A stretch of 64,000 nucleotides of DNA from Nymphaea colorata (taxonomy: Eukaryota > Streptophyta > Magnoliopsida > Nymphaeales > Nymphaeaceae): contig NC_045139.1 in the NCBI RefSeq assembly GCF_008831285.2, positions 27,808,808 to 27,872,807 of the forward strand, read 5' to 3'. The notes beneath the pieces are model-generated. The model was not told where the DNA came from. It made no database searches and saw only the letters and a program-made list of their open reading frames with translations. Shown here one piece after another: positions 1-64,000 of the stretch. The position numbers and the translations under genes are program-made. Positions within the stretch are counted from its first letter, which is position 1. Each line of letters opens with the position of its first letter.

Positions 1-2287
1 CTATCCCTAACTCGATTCACTTCAAATAAGGGTCGTTGGGGAGCTTAGGAAGTCTATTTTCCAATTTTTTAAGGAAATGTGAGTTCATTTGTTAGGTTTG
101 TGATCCAAAATAACACAATTTATTTTCTGGTATTTCTGGGTTTAAAATCTCCTAAAACCTGAAGCCTATAGGCTCTTTCTGATTGAGTTTCCTTCATCAT
201 AGGACCCTAACCTCGAGTCTACCACCTGGGGTCCTATTTAGAACATGTCTAAAGCCTTGATCCCAAACTTTACCCAATTCTAACCTCATGTACTTAGTTA
301 AGGCCAATATCCTGACTCATGAACTAGGAATAAAGAGGCAGTAAGAATGGTTCAATGCATTACATGTTGGTGTAAGTTCATTTGTTCACTGTGCAGCATG
401 AGAAGATACTCCAAACAGATTCATGTCATGGAGGACTTCTCATTATGTATATATCATCATATGGTTGTTTGTTTCTTTTCAAGTGCTTCATTTATAAGTG
501 CATGCTCAATATTTTATAAAATAATTCTTTTTATAGTAAGTAAATCATGCATCATATAGTTTAAAATAGGATCATGCATTCACACAGTCATACATAATTT
601 CATGTTGGGCACAATTTGCACCTCCTAAAAGCATGATTCATGTCATCTGCCTGGAGGCATGCCATGAAGAAGTTCATCTCCCCCAGATCTTTTCAGGAAG
701 CATGTATGCCTTTTCAAAGCTTATGGCTTAAAGACTTAGGATCACAAGACTTATTTTAAATATGAAAATCCTGGGATGTGTCGTAACTTAAACTTCCTTG
801 TCTCTGTTTTGGAACTTGCAATATCCATTTTAAAACTACATTTTTTAGTACAATTGCTTCACTTCCAAAATAATTTAAAACATTCTACCAAAGCTAGATC
901 TAAAATTAAGAATACCAATTTCCTCTGTATTTAGAATTTAAACTCTATTCATTAAGATCATTTCCTATTTAATCAAACATTGAATATAATCCCAAGATGA
1001 GACCAAACTCCAACCATTCTGAATCAGAGATATGATTCAACTAAAAATCAGCCCTCAACATCTTACTGTTTGAATCATTGTTCTTGGTTTATTTCAAAAA
1101 CATGGGTCAAGTTCTAATTTTAAACATAGTCTTCAAGTTTTCGTTTTTCAAATTCATGCATGTAAATCAAGGTTGCATGTAAGTATGAACCCAATGATGG
1201 TCACATCATGAATTAAAAAGAAAAAAAAAACCATTTCAAGGCAAGTCATGCATTCATATAGGACTGCTTAGGTCCAAATATGGGGTAATAATTAGGCATG
1301 TACTCAACCATAGTTTAATTACCTTGGTAAAATCACTAAGAATGACCAAATCTCATATCGATAAGTTGGATGCTAGCTTCCATCTCTTTTGTCCCACATT
1401 TTGTAAAACAGAAGCAAGTTTATTTTTTCAAATAACATATCTTTCCGTGATAAAAAAAATTTTCACATATAAATAATCAATTCACTTTATCCTATCCCAA
1501 TATTATGGAGTGGAATTACATGTGCATTTCAGCTACGACCACTACCTTTTGGAAAAGAACTCCTTTTCTACTCACTCGTTCTGTTGTTGGCACCAAGCAA
1601 ATATAAGAGTGCCATCACTAACTCCTAAATATTCCTATGTGCACTGAAAAAGGTTAGACATTTAAAACGTTGAGATAACATGCATGAAAGTATTTATCGT
1701 AAAGTATATATACGAATTATAGCTGGCACAGATTTTAAAATTGTCATTATCTAGTTGTCAAATGGAACCCTTTCCCAGTCAATGTGGCATACTTACTAAT
1801 TGCTCGAACTGAATGTTGAACTGCTTTTGGACATGCATGATTACTCACTTTATGTATAATAGTCAGAAGAAATATAGCTACATAGTTTTTATGTTAATTA
1901 TATGAGCACCTTTCAACAAATTTTAACATCTCAAAACTAATATATGTGTGTGTTGATCAACGCATGGTAAGCCAGAAACTGCTGAGATGACCATGAATGA
2001 TGTTCTAAATGAACTAGGATCCAATATTTCCACATGGATGAACTATTTGCCTATGTTAAGCTTCTCAAAATGAAACAATGCATATGAACATGCATTGAAT
2101 TATGAGATCTGATGTTTACTACATGACTCATAAATAACAAATAATCACATGTTATCATTCATATGGATGACAAGTTAAAATATGTGCATGCTGAAAGCTG
2201 GAACTAATCAAAACAATCCATGTATAACATGCACACACAAGAATATACAAGCACTTATCTACAAGCCCCATGAAAATAAAGAACATT
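1..2287. other. AT-rich stretch without recognised gene
   Basis: I see no coding pattern, RNA gene or element ends here. The open frames are short and resemble no family I know. The composition matches the transposon-rich flank to the right. Confidence 0.5.
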
Positions 2288-2338
2288 TATACATATACAT
2301 ATATATATATATATATAAGATATATATATATATATATA

Positions 2339-2380
<42 letters not shown>

Positions 2381-2390
2381 TATATATATA

Positions 2391-2425
<35 letters not shown>

Positions 2426-2482
2426 ATATATATATATATATATATAAGATATATATATGTGTGTGTGTGTGTGTGTATATAT
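2288..2482. repeat. Compound AT/GT microsatellite
   Basis: About 195 bases of (AT)n are broken at intervals by an AG dinucleotide, giving recurring AAGATAT steps. A short (GT)n run at about 2458-2476 and a last TATATAT follow. Open frames across it, rich in Ile/Tyr or Thr/His, are translation artefacts of the repeat. Confidence 0.97.
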
Positions 2483-3482
2483 ATCCACTGAAAGACAACC
2501 AATTAGGGGACAGTAAGACTGAAATAACATCTAGCTCTTCGTGAGTTTACGAATCAACAAACACCTCCGGTTCAAGGTTGGGAATGATCATAAACCAATG
2601 GCCATCCTCTAATAGATTAATCCTCTCATACACAAATCAGCATCCTCCTACAATATTGTGCACAAGAATCAAGTTGACTAGCTCTAAATATCACACGTTG
2701 ACTAGATTTTGGTAGCAATGAGATGCAACAACCAAAAATATTTTTATCAATGGTTCAAATTCCCTTTCTGGACTTGTAAGTGTGTCTATTAATTGATGAA
2801 AAAGTCTCTTGAGGCATTTGGATTTGAGGTGTTAGGGATGAGAGGACTTTTGTCTACATGTCAGTGTTAGTTGACATTCATTAATGCAAAAAAGTTTATC
2901 TCAATAACATAAGAAAATGTCACATAAGGCAATAAGTGGGTCATTGGGTAGTCACTTTTATTGATGTGTAAGCCACACTAGTAAATGGCTAGCATAGATC
3001 GCATCAACGAAGCCTAAGAACATCTCAATTAGGAAGAAAAGGAGCTCTCTTTGAAGCCTATAAGAAAGCTTCAGTGATGACCCATATCTCTCTAATGCGT
3101 CCTCCCTTTGTGCCATTCAAGACACTCCACCTTTTTTTTACCACACCATATGTGGTCTTGTCAGAAGTCCCCTCTTTTTTTATGTGTTACTCATTTGCAG
3201 CAAAGAAAATGAGCATTCCTGATGCTTTCTAGTCATGTGCCATTGAAAGTTGATACAGTTTTTCACAATTTTTGGCTAAAAAAGTGTTCCCTTGTAGTGC
3301 TCATTGAAGTGTGCATACTTAACACCTATATCATACATGCATATTTGATTATACTTGTTTCCTATCACCTAGGAGAGTACATTAATACATAATGGATTAT
3401 CAGATGATCCTTCAAGTAAGTTGGCTAGGTGCATGTCCCCATCAACTTTAGCTACAAAATGAAAAATAATAGATTAAAAGAC
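2483..3482. other. Stretch without recognised gene
   Basis: No reading frame, terminal repeat or structural RNA is supported in this kilobase between two microsatellites. Confidence 0.45.

Positions 3483-3553
<71 letters not shown>
3483..3553. repeat. (AT)n microsatellite
   Basis: A nearly pure AT dinucleotide run of about 70 bases. Confidence 0.98.
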
Positions 3554-3554
<1 letters not shown>

Positions 3555-4449
3555 AAGCACTCTCTTTGCATCCCAAAATTATTTCAGCTTTGGAGTGCTT
3601 CAGAAATATAAAGTTTTATTTTTGAAATGAGAGAGAATAGGGACTTTCCCGTCTGTACGGGGATTGGTCATTTTCGGCACTTTTACTATCCAAGGGCTAT
3701 GCTTATTCTCGATGCATTCCATTTTTACTCGAACGAACATCTGCTCCATTCTAAATGTGGTGTGGTGCTTGGGAATAAAAGACTTAATGTTTCAAACTTT
3801 TGGATAAGAGAATTTTGAAGGATCATTTGAGAATGTAAACCATTTTGATTAGGGAGATTTTTGAATCAAGGAAACATTTATAAATATCCTTTGGAAATCT
3901 TTGAAAGATAATATGGGGATTTTGAAGATCTTTTTTCGAAATTGATTTAGTGTTCTCTTAAGAACTTAAGCATGTTTAAGATTTTACTCTAATTCGGCTA
4001 CTATCTAGCTAGAGTTCCATCTCATCTTGCTTAAGTTCTCTTAGTGATGTGCTTGTGATCATTCATGAATTCCACAAATGAATATGAACGCATGAATGTG
4101 TTGGTTCTATATGCTTGAAAGAAAATTATTCATTCCTATAATATCATTCATCTAAGGATATCCCTATCATCACATACATATAGATTTATTTGCGTACCTG
4201 CTTTAAATTTTCTCATGAAGAGGAAAAAAAAAAGAAAGTATAATGGGGTTTTAGACCATCAAACATGATTCCAATTGGGTCATTGCTTGAGCTTTCGTCT
4301 TAGTGAAGTCGATAAATGGAAATTAAATTATTAGATCTTGGGAAAGAGATATTCAAAAGAATGGAAGAAAGAAAAATAAAGAAAAAAAATTAAGCCAAGT
4401 GGAACAGGAAAGACAAAGAGATTTTAAAAATGAAGAAATAAAAATTTTA
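3554..4449. other. Stretch without recognised gene
   Basis: Unique-looking AT-rich DNA. I see no coding or element signature. Confidence 0.45.
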
Positions 4450-4935
<486 letters not shown>

Positions 4936-6069
4936 ATGCATTTATGAAAATTAAAATCAAGATATAACTTACAACGTATACGACTTCAATTTTTCTATGT
5001 AGGCGGGAGAAGAATTTTGGCTTATGCAAGAGCCTAGGCTAAGTCTCCAAGTCGTCATTGAAGAAGGTTCTTATTTTCATTTTTTTTTTTTGAAAACATG
5101 ATTCTAAATGTTTTCATATAAGTATAAAACAATAATCATTTCAGCCATTATAAGAAAATTTATTTCTCTCACCATTAAATATGGAACAAAAGCAATCACA
5201 TACGAAATAGAAAGTTAATAACGTGAAAAAGCTCTCATTGGGATCTATAATCAGTTGAGAAATGTTAAACGTAAGAATGTCTTGAAGATGGACTTGAACA
5301 TTTATATATTCATAAGGGGTTTTCCTGGGTTGGATAAATCTCAACCTCAAAAATCAACATAATGGCAAAGGAATCACAATCCATGCATTCATTCTTACCA
5401 TTCATTCATATATTAATAATAAAAAAATCAGTCTACTATGCATGAACATCATCTCAAACATGACCAATGCACATATTTAATAAGCAAAGCAATGAAAGAA
5501 TCATATTTCAAAAATAAATGGAGAAATAGAATTTATTTTGCCTTGCCCATGCTCCCAGTGCACTCCTGAGTAGCTCTTGACTTGGATAGGAGATTTTTAG
5601 ATTTCTCTTGCATAGCCATAGGGAGATGACAAATGGAAATGAAAAGAAATGAAAATGAGAGGGTGACTCGATACCTCTAATGGAAACCCTTTTAGAGAAT
5701 GATCCTCCTTCTCAAGACTATCCTAAAGTTTCCTTGAGTGAAGTTCCAAGATGTTGAGGATGTCTCTTCAAAAGATCTCATCATGCTTCCTTGAAGAGTG
5801 AAAGTTGGAGTTGCTTGCTCCCAAGGATGGAGAAGAAGAAGAAGATAAGAGGAGAGAAATAGATAGAGAGAGATAGGAAAAAAACTCTAAGTCTTCAAAT
5901 GAGAAAACATTAGAGATTTCTCAAGGCTTAGCCCATGCCTAGGGGAGAAAATTTTGAGGTTATTTATAGAGAGTTTTGGAGCAAAAACTTAAAATTTGAA
6001 TTTTTTTTAATATAAAACATTTTCATGCGAATTTCAAGTATTTTTGAATTATTTTAATTTAAAAAAAAA
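4936..6069. other. Flank of the Gypsy element, no recognised gene
   Basis: This holds AG-rich and T-rich low-complexity patches and short open frames with no family resemblance. It ends at the left terminus of the Gypsy LTR. Confidence 0.45.
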
Positions 6070-7092
6070 TGTCTTGACCAAATGGGATTGGCCCATAGCC
6101 CTACAAACACCCCTTTGAGGGTGTGTGCAGGGCTAGCACCCACACAGTGTAGGTCGCTGTCATGGCTGCTTCATGCATGGCAGCGCCTGGCATGGTAGTG
6201 TGTTGCTTGGCTAGGCACCTAGCAGCATGTAGGACACATGGAATAGGGGGCAGAATGCCCCTTTATTGGTTTGTTTTGGACTAATAAGAGGTGGCTTTCA
6301 CCTTCTTGACTTCCAAGTGGTCTCACACATATAAAAAACATAAAAAATGTTTTTTAAAAACTCATATTTTAAAGAGCAAAATGATCTTTTGTTATAAATA
6401 GGGCTGACTTCATTTTGAGTGATTTCGGGCTCATTTTAGATCTGGATCAGGTTCGCTTGGTCACCAATGCATTCTACTGGATGAGTGGTTCAGGCCCAAA
6501 ACATATTTTTAAAAGTTTTTTATTTTTAGTGCAAGATTGAGACAGAAAACAAAGGGAAAGTCTGTGCATGCGCACACGATGCTCAACAGTATTGAAATTT
6601 GTTATTTGAATTTTCAGCTGAAATTTTATATTTGGATTCAAACTTTGGTTTTGGATCTAATTTGAATCCAAAAGCGGCTTTATGAGTTTGTTTTCTTAGT
6701 TTGGGCTTAATTTCATTTGTTGGGCTCAATTACGGACTTTGGCTTCGTATTGCAGATCAAGGTGTATATTTTAGATCTAAGACTTGGATTTGGATCCAAA
6801 TATTGATCTACAGTGGAATTTTGGATTTAAATCTTGTATTTGGATTCAGATATGGGTCTAGAGGTCCCTTTTGGATCAAGTAGTCAAGAATTGGACTTGG
6901 ATATGGATATAGAAGTCTTGTCTTAGATCTAGGGTCGAGATTTGAATTTGGCTATAGATTTAGAAGCCCGTTTTGGGTTAAGGTTGGGCTCGGGTCCAAA
7001 ATTAGACACAAATCAATGTAAAGTTGGTTGAAATAACTAAGAATCTTGCTTGAATGGAATACAGTTTTTTTTTTAAATTAGGGTGATAACGA
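6070..7092 (-). repeat. Left LTR (3' LTR of the Gypsy element)
   Basis: It pairs with 11981-13004 over its whole length, starting TGTCT on the plus strand in both copies. Matching landmarks include the phrase ttggtcaccaatgc, the run of GGATTTGGAT-like short repeats, and tgaaataact near the right end. Two stretches I compared by eye differ at about 4 of 36 and about 9 of 60 positions, so the insertion is old. Its terminal dinucleotide in element sense is CG instead of TG. Confidence 0.88.
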
Positions 7093-7106
7093 GTGCCCCT
7101 CTTCGT
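7093..7106 (-). other. Polypurine tract of the Gypsy element
   Basis: In element sense this reads CGAAGAGGGGCACT and abuts the 3' LTR. That is the usual position and composition of the plus-strand primer in plant Gypsy elements. Confidence 0.75.
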
Positions 7107-7194
7107 TACTAAGCTGGAGCACGCCACACTTAGTGGCAAAGATAAGTACCCCACATTTTTCAAACAAAACATGTTTGGAGTGGCATCTCAAGTT

Positions 7195-7400
7195 TAACCC
7201 CTTACCTAAACGGTTTATTTGAGCTTGTCGCAGGTTTAACCCTTTATCTACATGGGTTTAGCAAGATTGAGTTTAGGTTTGACCCATTACATGAGCAAGT
7301 TGCTTTGACTTGCATCGCAAGTTTAACCCCTTGCATGCATAGGTTGCTCTTGGGTTGTGTTGTGAGTTTAACCCCTTATCTACATGGGTTTGCTCTTAAG
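7195..7400. repeat. Degenerate repeats between pol and the polypurine tract
   Basis: Four to five imperfect copies of a unit containing a GTTTAACCCCTTA-like phrase followed by catgggtttg or cataggttgc, spaced roughly 40-65 bases apart. They lie in the untranslated part of the Gypsy element just upstream of its polypurine tract. Confidence 0.7.
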
Positions 7401-7598
7401 TTTGAGTGACATAAAAAAATACCTCATTGCAATCATTACTTTTTTACAACTAAGAACAATCAAAATGAATAAAAATCAAATGTAGAGAACACAAGTATTT
7501 GTCATTGATTGAAAGGTAAATACAAGAGGACTAAGTATAGAATTTCTTGAGGTGAAGAGCGTTAATGGGATTGGTAAGTTCCATCTCATCAACATCAA

Positions 7599-8420
7599 TC
7601 AACTGGTATGAGTTATGATGCAATGCTTCCTTAATAATGTATGAGCCTTCCCAGTTCGGTGCCACTTGCCACGAGGTCGTCCTCTGAGATATACCACAGA
7701 TTGAATGACCAAGTCATTCACTTTGAAATGTCTCTCAATAACTGACTTGGCAAATTGTCTAGCCACCCTTTGGCGATAGGCTTTAACGTGTTCGGCTGCT
7801 TTTAGCCTCTTTTCATCTAACAAATCAAGATGCATTAGTTCTTCTGTTGGTATTGATTTATAAGAAGTTCTATAAAAGAGGCGAACTTCAAAGTGGGTTT
7901 TAATACATAGCATTACTTCTTTCTGTATACTAGCTCTACCGAGGTAGCATTTTTTGGAGACTTCATAGTGGTGTGATATGCCCACAAGGTGTTATGCATC
8001 TTTTCGTGCCATTCTTTTCTAGTTTCTACTATTTGCTACAAGATGTGGATCATGATCTTGTAGTGGCTTCTACTTTTCCATTACCTTAGGGGTAATACGG
8101 AGCTGAAAAATGATGCATTGTAAGATATTTGCTGCATAACTACCTCATTTTTTATTTTTGAAATGAATCTCATTATTGGATAATATATCATGTGGGATTC
8201 TAAATCTGTACAGAAGATTTTTGTGAATGAAAGACACTACATGACGTCCTTCTACTGTTATGAGCATGAAAACTTCTGCCCATTTGGTAAAATAATATGT
8301 TGCAGCGAGGAAATACTTATGGCCGTTAGAAGGTGCAGGGGATATTGGTCTGACTATGTCAAATGCTCACAATGAAAATGGCCAAAGGGATGTTATAGAA
8401 TGCAAGTGAGAGGTCTGCGT
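7599..8420 (-). pseudogene. Gypsy integrase remnant
   Basis: The reading frame at 7599-7985 matches the carboxyl end of plant Gypsy integrases, with LLDEKRLKAAEHVKAYRQRV followed by RHFKVNDLV and a degraded RGKWxxxxxGKAHTL segment. Upstream in element sense (7990-8400), pieces of the catalytic core can be read across frames: a segment related to GPIPLHLL, one related to YFTKWAEV (here YQMGRSF-like), and HDILSNNEIHF. No intact catalytic triad can be assembled because of stops and frame changes. The family normally joins the DNA copy into the host chromosome; this copy is dead. Confidence 0.85.
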
Positions 8421-8619
8421 ATAAATTATTGGAGCAGGCAAATAACATTCTTTGTATTTTTTGAAAAATTAGTAACAATCTTTTTATATAGTAGGTCAAT
8501 AATATCCTACACAAACCATTTGCTTGGCAAGGGTTTAGTGACCAACGTGGCCCCCATAGTCTTCTCGATGTGACTCTTTGATGGCTTCACTTGCCTCACC
8601 CTCATCAACCCCAGGGGCT

Positions 8620-9500
8620 TTAGGATTGATGGATTTAAAAGGTATTTCTTGATCCTTTCTAATGACTATTGGCATTCAAGACCTCATTCAAATTTGATGT
8701 TTTTCCTTAGTAATTGGTTGAATGGTTTGCATCTCATGACTAAATTAGAGATAAATTGTCTGATAGACTAGATTCGCCCTTGTAAACTTCACAGTTCCTT
8801 GATATTAGTAGGTGGTGGCATATCAATGATTGATTTAGCATTGATAAGATCCACCTTGATCCCCATCTTGCTAACTATGAAACCCAAAAGTTTATCAAAT
8901 TCAACCCCAAACACACATTTTTTGGGATTCAAACAAAGCTTGTAATGTAAGAGTCTCTCAAACACTTGGACAAGAGTTTCAACGTAATTCCTCTTGCCTT
9001 AGATTTAATTAAGATATCATCAATATATGCATCCATGATTTTATACATTTTATCATAAAATATAGCAGTCATGGCTCTTTGATAAGTTGCTCCAATATTC
9101 TTTAATCCAAGTGACATTACTATGTTCCAAAAAATGCCCACAGCATGGTAAAAGCGGCTTTGGGTTGATCCTTGACTACAAATTTGATTTGGTTGTACCC
9201 AGAAGATCTATCCATAAAAGAGAATATGGCATGACAAGTAGTACTATCTACCAATAAATTGACATTTGGAAGAAGGTACTCATCTTTTACTGTTCAGGTC
9301 TCAAAAAGTCAATGCATAGCCTAACTTTGTCATTTTTTTGGGACAACCACGATATTAGCTAACCATTGAGGTAATCGATGGTGCAATAAATTTTGTCTTT
9401 AGTAGATCCTCTAATCCTTCTCTTACGGGTCTTTCTAGTTAAGGATCAAGCTTGCACAACTTTTCTTTCACTGGCTTGCAATTGGAACTTAGAGGAAAAT
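8620..9500 (-). pseudogene. Gypsy reverse transcriptase remnant
   Basis: In element sense the segments are YNQIKF (near 9190), then FGLKN-type SLGLKNIGATYQRAMTAIF, then the catalytic motif as YIDDILIK (YIDD codons at 9016-9027), and then the thumb region with GIKVDLINAKSIIDMPPPTN and NPSILKP near 8630-8850. The order and phrases match plant Ty3/Gypsy reverse transcriptases. Frame changes separate the pieces. The RNase H domain expected next, between about 8450 and 8620, is absent, which suggests an internal deletion. Confidence 0.87.
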
Positions 9501-10399
9501 AATGTTTAATCACCTTGAGGTCTAGGCCTGACATATCTTCATAGGTCCATGTAAAAACTTTTTGATGACTTATAAAGAAGTCCACCAATTTTTTACTTTC
9601 TTATACTGACAAACCGGTACCAATTTGAAGGATCTTAGGATTCTCATTAGTTCCAAGGATGAAAGATATTTTTGTTTCTAAATTTGAGTAAATTCTAATA
9701 ACTTTGACTCAAGTGTTGTCATAGGTTTTATTTCATCAACTGTTTGTTTGACAAATGCTTTCTGAAAGGACTCCCGAGGGAAAAGAAGGAACTGAGACAT
9801 GTTGAAATTTGTCATCCTATAAAGAGGAGGATAAAGAAAAACTGAACAAAATTAAAATTGATAAACATAACAAAAGATTACTTGTATTGCATATAAAATG
9901 TTCTTAGTTCATAAAGGTGGTCCTCCCATGAGAATAGATCAGTATAAGTTAAGGTCACAAAATTCATATGAGGGTTTGAAAATAAAGGTGTATGCTATCA
10001 GCCAACAGGGTCTTCATCAAACTTCACTGGGGTACCTCAATCCTCTCGTGTTCATTTGTAAGGAGATGATGATTGGTTGTAAGATGAAATCATCATTCTT
10101 CCGAGGTCAGTGAATGGATGGTAGCCGCCTTTCAAAAGCAATTGAAATCTCTTAAGGATGTTCTTGATAGTTCAGACGGCTGCTTGAGACGATATAGGCA
10201 CTTCTAAATGATTCGCCTAAATCCATGTTCTGCATCCATTCTTCCAAAAAGTATTTTTTTCATTTTCTTTATCCTAGGTACATCCACCAAGTCATTTGGT
10301 CAAAGGAGCCTTGCTTGTATCAACCTCTAGATCGAGTCCTCCGCACTTACGGTGATGACAGATGGGCCAAAAGGCATAGGTGAAGAGTGGATGGGATAC

Positions 10400-10984
10400 C
10401 CCATACTTCATGGATTCAAGGTCGTCCTATGAACAAGTTGTATGATGAGGGTACCTCCACCACATGAAATAAATGCAGTGACTCGGGCATTCGATGATCA
10501 CATCCATGATGAGGGTCCCTTTGTTATTCATGTTTCGACCGTTATATCTATAGATCTTGGTTTCATCGGGCTGATATTTGTCTTCAAAGAAGCTCAAAGC
10601 CTTGGTCTTGAGATCAGGACAAATATTTATGCCACTTTATTTGTCGATCAATACATATGGCACAATCATCTTATTAACTTGGATGGGAATATAGAGAGCA
10701 TCTTCATGATAATATCTCCATTTTGAATGATCCTTTTTTATAAAAGTAATTGATTGGTCTTTGAAGGCCTGAATCCAGTCTTCTTCAATAAGGCATTCTT
10801 CCAAATGGATGACATCATCGAAATAACATGGATCTTCATTCGATGAGTCATCATACGACTCATCATCACCACCTCGTAAGAAAAAAATCTTTGGAATTAT
10901 GGTAGAGTTTTTGAATGAATATTCTGCCTTGTTGTTCATCATACCAATGAAATCTAAAGGTTGCTTTCCCCGATTAGTCACCAT
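10400..10984 (-). pseudogene. Gypsy protease-region remnant
   Basis: The minus strand encodes a stretch ending PYVLIDK, then a stop, then SGINICP. This matches the plant Gypsy aspartic protease phrase in which Asp-Thr/Asn-Gly-Ser is followed by a hydrophobic-Asn-hydrophobic-Cys-Pro run. The Asp remains but the next positions are Lys and a stop, so the active site is destroyed. The upstream acidic segment (EEDWIQAFKDQ) lies where the gag-protease linker is expected. Confidence 0.75.
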
Positions 10985-11023
10985 AACTTGGTGTGCATTG
11001 TCTCCACAGGGTTAGATGTGCTC

Positions 11024-11649
11024 CTATGGATGATACGGGAGCAGAGTGACCACTGCGATTGTGGCAGCTGCTACCTTTTCATGATCAAGGAATGGATTCT
11101 TCAATACATCAAGAATGCTATCATCATCAACCTTTGAGATTTTTGTTGATGAAGTCTTGTATGATGTTCTTGAGGACAAAACAATCCTTGGTGTCATGAC
11201 CAGGAGCATGATGAAACTTGCATAATTTTTTTTATCACTTTCCATTATTTTTGAAGGTTCTTAAACTTTCGGTAAGATGACAGTTCTTTTGGTGAGGAGG
11301 TTATCTAGGATCTTCTCTCGAGATTTAATGAGGGGAGTGAACTTTCAGTCATAACTCCAGCTTGGGTGTTTGTTCCTTCCTTCTTCGTTTCTCTTGAGTA
11401 GCTATGTGTTTTCTTATGGTTTGTCTCTTTGTTGTGCTTATAATTGTTGCTATTGTCTTTTCGAGTGCCGGCATTTGCTATGAAGTAGGTGGGTAACTGG
11501 GTTTTTCTTTCTTTCTTACTTTCTTCGTTGTACTTAGGTGCAGTGATTCCATCAAAATCGTCTTCTTCAATTTCTTCCTCTATTGAATCTGCTCGTTCGA
11601 TCAACTTGGCAAAGGTCTTGATTGGACCATTGTAGATGAGACTTTTCAA
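11024..11649 (-). pseudogene. Gypsy gag remnant
   Basis: Two adjoining minus-strand frames (11305-11649 and 11024-11245) give a gag-like protein. It has the segment TFAKLIERADSIEEEIEEDD followed by a Lys/Asn/Thr-rich basic tail. It lies downstream of the 5' LTR and before the protease remnant, as expected. The frame break between the two pieces and the lack of a clear amino-terminal start show decay. Confidence 0.7.
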
Positions 11650-11980
11650 GAGTTGGACAAGATTTTTTGTGATAAGTGACAGAGCTAGTGTTTTAGAGAT
11701 AAGCTACTTCACCTTATTACATTGAATTCTTATTACATTGAATTCTCTATTTTTTTATAAATTCTCAAGTTTTTTCTCCTTGTTTTTTATGGAGACTGCA
11801 AAGCGCACTGAGTCAGAGCCATGGGGACATTTTGCTCAAATCTCTCGACGAACTTGTTAACCAATCTATCGAGTTCCTTATGTTCAATTGGGTTAACATT
11901 TTCTTTGTATCATTGCGCAGCAATGCTTATGAGACTCCTTGGAAAGTAGCAAAAAAAAATACTCTATTATTGCGCAGAAA

Positions 11981-13004
11981 TGTCTATGATTGGTCTCACG
12001 TGCACCGTGGCTAGGCTACAGTGCCAGTTCACTATCGTGGCTGCGCCACATGTGGTAGTGCGTGACACTATCATGCAACCTTGCCAGAGCACATGGCCTC
12101 TTCGTGCACTCCTCGGTCGAGCGCCTGACTGCATGCTGGACACGTGGGAGAGGGGACGAAATGACCCCTTGTTAGTTCATTTTGGACCAATAAGGGGTGG
12201 CTTTCGTCTCCATGGCTTCCAAAGGGTCCCATACATAAAAATCATTTTTTTAAAACACATTTTAAAGGGCAAACTATATTTTTTTTTACAAACAGGGTCG
12301 ACTTCATTTTGAGTGATTCCGAGCTCGTTTAAGATCCAGATCAGGTTCACTTGGTCACCAATGCGTTCTAATCAGTGCATGAGATTCGGATCAAGGATTA
12401 GATGAGTGGTTTAGGCTCAAAATATATTTTTTAAATTTTTATATTTTTGGTGCAAGATTGAGACACAAAACAAAGGGAAGGACAGCACATGTGCACGCTA
12501 CACTCGATAGTATCAAAATTTGTTATCTTGGCCTCGATTTTTGAATTTTGAGCTGAAATTCATCCAAAGTTTGATTTTGGATCCGAGAACGGCATTATGG
12601 GTCTCTTTTCCTAGTTTGGACTTAATTTTGTTTGTTGGGCTCAATTACAGACTTTGGCTTCGTATTTCAGATCTAGTTGTGTATTTTAGATCTAGGACTT
12701 CAATTTGAATCCAAATCTTGATCTTAAGTTAGATTTTAGACTTAAATTTCATTTGAATTCAGACATGGGTCTAGAGGTTTGTTTTGGATCAAGTGGTCGA
12801 GAATTATACTTGGATATGGATATAGAAGTATGTCTTGGATGTAGGGTTGAGATTGAATTTAGATACAGATTTACAAGTCTGCTTTGGGTTGAGCTTGGGC
12901 TTAGGGTCCAAAATTAGACCCAAGTCACTGTAAAGATGGTTGAAATAACTGAAAAACTTGCTTGAATGGAATGCAGTCTTTTAAAAAAAATTGAAGTGAT
13001 AACA
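11981..13004 (-). repeat. Right LTR (5' LTR of the Gypsy element)
   Basis: This is the partner of 6070-7092. In element sense it starts TGTTATCAC and ends AGACA. The bases just inside it read TTTCTGCGCAATAATAG in element sense and do not obviously match a common plant tRNA 3' end, so the primer-binding site is unassigned. The open frames on its plus strand are incidental. Confidence 0.88.
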
Positions 13005-15312
13005 CACAGAAAAATAAAATAATACACAATACATTTACATTTGTATTGCTACTCTCCTCATTATGATAGTTTTCATTGTTACTACTTCGAATAACAAGGA
13101 AAACATCATCACATAAAAGTTCTTGTCCATCTATTCTAAACTACAAAATAGAAGTAAACAATGAACCCACCATCTATTGACATGCTCAATTACTCCATAA
13201 AAAACACATGGATATTACTCTTTCAATAATATCTTACTTTCTCTTCTTAAATTGTACATGTGTAGTTCTTAGTACCCAAAGTGTGCATGTATTTTTGTTT
13301 TTCACATGCTTGAGTATTTTGTTTGAACTTACTGTCATCACATCAAACATTTTAAAGAAGATTAAATAAAGCTAACTAATTTATGTAACCTCAAACATTA
13401 TTTCCCATGAAAATGGATTATCTTAGACATACATGAATAAAAAAATTACAATTGAGTCCCACTAATCTAAGGAATTTCATACTTGTATGCTCTAAGGCAT
13501 TCTTCAATGGCATGATACATTTTAAATACCTTCTCTTGAAAAGTTAAACTGATGCAAATCTTAAAATTTCATAATTGAGTTCTACTTCTCTAAAGAAATT
13601 CTCATACTTGTATGTTTTGTGTCACTCTTCATTGGTGTGATGCATCTGAAAGTTTTTTTTTTCAAATCATATCTCCAGTTCTTGAAGACTCTTACATATT
13701 CCTTCATGACCCACACCCATTTTATGCCTTATGAAAATGAAAATTTTCATATAACATTGTGCAACTAATTAAAGATCACAAACATCTTTCACATGAAATG
13801 CAAACGAAAATTATAAATAATATGCTAAAAGAGATATAAACATGTAAATTACCTGGACATGTTTTTTGTACATTATCCTTAAAAGAATCAAGCAATGTTT
13901 TATCTGAGTAATATGCCAATGGTGTGAGTTGTTCATTTCAAGTCAATGTTCCAATCAATGAACTCAACCATTGTACCTCCTAACAGGTTGGCTAACCATA
14001 AGTGTTCCGATGAATATCTTGCTTCTCCACAACCTTCAACTTTGAAGTCACAATGTACGAGATACACCATGATTTCTTTCTATGAGTACTATGACTAGTA
14101 GTATTATACAGTTCATGATCAGATGCAATTCATATATTTCACAAAGACGAACATATAACAGACTATTCCTACTATTATCTGAAGATATTTTATTTGAATT
14201 TATATTTTTAGTACTAGCAGAAGTTGATACATATAGCCTACTGGCTGCCTGAAATACACCAAATATTTGCATTACATTAATTATATGAAAACATGGGAAA
14301 AACAAAGAGACATAAAGATAGAGAGAAAGCATCATTTTAATTATATGATAAAGAGGAAGTTCATGTATAAACACAACCATAAAAGACATAACCTTAATTA
14401 CATGTAAAAGTATATGAAGATTTTTTATGGAGCACATCTATTTGATGATGTAGTGAGTGTTTGTATGCATTATTAGAAAACAACTAAAGGAATGTCATCT
14501 TTGTCACTTCATTCGCATTGTCTAAGTGATTTTATAGTTGGAGATCATTTCTTAAATTTTTGTTTAAAAGTTTTTAAAATATTGATTGAGGAGGGAAATT
14601 CAAAATTTCATTTTATAGTTTTAATATTTTTCATGAAGATGCAGTTTTTTGAGACTACATACAAAAGTCAAGGGCCTTTTTGATGTTCAAAACTTAATCG
14701 GTCAGTTGATGATCACCTATTTGTTAGGCAACAAATTTTTAATTTTTTTAATTTTAAAACTTCTACACAATTCTTATTGTAGTGGAACTCTAAAAATGCT
14801 AAAAGTGCATGGTGTGTTACATTGTCACTATAACTATTTCACTTTCATTGCTTTTACTTTATATTTCATTGTAATATTTTCTATGCATTCCCTTGCTAAT
14901 TAACTAGCGAAGCGTTGCACTTGTGGTGATGATATTTTGATGGTAAGTTTCCTTGCTTGATTGAGACCCCTAAGCATTCTTATTAATGCAAGAAAAAGTC
15001 AAGAGAGTTTTTATTTCATATTATACACTGGGTCAAATTTTTCTAAAACAATAGCCGATCCTTCCATGGCCAACATTTAAGTAAGTACTTGCAGTGTAAA
15101 TTGCCCAAATGTTCATTTTTCTACTAAAATTCCTTACTTAGATTTTCTAGTTACAATTAGAACTAGTTTCCTAGATTCTTTGTTGTGCTTTTTCTAGTTG
15201 CCACCAAAATTGCTCAAGATTATACAAGATTACTTAACTCTTTGAAAGCTCATGTATTCCCTAATATTTAAATTATTTTATGTTAGTTTTGTTTACATTT
15301 TCAAATCTACAA
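13005..15312. other. Spacer between Gypsy and Copia elements
   Basis: AT-rich, with no gene I recognise. It includes the diverged tandem repeat listed separately. A minus-strand frame of 129 codons (14048-14437) is hydrophobic and low in complexity, and I do not consider it a gene. The missing 5' LTR of the Copia element should have been at the right end of this stretch, but I cannot see it. Confidence 0.4.
13450..13665. repeat. Diverged tandem duplication, period about 123 bp
   Basis: The landmarks aattgagt, ctctaa or ctaagg, catacttgtatg, cattcttcaatgg or cactcttcattgg, and tgatacat or tgatgcat occur in the same order twice. One set starts at about 13450, the other at about 13573. Confidence 0.65.
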
Positions 15313-16260
15313 TATGGGTAATGACCCATATGAGATCTTCTAAATACGTTTGAAATTTAGATATAATCGCAAGCTTTTGAAAAAATTATCATAGTTATAT
15401 TTGACAAAGTCTCACAAATCGATTGTCCCTAAAGCAACGTTATACTTTTCGCATGTCAGAAGGTACACCTATCAAAACTCGCATCAATGAATTTATTTCT
15501 ATTATTATGTAGTTGCAAAATATAGATGTGAAAATTGAAGATGAAGATCATGATCTTTTGTTATTGTGTTCTCTGTCACAATTTTATAAAAATTTTAGAA
15601 TCATAATTTATGGTCAAGAGTCAATCACTATTTATGAGGTTAAAACAATGCTTATGAACAAAGTAAAAATTGACAAGGAGTTGACAGTCATAGATGGCAA
15701 CGATCAAACTCTTGGTTTATTTGCTAGGAAGAGACCAAACGAATGATAAGAAAAAGACAAGAAGGGAAAATGCAGATCCAAGTCAAGAGGTAAAACTTTG
15801 TGTTGTAATCATTGTCGCAAAAAAAGGGCATGAAATTTTCAATTTTTATAAGCTGAAAAATAAACACCAAAAGGGAGAAAAGAAATAAGGGAAAAAGAAA
15901 GATACTCAAGCAGAGGCTAGTATTGTAAAAGATGACAATGATGTTGATGTCTTTGTTACGACAAGTGAAGGAAAAGGACTCAAGATGAATGTATTCTTGA
16001 TTCTGGTTGTTCTTTTCACATTTGTCCTAGTAGAGAATGGTTTCTACTTATGAACTTGTTGAAGGTGACTCTATTTTGATGGGTAATAATGCATCTTGTA
16101 AAATTATTGGTAAAGGCACTGTTAAAATTAATATGTACGATGACATGGTTAGAACATTGACAAATGTGATGTATGTCCCTAATTTAAAGAAGAATCTTAC
16201 TTTTTGGGAACTTTTAAGTTGTATGGTTGCAGGTATTTAGTGGAGATATGAAAATTTGCA
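15313..16260 (+). pseudogene. Copia gag and protease remnant
   Basis: Gag is visible as RMSEGTPIKTRINEFISII and NIDVKIEDEDHDLLLLCSLS (about 15440-15580). It is followed by the zinc knuckle near 15795, where Cys and Cys-Arg-Lys-Lys-Gly-His can be read only by changing frame. The protease active site reads ILDSGCSFHICPSREW (about 15990-16045), with the Asp-Ser-Gly that Copia proteases carry. It continues after a frame change as YELVEGDSILMGNNASCKII and NVMYVPNLKKNLTF. The gag-pol frame is broken at several points. Confidence 0.85.
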
Positions 16261-16374
16261 AAGCCTCATTATAATAAAAGGTAAGAAAATTGGAAGTATA
16301 TTTTGTAGGGTTCCATAGTGACAGGTTCAATTGCCATATCTTCTTTATAAGAGTCAAACACCTCCAAATTATGA

Positions 16375-17165
16375 GACATGAAGCTTGGTTATATGAGTGA
16401 AAAAGCATTGACTATTTTGAATAAAAGGCTCTTCATTGTGGTCAGAGCACAAAAAAGACAAGCTTCTGCGGATATTGTATATTTGGTCAGCATAAAAGAG
16501 TCAGTTTTAGTACTACAATGCATAGAACAAAAGGCACTTTGGATTACGTTCACTCAAATTTGTGGGGTTCTGCACAGGTTACTTCTACAGGTGGTGCCTG
16601 TTATATTATTAATGATTATTCTAGAAAAGTTTGTGCTTATTTTTGAAGCACAAAAGTGAAGTATTTGTGACCTTGGCAAACCCTAATTGAAAAGCAAATA
16701 GGAAAGCAAATTAAAAAGTTTCATACTAATAGTGGGCTTAAATTTTGTAATAGCAAGTTTCCTAAATATTGCAGCGATGAAGGTATTGATAGGTAGCACA
16801 CTATTGTTAAAACTCCCCAACAAAATGAGGTGGTAAAGTGTATGAATAGAAGTTTGTTGGAAAAGGCATGTTGTATGTTGTCTACTGAAGGGTTTGGCAA
16901 GGAGTTTGGGCAGATGCAATTAGTATGCCCTGTTATGTGGTAAAACAATCTCCTAATGCTTCAATTAAAGGCAAGACACCTGAAGAAGTGTGGTTTGGTT
17001 CTCTCACAGATTATTCTAATTTAAGAATATTTGGTTGTCTTGCATACGCTCATGTTGATTAAGGTAAACTTGAGCCTAGAGCTAGAAAATGTGTTTTTCT
17101 TAGTTATGCATATGAAATAAAGGGGTATAGGCTTTGGTGTGATGATTGTAATCTCCTAAACTTAT
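16375..17165 (+). pseudogene. Copia integrase remnant
   Basis: The GAG-pre-integrase/HHCC region begins with HMKLGYMSEKALTIL at about 16377. The core follows as HRTKGTLDYVHSNLWGSAQV, IINDYSRKVCAYF and TPQQNEV, then CMNRSLLEKACCMLS and KGKTPEEVWFG. These pieces sit in different frames with stops between them. Catalytic Asp residues can be recognised in DYVHS and NDYS contexts, but no continuous domain survives. Confidence 0.85.
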
Positions 17166-17539
17166 TATTAGTAGAGATGTAATATTTGATTAATTACTAC
17201 ATCAAAACAATGAATATTCTACTAAGTATGATGCAAAGAAAGTACAACAAGTTCAAGACCAAATATAAATTTTGAAATTGGACTTTTAACCCATGATCAG
17301 TCATCAAGTTCTTTACAAGCACTTTCAATGCAACTTCTCATTCATGATGAAGTAAATGATGCCTCTAAAGATCGTGAGACAAGCAGGGAGTATAGTATTG
17401 TTAAATGTTGACAAAAGAGAGATATTAAACTCTACAAAGGTATGTATATGCTGATATAGTTGCTTATGTGTTGTCAGTTGCAGAGCCAATTGTTAATAAG
17501 GAGCCCTCATCATATTCAATGGCAATGAATTCTACTGAT

Positions 17540-18975
17540 TCTCCTAAGTAGCTAGTAGAAATGCATGAAAAAATTGAATCTCTTTATAAGAATCAAACAT
17601 GGAAGCTTCTAAAACCACATAAGAACAAGAAAATAATTGGTTGTAAGTGTGTCTTCAAGAAAAAGGAAGGTACCTCAGCATTAACAGATGCAAGCTACAA
17701 GGCACTGTTAGTTGCAAAGGATTGCAATTAGGTAGAAAGAATTGATTTTAATAACATTTTTTCTCATGTTGTGAAGCATAGTTCCATACATGCTCTACTT
17801 GCTTTAGTTCTCATGTATGATATGGAATTAAAACAACTTGATGTTAAAATAGTATTTTTACATAGTAAATTAAAAGAACACATACATGTGCATCAGGTTA
17901 AAGGTTTTGTTGTTGAAGGAAAAGAAGACCTTGTATGTTTTCTAAAAAGGTCATTATATGGCTTAAAGAAATCCCTTAGGCAGTGGTATAAAAGGTTTGA
18001 TTCATCTATGTTAACTTTTTGCTATTGAAGAAGTCAATATAATAGTTGTGTCTATTATCAAAGGCTTCAAAATGGTTCTCTTAACTATTTGTTGTTTTAT
18101 GTTGATGATATGCTGATTGCTGCAAATGACATTTTAGAAATCAAAAAGTTGAAAATGCAGTTAGCAATGAATTTGGGATGAAGAATTTGGGCCTTGCTAA
18201 GAAGATTCTTGGTGTGGAAATTTAGAGTGACTGAAAGGCAAAGAAGTAATATTTGTCTCAAAGAAAATATGATGAAAAGGTTCTTGAGCACTTCAATTTG
18301 AGTGAAGCCAAACCTGTAAGTAATCCTCTTGTCTCTCACTTTAAACTCTCAGTTCATTTATATCCTCAAACAAAAGAAAAGATAGAGCATATGTCCCGTG
18401 TCCTATTCTAGGGTAGTTAGTAGCATTATGTATGTGATGGTTTGCATTAGACCTAACATTTATGTAGTTAGTGTGGTCAGGAGATATATGTTGTATTCAT
18501 AAAAAGGTCATTGACAAATAGTAAAATGGAATCTCAAATACTTGAAGGGTACATTAGAGACTTGTTTTGGCAAAAGCAGTGATGGCTTGGTTAGATATGT
18601 TGATTTAGGCTGATGACCTTGATAATCGGAGGTCGTCTACTAGTTTTATTTTCTCTTGGAAGTTGTGCTATAACGTAGAAAGCTACTTTACAGTCTACTG
18701 TTATATTATCTACTATAGAGGCCAAGTATATGGCAAACACTAAGGTAGTTAAATAAAGTATTTGATTGAGAGGTGTGTTATCCAAACTTCATACAAGTCA
18801 AGAAAAAATAATTATTTATTGTGACAGTCAAAGTGTCATTTACTTTATCAAAGATAGATGCATCATAAGAGGGTATTTGAGATGTTATTGCACATGGTGA
18901 GATTGTTGAGAAGAAAGTTGGCACCGTTGATTCTTGATAACCTTGTTGATGCTTTAACCAAGCCAGTTCCTGTTG
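17540..18975 (+). pseudogene. Copia reverse transcriptase and RNase H remnant
   Basis: Reverse transcriptase appears as NQTWKLLKPHKNKKIIGCK, then DMELKQLDVKIVFLHSKLKE (17815-17880), SLYGLKKSLRQWYKRFDSSM, and the catalytic motif YVDDMLIAAND near 18097-18130. RNase H is seen as DSQSVIYFIKDRC near 18830. The end of pol (LTKPV-like ALTKPVPVVKF in mixed frames) is near 18955-18980. The family copies element RNA into DNA. This copy has several stops and is inactive. Confidence 0.88.
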
Positions 18976-19420
18976 TCAAGTTCAACATTGGTATTTTTAC
19001 TCCTTGAAATGAGCCCTTTTGGGGCTGTTTTGGTGAAGGTGGAGTCTATTCGTTATCTTCTCAAAATTATGATGGTATTCAAGTCAAGGTGGAGGTTTGT
19101 AACATGTGCCTTGAACCCACGCAAAAAAGATAATTATTATCCACATTGGAGGAGTTATGAAATAAGTCAAAGTTTGTGGAGTCATAAAAAAAAGGAAAAT
19201 CATAAACGGGATTATCCCATTTACGCATCATGTGTGTGGGAGATTTTTCTTGTAATAAAAGTGAGAAATAAGAAGAAAAAGAGAGGCTTTGGCTTTGCAC
19301 TTCGGGTGAAAACTCCATCTTTGATTTATAAGCTTTTTTTTTAAGGTATTTTAAAGAAAGCTATTCTTCTTCTCTTTGGGTCCCCTCTCTTTTTGTTCTT
19401 ATTCCTATCAGAGTTTTACC

Positions 19421-22400
19421 TCATTTGAAAAAAAGGGTTCTATTATATTGCCTCTTTGTAGCCTCCATTGAACTTGATTAATAGTGGAACCATGCTTATC
19501 ATTTGCCCATAAATGTAAACATATCGCCAAACCACGTATATCTTATGTTGGTGTATTGCTTTTGTTCTTTGTGGATTCTTTTTTTTCTTGTTTGGTAGCT
19601 TTTGTGGTGGATTATTTTTTATTGGATAGTATAATTTGCTTTAGTAGGAACTTATAGGCCAAGTATATAGTAAGAAATTATATATACAAATGCCCACATA
19701 CACCCTTGATAGAGCCAAAAAATAGATGACATTTAACATGACACATAGAGGTGACATCATCAATATGTACGTACTATATTTTTCTACAAACAATCATAGT
19801 ACGGCAAACAAAAAAGGAAAGATGACTTCTAAGAGGCATCGTCATCATTATGTACATACTGTAGTTTATCTTCAAAAATCACAAGCCATATCAATGAAAC
19901 AAAACTCCTATATACATTAAACTTTATCACTTGCATGTTGTTTTAAGACTTGAAGTATCTATACCTAACCTTTCATTCTTGCAATACAATAGAAAAAGAC
20001 ATGTGGACTAAATTATATACATATAAATTTACATATATACATAAACTGAAACATAATAACCTATGCATGACATTTGATTGTGGTGTGGATTGTGATGGAC
20101 TACCACTGATTGCTCTAAACAACTAAGTTCAGCATTAATAACGTCCTTTATTGCAATTTGAAACTCTAGCTTAGACGTTTTTTTCCAGTTAATTGATCCT
20201 CTGCTCCGTATCAGTTACTTTTTGTCTCAGCGTTGCATTAAATTGTGCGACTTATATTTTACTCTGTATTCAATCAAATATATGAGAAGACTTTACACCT
20301 GTACTATAGGTGTAAATATGTCCACACTTATCAGCACCTATCACTTGAAAAAGTACATTTTTCTAAATGGATTATCAAAGGACTCCTCTGGTAAGTTTGT
20401 CAATACTTCTTTAAGTTTTTCCTGACAATGATTGTACAATATTTATATGTGATATAACAGCAGAAAAACATAAATAGTGCATTGATAATGTATCATACAA
20501 ACATACAGCTTACAATTATCTCATGCATGTCTTCATTTTCAACATTTGCATGTACTAGTTCACGTGATTTCATCCAAAAACATGCACTAGAGAGACATGC
20601 TTCACTATCTTTAGCATACATGTAATGGATTCATAAAAGTAATTTTATAAAATTAATAATATAACATATAAAGAAAAAACCTCACGTTTGTAGTAAAATA
20701 TAAACTCATATGTGTGCATGAACATGTGGAAAACTTTTTGCGCGAGAAGTATGCGAAAATTTTATGTAGACATCAAATAGCTGCAATTTTTCTACTTCTT
20801 CTTTGCGATGTCAAAAGTGCATTAGTGAAAATCAATGTATTCCTTAACTCATATTTGTACAAATGCATCACATAAATATCACAATGAAAAACAAATGCAA
20901 TGTAAATATTGTACACCATAACTTTGGATTCAACACTACTAGAAGGCCTCATCATGATCTCCATTTCATTTATGGAATAGTGTAATCGTATTATTGAATG
21001 TGGGAGGCATGTGTATGATATTGCACCTAAGTTTTTTTGCAATTTGCACCTCCAACTCCTCCACAATCTCACATATTTCAAAAACCCAAGGCCTAATAAG
21101 TCCATGCAAATGGTAGTATCAAAAAGCTCATACTTTGCTTAGGGAATAACAATAAAACAAAAAATGAGATTCATAAAAGAAAAAAAAAAGAAGAGAAAAG
21201 AGGGAAATTTGTAAGTCAAAGACACCAGCTGAACAAGTTACCAAACATCCTCTATATATAGTTCCGACAGTTCTTTCCATGTGTAATAATTAAGAGTTGT
21301 CTGTTCTAGACTTCATGCTAAAGTCCCAATGTATGAACTCATTTTTTTGGGTCTCCTAGTGGTTGACCATGACTATTCAATTCCAGCTTCATTTTAGGTC
21401 ATGCATGGAGATTTCTGATATTCAATGCATGTAAGCCACCTATTTTCATTGTTGAGCTGTTGAAGCTCAAAAAACAGCAGTTTTCATGTATAAATCTATC
21501 CTCCAGATATGCTTAGTAAAATTTTAAAATTGAAGCATAAGTAAATAATTACATGAAGATGCATTGTTTGATTGACAAACCTCCATGTCAAACTCTAGTT
21601 TCTTAGCTTTTGGAGAACATTGGCACAAGAGCTAGTAGTCAATACACTCAATCTTGTCTGCCATGTCAATTGAGTTCAGAAATGGGTTTACCTTTTTTTA
21701 AAAATTTTAAGGACTGAGAATGGAAAAATTCATGAGATTAAAAAGTTGTATAGAAAAAGCTCTCATAGTATAACATTTGCATGGTTACCACAGTTAATGT
21801 TATACAAAAAAAATGATATTTCATGTGCAATCTAGGTTGGGGTTTTGAATTTGGAAGTGAGGCAATCGAATCTATGCCTTTTACTGAAAATAGGATTAAC
21901 AACACTTACAATGGAACCGGAATCGTATCAATAGTGTGGACCACCAACTAGAGCATCCTCTTTGCCATGGATCGCTGCAGGTCTCCATAGGTAGTTCCTT
22001 CTTTTGTTGCATCCCTAAACAGAAGTCCAGCTCCATAACTGAGTCATCCCGATAACTAAGTGTGCTTGTTGGCATGTCCATCCTTGAGCAATTAGGCAGT
22101 GTTCATGCAGTGGCAGTAGAATGATGCAAAGATCTCTCACCGGAAAGAAGAATCCTTACCTTCTTAACCTTTGTCTCAATAAGCTGGTCATCCTTGTTCT
22201 TGTGAACCCTGCAGAATTCAAGGTGTGGTATGTAAGAACTCCTCAAAAACAAAGAAGATGAAGAATTGGGGAACTACTCATAGAAAAATATTTATTATAT
22301 CTTACAAGCCAAGAAAGTTTGGAGCCTAGCATCCAAGTTCTGGTCAGATATCTACTCCTAGAAATTTTGGAGCTCAACCTTGGTTATGAAAGTGCAATGA

Positions 22401-22650
22401 TATTTCTCTGGTCACCAAAGCAAGGTAATATAGAAGCATCTTTAGCATTTGACGTCTATGAAGAAGGAGTTCAGAGATTACGAGATTCTTGAATTTGTAC
22501 TTCCACGTCTCCAAATCCATTGGAAGGTGGAGCAAATCAATATTGTTAGAAAGCACCACATCGGCTTAGGTATGAGATCAAAGAAACCTTAGCATGGGTT
22601 TTCTTTTGCCACAAATACACATGAGGAAGGAAGATGGAGAAGGTGGACAT

Positions 22651-22685
<35 letters not shown>

Positions 22686-23285
22686 CTCTAATATGGTCAC
22701 TTGATGTCAAATCTAAGTTGAGTTCTCTCCTACATTGCATGAAAAGGAAGACTAGAAATGAAAAAAGAAGATGAAAGAATAAGAAGGAGAAGAAGTGACT
22801 TACAGCTTTGAGAGAAATGCAAAGAAATGTATGAAGATATGAGCGTCTTCTACTCTCCAACATCTTAGAGCTCCTCTGCAGTCCAATCCACTCCCCTCTC
22901 TCTCCTTCTTTCCTAATGGTGCCTTCCTTCCCAACTAAATAAAATGGTGTAGGCAAGTCTTCTAAAGAGAACTTATAGTTTGTGTAATAAAAGTATAATT
23001 ATTATTGGCAATGGCATCTACCATAAACAACAGCCATTGTGAATGCATTGAACTGTTGTAGTGTGATCTTGAGTCCCATCCTAAGTAATCGTCATTTGCT
23101 ACCACTAAGTAATTAGAAACATATATATGTGAGTGTACACAAGAAATGGATAAAACCATAGTACTGAACATGAAACAGAAAAGGCAAATAAAAGAAAACA
23201 ACATCTCAACCATTAACAACTTGTGTTGCTTGTGGTTTGCCCCACTAACGAAACAACTACCAACAAAATGCAAAAAATCTACAAG
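19421..23285. other. Stretch without assigned gene; exon-like pieces on the minus strand
   Basis: No gene could be assigned. Three minus-strand pieces look exon-like. At 22790-22900 a frame containing LESRRRSYLHTFLCISLKA ends at a good donor (gct|gtaagt). At 22140-22210 a frame contains VHKNKDDQLIETKVKK followed by gtaagga. At 21905-22050 one frame reads KEGTTYGDLQRSMAKRM then SLVVHTIDTIP. I do not recognise the product and cannot join the pieces. An old or diverged gene with transposon-filled introns is possible. Confidence 0.3.
22650..22684. repeat. (TG)n(AG)n microsatellite
   Basis: A TG run of about 18 bases joins an AG run of about 18 bases. Confidence 0.95.
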
Positions 23286-23468
23286 TGTAACACCCCAAAA
23301 GTTTAGTTTCATATTAAAAGATTGTGATGGATCTTGGGGAACTCACAAATGGGATTGTTAACTTGTTAATTATCCTGGTTCCTATCCCTTTTCATGTTGG
23401 AACCTAAACTGTTATGGACGGGTTGGGATCTGCTAAACCGGAGGCTGGGAGGGGGTGGAGTCGTTACA
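23286..23468. repeat. Left LTR of the TRIM
   Basis: 183 bp, from TGTAACACCCC to GTTACA. It shares with the right LTR the ordered landmarks aagtttagt, attgtgatggat or attatgaggga, ggttcctatc or agttcctagc, gttggaac and gatc(t/c)gctaaac or gatccaccgga. Confidence 0.92.
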
Positions 23469-23469
23469 A

Positions 23470-23485
23470 TGGTATCAGAGAACGG
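23470..23485 (+). other. Primer-binding site of the TRIM
   Basis: TGGTATCAGAGAACGG lies one base after the left LTR. The first eleven bases match the usual complement of initiator tRNA-Met, which orients the element plus. Confidence 0.9.
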
Positions 23486-23536
23486 TTCTACACTCAGACT
23501 TGGGGTCCCACATGCGAGAACACGTGTGGGTTGGAT

Positions 23537-23707
23537 TGTAACACCCAAAAAGTTTAGTCATGCATTGAAGATTATGAGGGACCTTTAGAGACTTATAAAA
23601 GGGGTGGTTAAGTGGTTAGTTGTCCTAGTTCCTAGCTTTTTGCGGGTTGGAACTAAAACTATTAAGGGGTGAGTTCTGATCCACCGGACATCGATCTGAT
23701 CGTTACA
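23537..23707. repeat. Right LTR of the TRIM
   Basis: 171 bp, from TGTAACACCC to GTTACA, followed directly by the ACAAG target duplication. Confidence 0.92.
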
Positions 23708-24872
23708 ACAAGACTGATAAAATTCCATGAAATGTCTTTTGAAATTTGATCTTCACTTTCATCATGGCTTAACCATCCATGACCACTTCATGAACATATT
23801 GAGCCAGAGAAATGCGATGAAGAATATTCTAAATGGTCAAGCATCGATATTAACTTCTCTTTAACTAGTTAGTTCTAGACAAACTTGGTTCCAATCAACA
23901 ACAAGCAACCAGTTATTATTATGATGACGAATGGCATTATCATAATTCTAGGAGTAATTCATACATACATCAAATTTCCCTTATTAGTTTATTTTCTAAA
24001 CAGAAAAGTTCACACGCCTACTTGTCACTTGTCACTTGTTAATGCCTTGTTTCCCAGGCCGCTTTAAGTACATTATTCCCAAAGCCTGCTAATATGGCAT
24101 TTCAAAGGCAAGTGATGTAATGAACCAGACAATTCTCCAGTTTGACACCTCTATTAACTTAGAAATGAAGCTGAATTTTGAGGCTTGATGAAAAACACAA
24201 AATCATGCCTGTAGGTTCATGTGCACGACCTAAGCAACACAGCAAGTTGCCAGTTCATTCCTGTACACAACCCATGTATTTGATATGAATGATCAAGGCC
24301 AATAGACTTTTTGGATGTTGAAGTGGTAAGGATCTCCGAGCCCAAAAATACTTGTGACCTACAACACTGTCAGACCAATTACTTGCACACCATCACCACC
24401 CACTTAACTATCTTATTAGCGTTCCAATTTCTACAGGTAAACTAGACATAGATCCTTACAAACCACCAGCTTTATGAAATTTAGTAAACAAGAACAAATC
24501 TGAATTAGACGAATCTGGAATGAGTCTTAGAAGTCGGAATCGCTAAAACCATATAGCACCAAATGCCATGATCAATTTAGAAAGGGCTATGTAAGGAACC
24601 GTGGACCTAATTCATTCATGTTGCAAGAGCTTCAGAACTTGACCAAGGATTTCTTGAGAAAGGGATGAAGGTTTTTATGATAAGCTACGTCCGAACGTTC
24701 AAATAAAATATCCAAGGAAGAATCACTTCATGAAAACAACTGAGGATATCAACTAAAGATTTTGGTCATTTATTCCTTATAACAGATGGTCCCTTGTTAA
24801 GGGGCCATTACATACAACCTGTTAGGTATAAGGAAACCTTTTTTTTCCTTTAAAAATTCCCGTTTGAAGACC

Positions 24873-24880
24873 TATAAATA
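24873..24880 (+). promoter_or_regulatory. TATA-box candidate
   Basis: CCTATAAATAGGGG matches the plant TATA consensus closely, and a start about 30 bases downstream would fall near 24905. The APEM9 start codon is 457 bases further on. It could be the core promoter of that gene with a long or spliced leader, or the promoter of an unrecognised solo LTR. I cannot decide between these. Confidence 0.35.
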
Positions 24881-25264
24881 GGGGAAGTTTCATCCATTCA
24901 CTGCGCCTTCAAATATTTTTCTGAATGCGCATCAGTGAATGAATTTTTTTCCAATATTGCAACTAAAAGTTTGCGAGCAATTTATTTATCTTTAAGAGAA
25001 TAATCTTTTAAAAACGCTCGAATTTTGGTGGTGTGATAATAATTTGCTTCAGTTTAAATTCATTCCATTGGACCGCTTGCTTTCTATAGTTAAATGAAAT
25101 AAATCAAAATTCAAGCATCTTCTGATTATTGCCTGACTGTGTTTTGGTTAAATATTCATTTCCCAAATGTTTAGGGCAATTATCTTAAATAACTGAATTC
25201 CAAGAGGCCGAAAGCAAAATTTCCCGCAAGTCGGAGGCCTACATGTATATCAGTATATGGTCTT

Positions 25265-25313
25265 TTTCCTGCATCTCTCCCTCCCCCCCTCTCTCTCCCT
25301 CTCGCCCGACAAG
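25265..25313 (+). promoter_or_regulatory. CT-rich leader candidate of APEM9
   Basis: A pyrimidine tract (C and T only for most of about 45 bases) lies 25-70 bases before the start codon. Such tracts are common in plant 5' leaders near the transcription start, so transcription may begin near here rather than at the upstream TATA box. Confidence 0.4.
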
Positions 25314-25336
25314 AGACTGCTGCGCCGCATCTGAAA

Positions 25337-28300
25337 ATGAATTTCCCCGTAAATTGGGAAGAAATCGAACTTTCCGAAGGGTACTTCATTTTATTTCTGC
25401 CCCAGATTTTTCTGATTCCCATGTATTCTTTTTGCTTTTAGTCATCAATCCATCCCTTGCTATCGTGCGTTTCTTCACTTTAATTAAATTTAGCTTATTT
25501 TCTTTGAGTTTTTTCTCTCTGTGGTTTCGCGCGTAACCATCAACCTGCTCATTTGTTTTCCTATTCCTTTTTCCTTTTTATTTAGATCTTATATTCTTTT
25601 CTTTTGATTTGTTTTATGAGTTGTTCGCATATGGTTATTTGCTAACAGCCTAACACCGACTAATTTCTGCGGGATTGACTTTGGTTGGATTTTGATAGTC
25701 TTGTAGTAACTTGCTTAATACTTATTGCGTATAGTTAGTGAAAAGATCCGCTTATAGTTTCTTCTTTTAATGGGCAGTTATCTTGTTTCCTGTATGTTTG
25801 AGGAGGCTGCATCTCTATCTTATTCTACACTGAAACGTCTTTGTAATTGCAAATTTGACGAATCGGTGGATAAAGATATGGTGGAAGATATGATAGAGTG
25901 TTCAGGGATGGTATTGCTCCAAGCTTACAAGGAGTTGGGGAGGTACTTATTTTAATTTAATTTGTTTCCTTTAACTCACCGTGTCTCTGTCGTGAATTCG
26001 GGATGTGGAGATAAAGAAGAATGTTACTTTTTGGTAGAATGTGCGCGTGCACGCACGAAATCATTCGCGCACAAAGTTTGCACCCTTGCCAGCCATCAAA
26101 CCGACGGTGGCAGTTCTATGATATCCCGCGGTCACCAGAGTAGGCTCTGTGTTCGTCATAGTTACCTGAGGGAATAGCAAATAAGGAATCTAAATGGGCC
26201 TAAATTAAGCTCTGATTGATGTTGCATGTTTAGGTCGTGTACAGCTTTTGGCCTTAATTTTTGTCTCTACTTTCTTTCAACAGAATCAGCAGCAATCACC
26301 ATTTTCTTCTGCAAGTTGGGTTCTCTACAAGATGCAATCATCTCATTTATAGGGTTCAATCCTGTTCATTATTGAGCTTAGCTCTTCATGGCCGAATTTT
26401 TAAATGATGCGAAGGAAGATGACCTGCATATTACCAAACCATTGGGAAGCAGAATATGGCTTACTTTCATACCCAGCTTCCATATTTTTTTTAGTCCGCA
26501 TTTTTTGTCCAATGATTTAATGGTTGTTGGTCATTGCATGATCTTGTCATCACGTCCTGCAATGTGACAGAAGTGCCTTCTTATGCCTAGGCTTTTGTAT
26601 TACTTTTGTTAAGTGACACCTTTTCTAACCTAATATTGTAGATTTTAGAGCTGGGGTTTGTCTTGGTCTGATCTGACCTTTAAAGCCTTCCTATTTGTGG
26701 ATATTACATTGGTATGGAGTCTAACGTTGTGACTTGGTTAAACAAAGGTGGACAGGCGGCAACTTGTGTTTGGATCTTGGAATCTTTGAGTACACTAAAT
26801 CTGTTGCATGCATTTTCCTTAGGAATTACTAATGCAGTTCCTATGCTTGATTTATCAAAATTAGGCAACACTGTGAAGATGGTAGAGTGCAAAAATATCC
26901 TTCTATTGGTAACCAAGTATATCATGTTTATCGTGTTTGCTAATAGCATAAATGGCTCTGAAAAGAACATGTTTTATTGGGTCTGCAAATATGGCACATG
27001 TTATAGGGATCTTGATTACTCCCAATTTCCAATTTCTGGCACACCAATGCTTGTAAGTATAAAATGAGGGGATTCTACTGGTTGTGGGTTTTTAGTTGCA
27101 CAAGTTCTTTCTTAAATTAACCCTGTTGCTTGTTCTGAGTGGTATCAACTCTTGAATAATCTAGCTGAGATTATTGAATTGTTTTTCTTGCTTCGTTGCT
27201 TCACCACCATTTTTGTCATTGGATTTCGCATGTCCCAGTAATAATTTGTCTGCCTATATGTTTTGGTCTTTTGTTATAGTCATCCAGAAAATTGGAACAG
27301 GGTACTGATTCTCATATCAAGTATTTTGCAGGACACAAAGTATTTTGAAGGAGCTAGAAACTCTCTTTGGTTCAATTATTTCTGTACCAGTGCCACTTTT
27401 ACTGACTGGGTATTTTCTAATTCCTACTGCTGAATCCTGCTGTATGTCTTGATGTGTAGGTTGATTCTGATTATGATACTCTATGGAACGTTTGTGACTT
27501 CTTTCTAATGTTGCATTATGTGGAAAAAAATATCAGCATGGCAGTGAGTCTATTAATCACTAGGATCACAAATGCACATCTGAGGGTTTCGGCTATTTCG
27601 TGAAATCACAGAAAGTGTTACTGATACCACATTGGAACTAGAATAACTTGAAAAAGAAAAAAAAATCCTAATTCCACTTAATTGCGCAAACTACAAACGC
27701 TACCTGTTAAAGAGGAGAAAAACTGATTTTCCTTTATTGAATGTTTACATGCCATGGTTGTAATGTATGTTCTTATGCCAACTTTTGTTGTTTTGAGTTT
27801 AAGCATGGCATGCCTGACGATAGAGAAAGCTAACACCATGTTTTATCAGGGTTTGCTTTCTAATGTCTGAAAAATGCTTGTCTGGTCTTCAAGAAATTTT
27901 GGAGGAGTTCCTCAGCAGCTGGAACTATGTAGAACAGAAATCGTGTTATATCCTTAGGACTGTGGATAAGCAGCAACTATCATTTGAAGGGCATATCTGT
28001 TCTTCCTTGCCAGTGGAGAAGTACGTGGAAGTTACAAAAGTCTATGTTGTCTCTCTCCTTGGGGTTGTTTTGGACAATTATGAACTTGCTAATGTTCAGT
28101 TGACAAAAGCCGATTTGCCAGAAGAGGAAAGGCAGGCAAGACAATATTTAGCTTCACACGTTTCTTGACTTTACTTTGTTTTTTTTAAATTAATGTTTAT
28201 CTTCACATTTTTTTTTGTTGACCACATTTTTTCTGGGTGAATTGTTTTGTTACTATGTTATGAGGATGGCCATGGGTGGTTTGGTCAAGTGAAATGTAAG

Positions 28301-31300
28301 GGGAAAAAAAAATAAAAGAAAAAAGACCTGTCCTTTTTGAAAAGCTTCTAGACTGTCCAAGTGATGTACGTTCATGACAGTTTCTTTCGGAAATAACCAC
28401 ATATCTGCCTCCCTTTTTTCCTTTAATATATTGTGTTGGATTTGGCAGACATCCTGTCACGACAAAGTGTTACAGCAAAACTGCAAATGTTAGAACTTAT
28501 GATGTAGAAAGAGAAAACTGGCTAACCTTACTGTCAATTCGTTTCAGTAGTGGTATGCATTGACCACTTTAAAACAGAAAGCCACAATTTTACTATAATT
28601 GCAACAACCAACCCGCCCCTCTAGGGCCTCTGATATGGAAGTTGATGTGCACTCATAACTTAGCTATATTAGTAAATTCGGTGACAGTCACCCACTAAAC
28701 CCTTTACTCACCCTGCATTGCTGGAAAAATGTTGCATGTCATCTTCACATAGATGATATTACCTTTGATCTGCCATTGTCTGCTTTTCTTTTTTCGCATA
28801 TAGAAGGTATCCTGAATGTCCCCAACTTGCTTCTCATGATGCTAAAATTGAAGATGCTTTTTCTCTATGTTGATATTTTTAAGGGAGATGTTAAAGGTGT
28901 ATCCTATGTTGTTAAGGTCTTGCCTAGGCAACGCTTAGGCATGGACTATCGCCTAAGTCCACCACTTAGGCGATAGGATATGTGCTGGTGCCTAGGCAAA
29001 CCTAGGGTAGCCTAGGTACCTGCATGCCTAGTCCATGGGAAAGTGAAAAGTCACCTTCCTTTTCAATTAAAGTTTCTTAATTGAGTATGTAGTGTTATGT
29101 ACTTTATTTTGTATTGATTACGGATTTTTATGTATTGTTATATTGATTATGTTGTTACATATGTACTGTTATATGTTTATATTCTAGCCACTTAGTCTGT
29201 TACATAGTATTGCACCTGTTATATATATGTATACTTATGTATGGTTATGTTAGGTACTTATATCATATAGTTATATGTATTGGTAATTTGTTAAAGCTGT
29301 TATAAACTGATGTGTTTATACCAGTGTCACAAAAAACGCGTTACTTTAAAAAGAAACGCAAAAAAAAATGTGCAAAAATGAATTGTCAAAAAACGTGTTT
29401 TTTTCAAAAAAAAAGGTAAAAATGAAAAAAAACACGTAAAAAATGCATTTAAAACATAATTTTTTGCGTCTTGTTTAAAAGCGAGATTTTTTTCAGGTGG
29501 TGGCATCACTTGTAATTTTTAAAAATCTTAAATGGTAGATTTAAAAAAATGACTAAAACACAAACGGAAGACGTTAAAAACATTTGATCATTAGAGGGGT
29601 AAACAACTCGACGCGATTTAGGGTTTTTGTTCAAAATTGGGGAAACTCGAAACAAGAACATTTCCAACTTCCAGCAACATTCCCGACCTACCTGTGGAAC
29701 ACATCGGCATGCGTTTGTTGGGCAGCTTCCGACGAGCAGCAGCCATGTGAAACCTCGGACGGCTGGGTACATTTTCCGGCACCCAGCAAATCTCTGACGG
29801 TTTTTCCTTCCGCAGGTAGGATTTTCTTTGGTCTTTTCTGTCGATTTGCAGATTTACCTTGGATTTTTTTGAGGTAAGCAGTACTGAAAAGGACAGGACA
29901 TGTAGGTTTTCTAGTTTCTGATTTTTTTCCTGTATTTTTCAAGCTCACCTTCTTATACCAGAGAGAAAGTATGCCGTTTAAAACACCATAACGTTATTTG
30001 TGGCTATGGTATATACTATTAGGTACTGTTAGTCTGTTTTGTTATATTACCTGCTGCTATACCTGTTACATGTATTGTAATACCTGTTATATGTATTGCT
30101 AGTTTGTTATAAAACTGTTATAATACCTGCTGTTATACCTGTTATGTACTGTTAGTCTGTTTTGTTATATATAGTACCTGCTGTTATATGTATTGTAATA
30201 CAATTTGTTATTCTGTTATTTGTGTTGTAATACCTGTTATATGTATATACTGTTATGTACAGTCTGTTATACCTGTTATATAGTATTGCATCAACTTGCT
30301 ATATGTATATAGTATATACTATTATCCTGTTATATAATATGTAGTATTGTGATACTTGTTATATGAGTAATGTTAAACTTCTTTTATTGATTTTGCATAT
30401 TCAATGAAATCAACAATTAAGTCTTGATTGGTTAAGTTGATTATGTTTGTTATATTGCTACTCTATAAATTTCAAATATTAGTAATAGTTAATCGAAACA
30501 ACTTGACATAATAGCATAACTAATAAAATTAAAAAAAAAATTGGTCTCCTTTTTTGCCTAGGCCCGCCTAGGCACTAGCCGCTGTCTGGTACCAAGATGC
30601 TGCTTGAGCGCCTTGACAACATAGGTGTACCTGCTTCGAGGTGATGCCTTGGTGCCTTGACAACATAGGTGTACCTGCTTCTAGGTGATGCCTTGGCGCC
30701 TTGACAACATAGGGTGTACCTGCTTTGAGGTGGTGTCCTTGATGAAACTGATATTGCACATATTCTCATATCATATTATATTAGTATCTACTGTTAGTCA
30801 ACACATATAGCTGTTGATGTGTGGAGAACGTCATGCATCAAGCACTAAGCTAACAGGAAAAGAGAATCATCAAGATAAGTTTGAAGTATTTCAACAGCAC
30901 TGATAGGTTCACGTATATCCATGGAGAAAGGCCAATGCTTCATCTTATTTGCCATGGCGACATGTATATATCAGCTATATGTGGATCCATCGAGACTATA
31001 GAGGTATTAAGAAAAAGTTACAAAGCACCAAAATGTTCATTACCTACTACCCCTGTCCATCTCTAATAATTAGTGTGAAATATGCATAAATATTTCCTTT
31101 TTTTTCATTTTTCCTTCAAGGTTTGATTACCATGCTAACTGTTGGGCTAGCTTCAAGAGCTAGTCTTTCCCCTTCGTCTCGGATATATGGATAAACCTTT
31201 TTTATATCAACATTCTTTCTCAAGCATTATTTCATTAATAAATCGGTTTTTTTGTTGAGTTTCTTTGGTTTAGGGCGCTCATTAATAAATCTGAAGTAGG

Positions 31301-32361
31301 TGGACAACTATCTGTGTACATGTCATAGTGGTTAGAATGATATGCGTTCCTTTGAAGGCACCAGGACTTTTAAGTCATCAGACATTATAACAAAGTCCAG
31401 GGTTTTCCAGCATTTGACATGATATAAGGGTACTCAAACTCAATCTACCTAGGAAAGGCTAATGATTTTTTTTTTACTATTAATAAATGCATAGTCCATA
31501 TAAAAAATAATGTGTCTTTGGTTCATGGGAATATCTGCAAAGAAGTAGATTTTGTTGTTTCTGTTCTTACTGGATAACATGCTTCAAGATCATGTGCCAC
31601 TTCTCTCATACTTCGAAATTGTTTCAAAATTCTGCAGGCACTATTGGAGCAGTTGCAGTGTGCATGTGTTCGGACAAATTCAAATTCAAACTCGTTACTG
31701 GACCTTGAAAAGCCTCAATCAGTAGGAAGGAGTGACCTTGCTGTTTCGAACACAAACACTTCACCTTGTGAAGACAGATGTACAAGAACTATTGAAACCA
31801 TTAGTCATGATGTCAAATTGGAAGGAGCAAGGTCTCCTTACCCCGGTTTAGGGAGCTTATTCAAGGCATTCCGCTCTTTTTTCTTGTTCTTCCGTGCAAT
31901 TACCTTAAAGCTGGGAAGCGCTCATTTAGTTATCAGTCATGGAAGGGTCATGCTTGTAGGCGCATTCACCTTTGCAGTTCTTTACATTGTTCAAAAGAAA
32001 GGGGACACCTTCAAGAGGTGAGACATCTGTTCTTCAACAATCTACTCTATTTCGTGTTTCTCTTTTCTGGTAAATTTGAAAAAGGAATGGTATTTGAGTG
32101 CTCTGTTGCTTCTGTGAAAAAGAAAATGGTTAACTGTTAAAGCTTTGACCTCATAGGATCTTATCTTGAGATGCTCGAATCTTTAGTTTAATAAAATTGC
32201 CCTTACATGTGTGGTATTCTTTTTAATGCAGATTTGCAGCTAGGCAAATATCAGGCATCAAAAATGCTGTTTTGGATGCATGGCGGCTTGCATTTTCCAT
32301 GCAGGTGAACCCTCTTGCAGCCATTCAACCCCCACTTGTTGTAACCCATGGACAAAGATAG
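25337..32361 (+). CDS. APEM9: APEM9-like peroxisomal membrane protein (six exons)
   Basis: Exons: 25337-25380, 25778-25942, 27332-27409, 27850-28135, 31638-32017, 32232-32361. They sum to 1,083 bases, 360 residues plus stop, and every junction keeps frame. The protein starts MNFPVNWEEIELSEG and continues YLVSCMFEEAASL, KELGRTQSILKELETLFGS, PVPLLLTGGVCF, EILEEFLSSW, then VTKVYVVSLLGVVLDN and LPEEERQ. A hydrophobic span (VMLVGAFTFAVLYIV, about residues 293-308) precedes a conserved tail with VNPLAAIQPP. This is the layout of plant APEM9: a cytosolic helical body and one membrane span near the carboxyl end. The family tethers the PEX1-PEX6 ATPase to peroxisomes so that PEX5 is recycled, like yeast Pex15 or animal PEX26. 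Introns 1-3 and 5 are GT-AG. Intron 4 (28136-31637) appears to be GC-AG and holds a hAT-like element. I am confident of the family from remembered sequence but have not aligned it. Confidence 0.88.
28904..30712. mobile_element. hAT-like non-autonomous DNA transposon in APEM9 intron 4
   Basis: The terminal inverted repeats CTATGTTGTTAAGG (28904-28917) and CCTTGACAACATAG (30699-30712) match at 13 of 14 positions. They are flanked by near-identical 8-bp direct repeats, GGTGTATC (28896-28903) and GGTGTACC (30713-30720). An 8-bp target duplication is typical of hAT elements. The left subterminal region is dense in GCCTAGGC-like motifs and contains a perfect 12-bp inverted repeat (tatcgcctaagt / acttaggcgata). 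GCCTAGGC motifs return at 30556-30577. The interior holds T-rich and TGTTAT-rich minisatellite-like DNA and no transposase. Confidence 0.65.
29060..30370. repeat. Degenerate TGTTATATGTATTG minisatellite in two blocks
   Basis: Short phrases such as acctgttatatgtattg and ctgttagtctgtt recur irregularly at about 29090-29310 and again at 29995-30370. The stretch between contains A-rich runs with AAACGC/ACGTG steps (29335-29460) and a more GC-balanced segment (29590-29830) with no product I recognise. Confidence 0.6.
30611..30742. repeat. 44-bp tandem repeat at the right end of the hAT-like element
   Basis: The phrase ccttgacaacatag(g)gtgtacctgctt starts at 30611, 30655 and 30699, a constant 44-bp step, with gaggtgatg or taggtgatg between copies. 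The unit spans the element end plus its flank, so it looks like local duplication of the transposon terminus. Confidence 0.85.
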
Positions 32362-32410
32362 CCCCTACATGCATCTTTTGTAGTCAGTTCCTTGATCTGT
32401 AAGTGAATGA

Positions 32411-32412
<2 letters not shown>

Positions 32413-32453
<41 letters not shown>
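32413..32453. repeat. (CT)n microsatellite
   Basis: A pure TC dinucleotide run of about 41 bases, 50 bases after the APEM9 stop and probably in its 3' untranslated region. Confidence 0.97.
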
Positions 32454-32456
<3 letters not shown>

Positions 32457-32705
32457 GGAATGAATACTGTACAGTTTTCTAGCAAAATGAAAAGTTTCTA
32501 GTGCAACTTGATGTTAGGGAAATAAGTACTTATGCATCCATTGCCATAATGCTAAAGCCATAAGAAGATTTTTCTGGTGGGTAAGACAAGCAACTTTGAA
32601 GCTTTCCACATAAACACCGTCCAAATATGAGTTCATGGACTGGACTTGTTTTTGAAATTATGAAATCATATGCCTTCTTCTAGTGAGTAAGATAGGGTTC
32701 GGCAT

Positions 32706-32943
32706 TGGCAATCAAGAGGCTTTGAGGGCATTCAATAAGAGCACTGTGTTCTTGGAACACATGTTTCAAGAATACCATATTTTTATTTTAGGAGTATGGT
32801 GTCATTATGCCTAACATTTGTTTGTGGCAATCAAGAGGCTTTGAGGGCATTCAATAAGAGCACTGTGTTCTTGGAACACATGTTTCAAGAATACCATATT
32901 TTTATTTTAGGAGTATGGTGTCATTATGCCTAACATTTGTTTG
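32706..32943. repeat. Perfect 119-bp tandem duplication
   Basis: The bases from tggcaatcaagaggc to cctaacatttgtttg occur twice back to back (32706-32824, 32825-32943) with no difference that I can see. The unit contains ataccat and gtatggt facing each other. Perfect identity in non-coding DNA points to a very recent duplication. Confidence 0.95.
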
Positions 32944-33714
32944 TCGGATTTAGAAACACGACATTTATATCGAGGCCAAGAACATGGTGTTCTTGTAACA
33001 TGTTCTAAGAACATGTATTTTAAAATGAAATGTTCTTATCACCAGGGGCGTATACATGAAACGATTTAGTGCTTCTCGTGTTTACAGCATTGTCAACGAA
33101 GACATGTAGTAAAACTCTGGCTTAGAACATATTTACTAGCTACTGCAGACATGTCCTCAAAGCTCCATAGATGAATTGACCTGTCATGGCTGGTGTCTTC
33201 AGTGCACAATGCATTTATTTTCTGCTCGGCACTTCCTTTTCGTAGATGATCTACCATCTTCATCTGACGGTTCTTAGTTTAATGAGATTGATTGTGTGGC
33301 ACTCATATGGAAATATGCAAGTTGTGTTGGCAGGGGACGATCCAAAGCAAATATAGTTGCCAAGCATTAGAACCACAATTGACATGACATGGTTGGCCTG
33401 GACATAATTGGAAAGAATCAAATCCGCAGCAACTAAAAGTCCATGCATCCTAATAAAACTGAAAGTGACTAATTAGCATAAAGGAGAATAACAAGTTTTG
33501 CCTTGTAGAATCAGAGCAAGAAATCACTTGTCTAACGGTAGGCCTCCTTGTCGGCAAATTCTGATGTGTTTAATGTAGATTTCTAAAAGCAATTTAGATG
33601 GTTACCACCTTATCATAGGAATAAGAAGTTCAAGAAATGCAGCCATAAATTACTCAATCAATATTCATATAACAACACTGCCCTATCAATTATAAAGGTC
33701 AGAATTTTGCATAC
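32944..33714. other. Spacer with no recognised gene
   Basis: I looked here for the acyl-CoA oxidase exon that should follow 33715 in the minus direction (its conserved Cys-Gly-Gly-His-Gly segment) and did not find it. No other feature is supported. Confidence 0.45.
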
Positions 33715-34725
33715 AGCAGCCACAGAGGTTGTGAATGACGTCAAACCAGCAGTACATGCATGAGGTTCAGCTAATGTTGAAAAATCATTAGCTTGTAGCC
33801 TCTGTGCCATGTCCTGATACAGCCATTTCAACCACTTACCAACAAATCTGAACGCATATGCAGATGCCAGCAATAAGAACAGCCTACTTTGCTGTGTTTC
33901 ATAGTCAATCACGTGCCATGTGAAAGGTCCCATGAATATAGGTAGCACTCCCACTTAAAACTAACAGTATTAAACACTTCAACTGTACAATTTTCAACTA
34001 ATCCTACAAGAGAAGCAATGCCAATCCGGAAAAACAAAATCTGGCCAGCACAAATTCAAGGTGCAGTAGGATTATATGAATCAGCAACAAATGATTGCCA
34101 TAGGTCTGCAGAAAAGCAGAACAATACAGGCTGCGTAGGCTTTAGACATTCAGACAACTAAAGCAGCAGCATTCCAAGTTCCATCCCAATCACACTCATT
34201 ATCATAATTCAACAACTTACCCTGCTACCCTATTTGACCTAATAAACACCACTTACCATTGAAATTCTCTAGATACATCTCCAAAGGCATCATAATTCCG
34301 TTCTAAGGGTTCTAAATTGACAATCAAGATACAAAATATGCACTTTTCAGGCCATATAAAGAAGTACAGAAAGGAAAGTATTATGATCTTCACACTAAGA
34401 ACAGGTTCACAACTCAAGATGACATGGAAACTTTTAACCTACAAGTATAATAAGAAGCAAATGTTTTATATTATCAAACAGGCGTTGTCCATATGTTCCC
34501 ATAAATATGCTATTGAAACAAGAAAATAGGAATGAAAAGGAACATTTACATAAACATTACTTGGGTTTTAGGGCACCACTGCCTTCTAACCTTACTATAT
34601 CTAACAGCAATAGTAACAGCTCGTCACAATGCATTTGAGGCATCTGTTACAATGGTGTGACGCACAAAAACCATTGTCCCATAAACGGGCACATCAGATT
34701 GAAAAACTTTTCCTTCTCTTGTGAC
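33715..34725 (-). pseudogene. ACX2: Acyl-CoA oxidase (ACX2-like) pseudogene, two exons left
   Basis: The upstream exon (34561-34725, 55 codons) reads VTREGKVFQSDVPVYGTMVF and then VRHTIVTDASNAL, where a TGA stop (34624-34626) replaces the Ser codon expected before RAV. It then resumes as RAVTIAVRYSKVRRQW. It has a proper acceptor (ttttgcag) and donor (gtaatg). The next exon (33715-33912) reads VIDYETQQSRLF, LLASAYAFRFVGKWLKWLY, QANDFSTL and HACTAGL, all typical of the long-chain ACX2 type, and ends at a gtatgc donor. The bases before it are AC where AG is needed. Active enzymes catalyse the first step of peroxisomal beta-oxidation using FAD. Here the flanking exons, including the last catalytic region, are absent. 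Confidence 0.85.
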
Positions 34726-35314
34726 CTGCAAAACCCTGGTACATTCATGGAAGAAAATCAGTCCCCTTTAAATTTTCAGGGGCATAGAGAGAAAATAAGA
34801 GGTGAGACTGCTTGTTTCTGCTGCCATCAACATATCACTAAAGCTTATAGATACTTAACTAGGAAAAGAGTCTATCTTAAGCCAAGAAGTGAGGTAGTAA
34901 CATCAGCAAAAGGAACTGCTACATGCTTCAGTAGACCAGTCATCAAATGCCCTCAGACGCTCTTTAAGGAGCATGTAGACAAATAAAAGTGAAAAGAGTA
35001 ACTTATATTTGTTAGACTATACAGTTGACCTGCATCTTTATAGAAGCTCTACCATCGACAATATATCACATAAGAATTACATAAAGAACCAGGTCGATTC
35101 ATCAGCATATAAGGTAGTAAGACCTACAAGTACATTCCTAGTAGTTCATAAACACTATAGTCTATAGCCAAGTAGAATCTAAAATTGAGTGCAACGAAAG
35201 CTAAATCATAAATGAGATAAATATAAGATAAGCTGTGTGTATGTGTATGTGTTGGAGAGAAAGAGGTGAATGAAAACCCTTATCATTACAAATATCAGAA
35301 TGTACAATATCTTA

Positions 35315-35526
<212 letters not shown>

Positions 35527-35529
35527 GAA

Positions 35530-36547
35530 CTCCTTTTCAAGTTAAGGCATTAAGAACATATCAAAACAACTCAGAAATCCAACTGCATATCTTGCTCATC
35601 CAACCAATCCTCCTCACCCCTGTCATATTTTCCTCATTAAGAGAAGCAAATGAATTATTGTGGACAAAGAACCATGCATTAACATCTTTTCCAATAGGAC
35701 AACCGCCAACATTGTGCTTAGTACACCCACACAATTACTAGAACTAATTCTGCCCTCATATTCAAGTAATTGTTCAATAACAGATTCTCCATTAGGAATC
35801 ACAGTGTCATTCCAAAAATATATTACTCTAAACAAATGTAGGAGTCATAATATGAGTTCAAAAACATATGACTCCACCATTTCCTTATCACCCTGTCTAC
35901 TTGAATTTTAAAAAATTATCATTCACTATTTGCAACATATGAACCTCAAAAAAAAACCCAAAATGAGATTTCATCCTTCATTGTATTGATAGTGCAACTA
36001 CCTATTTAAAAAAAAAGACAAAAAAAAATATGGTTAGTATTTTATGAAAAACTGTAGAAAAGAGGACACATGTAAACTATGAAAAAACAAATACCATAAG
36101 CTATGTGCCACCATGAAAGGAGGTTGCTAGGCATGTCCAACCATAAGCTAAAGCGAGAGTGAAACTCATTCATTCTTGCAACTTGAGCAGCCAACTCATT
36201 CATTTTTGTCTAGTTGTGACTCCATAATGTCAATCTTCGTTTTAATTGATTTATTTCTTCAATTAACGTTGCATTTTTCTGAATGAGTTGAACTCGAGTT
36301 GGAGTTAGACCAAACAAATCTGATGAACAAACCCCCAAACCATATGTTCGTACACGACCATGATTTTCTTTTCCCAAAATTTGTGAAAGAATATCATCTC
36401 AAGATGCATAATCTCTTGAACCCATGGGCAACGCAGAAATTTTTTCTACAATCCTACCCTATAAAAACCATACTTGTAGAATTTTGAACCATTGGTTTTC
36501 AAACTTTATGGAAACCTATCTAGAATCCTGTAGAATCAAACATACTT
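35530..36547. other. Spacer with no recognised gene
   Basis: I see no further ACX2 exons and no element ends. The region passes into the CACTA remnant on the right. Confidence 0.45.
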
Positions 36548-38260
36548 TCAAATATTGACAAAGAAACATGATAAAATATGTAAATCAAGCATATAACAAC
36601 TTACAAATACTGCACTTGTGACTGTATTATTGTGATCTTGTTTTTTGCTTGCACGAGTCATGATAAAGATCTCAGCCCGTGAGGGTTCACTTCCATCTTC
36701 ATTCACCTGTAGGATTTGTGCATATTTTAAGAAATTGAATCTATTTATAGGATTATCTACTAAATTAACAAACTTCAGAAATAAATCTTTATTATCCAAT
36801 ACTTTTCCAACATGAAAACGAGCAAAACCCATTGTCCCAATTGTGTGTGGGAACTTTTGATTTGAACGACTGATGATGTGTGCCAACACTTTGTGCCCGT
36901 AATGACAATCATTGTAATTGCAACATATGAAAAGATAAATTTTTCAAAAAATTAAAGATAGCATGTGCAAACCTTTGAACTATGAAAGTCAAAATGGTGC
37001 ATTAAGGCTGCCCATTGATTTGTAGGAATGTCTCTTGGATGATGGCTTAAACACTACACCATTGTGTTGTACCTTTTATATATTTTTCGTAAACCATATC
37101 TACAATTTCTTCACCTAAGGTTTTAGCAACTGATCGATCGTGTACTTTGTATTCTTGATGGAATACTTGCTCTGTATGAAATAATGTTATGTTACTAACT
37201 TATAAATCTAATAAGTTTATTTTCAAATTGTTGAAAACTTATTTTTACCATAACATGCTACCAAACATTGTTATTGTAAGAGTCTTGCAATGTTCTCCAA
37301 CCAAAATAGTGAAATGGTGTCATCTCTAGATCTCGGGCCATCATCCCAAAAAATTAACTTAGGTGTTGTGCTTTTGGACGATGTGCTGCCGATATTTGTT
37401 CAGTTCCAAATGGAACTTTTCGACAAGCTGCAAATTAAGAGTAGCCAATGCATGACTTCATCCTCGTGTCTTTTTTGCTCGAGGTGCTGCATTCAATAAA
37501 AAATAAAGTAGCAAACGTAACATATCTTAGGATAAAAAAAAAAATAGATCAATGTCTTAAATGCTAGTGATGTAGGTGAAGAGTCTTCAGTAGTCACATC
37601 AGAATCCACTCGACAAGGAGCCATCTATTATATAAGGGAAAAAGGTCAACATAGTTATACACATTTAATGAAAGAAAATAAATACTCTAGTCAATGTTGC
37701 ATGAGAAAAAAACATCACGAACTTATAAATTACCATATAAACTACCTAATGTTTGATTAGGTGGAACTATAATTTTTTGTGGAGCCACATCTCTCCTCAC
37801 CCAATCTATGCCATCATCATCAAATCTAAACATTATATGGTTCATTTTTTCAAAAAGTGTTGTCGTCATCTTCATTCACAATACTTCCTTGCATGTGCAT
37901 CTCATATAAATCACATGGTTTTGTTGTTCTGACAACCTTCCAATATGGTTCAACTGGGCCATCTACATAATAGACCTGTTGTACTTGTGAAGGAAATACA
38001 AATGGCTCATTATGCATGCATGTGAACTTGGAGCTGACTAAAGTGAGGCCACATTCATCCTTTTTTATCATGTTATCATTTTCACTAAGAACATCAAACC
38101 ACTCACATTTAAAGAAAAAAACTTGAAGTTCACATGATACTCTATTTTAATGATATCAATGACAACCTCGTCATAAGTGATGTCACTGATAGTTGAATTT
38201 ATATCTCTAGCACATGAAAAACATGAAGTTTGTATTTAACATCCACACCACTAATTTGAG
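36548..38260 (-). pseudogene. CACTA (En/Spm) transposon remnant: DUF4216 and Ptta-type domains
   Basis: On the minus strand, 38200-37850 encodes FFFKCEWFDV, then GLTLVSSKFTCMHNEPFVF, SQVQQVYYVDGP and TTKPCDLYEM. This is the DUF4216 pattern found in plant CACTA proteins. It continues as FDDDGIDWVRRDV at about 37800. Further down, 36889-36548 encodes NQKFPHTIGTMGFARFHVG followed by EPSRAEIFIMTRA, the plant transposase (Ptta/En/Spm) pattern. The order DUF4216 then Ptta is normal for these elements. Domains are broken by frame changes. I found no convincing pair of CACTA terminal repeats, so the element ends are not set. Confidence 0.78.
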
Positions 38261-38749
38261 TCTTGTGCTTCACTTCTCCATCTCTTGTGTGAAATCTAAA
38301 CCCATTTATCAGAAATCTTTTACATCTTTTTGCTACTTCTTACTACTTTTGAGAAACCTCGTTTTTTACTTTTACGCAATTGATAAATCCGAACGATATC
38401 AAATATGCATTAAATCACAATCACAATAAATTACATTAAGTCTAGTAAAAATAATTGTAAACAACTTATCTTAATCGGATGTCTCCAAAGAGTCTGATAT
38501 AAAATTATTGACAAATCGGACTATAGATGAGGGAATTTTTTTGAAGCGGACCATGGACCAAGTAACTGAGGGTTTAGGTTTGAGATGATTTTTGCAGAAC
38601 AGGCCATGCAGGGAAGGGGTGGCTTGCGAGGGATGTTGATGTTGTGGACATGAGGTGGTCAAAGTTATGGCCAGGCATTACAAGAAACAGCGAGGAGGGC
38701 AAATAGGACGGACCTCTTAACATTAAGAAGTGTGAAGATGGTTAGCCTC

Positions 38750-39060
38750 AAAGTAAGGACGGTAACGGATTGGATTCGAATCAAATGTATATTTTACCAT
38801 ATCCATTTTTTCAAATATCTATATATTCAGATTCGAAACAAAGAAAAATTTTATACAATATCCAAATTCGTAATCTGCATATGATCTGAATTTGACATTT
38901 AGATTAACATCTGAATCCAAGCCCGAGTTTAAATTGAATTCAAACCACATTATAGACATTGAGTATAGAATATTTACAAAAATCTATTTCTGCCCGAATT
39001 CAAATCCAAGTCCAGTCAATCTTTACTTCAATTTGAACCCGAACCTGAATCCGATCACCA
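38750..39060. repeat. Dispersed repeat with ATTCGAAT/ATCTGAATC phrases
   Basis: This stretch is rich in short phrases such as ggattcgaatc, aacatctgaatc and cccgaattcaaatcc. A second stretch at about 47590-47800 has the same phrases in the same order, for example attcataatctgaatctg followed by aacatctgaatc. They appear to be two diverged copies of one unnamed repeat. Confidence 0.5.
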
Positions 39061-41519
39061 AATTCGGAGCTTCACAGGGAAGCGGAGAGGTGCGTAGATG
39101 TCCGACTAGCGAGCCTTGCAGCAGTGGGGCTAAGAGGAGATGGAGGGGTGACAAGGCAACAGATATAGTTGAAGCTTCAGCTTGGAGAGCTGGGGCATTG
39201 ATGCTACCACCAGGTCTGATAGACACCGAGAGTGTGGATGAAGGAAATTACGGCTAAAAAGATGACTGCAAGGAGAGGTGGGTGTGCAGGATGAAAGGTT
39301 GATGACCTATGGGTTTGAATCATCGACACTGAGAAGGAAGAGATTCGCCGGCCGGAAATGGTAGGAATAATGAGAAGGTGAAGTCAAGGAAAGAGCTTGA
39401 AGATTGGGTGAGCAGGGCCAAGTTGAGGAAGAGGAAGCCATGGGAGAGGGGTGCAAACAAAGGCATCAGAAGCAAGCAAGGTCCCTTATTCATTTGGAAA
39501 ATAGCTGGCCTTGTTTGCCGGGATGACGTTTTTCAGTATATAACGTTGTAAAGATTGGCCTGAATGGGATAAATTTGAATCAAATTTGTGCGAGATTGAC
39601 TCAATCCATTAACCGATGCAAGGTTGCCCTGTATCATAATCACTTTTTTATTATTTTAACTAGGTCTCAAAGAAGTTTCTCCAAAGCTTATACTGTTATA
39701 GAAATGGACATGTGGCAGAAGGGTACGCCACTACAGCTAGATCTCCCAACCTACCTACCACAGAAATGGTCAAACCTTATTTGCAAAACAATCAAGATAT
39801 GGATGAAGGTTGCCTTTGTTTCCCCACTAATTTTTTGATCCGAGGGGATATGAAATCCATGCTAGGTGAAATCCACGGTCTTATCAAACTATAAATTTCA
39901 ACATCCACCCGAGACATCTACGTTATAGTATCAAAAGCATAGATTTGATAAGATTTGATGTTCGAATTTTTTTTTTTTTTTTAGGTGGGGGTGGGGGGGG
40001 AAGGGGAGGTGCAGACTTCAAAATCATGAATCTGAAATCCATGGTAGTCAAACGCGACCTAAAGTGCATAAAACCCCACAAATCCTTTTAGTCCCAGCCA
40101 TTTAGTGCCATAACAATTTCAAGGGGGCTTTTATAAAAAACAAGCAGGCTGAGCTGAAGTTATCATAACCAAGTGGCTGTTTCATAAAGTGATGCTTACC
40201 TTTTTTCTGCTATTTTTAAACGGCATCGCCTTGAGCTCCCAATTTTAGCAATTATTGCTTGACGAGTTCATACTTTTGAGAAAGCCAAGGACTTCTTTCC
40301 CAGTGCCGGAGGGCAACAATTGACAAAGACTGGTTGATTTACCAAATGGCACCGCTATTTTCAGCAATTCAAATTCAGACAGGAAAAACCTTAAAATTTG
40401 AATCCCCTGTCAACCACTCTCCCAGTTCAGTATAAACAACCCATCAGATTTAGCTTACTTCATATGTTTCAGTTAACAATTCTCCCCCTCTTTTTCAATC
40501 ATATAATCGATCTCTAGCCACCAACAATCATAATAAACCTGACTCCTAAATTTGTCTCCCAATTCATTAAATGTGCCACGATAAAATAGTGAGAAAAGGG
40601 AGATGTACAGACAATAGCTAAGGTTTTTAGAATGGGCAGTTCTCAAAATTTACTTAGCACCCATGTTTTGGATACATACACACATGGCACCTTTATTAGG
40701 CAGTCTTGTTTTGATGGTGATTTCATCCCCATTTTAAAAATTTTTTAATATATCGAACTGTAAGTGTCAAGAATTATGGACTAAAATAAATATAAAATAT
40801 GATGTGCGGATCAAATTTTTTGAAGATCTAAAGAACAGCATTTTTCAGTTTTCTCCGCTTATAACATCGACATTGAATTCTTATGACTTTTTATCACACA
40901 TTTTTAGAGGTTTTGTTCTTACATTCCTCATTCATTTATCGTTGAAGTATTATAATAAAATATACCGCAGTTAAACGCCAGATGGTTGGACAGCCGAATC
41001 CATATTTTCATGATGAACAAAGAAATCGACACAGCAGGCTCACCTATGACTACTAAGGCTACTTCACTCTCTTCATTAAGGTAGATGGCCTGCAGGATTA
41101 ACTCTGCGTTGTGTGTTGTTTAACCATTTTGTTAGTGTAAATCATCAGTTTGCGTAAACTTGAACTTGTCGGCCAAAAAAGAAAAGGTTCGGCTTAACCA
41201 TAAAGAGAACGAGGTCTCAGTTTGAAATACCAAAAAACTATTTGGGCTCGCATCCGAATTGCAAAGGACTTTAGGGATGTTTCAGCAAGTAATGACCGAA
41301 CAAATTAACATTCACGGCCAAGCTTAAATTTCTCTAGGGCCATCTCATCTCGTCCATGCATAGTGGGAGTTGCCAGCTCCACAAATTTTAACAAGAACGG
41401 ATGTTTGTTATTCGAGCCTATCTCCTCTCCTCCTCTCTACATCTTTTCCTTCTAAACACCTTTCACAATAGTTAACAAAAAAGTTACTTGGTGTGGCCTC
41501 GTGTTCAGCTCAAAGAGGA
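39061..41519. other. Spacer upstream of the receptor kinase gene
   Basis: 39065-39500 is clearly richer in G and C than its surroundings but shows no supported exon. A poly-T then G-rich run sits at 39965-40010. The promoter of the plus-strand receptor kinase must lie in the last few hundred bases, but I see no clear TATA box. Confidence 0.45.
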
Positions 41520-42331
41520 ATGCTCAGCATGCTCTGCAAACCTAAATTAAGTTCTTGCACAACCTTGGGCCATGCATCCATGACTAAGATCAGCACCTCC
41601 TTCACATTCCAACCTCCCACCAATCCTCTTCTCCTCTGCCTTGTACATGCCAATGCGCACCTCCATGCCATTGTCATCTTTGTCATTGTTTCAGTGACTA
41701 TGTGTTGTTTGTTTCCTAGTGCAGACGCTTCGCTGGAATCCGATTCCAAATCCTTAATGAAACTCAAAGAATCATTTGTGGGCGCTGATGCTCTTCTGAA
41801 TTGGAATGCATCACAACCACCTTGTGATGGTGACAAGGCGGCATGGACAGGGCTCAGGTGTGTAAATGGTACTGTTACAATCGTGCAACTTGAAGGACTT
41901 GGCCTGAGAGGGTTGGTCGACGTTGACGCGCTTGCTGCCATCCCAACATTACGGTCTGTGAGCTTCATGAACAACAATCTGTCAGGCGCAATGCCCAACT
42001 TCAGGCAATTTCGTGCACTAAGAGGAATTTTTTGTCAAACAACCAGTTCTCCGGTAACATACCTGCAGATCAGTTTGCAGACATGTGGTTGTTGAAGAAG
42101 GTATGGTTGTCGCAGAACAAGTTTTCTGGGCCAATCCCAGCATCCCTTGCATCCAGCTGTCCACGGCTCATGGAATTGAGGTTAGAGCAGAACCAGTTTA
42201 CCGGGGAAATACCAGATTTTGGGAAAACCAAGTTGACAATGTTTAATGTGTCTTACAATGAATTAGAAGGAAACATCCCACAGAATCTAGAAAATATGAA
42301 CGCAAGCTCTTTTGAAGGTGATCCACTCACT

Positions 42332-42365
<34 letters not shown>

Positions 42366-45300
42366 GTATGAAAGATTGGAAGTGTCATGGAAGAAATGCA
42401 TTTCAATGCAGCATCGAACTTGGAACTATTATATATGTCAACATAAATAGCGTCAACATCATAGAGCACAATATGTAGTGATATTTAACAGCTTGATTAT
42501 CTCATTTCCGTTGCCATTTATGTCCTAGAAACAGCAATTGTTTTGTCACATCGTTCAGCGGCATCACTGTTGCATGGTTTTTTTTTCATCATCTTTGTGG
42601 TTTGTCATATCATTAACATCATCCGTGTGATAGTTGCTACTCCTATCTGATTTTCTAACAAAAAATCGCTAAGACCAAGCCACCATACAATTGTAAGACC
42701 TCCGAGGGTCGATCAGCCCAACAACTTGCAGCTCTGTTCGTCCAAGTTCTTTGCATACTTTGGCACAAGCGGAAACCATTTAGAGCAACTCATGATGGCA
42801 CAATTGAATGATCTTGAGAAGGATCGAGGTGACAAGACATGAAAAACGGAAAAGAAATTACACAACAGAAAACGCCAACAAAAGCTCCATCCACCTACCT
42901 AGGAAGGTGAGACTGTACACCTGGAAACTGGAGGTCAAGAGTTGAATACCCACCGTATCTCTTGGCATATTCTGGCCGTGGTCTACTTACCACCGGCATT
43001 AAATGAGAAGGAAAAATTCCGTAAGATAATCATCAAATAAAATGGGCATGTATCACTCCGACAACCAAGTTTTGAGTTAGAAATCATTGTATAACTTGTC
43101 TAGGTAGCATCATGCTCAGGATTTTGATTATTAACTCCATGATTAGAGATGCGAACAGTCTTGCATGTAGTACTCTGAACTTTATAATACTAGAAATTTT
43201 AATTAATCACCAGCCTGGCCTTTTTCATTACTTTCAATCTATGTGCTCCTTACTCAAGCCTGGTGAATGAATAGAATTTAAACCTCATTTTTCTTCACGG
43301 AATATGTGCTTGAATCCTTGATTTACCTCTGATGGGCTTCTTTCTAACTTCAGCAGACTCTTAATAAGTTTTCAGCAATATTTATCGGCGATGCAGGAAA
43401 CAAGGCCTTGTGTGGTCCACCATTAGAAGCAGTATGTCCCAAAAAGACATCAAAGAAGAAAGGCCTCAATCTGATCATCATAATTGTAGCATCTGCTATA
43501 GCAATTGTTATTCTGGTTGCAACTGTTGGCACCGGCCTTATGTTATTTAGATGCGGGGCTACAACACAACATGCCCACGATTCACCAAACAGCTCAAAGA
43601 AGGTGACATCTGTTGAGGAAGGAAATGGAGGTCATGGTTCAACAGGAAAACAACGTGGCAATGGTGGTACCAATAATGACATGAAAGGTAACGAGATGAG
43701 GGAGCTTGTTTTCCTGACGGATGACAGAGTACCATTTGAGTTGCAAGATCTGCTAAAAGCATCTGCTGAAGTGCTAGGAACTGGGAGCTTTGGGTCCTCA
43801 TACAAGGCTATGCTTCAAGATGGTTCTACAGTGGTAGTAAAAAGGTATAGGGAGATGAATAACTTGGGAACGGAAGAGTTTCATGAGTACATGAAGAAGC
43901 TTGGTAGATTAAGCCACCCAAATCTGTTGCCATTAGTGGCTTATTACTACAGAAGGGAGGAGAAACTGCTCATCTACGATTATGTTCCAAATGGGAGCCT
44001 AGTTTATCTTCTCCATGGTAAGATCATTTGCACTTCAACAAACTCAAACTGAGATACTTTTGGATAACTCCGGTCTCCCTAGAGTAATCCCTTAGGGAAT
44101 TTTCTGGGGACATAGGCTGAAGTATCACAGGCCAAGGACTGTGATTCCTCAGCTTCGGTTATTGACCACCAGATAAGGGATAACAACTACAGTTGTAGCA
44201 TATGACTCTTCTACAATTGACGTATTATGATAAGGGATAGAAGAACCTGTTAGATAAAACTTCGGAAAACATGCACTAACTATCAAACTAGATTCAGAAT
44301 TCACTATTGTAAATTGACCAAGTACACAACCAAGCAGTACTACCATGAGCTGAATGCTAACCATGTGGTTCCATGGATCTTATTTACGATGATTACCGAT
44401 CTAACTGCCAGGATGGGCCCAGTTATCCAACAGGAAGTAAGTTGTGAACGTCACCACCAATACTAGTATCATGGATCTGCATGCATCCCTCTCTGCAAGA
44501 CCGAAGATATGAAACTTTCCGGAGGGTAAAGCGAACCCAAAGTTTACACCTGTGAGCTCATGAGTGAGCAAGGTTGCTTCCCTAGGATATTGCAATATAA
44601 AGCTGCATTTGCCTTAAGGAGCAGGCATTTGAAACTGGTTTTCTGTCTCTTCTTTTCTCTCTCTCTCGCCTCCTTTTCCTTTCACCCCCTTCTTTTTCGT
44701 TTTTCTTTTTCATGACCATCCTCTCTACCTTAGTATGGGTTGATCCCGCTACTCGTAAGACAAATCCAGTGCATAGACAGACTTTCATGACCCAATGCAA
44801 GATTAGCACTCACACATAGAAATTCATGACCGTGTATCCTTAACTACATATGCATGTATAAGAAAGCATCAGTTGCAAATTCTATCTAATGACACAAGAA
44901 ATTTAGAAAGCTTCAACCATGTGCTAACCGTTACCATGCCATTTTTCAGGTAAGCACACTCCAGCTTTTGCACCGCTTGATTGGCCAACACGTCTGAAGA
45001 TAGTCAAGGGTGTGGCTAGGGCCCTGGCTTACCTCTACACAGAGCTACCAACTCTAGTCCTTCCGCACGGTCACCTGAAATCTTCCAACATACTCATAGG
45101 TGAAGATTATGAACCCCTTCTGACCGACTATGCGCTGATGCCAGTAATCAATACGCAGCACGCGATGCAATTTATGGTGGCCTATAAGTCCCCAGACTGT
45201 TCAGATGGTCTTGCAACAAAGAAGTCCGACGTCTGGAGCTTGGGGGTGTTGATTCTGGAGATGCTAACAGGAAAGGTTCCCAAAGTATATCTCAAAGAGG

Positions 45301-45635
45301 GAAGGGGAGGCACGGACCTGCCTGTTTGGGTGACTTCAATGTTGACGGAGGACCGGGCCGTCGATATCATTGATGAAGAGATGTGGGGGACTAGAGGAGG
45401 GGAAGGTGAAATACTGAAGCTACTACAGATTGCGCTGGCATGTTGTGAGGAGGATGTTGGGAGGAGATGGAGCATGGGAGAAGCACTAGCCAACATAGAG
45501 GAGCTGAAGGAGAGCGGAGGTGAAGAAGATGACAGATCAACGTATGGTACGGAAGGGGAGGGGAGTCAGTCGCACTCATCTAGAGGACAGAGTGGCGAAG
45601 GATTCTCCATCTACCCGATGGAAGATCAAGTGTAA
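41520..45635 (+). CDS. LRR receptor-like pseudokinase, pollen receptor kinase type (frameshifted)
   Basis: Exons: 41520-42317, 43397-44017, 44950-45635, with GT-AG introns. Their sum lacks one base of a whole number of codons; with it the product would be about 701 residues. The first in-frame ATG is at 41520, and ATG 41580 may suit the signal peptide better. In order: hydrophobic leader (HAIVIFVIVSVTMCCLF), LRRNT-type segment (LLNWNASQPPCDG), about five LRRs (NNNLSGAMPNF, NKFSGPIPASL, NQFTGEIPDF), a membrane span (LIIIIVASAIAIVILVATVG), a juxtamembrane region, and a kinase-like domain with GTGSFGSSYKA and VVVKRY. The catalytic loop reads HGHLKSSN and the metal site DYA, so catalytic Asp and DFG are lost, as in pollen receptor kinases. 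These sense peptides at the plasma membrane and signal to ROP GTPase activators. A T is missing at about 42028-42033, breaking the LRR frame, so this is either an assembly error or a young pseudogene. Confidence 0.87.
42333..42362. repeat. (CT)n microsatellite in receptor kinase intron 1
   Basis: A pure CT run of about 30 bases starting 15 bases after the 5' splice site of intron 1. Confidence 0.96.
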
Positions 45636-47829
45636 GGCGTGGCAAGACAGGAGAAGAAGAACGTACTTGGGACAAAAAGTGAAGGAACTGACTCAACTGC
45701 TGAGTGACTTGAATTGCCTGGGATGAGAGTGGAAGGAGTGAGGTCGGTAAACGCCACGCCGGCAGGGGACAGGCGCGAGGGAGCTTGCATTGTACGGGAA
45801 GGATTACAGAAAGCGCGCATTCTTTCTTTCCTTTTGCTGCTCCTCGGAGGTATATTTCTTCCTCCCCTGTGAAATTCGCAGGAGATTATGATCTGTGCTG
45901 ATCGCGCACACGCGCTTGTAAGCGTAGTGAGCTTATCTGCATAATAGTGAATGAGTGAGATTGCTGTTAGCTTATGAATCCAAACGGAAGGCAAAATTCA
46001 TGGACGCACCACTGTGACCTGTAAACCAGTTGCATTGCAGGTGCCCGATTCCTCATTCGCTACCTACAATTGCAATGGGCAACGGGAAAAAGCTTCCCCC
46101 CTGATGCCAAGCACTCTCCTATACACGGTACATTTGTTGTTTCCTAGTTTGCGTTTAACAACCTCGTTTGTTCCTTCAGCTTCAAATATGACACAGTTTC
46201 TTGAAAAAGAGAGAAGTATATTATCAAATGCAATTTTCTCTTGAATAATTTACCGTATAATTCGCCTTTCAACTCTCATCTCGTCTTCATGCCTGCATTC
46301 AAAATTTTCTAACATGAACATGATCGTTTTCGACAAAGGACGAATGAAATGTTCAAACTTTAAATCGATTTTCTTGTAAGACTGATGAGAATATCCAAAT
46401 GGGGGCTCGTTCTTGGAACCCTGCTTCGTCCTCCCCCCTCTCTCCAGTGACCGGCCGACCCTATCAAAATCAGGAAACTAAAATTCCAATTAGGAAAGGT
46501 TTTTGTCTCGTTAGGGTTCGCGATGAGAGTAACTAAAGATACAGATCCATAGAGAAGAATAGAGAACTCGTTGTACACGTACAGAAAGCAGGGAACGGCT
46601 GAGGACTCCGGACTGCTTTCAGCAACGGCAACCCCTTTGCAGCGGAGAGCCCTAACAACAAACTCTTTCGCTTTTCCGAGCTGATTATGAAAAGCCAAAC
46701 CAAGATTCACAGCCTCAAGCCCTCGAACCTCTGACATCAACAAAGAAGATCATCATCAAAGGTACCCTCCGCCAATAAGTTCCTCCAGAGACGGACAATC
46801 TGAAGTTCAGCTCGATCTCCTCAGTGGCAGATCGATCATCTCTGATGGGCCTCCATATGCAGCCCGATATTCTCCTTCTTCAGGCCTTCCCTCTTAGGGA
46901 TTTCCCTCCCTCCATGAGAGGAAAAAACTGTCGTTGCACAATTCGTAGTTACAACAGTTGCGCCAACAAGAAGGCGCGGCGGTTGCAGAGGTGGATGTGG
47001 AAACGGGTTGGACACATTTCGGATCATTATCCAACTAGGGTTGGAGATTTAGTCATTGGCTAAGCATTTTTGTTTGACCAAGTATTTTAAAATATCTACT
47101 AATTATTTTTTAAATAAAAAAATGACAAATAGCTTGATGTTTAGCAGCCACTTGTTGTAGTCCGAATTTATATTTAAAGGAATTTAAATCTGAAAGTTAG
47201 GTCCAAACATCATCCCAACATGTAGAGTTGAATCCAGACACAAAATAACCCTTCTCCTACGGATAAATAAAAATATTAAACATTTGAACCGGACTCTCTA
47301 TTCGGATCCAAATTAAAACCCAACATCCATTGAGTTGCATATCATGATCTTAACGATGGAGAGTGGAGAGTGATAAATGGAACTCAAATGAGATGAGGTT
47401 CAATTCAAGTGTTGTTTTTCTCGTAGTAGAAGTAACTATATCACGGCAGGCTATACCGGTGGACCCAAAAAATATATGAATACAAAGAAGATATGTTGCA
47501 ACAGTATGGAAGACCATATTCCCTACTTAAGATTAGAATAATCCCTCGATGGTATATGTACAATTATCATGTAATAGCTAGAATGTGAGCAGATCATATT
47601 TGAATCGTACCGTACCTGATTTTTAGGATATCTATATAATCAGGTTCAAATTCATATTCGAATATGGATAAAGAAAAATTCATATTATATCTGAATCTAA
47701 TGTCTGAATTCATAATCTGAATCTGATTGTTAGATAAACATCTGAATCTGAATTTGTTCAATATTTACTTAAACCCCAATTCAAATCTGAGCCAATGTCA
47801 TTTCTTATATTGGAATCCAATCTGATTTG
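45636..47829. other. Spacer between the receptor kinase gene and the satellite
   Basis: The first few hundred bases are probably the 3' untranslated region. 46390-47060 is GC-balanced and open on both strands, for example a minus frame with LGLAFHNQLGKAKEF. It could be an exon or leader of an unrecognised gene, but nothing confirms it. 47590-47800 is a copy of the dispersed repeat also seen at 38750-39060. Confidence 0.4.
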
Positions 47830-50800
47830 GCTTTTTATTGTAAAGTCAGTCTACACAGTGTCATTGTCGCATTTAATTTTTCAGAGTGCTTACCACATCT
47901 TTGTAAATACGATTTTATTTCAGTATACCGTAAAACGAATTACACAATTGTGTTATCGCAATCTATTTTGTATGACTGCTTGTCACCTCTTAATGAATGT
48001 CTTTTTATCATCAAACTAGTCTATACATTGTCATTTTTTCATCTAATTTTTTTGAGTGTTTATTGCATCCATATAAACGCGATTTTATTTGAGTGTGTCG
48101 TAAAACAAATTTTGCGGTTACATTATCGTAATCTATTTTGTTTGATTACTTATCACGTCATATTAAACACCATTTTATCATAAACCAGTCAATACGGTGT
48201 TGTTTTCGCCTTTAATTTTCTTGAATGCTTACTGCATCCTTGTAAACATGATTTTATTTTATTGTGTCGTAAAATGAATCCAACAGTTCGTTATCACAAC
48301 CTATTTTGTCTAATAGTTTATCACCTCTTAGTAAATGTCATTTTATTGTAAAACAAGTCCATAAATTGTCGTTGTCGCATTTACTTTTTTCGAGTGATTG
48401 TCACGTCCTTGTTAACATGATTTTATTTGAGTGTATCATAAAACGAATCCTACATTTTTGTTATCGCAATCTATTTTGTCTAACTGCTTATCGCCTCTTA
48501 GTAAATACTTTTTTATCGTAAAAGCAGTCCATACGGTGTCGTTATCGTACTTAATTTTTTTGAGTGTTTATCTCATCCTTAATTTTAATTGAGTGTATTG
48601 TAGAATGAATCCTACAGTTATGTTATTGCAATTATTTTTGTCTGACTTCTTATCGTCTCTTAGTAAATGCATTTTTATCGTAAAACCAGTCCATAAAGTA
48701 TTGTTGTCAAATTAAATTCTTTCGAGTGCTTATAGCATCCTTGTAAAATGATTTTGATTGAGTGCATCATAAAACGAATCCTATAGTTATGTTTATGTAA
48801 TATGTTTTGTCCAACAGCTTATGGCCTCTTCTTAAAGACCTTTTTATCATAAAACTTGCTCCTATAGTGTCATTCTCGCATTTAGTTTTTTCGAGTGCTT
48901 ATCTCATCCTTGTAAACATGATTTTACATGACTATATTGTAAAATCAATACGGCATTTGCATTACCATATGAGTTTTTTGTGTTTATCGCGTCCTTGTAA
49001 ACATAATTTTATTTGTGTGTATTGTAATACATCTGCATGTATGGTTAAGCACAATTTTATTTGAGTGTATCATAAAATAAATTGTACAGTTGCATTGTAA
49101 AACACATTTAATTTTTTCAAATCCTTATCGCATCCTTATAAATGCAATTTTATTTGTGTGTATGGTTAAATGAATCATACAGTTGTGTTATCATCATCTG
49201 TTTTGTTTAACTACTCATTCTCTCTTAGTAAATGTCTTTTTATCATAAAACTAGTTCATACGATGTCGTTGTCGTATTTAATTTTTTTCGAGTGCCTATT
49301 GCATCCTTTAAACACGATCTTATTTGAGCGTACAGTAAAATGAATCTTGCAGCTGCGTTTTCGTAATTTGTTTTGTCTTATTGCTTATCGCCTCTTAATA
49401 AATGTCTTTCTATTATAAACCAGCCTATGTTGTTGCAATTAATTTTTTCGAGTACTTATCTCATCCTTGTAAATACTATTTTGGTTGAGTGTATTATAAA
49501 ACGAATAATGCAGTTGCATTATCGCAAAGTTTTTTGTGTTTATCGTGTCCTTGTAAACATGATTTTTTAAGTGTATCATAAAATGAATCATTTAGTTGTA
49601 TTATCGCATGAATTTTTGTCTGACAATTTATCAGCTTTTTATCTTGTAAACACAATTTTATTTCAGTACATCATGAAAAGAATCCTACGATTGTGTTATC
49701 ACAATCTGTTTTGTCCGACTGCATATCACCTCCTAGTAAATGTCTTTTTGTCGTCAAACCTGTCCACACAGTCTCATTATCCCATCTAATTTTTTCAAGT
49801 GCTTATCGTGTCCTTATAAACACGACCTTACTTGAGTGTATAGTAAAACGAATCATGCATTTGAATTATCGTAATTTATTTCGTCCTACTGTTTACTGCC
49901 TCTTAGTAAACGCCTTTTTTTCATCAAACTAGTTCATAAAGTGTTATTGTTACATTTAATTTTTTTGAATGTTTTATGTTTCCTTGTAAACACAATTTTA
50001 CTTGAATATATCGTAAAACGAATCCTATAATTGCATTATCACATTTTATTTTCTCTGACTGTTTATCTCCTCTTAGTTGTCTTCTTACCATAAACCAGTC
50101 CATACAGTCTTGTTGTGGCATTTAATTTTTTTGACTGCTTATCGTGTCCAGAAACACGATTTTATTTGAATGTACGGTTAAACCAATCCTATTGTTGTGT
50201 TATCGCAATTTGTTTTCTCTGGCAACTTATCGCCTCTTAGTATATACCTTTTTTACTGTAAAACCAGTTCATACAATGTTGTTGTCTTATATAATTTTTC
50301 TCATTGTTTATCGCATCTTTGTAAACACGATTTAACTAGAGCGTATCGTAAAACGAGTCCTGCAGTTGCATTACCGTATGATTTTATGTGCTTATCAAGT
50401 TTTTTACAACACAATTTTATTTGAGATTATCGTAAAGGAGTCTTGCAATTGCGCTATTGCTATCTATTTTTTGCAACTGCTTATCGCCTTTTAGTAATTG
50501 CCTTTTATTGTAAAACTATTCTCATACAGTGTCGTTGTTGCATTTAATTGTTTCGAGTGTCAATTGCATCCTTGTAAACATGATTTTATTTGAGTGTATC
50601 ATAAAAGAAATTTTGCAGTTATGTTATCACAATTTGTTTTGTTTGACTACTTATCCTCACTTAGTAAGCTCCCTTTCATCATCAAGCGCCCTTTTATCAT
50701 CAACTCAGTCCATACAATATCATTGTTTCATTCTACTTTTCTAAGGCTTTATCGCGTTTATGTAAACACGATTTTTACTTGAGCGTATCGTAACACGGAT

Positions 50801-53612
50801 CTTATAGTTACGTTATCGCAATCCATTTTGTTCGACTGCCTATCACTTCTTAGTAAACGCCCTTTTGTCGTAAAACAAGTTCATATAGTGTCATTGTTAT
50901 GTTTAATTTTTCCTTGTGTTTATTGTCTCCTACATGGTAAAATGAATTTTGTAGTTACATTATCATAATCGGTTTTGTCCAAATGCTTTTTTGCTCTTAG
51001 TAAATACCTTTTTATCGTAAAACTAGTCCATACAGTATCGTTGTCGCATTTAATTTTTTAGAGTGGTTATGTAGTCCTTGTAAACATGTTTTTATTTTAT
51101 TATATCATAAAAGGAATCCAGTAATTGTGTTATCACAATTTGTTTTGTTTAACTGCTTATTGTTTCTTAATAAAAAAACTCTTTTACCATAAACTCTTTT
51201 ACCATAAAACTAGTCCATACAGTGTCATTATCACATTCTATTTTTTTCAGTGTTTATTGACTCTTAGTAAATGTCATTTTATTATAAAACGCCTTGTAAA
51301 TATGATTTTATTTAAGTGTATCGTAAAATGAATCGTGCAATTGCATTATCGCAATTTGTTTTGTTCGATATCATGTTGCGTCTTATGAAATGTCTTGTTA
51401 TCGTAACACCAATCCATATCGTGTCATTGTCACATTTAATTTTTATAAGTGTTTATCACATCCTTGTAAATACGATTTTATTTAAGTGTATTGTAAAACG
51501 AATCTTACAGTTGTGTTATCATAATCTATTTCGTCTGACTGCTTATCACGTCTTAGTAAACACCTTTTTAATGTAAAACTAGTGCACACATTGTCGTAGT
51601 CGCATTTAATTTTTTTCGAGTGCATATAGTGTCCTTGTAAACATAATTTTATTTGAGTGTATATACATTTGCATTATCACAATCTGTTTTGTTTGACTGT
51701 TTATCACTCCTTAGTAAACCCCTTTTTATCCAAACCTAGTCCATATAGTGTGGTAATCGCCTTTAATTAGTCTGACTGCATATCTAGTCCTTGTAAACAC
51801 AATTTTATTTGAGTGTGACGTGAAATGAATCTTGCATTTGTGTTATCACAATCTGTTTTATCTGACTACTGATCCCTTCTTAGTAAAGGTTTTTTTGTCG
51901 TAAAACTAGTCCATATAGTGTTGTTGTCGCATTTAATTTTCTAATGCTTATCTCCTCTTAGTAAATGTCTTTTTAACGTAAAATCAGTCCACACATTGAC
52001 GTTGTTGCATTTAGTTTTTTTGAGTGTTTATCACATCCTTGTAAACATAATTTTACTTGAGTGCATCATAAAATGAATCATGTAGTTGCATTATTGCACA
52101 ACTTTTTGTATCGATCGCGTCCTTGTAAACATGATTGTATTTAAGTGTATCAGAAAATGATTCCTATAGTTTCATTATTACATGATTTTTTGTCTGATCT
52201 TACCGCCTCTTAATAAATACCTTTTTATCGTAAAGTCAATCTACATAGTGTCGTTATCTCATTTAATTTTTTTTAGCACTTATCGTGTCCTTGTAAATGT
52301 GATATTATTTTAGTATATCATCAAACAAATCGTGCAGTTGCAATATTACAATCTATTTTGTATAACTGTTTATCGCCTCTTAATGAATGTCTTTTTATCG
52401 TCAAATACGACTTTATAGTGTCGTTGTCACTTCTAATATTTTTGAGTGCTTATTACGTCCTTATAAACTTAATTTTATTTTAGTGTGTCTAAAAAAATCA
52501 TGCAGTTCGGTTATCCTAATCTATTTTGTCTGACTACTTATCACCTCCTATTAAACACCTTTTTATCGAAAATCAGTCCATACAATGTCAAAGTCACATT
52601 TAATTTTTCTTAGTGCTTATCTAGTCCATGTAAATTCGATTTTATTTGAGTGTGACGCAAAACAAATCTTGCATTTGCGTTATCGTAATCTATTTTGTTT
52701 AACTGTTTATTGTGTTTTAGTAAACGTCTTTTTATTGTAAAACTAGTCCACAAAGTGTCATTGTCGTATTTAATTTTTTTGAGTGTTTATCGTCTCTTAA
52801 TAAATGCCTTTTTAACATGAAACCAGTCCACACATTGTCGTTGACGCATTTAATTCTTTCAAGTACTTACCGCATCCTTGTAAACACAATTTTACTTGAA
52901 GCATCATAAAATGAAACATGTAGTTATATTATCACACGATTTTTAGTGTTTATCATGTTCTTGTAAACACTATTTTATTTGAGTGTATCGTAAAATGATC
53001 CATGCAGTTTCGTTATCACATGATTGTTTGTCTGACTACTTACCACCTCTTAGTAAATACCTTGTAAGCACAATATTATATTAGTATATCGTAAAATGAA
53101 TCGTGCAGTTATGTTAGCCACTGTTTATTGCCTATTAATGAACACCTTTTTATTGTGTTATCAGAAGCTGTTTTGTACGACCGTTTATTGTCTATTGATG
53201 AACACCTTTTTATAGTCAAACCAGTCCTTATAGTGTTGTTGTCGCTTCTAATTTTTTTAAGTGTTTATTACGTCCTTATAAACATGATTTTATTTCAGTG
53301 TGTTTTAAAACAAATCCTACAGTTGCGCTATCGTAATCTGTTTTGTCTAACTGTTTCACCTCTTATTATCTTCTCTTAGTAAACGTCTTTTTATCGTAAA
53401 ACCAATCGATACAATGTCATTGTCACGTTTAATTTTTTCGAGTGTTCATAGCAACTTTATAAACACAATTTTACTTGAGTATATCGTAAAATGAATTATG
53501 CCGTTACATTATCACACGATTTTTTGTGGGTATTGTGCCCTCGTAAATATGATTTTATTTGAGTGTATCGTAAAATAAACCTTGTACTAACATTATCGCA
53601 AGTTTTGTACAA
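47830..53612. repeat. Degenerate satellite array, about 170-bp dimeric monomer, about 34 copies
   Basis: The marker phrase cagtccatacagtgtcgttg (with changes) recurs about every 165-175 bases for 5.8 kb. Each monomer has two related halves. Half A, about 90 bp, runs from gtccatacagtgtcgttgtc through cgagtgcttatcgcatcc and ttgtaaacacgattttattt to gagtgtatcgtaaaacga. Half B, about 80 bp, runs from atcctgcagttgcgttatcg through ctgactgcttatcgcctc and agtaaatgcctttttatc to gtaaaacca. They share the pattern gt(c)gttatcgca, then (g/c)gctgcttatcgc, then gtaaa, then tttttatcgtaaaac. Copies differ at many positions and some halves are deleted or joined out of order, for example near 48960 and 53040. 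The runs of open frames across it are by-products of the repeat. Confidence 0.93.
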
Positions 53613-54720
53613 ATTTTTTTGTTATCCTATTTTTGTTGGATATTACATTTAAATCAGACTTATTTACATTTCTAGTAGTATCATGTATTTAACAAAACAA
53701 AACGTAGGAAGGGAAAAATAACCAAAAAACGTATGCGACCAATTTAGGATCACTGACTAGGCTCGATTGGATCAGATACCAAATCTATCATTCATGGCAG
53801 CTATTGATTATGAGCCAAACATACTCGCTCACCTTCTAATACCCAGATTCAAATTTAAGTGGAACATTATGAGATCCAGTCGCCTTGATCCTATGAGTAT
53901 TTACCAGAATAGATGAATTTGATTGCGAGTAGCCCATTTGATCAGCAACTCAATTTGGATTTGGTTCAGACAAATTCAATTTTAGACTAACTAAATCTAA
54001 GTTCAGTTTTACATAATTCATTCAAGCTACATAATTCATTCAAGCACCAGTTCTAACCGTATACCAAATGACACGAACCTAATAAGGTTGATATCTAAAT
54101 CCGAATCTCACATGCAAACCACTTATGTCACAGAATATTCACCTCAAACTCGTAAAGCACCCAATGTTCTTAACAGCAAGATGACCTGCCAGGACCCCTT
54201 GGTATTTAAACTCTCGACGTTCAATTATTATCGAGAAGCTTCTCCAAATTAAAAAATAGAAAAAGATCATCGACTTCATCATCAAATACATGTTCGGCAA
54301 AAACACTGCATGTACAACACATGTTTCCATACCATATGTTCATGTTGTTTCAACAAAACATGGTATGATTATGTCTAGTATTTGAATGTTAATATTAAAA
54401 ACAAGTGCGTCACGTCAGCTGAAAGGGGAGGGGGGAGTTATCACCAAATCATGATTAACAAATGCCCTCAAATGCATGTTTGAAAGCCCGACCTTAAATC
54501 AAGGCTCTTTAATGCAGCAGGCACTTGCGCTTCCAACAAGCTCTACACCAAAATCCACGCATGAGTCATCCAAAGATTTGAGATGAAACACAAAGGCCTC
54601 ATAGAGGGGAAGGATAAACTCACGCAAATAGTTACGATACAAGTATCATTAGACAAACTCACTCCCGATAGCGAACGAGTAGAGATTTTTTTTTCCTAAT
54701 ACCTCAAATGTATTAATACA

Positions 54721-54721
<1 letters not shown>

Positions 54722-54754
<33 letters not shown>
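54722..54754. repeat. (AT)n microsatellite
   Basis: An AT run of about 32 bases. Confidence 0.96.
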
Positions 54755-54759
<5 letters not shown>

Positions 54760-55716
54760 AGACAGAAAACATTGGTAGAAACCAGATCATTTGGTTAGGG
54801 ACACAAACAAGACACATTAATTTTGATGTTTAAAATACTCATAGGATCAAGGCAACAGGAGTCATCATTCCAGACCGTATATTTTTTTTTTTTTCTCTCA
54901 ACCATCCATTTACTTTAAATGGACAGCTGGCTCCGTGACTAAAGATAACAAAGTCGTCATTCACTCACTCATATAGGTACTATTATAATAATGCAAAACA
55001 AAGAGTAAACCTAGCAACTACCCGGCCCCGTCATATCTAAGGGCGTTGAGTCATCTATTCTAAGCAGAAAAAGATGGTAAATGTTACGTTTAAACAGTAA
55101 AGTTAGGCTAGTTTTTGAGAGGACTCAAAAATCCTTCAAACGAGGACATCGTAAAAAAAAAGTCAATTTCCTTCAACAATTGATAGGCATGTCGACATTC
55201 TTGAAAAAACTAAAGTACTTCCATATTTTGAACGTTATTAATGCTGCCCAGTATTCAAGGGAATTAACAACAGTTGGCGTACATTAAAAACAGTTTAGAA
55301 TAAAACAGCAGATTTTTGGTACGTTTAACCACTTTTTAATGTTTTTGGTGACGACCTTTAGATAGAGTTACCAGATATTTCAGTTGCAAGTTAAACCAGT
55401 CATCTAAGACACCAGCTTTTAAAGCGTGAAAAACAAAGTACCATAAGACCAGGCTTCCGGGTAGTACCGTAAGACTCGGTTTTCAGGTTTCATCTCCTCA
55501 AGTTCCGCCAATCTTCAAGTCGAAAGGCAGAATGTGCGAAAAGAACCAAGAAAACTAATAGAAACGCAGAGATGACACTAACAGAAAAAGGAATACAAAA
55601 TCAACAGCTCACCAACTTCCATTTTTTTCTTTTTCCAATTTTTTCTGTACGACTGTCCTCAACCTAAAAAGGGATACATATGCCGCAAGGTTTGCCGCAT
55701 GAAACAATTACTTGAA

Positions 55717-55988
55717 AGCGCGATGTTAAACCAAATGGGGGGGACGATGACGTGCAATCATCACTTAGTCCATCCAAGGAAAAAGACAATGTTTCAATTT
55801 TATCGGATGTCTCCGAAGAGACAAGGAAGAAGACAGTAATTAAATGCATCAAAAGCAAGCCGCTCCAGAGGAAGAAGCCAGGCCAGAGATCAAAAGGTGG
55901 AGAGACCAAACCACAAACGGGTGCCTTAAACAGAAGCTGGTGCAAGATAAACCATGGTGCAGACAACTGCTCCCGCGTAAGAGCATAA
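55717..55988 (+). other. Possible coding fragment, unrecognised
   Basis: An open stretch reads KRDVKPNGGDDDVQSSLSPS, then KEKDNVSILSDVSEE, KSKPLQRKKPGQRS and LNRSWCKINHGADNC. It is basic and serine-rich, with codon usage more gene-like than its surroundings. It ends near a plausible donor (cgc|gtaaga) followed by a stop. A stop lies just upstream, and the only acceptor there (gaaag) lacks a pyrimidine tract. It may be an exon of an unidentified gene or a gene fragment. I do not recognise a family. Confidence 0.25.
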
Positions 55989-57648
55989 ATGGCCGTTTGC
56001 ATCAATAAAACTATGGAAAGTAGATGTGAACGACACGGTTTTCACTTTTTCATAAGCATTAATGCAGAACTTGCACCTAGAGACTTTCAGGTTGGTCGAG
56101 ATTCATATTCCACTAGATCAGGTTTACATCTCAAATTTTCACAACATTATATAGAAAAATAAAATAAATTTGCGATTAGCAAAAGAGGGCACTAGGAAAA
56201 TTGCAATCAAACCACTCAAAGTAGGCCTTCCAGATCATTTCTATAAGAAAGGTCTTGCAAGTCTCAAACATCCATAGTTTCAATGCTTTGCTTTGCTTTC
56301 TGTCAATCTCTCATAGTCATAATATGCTCCTCGGTTTCATCCTTAAATTGGATTTTTTTTCATATATATTAAGTTGTTTTCTTTTTCTATATATCCATGA
56401 TACCAAATATAGTAATCCATTCGAACCAGCATATTTCTTCACTAAAAAATGACGAAGAAGAAAAGGGGGCACATAATATCCTGAGTATGTACATCAACTG
56501 GAATAAGGTTGACTCATCATGAAAAAACGTGTTCAGAAAAAGAACACAATGCACAGATTATATTTCAACTAAGAAAACCTAGGTGGAAAGAAAACGGGTG
56601 ATTGGCCGACTATCATGATCTTGTGATCATGACAAGGAGAGATCCACGTGAGACTGCATAAGTTTAACAACGATTTTGGAGGCATTGACATAATTATATT
56701 CTAGAGAAATGTCCAGTCATCCATGCACAAAATTCCAGCATCAAGCATGTATATCAACTATAAGTGTAAATAATATCAAGTAGCAAACTCAGAATCCTAT
56801 TTCTATATACCATCATTGAACATATAAATCATCAACTTGAGATCAGGTAGCCATCTATTTCTGCCACCCAGCAACCTAGAGCAAACATATGGCCCTGCAA
56901 AGTTGTCCCGGTACTGGTGAATGAAATGCTTTTATGGCCAGGTGACCTGGTAAGGTGAAACAAGTGGCGACTTGATCTCTACTCATAAACGACCATCCAG
57001 TTGTGTACATGCCACCAGGGAAAACAGCAGTCCACAGAACAAACAAACTTATCCTTGGCAACTATTCACAGAGGTCCAGATAAAAAATTCCTTTTGTACT
57101 ACCTGCCACACTGTTCTCAAGTCCAATATCAGACTAGTAAGGAAGCTAATAACTGAGTGCCTACAAGAAGATCCAATCTTTCAGTTCAGTTTAGGAAGCC
57201 ACCACAAGCCAACTGCCATCTGCACCAATTCCATGACATCAACTTTGTCACATCAACAGAATATGATACAGTTACGTGAGGCTGTCTGTTCCTAAAGTCG
57301 GCAGCTATCACCTTTATGTTAAATTGTTCGGACCAAAATGAGCTCCAAATACAGTAATAATTGCAACTTGAAATATTAGTCAGTAGACAATATGGTGTTG
57401 GCATGTTGCTGGAATTTGCTGATCCAATCAACCTTGCCTCTCAAGATTCACTGAGTTCCTCCACCTTACTTCAACAGATTGTACCATTTCCAAGTCATCA
57501 ACAACCATTCAGTAACTTAGAAGTCGTTCTTTTCCTTGTTGACAGCCTGTGACACATCCAAGAAAGAAACTCCACCAACCCCTCCACAGCCCACAACCCC
57601 CCCCAATCCCCAACAAAAAAAAAAACCACTAAAACCAGAAAAAAAAAA

Positions 57649-57681
57649 AAGAGGGGGAGAGAGAGAGAGAGAGAGAGAGAA
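57649..57681. repeat. (GA)n microsatellite beside A-rich and C-rich runs
   Basis: A GA run of about 30 bases follows A-rich runs at 57615-57650 and a C-rich stretch at 57570-57612, forming one low-complexity block of about 110 bases. Confidence 0.93.
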
Positions 57682-60233
57682 GGCCTTTCCTCTAATGATT
57701 TCTCCCCTTGAACCTAAAGACCTATAAAGGTAGATTTTTTTCAGATAAAGAACTGCAGGATAGACAAGATGACATTTCTGGTATATGGAAAATTCTCTCC
57801 ATAAAGATATGTGACTGTGATCATAAAGAAGCTTCAAGGTCATCATCTTGGGAGATTTTCCAAGGTTTATTCATCTCATTCAAAAAATAGGTGAGGTCTC
57901 TCACCTGCTTCCTTCCAGATGCTCTTCGCAGGAGTAAGAACTAACAATGGTTTTCTCAATCACATGCCTGAGAGAGTAACCCATGGATGAACTGAATGTA
58001 ATCATCATGATAAAGATAGGCTTCTAAAAGTTTTCCCTCTAAAATGTCCGTTGTTCGTGGCTGATACCTAATGTTGCTGGCCACTAAGGAATTTTGCTTG
58101 GATAAAAGAAGACATGCACTTTGACCTAGCAAAGAATTTCAAACATATGAAGGTTGCACATATACAGAATCTAGTTTTTCCCTGCCAATCAAGAATGATA
58201 GTACATACCATTACCAGACAACCTAAAAGCTGCATGTGTTGCAACCATCCTAAACATCCAGCTCTTCCATGCACCATCCACATGGCACAGGAACTTTAAT
58301 TGCAAGAAGAACTACAGATATCAAGCAAATTGCAGCAGATTGTGGCCTCTTGTTTCAAAAACACCAGTTCATGCCAGTAGAATATCACCATCAACAACTT
58401 ATAGTCATCAAGAACATATTCTACATAGTTGTAACTGTCTTGAACATAGGTTGGTAAAGGAACTCAAAATATATAGTTAGTTAAAGTAAATTATAGATAG
58501 TATATATCCCCTTATGACTCTGTGTGAACCTCCCATTGGTTATAACACAGAAGCTTAGCAAAATCAACAATCATAAGCACCTCCCTTTCATCACTGCCGA
58601 AATACAAAACTTAAAGATTAATAGGATATCAGGTTTATCATACATAACAGCCCAGACATACTCTAGAGTCCAAACAAATTTAACAGCAGATTGCTGCCAC
58701 AATGGTCCCTTGTTGGAGAAAATGGTTGCTGATAGTTTTTGCAGGACTAGTAAATTGCAAACTCTAAACAGCTTCAGCCACAATTGCATTTTATAAACAC
58801 TCTTTCACATCCCAAGCAAAATAATTTGAACACAATTGCCTCCCAAAAGATGATTCTTAGAAAAGTTACCACCTAGCTTTTTAACATTCACTGCCAATAA
58901 ATATATAAACAAGGTTCAAAATAGACACCCTTGATAGATTCCCACAAGTATGCTCAAGCTAGCAAGTTTTGTTAGAAAATGTATTCAGACTTCAGAATCC
59001 CTTTAAAGAATATGCGAAGTATATTTCAATGAATCTAGACTATAAATCATCAAGAAACTCCTCCACAATTTCTATGATAGTCCAACAAAGTTAGTATGCA
59101 ACCTGGCTTGTCCAAGCATACATGTAAACTTTAGCCTAGAAGTCAAGTCTTGCCTAAAATCTGAACACCCAAAGCTCACATCTTATTATTTCATATTTCT
59201 CATGGTCAAGATCGTCCAAAAAATAGTATCCAGAAAGGCAGAAACAAATCTCTATTATAACAAAGCAAACAAACAACTTGAACATGGTCATCACACAGCA
59301 CGTGAGAGGTTGTATCAGATAGTCATGACTAGGATCACTTAGACTTCGAAAATGATGCCAGTATAATGTGACTCAGAACACCTTCTGTGAGGCAGCCACT
59401 TTCTACTTCTGACAGACCCAACCCGAAAGTCCAGCATCCCCCGCAAATAAAACTCTCATCTTCTTCTGATTTTAATTGGCAATGTCCTTTACATGTTTCA
59501 ATTGTTTTATTCTTCCATAATCCCATGCTTACTTACAAATTTCTCCAGAAACACCATTGCCCAACATCAGCTGACTAACTGATGATGAGCAATTTCAGAT
59601 GGTGCATGTTACCAAAGTTTTTACCATGAACACACATAAAATGGCTCATTGTTCAAGGAATTAAAACTGACACTATGAAACAAATGAAAATGTAAACAAC
59701 CAAAATGCACAACAAAACTTATCCTGTTCAGGTGTTTTCGAAAGCCAAGCAACTCAATTCTTAAGTTCATGGACCCAAATTTTGTAACATGTCAAACAAA
59801 GAATCTAAGGTTAGATCTGAGTTCTGAGAACCACACTTTATTATTTCACATTGTCAAAAGGTCTTTTCTAATATTAGAAGGATTGGAGCTTCCATCCATG
59901 GATCACAAGTTTGAGGAACTTGAGTTCAAACCAGACCTCAGGTCATAGTTGGCAAAGCCGCAAACCCATGAATCAGACTCATTTCAGATGACTACAGTGT
60001 GACAGACCAGCAGTTGCCTCAGTGACTCAACCAGGTCGGGTCATAAATTTTTGTATTTCTTTTTACTACAAATTAATGAAGAAGTTGAACATACCAATAA
60101 AATAGCAAGTAACTATTACGTAAACACAATCAAATAACTACAGTTTTAAGAAGACAACTACAAAATAATAGCTAACAAATAACATGCATTAGGTTAGCTG
60201 TTCTTAATCAAAAGCTAGAGTTTATTTTCCAAG

Positions 60234-60473
60234 TTGTGTTTGGATAATGACCCAAAAAGTGACATTTCGTGAAAACCAGGTTTTGTGACAACACAGTTTT
60301 GTTAACCATTTTTTGAAACCTTGTTTTGTATGATCAGGTGGCGAGACAAAAACGACATTTTTCTGTGAAAAACCTCAGGAAGGCAGGTTTAGCACACCCT
60401 TTTGAAAATTTTGTTTTGTCAAAAATGGGTTTATGACAAACCCAGCTTCAAACATAACCCAAACAAACACACC
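60234..60473. mobile_element. Candidate MITE
   Basis: About 240 bp bounded by imperfect inverted repeats: ttgtgtttggataatgaccc on the left and, read on the other strand, ggtgtgtttgtttgggttat on the right. The interior is rich in gttttgt and caaaac phrases that can pair with each other. There is no reading frame. The ends match imperfectly and I cannot identify a clear target duplication, so the superfamily is open. Confidence 0.45.
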
Positions 60474-61546
60474 TTAAACTCCATTTTGGAGGCAAAACGC
60501 ATTTAAGGGTGCCACCTAAATATGCCTTTAGCTATTAAGTAATACTGGTGCTGAATGAAGTTATTTAGAATAAGGTGATTCCAAGCTGATTCAACTGATC
60601 CAGCCAATTTAAAACCAAAATCATCTAGGAGTCAGTTGCATTTGGGTCAATATTCTACTCTTGATCGGTCCCTCAGCAATCCGAGCCAACTATATTCTCA
60701 AGTCAATTTGTGGGGTTTGCCAACTATGCCTGAGGTAGTCAAATGCTCCCTTATACGTTTATGCAATATTAAAGCTTAAAAAATCTCCTGCTAGAGAGTA
60801 GAGTACATAAAGAAACAAAAAATATATAAGAATCGATAAACAAATAGTATGAGAAACGAAACTCTAACATAATGATGACAGAAAGATGCCACAATGACCC
60901 AGAACCCTAAGCACAGAATAATACATGCATACCAAAGGAAGAAAAACAGCCAAACTAAAACACCATTGAATAAGACAACAGCAGCAACAATTTTGAACAT
61001 AACCTACACTAGGTTCAAGATCAGAACCTGAAGACCTTCTCCCCAGCAGATCACCAAAAATTCAAAGATCTTGGTGAAAAAAGTGCTGCGGATCTGTTCA
61101 TAAATAACCTCATGGAGACACATTAGATGAACAAATTGAACACATGGATGATGGAACACTAAAAACCAGAATACTTACGAAAGAAACTCTCAAGAACCTT
61201 CACATCTACCTATATGACTAGGCTGCTCATATCAAAGGGGCCAAGAGAAGTACCACTAGAATGGACAAGAATTTAATACACAATAGAAACCAACTGTGAA
61301 CTGACAAAACCAACCTGTAAATGTAGTGCACATGTTTTCAAGAACATAATCCATAAAGACAAGACAATCCTTTTCCACATTGAGACCGAGGTTGCTGCTA
61401 ATACAACTTAAACATGAATCATGAGAAGGCGAACAAACTTGACAACCGCTGCAAGAGATGACACATGACTGACTTTCAGACACCCAAACTTGAGCGACGC
61501 CAATGATGACTCTGGACCTTCTCATCCCTCAAAGGGATTCTAGTAC
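60474..61546. other. Probable 3' untranslated region and downstream flank of the zinc-finger gene
   Basis: No coding region. The minus-strand zinc-finger gene has its stop at 61547, so its last exon and polyadenylation site must lie in the right part of this stretch. I could not place the transcript end. Confidence 0.45.
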
Positions 61547-63609
61547 TCACTGGAACAGTAGCATAATGAAAGATCAATTTGTGCAGTAAAAATGCATACA
61601 TTAAGAAAAGTTTAAAGGAAGAACCCAAAAGACTTTTCTCATAAAATCTCCAACAAGATACTTTAATATTTTTCTGTTCATCGTGTACAAGTAACAATTG
61701 TATGACAGAAACCTCAGATGGCATAGGGACCAAAACAGAAAACATTGAATACAAACCTGCTCCTCCTCATCAGTAGCTGACCTAGGAGACTTCTTCGCTT
61801 CAGAAGGCTTCTCAGCACCACAATTCTGTCTGTTGCATTTGGTTCTAAATGGGTAGTTAATATTGTTACATTTTTCACATTTCCAACTACCTTCAGGCAT
61901 GCTCGATTCTGCAAGTTCAGCAAAGAAGTGGAATAAAACAACTGAAATTGGTATCCATGTACTTCCAGGAAGATAAATTGTGCTAAACTATAGGTATTAG
62001 ACACCGGCCCAAAGTAAGCAATAAACATTTTTTATGAAGATATTAACAAGCATAGAATCTTAATAGCCATGAATCTGTGATTAGTTTTCAAAGTTTGTTG
62101 CCCATAGCCACCAATATTGTTCTCAAAAAATTTTCAAGATACCATGAAATTTGACTGATATTGCCAGCTGTATTGGATAAGTTGAATATATCAGATATAT
62201 TAATGATGTTTTAGGTTATGGAAATCAAATCATTCCCACACGAGCGTTCTCCAGTTTACTGTTAAGGCCATATCAATGAAACAAGCTGTTTTTCATTTGA
62301 AGTTCTTGCACGTGTGCATGATGGAAAGAAAAGAGACTTACTCGATCCTTTGGCATTATCAGCCTTTCCACCCTGTAGGCATGAAGAAAATACCCCCTTC
62401 AGTCAAATCTTCCAAAGATCAGATAACAAACAGAAGGCACCAAACAAACAAGAACTCAACAAATTGTAGCAAACTTACAGATTGAAGTCATTGAACAAAT
62501 AGGCCTTTTTGCGAGTATATGAAAACTAACCTTTGACTGAGAACCAGGCTTCGGAGTGCCACACTTTCTCATGTTACAAACAGTTCGGAAGGCAAAATTA
62601 ACATTCCCACACTTAGGGCAGGTCCAGTCACTTTCTCGCATGCCATCTGCATGATGTACATCATATCTCAGTGGAGTAGGATCACTAGAAAAAAGATATA
62701 CAGGAGCAGTTGATGTGAGGATCACTAGAAAAATATATATAAGGCAGTTGATGCCAGCTTACCAGCACTACGTTTTTGGCTATTATCATCTGCAAATGGG
62801 CCAGGCCTAGCACCCTGAAACAGAGTTTCATAAATCAAAACGGACAATGAGGCCATGGATTTTCAAACATGAAGACAGCTGTTCACACTTGCAAGGCAAA
62901 TAGCAATTCACATGCAAGGTCCAAAGAAAGGGATCCATACATTCAAAAAGCTGTGTATGAATTAACTAGGATTAATCAATTTGTTTTTAACTTCAAGGGA
63001 AAATGACATACAAAAGCATATAAGTAAATGCTTTAAATAATTCATTAGATAAATTACCATAACACCCGGAGCCATAGGAAGTCCCATTCCATATCGATCC
63101 ATAAGAGAAGGCATACCATACATTCCACCTGTATTGCAGAAAAAAAGTGAAATGACAATCAGCAATTTCACAACATATTAAGAAAAATATTGCAGAATAC
63201 ATGAAAGCTTTTATGTTAAGAATACATTCCACCTGTATTGCAAAGTGGAACAACAATAAGCAATATCACAACATATGAAGAAAAATATTGCAGAAACCAT
63301 AAAGCTTTTGTGTTCAGAGAAGAAGGAAGCTCATAGCATACCAGCTCCCATCACAGATCCACCAGAATAAGGGTTTGGTCCAGACATCATAGGCCCATAA
63401 GGACCTCCAGCAGAAAGACGATTTGCATAATCATATGGATAGCCTGATCCTCCCGAAAATGGGACATTGTAAGGAGGTACTGAAGTCCCGTTAAAGAGGG
63501 ATGATCCATACGGTGCCATACCAAGGTACATCGATGAAGCACCACCAGGACCCATGTAAGGAGCTGCCGAGTTGAAGCCTTGTGGAGCCTGTGGAGGTTT
63601 TGCAGTTTT
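61547..63609 (-). CDS. RanBP2-type zinc-finger protein, 3' part (5' end beyond window)
   Basis: Minus-strand exons: 63342-63609, 63058-63128, 62763-62814, 62531-62646, 62342-62372, 61757-61908, and a last exon from 61549 downward whose first codon is the TGA stop. They total 693 bases (230 residues plus stop), all in frame with GT-AG introns. The first is a Gly/Pro/Tyr-rich region (GSSLFNGTSVPPYNVPFSGG, GMYGMPSLMDRYGMG). Then come two zinc fingers with the Trp-x-Cys-x2-Cys ... Asn ... Cys-x4-Cys pattern: DWTCPKCGNVNFAFRTVC and SWKCEKCNNINYPFRTKC. The tail is acidic, ending EEEQ. Layout and phrases match the Arabidopsis protein At1g67325 as I remember it. That protein has another amino-terminal finger, here expected to the right of the window. 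Such fingers usually bind single-stranded RNA, so a nuclear RNA-binding role is inferred. Confidence 0.88.
63118..63317. repeat. 104-bp tandem duplication over a 3' splice site
   Basis: The phrase atacattccacctgtattgc starts at 63118 and again at 63222. The rest follows in both copies (cagcaatttcacaacatat / aagcaatatcacaacatat, aagaaaaatattgcag, aaagctttt(a/g)tgtt). The first copy holds the real acceptor of the 63058-63128 exon, and the second holds a decoy acceptor at 63233. Confidence 0.9.
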
Positions 63610-64000
63610 CTGAAAAGGAGTATGTCAGTTAAAATATTGCATAAACAAAGGCACACTATCAGTCACTAATTTGGATCTCTCAAAGATCTGTTGATAAAAG
63701 AAAAAGGCTTGTGCACAATAAAATGAAATACAAGCAGAATAGTAACCGTGACTGCTTTACAGGGCTTTAATGCACAGCACACCACAGAAAGTAGAAGAGT
63801 GTAAATGGAGTCCCAAGTATCAATGTTATCTTATCTCCTACTCCTGTGATTTAACCTTACGGATGTTTTTTCCTATTTCTAAAACATTTACAAATTCATA
63901 TTTATCTTAAATATAATACCTACAAATTCATATTTATCTTACATATAATACCTATTGCGAAATTTGGCAGAGGAAACACAAACTTTTTAAATACAATGAG
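63610..64000 (-). other. Intron of the zinc-finger gene
   Basis: The exon ending at 63609 begins after a normal acceptor (ctccttttcag on the minus strand). I see no finger-coding exon in the remaining 391 bases, so this is intron running off the window. Confidence 0.7.

Follow-up and report, generated by a model that had tools for sequence, protein, structure and literature searches.

The tandem array in the window (the 64,000-nucleotide stretch of Nymphaea colorata DNA analysed here) is a real and old dimeric satellite with diverged monomers of roughly nucleosomal length. We read it, with a probability of about 0.6, as a fossil copy of a dispersed family that underwent a burst of amplification, seeding of many sites, freezing and decay. 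The initial annotation had described about 34 copies of a monomer of roughly 170 bp, each made of two related halves of about 90 and 80 bp, and this description is borne out. Its further view of an old local array stood as regards age and not as regards locality, since dispersal over about 29 places was listed and the array starts inside a dispersed repeat.

A dimeric satellite in a single orientation

Tandem Repeats Finder returned blocks of 169-170 bp together with half blocks of 80-84 bp, spread over several pieces within 47,833-52,859. Self-offset identity was highest at 170 (0.405, with 0.301 expected), followed by 80 (0.358) and 90 (0.344). A circular profile fitted to 47,827-53,606 gave 29-39 copies per position and a mean identity to the consensus of 81.5%, consistent with the high divergence noted at the outset, and the length of 5,780 bp divided by 170 corresponds to 34 monomers. 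BLAST of the array on itself produced 358 plus-strand rows and no minus-strand rows. The monomers are non-coding and lie head to tail in arrays, as in satellite DNA.

Alignment of the consensus half A with half B scored 71.5, against a mean of 21.7 and a maximum of 45 in 2,000 dinucleotide shuffles (z 8.6), with a segment of about 10 bp in half A absent from half B. Two phrases had been quoted as common to both halves; ATCGTAAAAC is indeed found in both (five exact occurrences), while the three exact occurrences of TGCTTATCGC are all in half B, with near forms in half A. Half-unit deletions, likewise noted initially, are real: 85-86 bp are missing at each of six A-A junctions and 90-92 bp at each of three B-B junctions, and there are 11 further irregular jumps of at least 20 bp. 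Besides the example in Table 1, the A-A junctions lie at 48,979, 49,538, 50,382, 52,112 and 53,528.

Table 1. Coordinates within the window of the array, its parts and the adjoining repeat.
Feature	Position	Strand	Basis
Short dispersed repeat, left part, ending where the array starts	47609..47826	+	Genome matches, profile hits
170-bp dimeric satellite array, equivalent in length to about 34 monomers, single orientation	47828..53606	+	Repeat finding, self-offset identity, profile fit, BLAST
Half A, example, 90 bp	47872..47961	+	Segmentation
Half B, example, 80 bp	47962..48041	+	Segmentation, A/B alignment
A-A junction, example at 52,945, with the 84-bp A' variant	52849..53021	+	Profile fit, segmentation
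Dispersed repeat, probable right remnant	53635..53681	+	Nine-copy model, 1.5 bits, model positions 349-395

A nested sub-repeat of about 28 bp was considered and rejected, as lags of 25-30 reached z values of at most 1.06 against 4.5 for the half-unit lag of 80; in the same test lag 63 (z 3.11) stayed under the 95% null limit of 3.28. The window array had no Rfam match at the gathering score and contained no tRNA. A plasmid collection gave no match to the satellite, and viral contigs gave none to one 19-base satellite pattern, neither being a plant collection.

An interrupted dispersed repeat

The position between genes was confirmed, with LRR receptor-kinase ORFs at 41.5-45.6 kb on one side of the array and a RanBP2-type zinc-finger ORF at 61.6-62.0 kb on the other. 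Directly to the left lies a short dispersed repeat. Scoring 40 out of 254 candidates yielded at least 46 matches to it in the genome, its own copy among them, and profile hits were obtained at 47,617-47,753 and 47,749-47,828. Other copies of this repeat continue beyond the point where the window copy stops, and the left-hand cut by the array is firm.

Under a model of nine copies the left part ends at model position 296, and the score of the right remnant was equalled by none of 500 shuffles and none of 600 random windows. A five-copy model gave a weaker result (-3.5 bits, equalled by four of 300 shuffles and four of 400 random windows), and in single pairwise tests between 4 and 68 shuffles out of 300 reached the score; the L044 copy was left out of both models. 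We hold the right-hand continuation of the repeat beyond the array with fair confidence, the nine-copy model alone being clear. As the array cuts a copy of the dispersed repeat, it probably arrived by insertion; no target-site duplication was recognised at this site.

Arrays across the genome

A whole-genome search with the satellite, proposed in the initial annotation, gave at least 344 matches in a first look (39 of 230 candidates scored) and at least 483 in another (26 of 175 scored). Among the matches listed, the family forms arrays in about 29 places on 13 contigs of its own 408-Mb genome. Arrays were read in 21 stretches and the window; five have transposon flanks and 17 do not, and the latter are called free arrays here.

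Inverted blocks are present in 10 of the 17 free stretches and in none of the five with transposon flanks. The A' junction type is found in all 17 free stretches (140 junctions) and in none of the five transposon stretches, with only blocks of at least 500 bp counted and the duplicates L014-L016 included. Three free blocks of this size lack it (the minus block of L020, the second block of L021 and the last block of L016), and it is likewise missing from free blocks below 500 bp, outside the count.

The idea that a free array is itself a transposon with fixed ends was rejected, because the end phases scatter and the flanks are unshared. Rayleigh tests gave p 0.87 for 22 five-prime ends and 0.20 for 22 three-prime ends, a set to which transposon arrays and some internal ends also contribute, and in which phase values of 2 and 169-170 may be profile-edge effects. 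The masked flanks directly at free arrays had nothing in common, except among the recent duplicates L014-L016.

A near-star genealogy of units

Half-A units from free arrays (n=523, 15 stretches) had an identity of 0.7196 within a stretch and 0.7193 between stretches, with a standard deviation of 0.0504 against 0.0495 after column shuffling; 571 of 632 units were kept for the identity comparison, the recent duplicates L015, L016 and L025 being left out. With identity within practically equal to identity between, the free arrays show no concerted evolution by this measure. A tree built from 260 free units, drawn at random from the 523, was near a star, internal branches making up 17.6% of its length against 15.7-17.0% in four shuffles, so that real structure lies slightly above each of the four; a control set with recent duplicates gave 45.5%. 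The equality of identity within and between stretches, together with the near-star tree, suggests that the family multiplied and scattered rapidly and was homogenised only slightly afterwards.

The free arrays keep a weak local signal, seen in nearest neighbours: over all 571 units, 14.9% have their nearest neighbour in the same stretch, against 6.6% under label shuffling (reached in 0 of 200). Units of the transposon arrays (n=48) do show locus structure, with identities of 0.7655 within and 0.7434 between. Colinearity between arrays was not above 20 permutations, save in the recent pairs L015/L016 and L025/L026. In the latter pair the flanks are 93.8% and best-partner units 92.1% identical, with 75-77% among units inside each array, indicating a stable order.

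These comparisons bear on the possibility that the window array grew on site by unequal crossing-over and aged in place. Such growth would fit the half-unit junctions, which record past unequal exchange, and the weak local similarity of window units, whose mean identity among themselves is 0.722, rising to 0.735 at lag 1 and 0.741 at lag 6. However, the window units resemble those of other stretches (0.719) as closely as they resemble one another, the nearest neighbour lies inside the window for just 5 of the 35, and the A' junction is shared with the other free stretches. Given also the genome-wide arrays and the star genealogy, a local array is largely refuted, and we consider it extremely improbable.

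It is also very improbable, judging from sequence, that the window would hold a stray array of a centromeric or pericentromeric satellite. The monomer length of 170 bp, to which the initial annotation had pointed, and the position of several arrays towards the contig middle agree with that reading, but neither the size of the arrays nor their scatter or homogenisation supports it. The assembled arrays are several separate kilobase arrays per contig, not the long homogenised arrays at one main site per chromosome of plant centromeric satellites; homogenisation is nearly nil, with a pairwise identity of 72%, and the window array lies between genes, within a dispersed repeat.

Arrays carried by a MULE-type transposon

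Five arrays (L010, L017, L018, L025 and L026) occupy one fixed place, beside an Ulp1-like gene, in transposon copies diverged from one another by as much as 27%; the window array is not among them. The L010 copy contains a MULE transposase domain (PF10551; E 8.6e-13, 49 bits against a cut-off of 27.6). The FAR1 DNA-binding domain (PF03101) scored 36.8 bits in the L018 copy, against a cut-off of 28.1, and 18.3 bits, below cut-off, in the L010 copy. For the Ulp1 protease domain (PF02902) an L018 piece reached 24.2 bits against 20.7 and three other pieces fell below the cut-off, and SWIM zinc finger scores in transposon copies were 15.9 and 15.7 bits against a cut-off of 19.6. An inverted copy of the left end was absent from 17 kb (L018+L030) and 24 kb (L010+L031+L040), and the inverted terminal repeat looked for in a MULE was not recognised there; non-TIR MULEs are described in the accessible part of PMC2528002. 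The same part reports grapevine Jittery-like MULEs that, like the copies here, combine a FAR1-type transposase with an Ulp1-like (ULP) gene downstream in the same orientation; it describes no satellite array, and the word 'tandem' is absent from the main text.

Between transposon copies, identity is 73-79% for the largest pieces of flank and 72-76% for half-A units (recent pair L025/L026 excluded); from this similar divergence, transposon copies and monomers would be of about similar age. The transposon arrays have markers of their own, for example A at column 42 in 57%, against 3% in the free arrays. These markers, with the lack of the A' junction in all five, imply that none of the five sampled is the direct source of the free arrays. 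A sixth copy, L037, carries a short, mixed and degenerate array with extra half types, of which B-long occurs elsewhere only once, in L022, and C gave single loose matches in L013, L017, L018, L019, L024, L028 and L029; the motif scan, in its best-match setting, undercounts ordinary A and B, and the rare motifs alone were used.

An origin of the satellite in the transposon is what we infer, and its main rival is capture. The satellite would then have existed first as free arrays, from which a MULE took a piece and spread only its own sub-family, as a carrier and not the source. This alternative, which we regard as possible and rather doubtful, draws on the presence of the A' variant in free arrays and its absence from the five transposon arrays, and on the finding that just a subset of the transposon-end copies has an array nearby, none being present in the part fetched of six other such copies. 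Against it, the five copies, divergent as they are, all have their array at one and the same spot next to the Ulp1-like gene, and the mixed array of L037 resembles raw material more than a captured piece.

Discussion

In the history that we favour, tandem half-units, most likely in a MULE, would have given the AB dimer, which may then have been amplified fast, most simply via rolling-circle replication of excised circles; no circles were observed. Pieces would have integrated at numerous sites, with differing phase and in some cases reversed orientation, and later unequal crossing-over and conversion would have renewed the arrays very little. Decay would have proceeded chiefly through C-to-T change; transitions in the window array affect 32% of CG, 26% of CHG, 19% of CHH and 5.6% of A/T positions. 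No present function of the array is indicated.

A bolder version, offered tentatively and in our judgement unlikely, makes a MULE the factory of the satellite: the dimer from its tandem half-units, amplified as circles, would have reached dozens of sites across many chromosomes nearly simultaneously, and the free arrays would have hardly recombined since. If it were true, a satellite family with a star genealogy would be a datable and readable single event.

Satellites are expected to homogenise array by array. Here, many dispersed arrays with almost no locus structure make amplification separable from later turnover; the burst could be dated and tied to, or parted from, transposon activity. 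The family could also serve for measuring mutation in a setting of almost no recombination, and offers a snapshot of how tandem repeats are born.

The window family seems to add to the known transposon-linked satellites, with a MULE as carrier, a role in which none was found in the accessible parts of the open-access literature searched. As far as the accessible parts of the sources cited here go, satellite-like arrays of the oyster Cg170/HindIII type lie in Helitron/Helentron elements (PMC7492417; review PMC12628747) and, as here, the repeat occurs both in transposon copies and in standalone scattered arrays of both orientations. The oyster carrier is a rolling-circle Helitron rather than a MULE, and its monomers group by cluster in homogeneous arrays, whereas the free arrays here are almost without locus structure. 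Lathyrus satellites derived from tandem subrepeats of Ogre retrotransposons (PMC7004042) likewise include short arrays at a constant position within a mobile element, and they pose the same question of whether the element gave rise to the satellite or captured it; there the carrier is an LTR retrotransposon, with expanded, homogenised long arrays, and here a MULE.

The Chenopodium satellite CficCl-61-40 stems from CACTA transposase fragments (PMC7320549) and evolves non-concertedly in Chenopodium vulvaria (PMC6429384), according to the same partial sources. It is likewise a plant satellite tied to a DNA transposon with low homogenisation (in one species there), but its 40-bp monomer comes from CACTA transposase coding sequence, while the 170-bp dimer here lies beside the Ulp1-like gene of a MULE, and the near-star genealogy was measured here over assembled loci.

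Structure and setting of the window array

The initial annotation had described a satellite built of two related halves, and both parts of that description were borne out. At several points within the region Tandem Repeats Finder returned periods of 169–170 and 80–84 bp, and the identity of the array with itself at increasing offsets peaked at 170, 80 and 90. Half A (90 bp) carries a segment of about 10 bp extra relative to half B (80 bp). The alignment of the two halves scored 71.5, whereas 2,000 shuffles averaged 21.7 and reached at most 45. Six A-A and three B-B junctions indicate that halves have been lost; a further 11 irregular jumps of at least 20 bp were also present.

The array start cuts a short dispersed repeat, other aligned copies of which extend about 100 bp past this point. 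The missing right part probably lies beyond the far end of the array, where the match score was reached by none of 500 shuffles and none of 600 random windows under the nine-copy model, the match being weaker under a five-copy model and in single pairwise tests. The right flank is otherwise unique (one genome match, itself). Given the left and probable right parts, the array appears to have entered a pre-existing dispersed repeat and to have taken the place of about 50 bp. No target duplication was recognised.

Features of the window and of related loci
Feature	Position	Details
Direct repeat, ~850 bp	6225–7070 and 12131–12982	76% identity, 5 kb apart
Minisatellite	30603–30741	44-bp unit, 3.1 copies; G+C well above surroundings
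119-bp unit, twice in tandem	32706–32944	100% identity
Dispersed repeat, second window copy	38,804–39,057	E 4.4e-36
LRR receptor-like kinase ORFs (LRRNT_2, LRR, kinase)	41472–45632	+ strand; end ~2.2 kb before the array
Dispersed repeat, left part	47,609–47,826	46 genome matches, its own among them (40 of 254 candidates scored)
Satellite array, 170-bp unit	47,827–53,606	29–39-fold depth, mean identity 81.5% (circular-profile fit)
Dispersed repeat, probable right part	53,635–53,681	nine-copy model, 1.5 bits, right register
Unrelated tandem repeat, ~202–207 bp	L010:7947–9090; L026:1262–2018	in MULE copies that carry the satellite
Transposon ends, contig C407 (35 kb)	9612, 18831, 27954	one strand; spacing 9.2 and 9.1 kb
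Transposon end, contig C12	C12:692,277	3.7 kb before array C12:695,956–697,766

Relative to the window consensus, with the majority base taken as ancestral, transitions were seen at 32% of CG (198/618), 26% of CHG (121/457) and 19% of CHH positions (201/1,053), compared with 5.6% of A/T positions (205/3,645). The CpG observed/expected ratio is 1.23 in the array; the rest of the window gives 0.43 on the left side and 0.39 on the right. Such a pattern would result from deamination of cytosines, putatively methylated, in a repeat rich in CpG.

Genome-wide spread

In the 408-Mb assembly the window lies at C2:27,808,808–27,872,807. Searches with a 401-bp piece of the array and with the satellite consensus gave 344 and 483 genome matches (39 of 230 first-look candidates and 26 of 175 candidates scored, respectively). 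Among the matches listed, those to the 401-bp piece fall on 13 contigs (C1, C2, C3, C5–C10 and C12–C15), and hand grouping of the listed matches of both searches gave at least about 29 separate places. We compared 21 array-bearing genome stretches (L009–L029), some of them neighbours or recent duplicates (L014–L016; L022–L024; L025/L026). The longest unbroken block measures 8,467 bp (L028), and the cluster in L012, which runs to the stretch end, exceeds 8.7 kb. Counting the window, 17 stretches lack transposon flanks and five have them; array orientation is mixed in 10 of the former and none of the latter. L014–L016 (C3:9.92 Mb and C3:13.20 Mb, 3.3 Mb apart) share the same inverted satellite blocks within flanks 95–99% identical, indicating a recent segmental duplication.

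Genealogy of the units

The strongest result of the analysis is the star genealogy of the free arrays, those without transposon flanks. After removal of L015, L016 and L025, 571 of 632 half-A units were compared. For the 523 free-array units, drawn from 15 stretches, identity averaged 0.7196 within and 0.7193 between stretches, with a pairwise spread (SD) of 0.0504 against 0.0495 when residues were shuffled within columns; the 35 window units alone gave a mean of 0.7223 and an SD of 0.0497 against 0.0484. Internal branches made up 17.6% of the length of a tree of 260 free units, compared with 15.7–17.0% in four shuffled sets, whereas a control set that contained known duplicates of recent origin gave 45.5% (15.5% shuffled). 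Colinearity of six-unit runs between loci did not exceed that of 20 permutations (largest excess 0.081; null maxima 0.069–0.091), L015/L016 and L025/L026 excepted.

Some observations argue against a perfect star. The nearest neighbour came from the same stretch for 14.9% of the 571 units, against 6.6% with shuffled labels (reached in 0 of 200 shuffles). Mean nearest-neighbour identity was 0.849, compared with 0.842 after shuffling. Furthermore, the transposon arrays (48 units) do show locus structure, with identities of 0.7655 within and 0.7434 between loci.

The free-array results point to amplification and scattering that were short relative to mutation, followed by little turnover. Plants mutate at about 7e-9 per site and year; with a mean terminal branch of 0.145 (260 units), this very roughly suggests an age of 20 million years, to an order of magnitude only.

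A MULE as carrier of the satellite

Upstream of the array, about 3 kb is common to five stretches (L010, L017, L018, L025 and L026); on the downstream side the shared sequence is at least 1 kb in four of them and about 175 bp in L025. The largest upstream pieces are 73–79% identical, or 94% between L025 and L026. A common left end was placed in L017, L018, L025 and L026 and has 40 genome matches (40 of 361 candidates scored). Next to the array, on the opposite strand, are four Ulp1-like pieces (PF02902), of which one passes the cut-off. Beyond them the L018 copy has a FAR1 DNA-binding domain and the L010 copy a MULE transposase domain, in a region common to both copies (4.1-kb alignment, 75%). 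The reading frames are broken, and no inverted terminal repeat was found in the L018 and L010 copies searched. In L010 the unrelated ~202–207-bp repeat lies within the lengthy interval that separates the Ulp1-like region from that of the transposase.

A sixth copy, L037, holds a short degenerate array with extra half types: B-long (twice, and once in L022) and C (twice, with loose single matches in each of seven other loci). The C12 end and its nearby array are perhaps a seventh. For six other end copies no array was seen in the sequence covered, which comprised a 9.5-kb C407 stretch and five 3-kb pieces, the latter placed by distance, so that an array could have been missed. The three C407 ends possibly mark complete elements arranged in tandem; the one interval between them that was covered (L033) has no 170-bp array.

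Between the same pairs of transposon copies, L025/L026 apart, the largest flank pieces are 73–79% identical and half-A units average 72–76%, suggesting a similar age for transposon spread and unit divergence. L025 and L026 have flanks 93.8% and best-partner units 92.1% identical, with units within each array at 75–77%; hence unit order has been stable since their split. The A' junction, an A-A junction with an 84-bp variant of half A, occurs 140 times, in all 17 free stretches, and never in the five transposon stretches, whose arrays also bear markers of their own. Free and transposon arrays are sister sub-families, either of which may have come first. The boldest inference of the analysis is that the satellite may have arisen in the transposon.

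Comparison with known systems

Transposon-linked satellites are well known, the carriers being Helentrons in oyster (PMC7492417, PMC12628747), CACTA in Chenopodium (PMC7320549) and Ogre in Lathyrus (PMC7004042). In contrast to these, the carrier here is a MULE and the free arrays are nearly without structure by locus. Non-concerted satellite evolution is treated in PMC6429384. PMC2528002 describes a grapevine FAR1-type MULE with a downstream ULP gene, and the present carrier is likewise a FAR1-type MULE with Ulp1-like pieces. Among the open-access papers searched we found none titled for a MULE-borne satellite and none joining Mutator-like, tandem repeats, satellite and Ulp1.

Elsewhere in the window, the complete identity of the 119-bp tandem pair indicates a duplication that is probably very recent.
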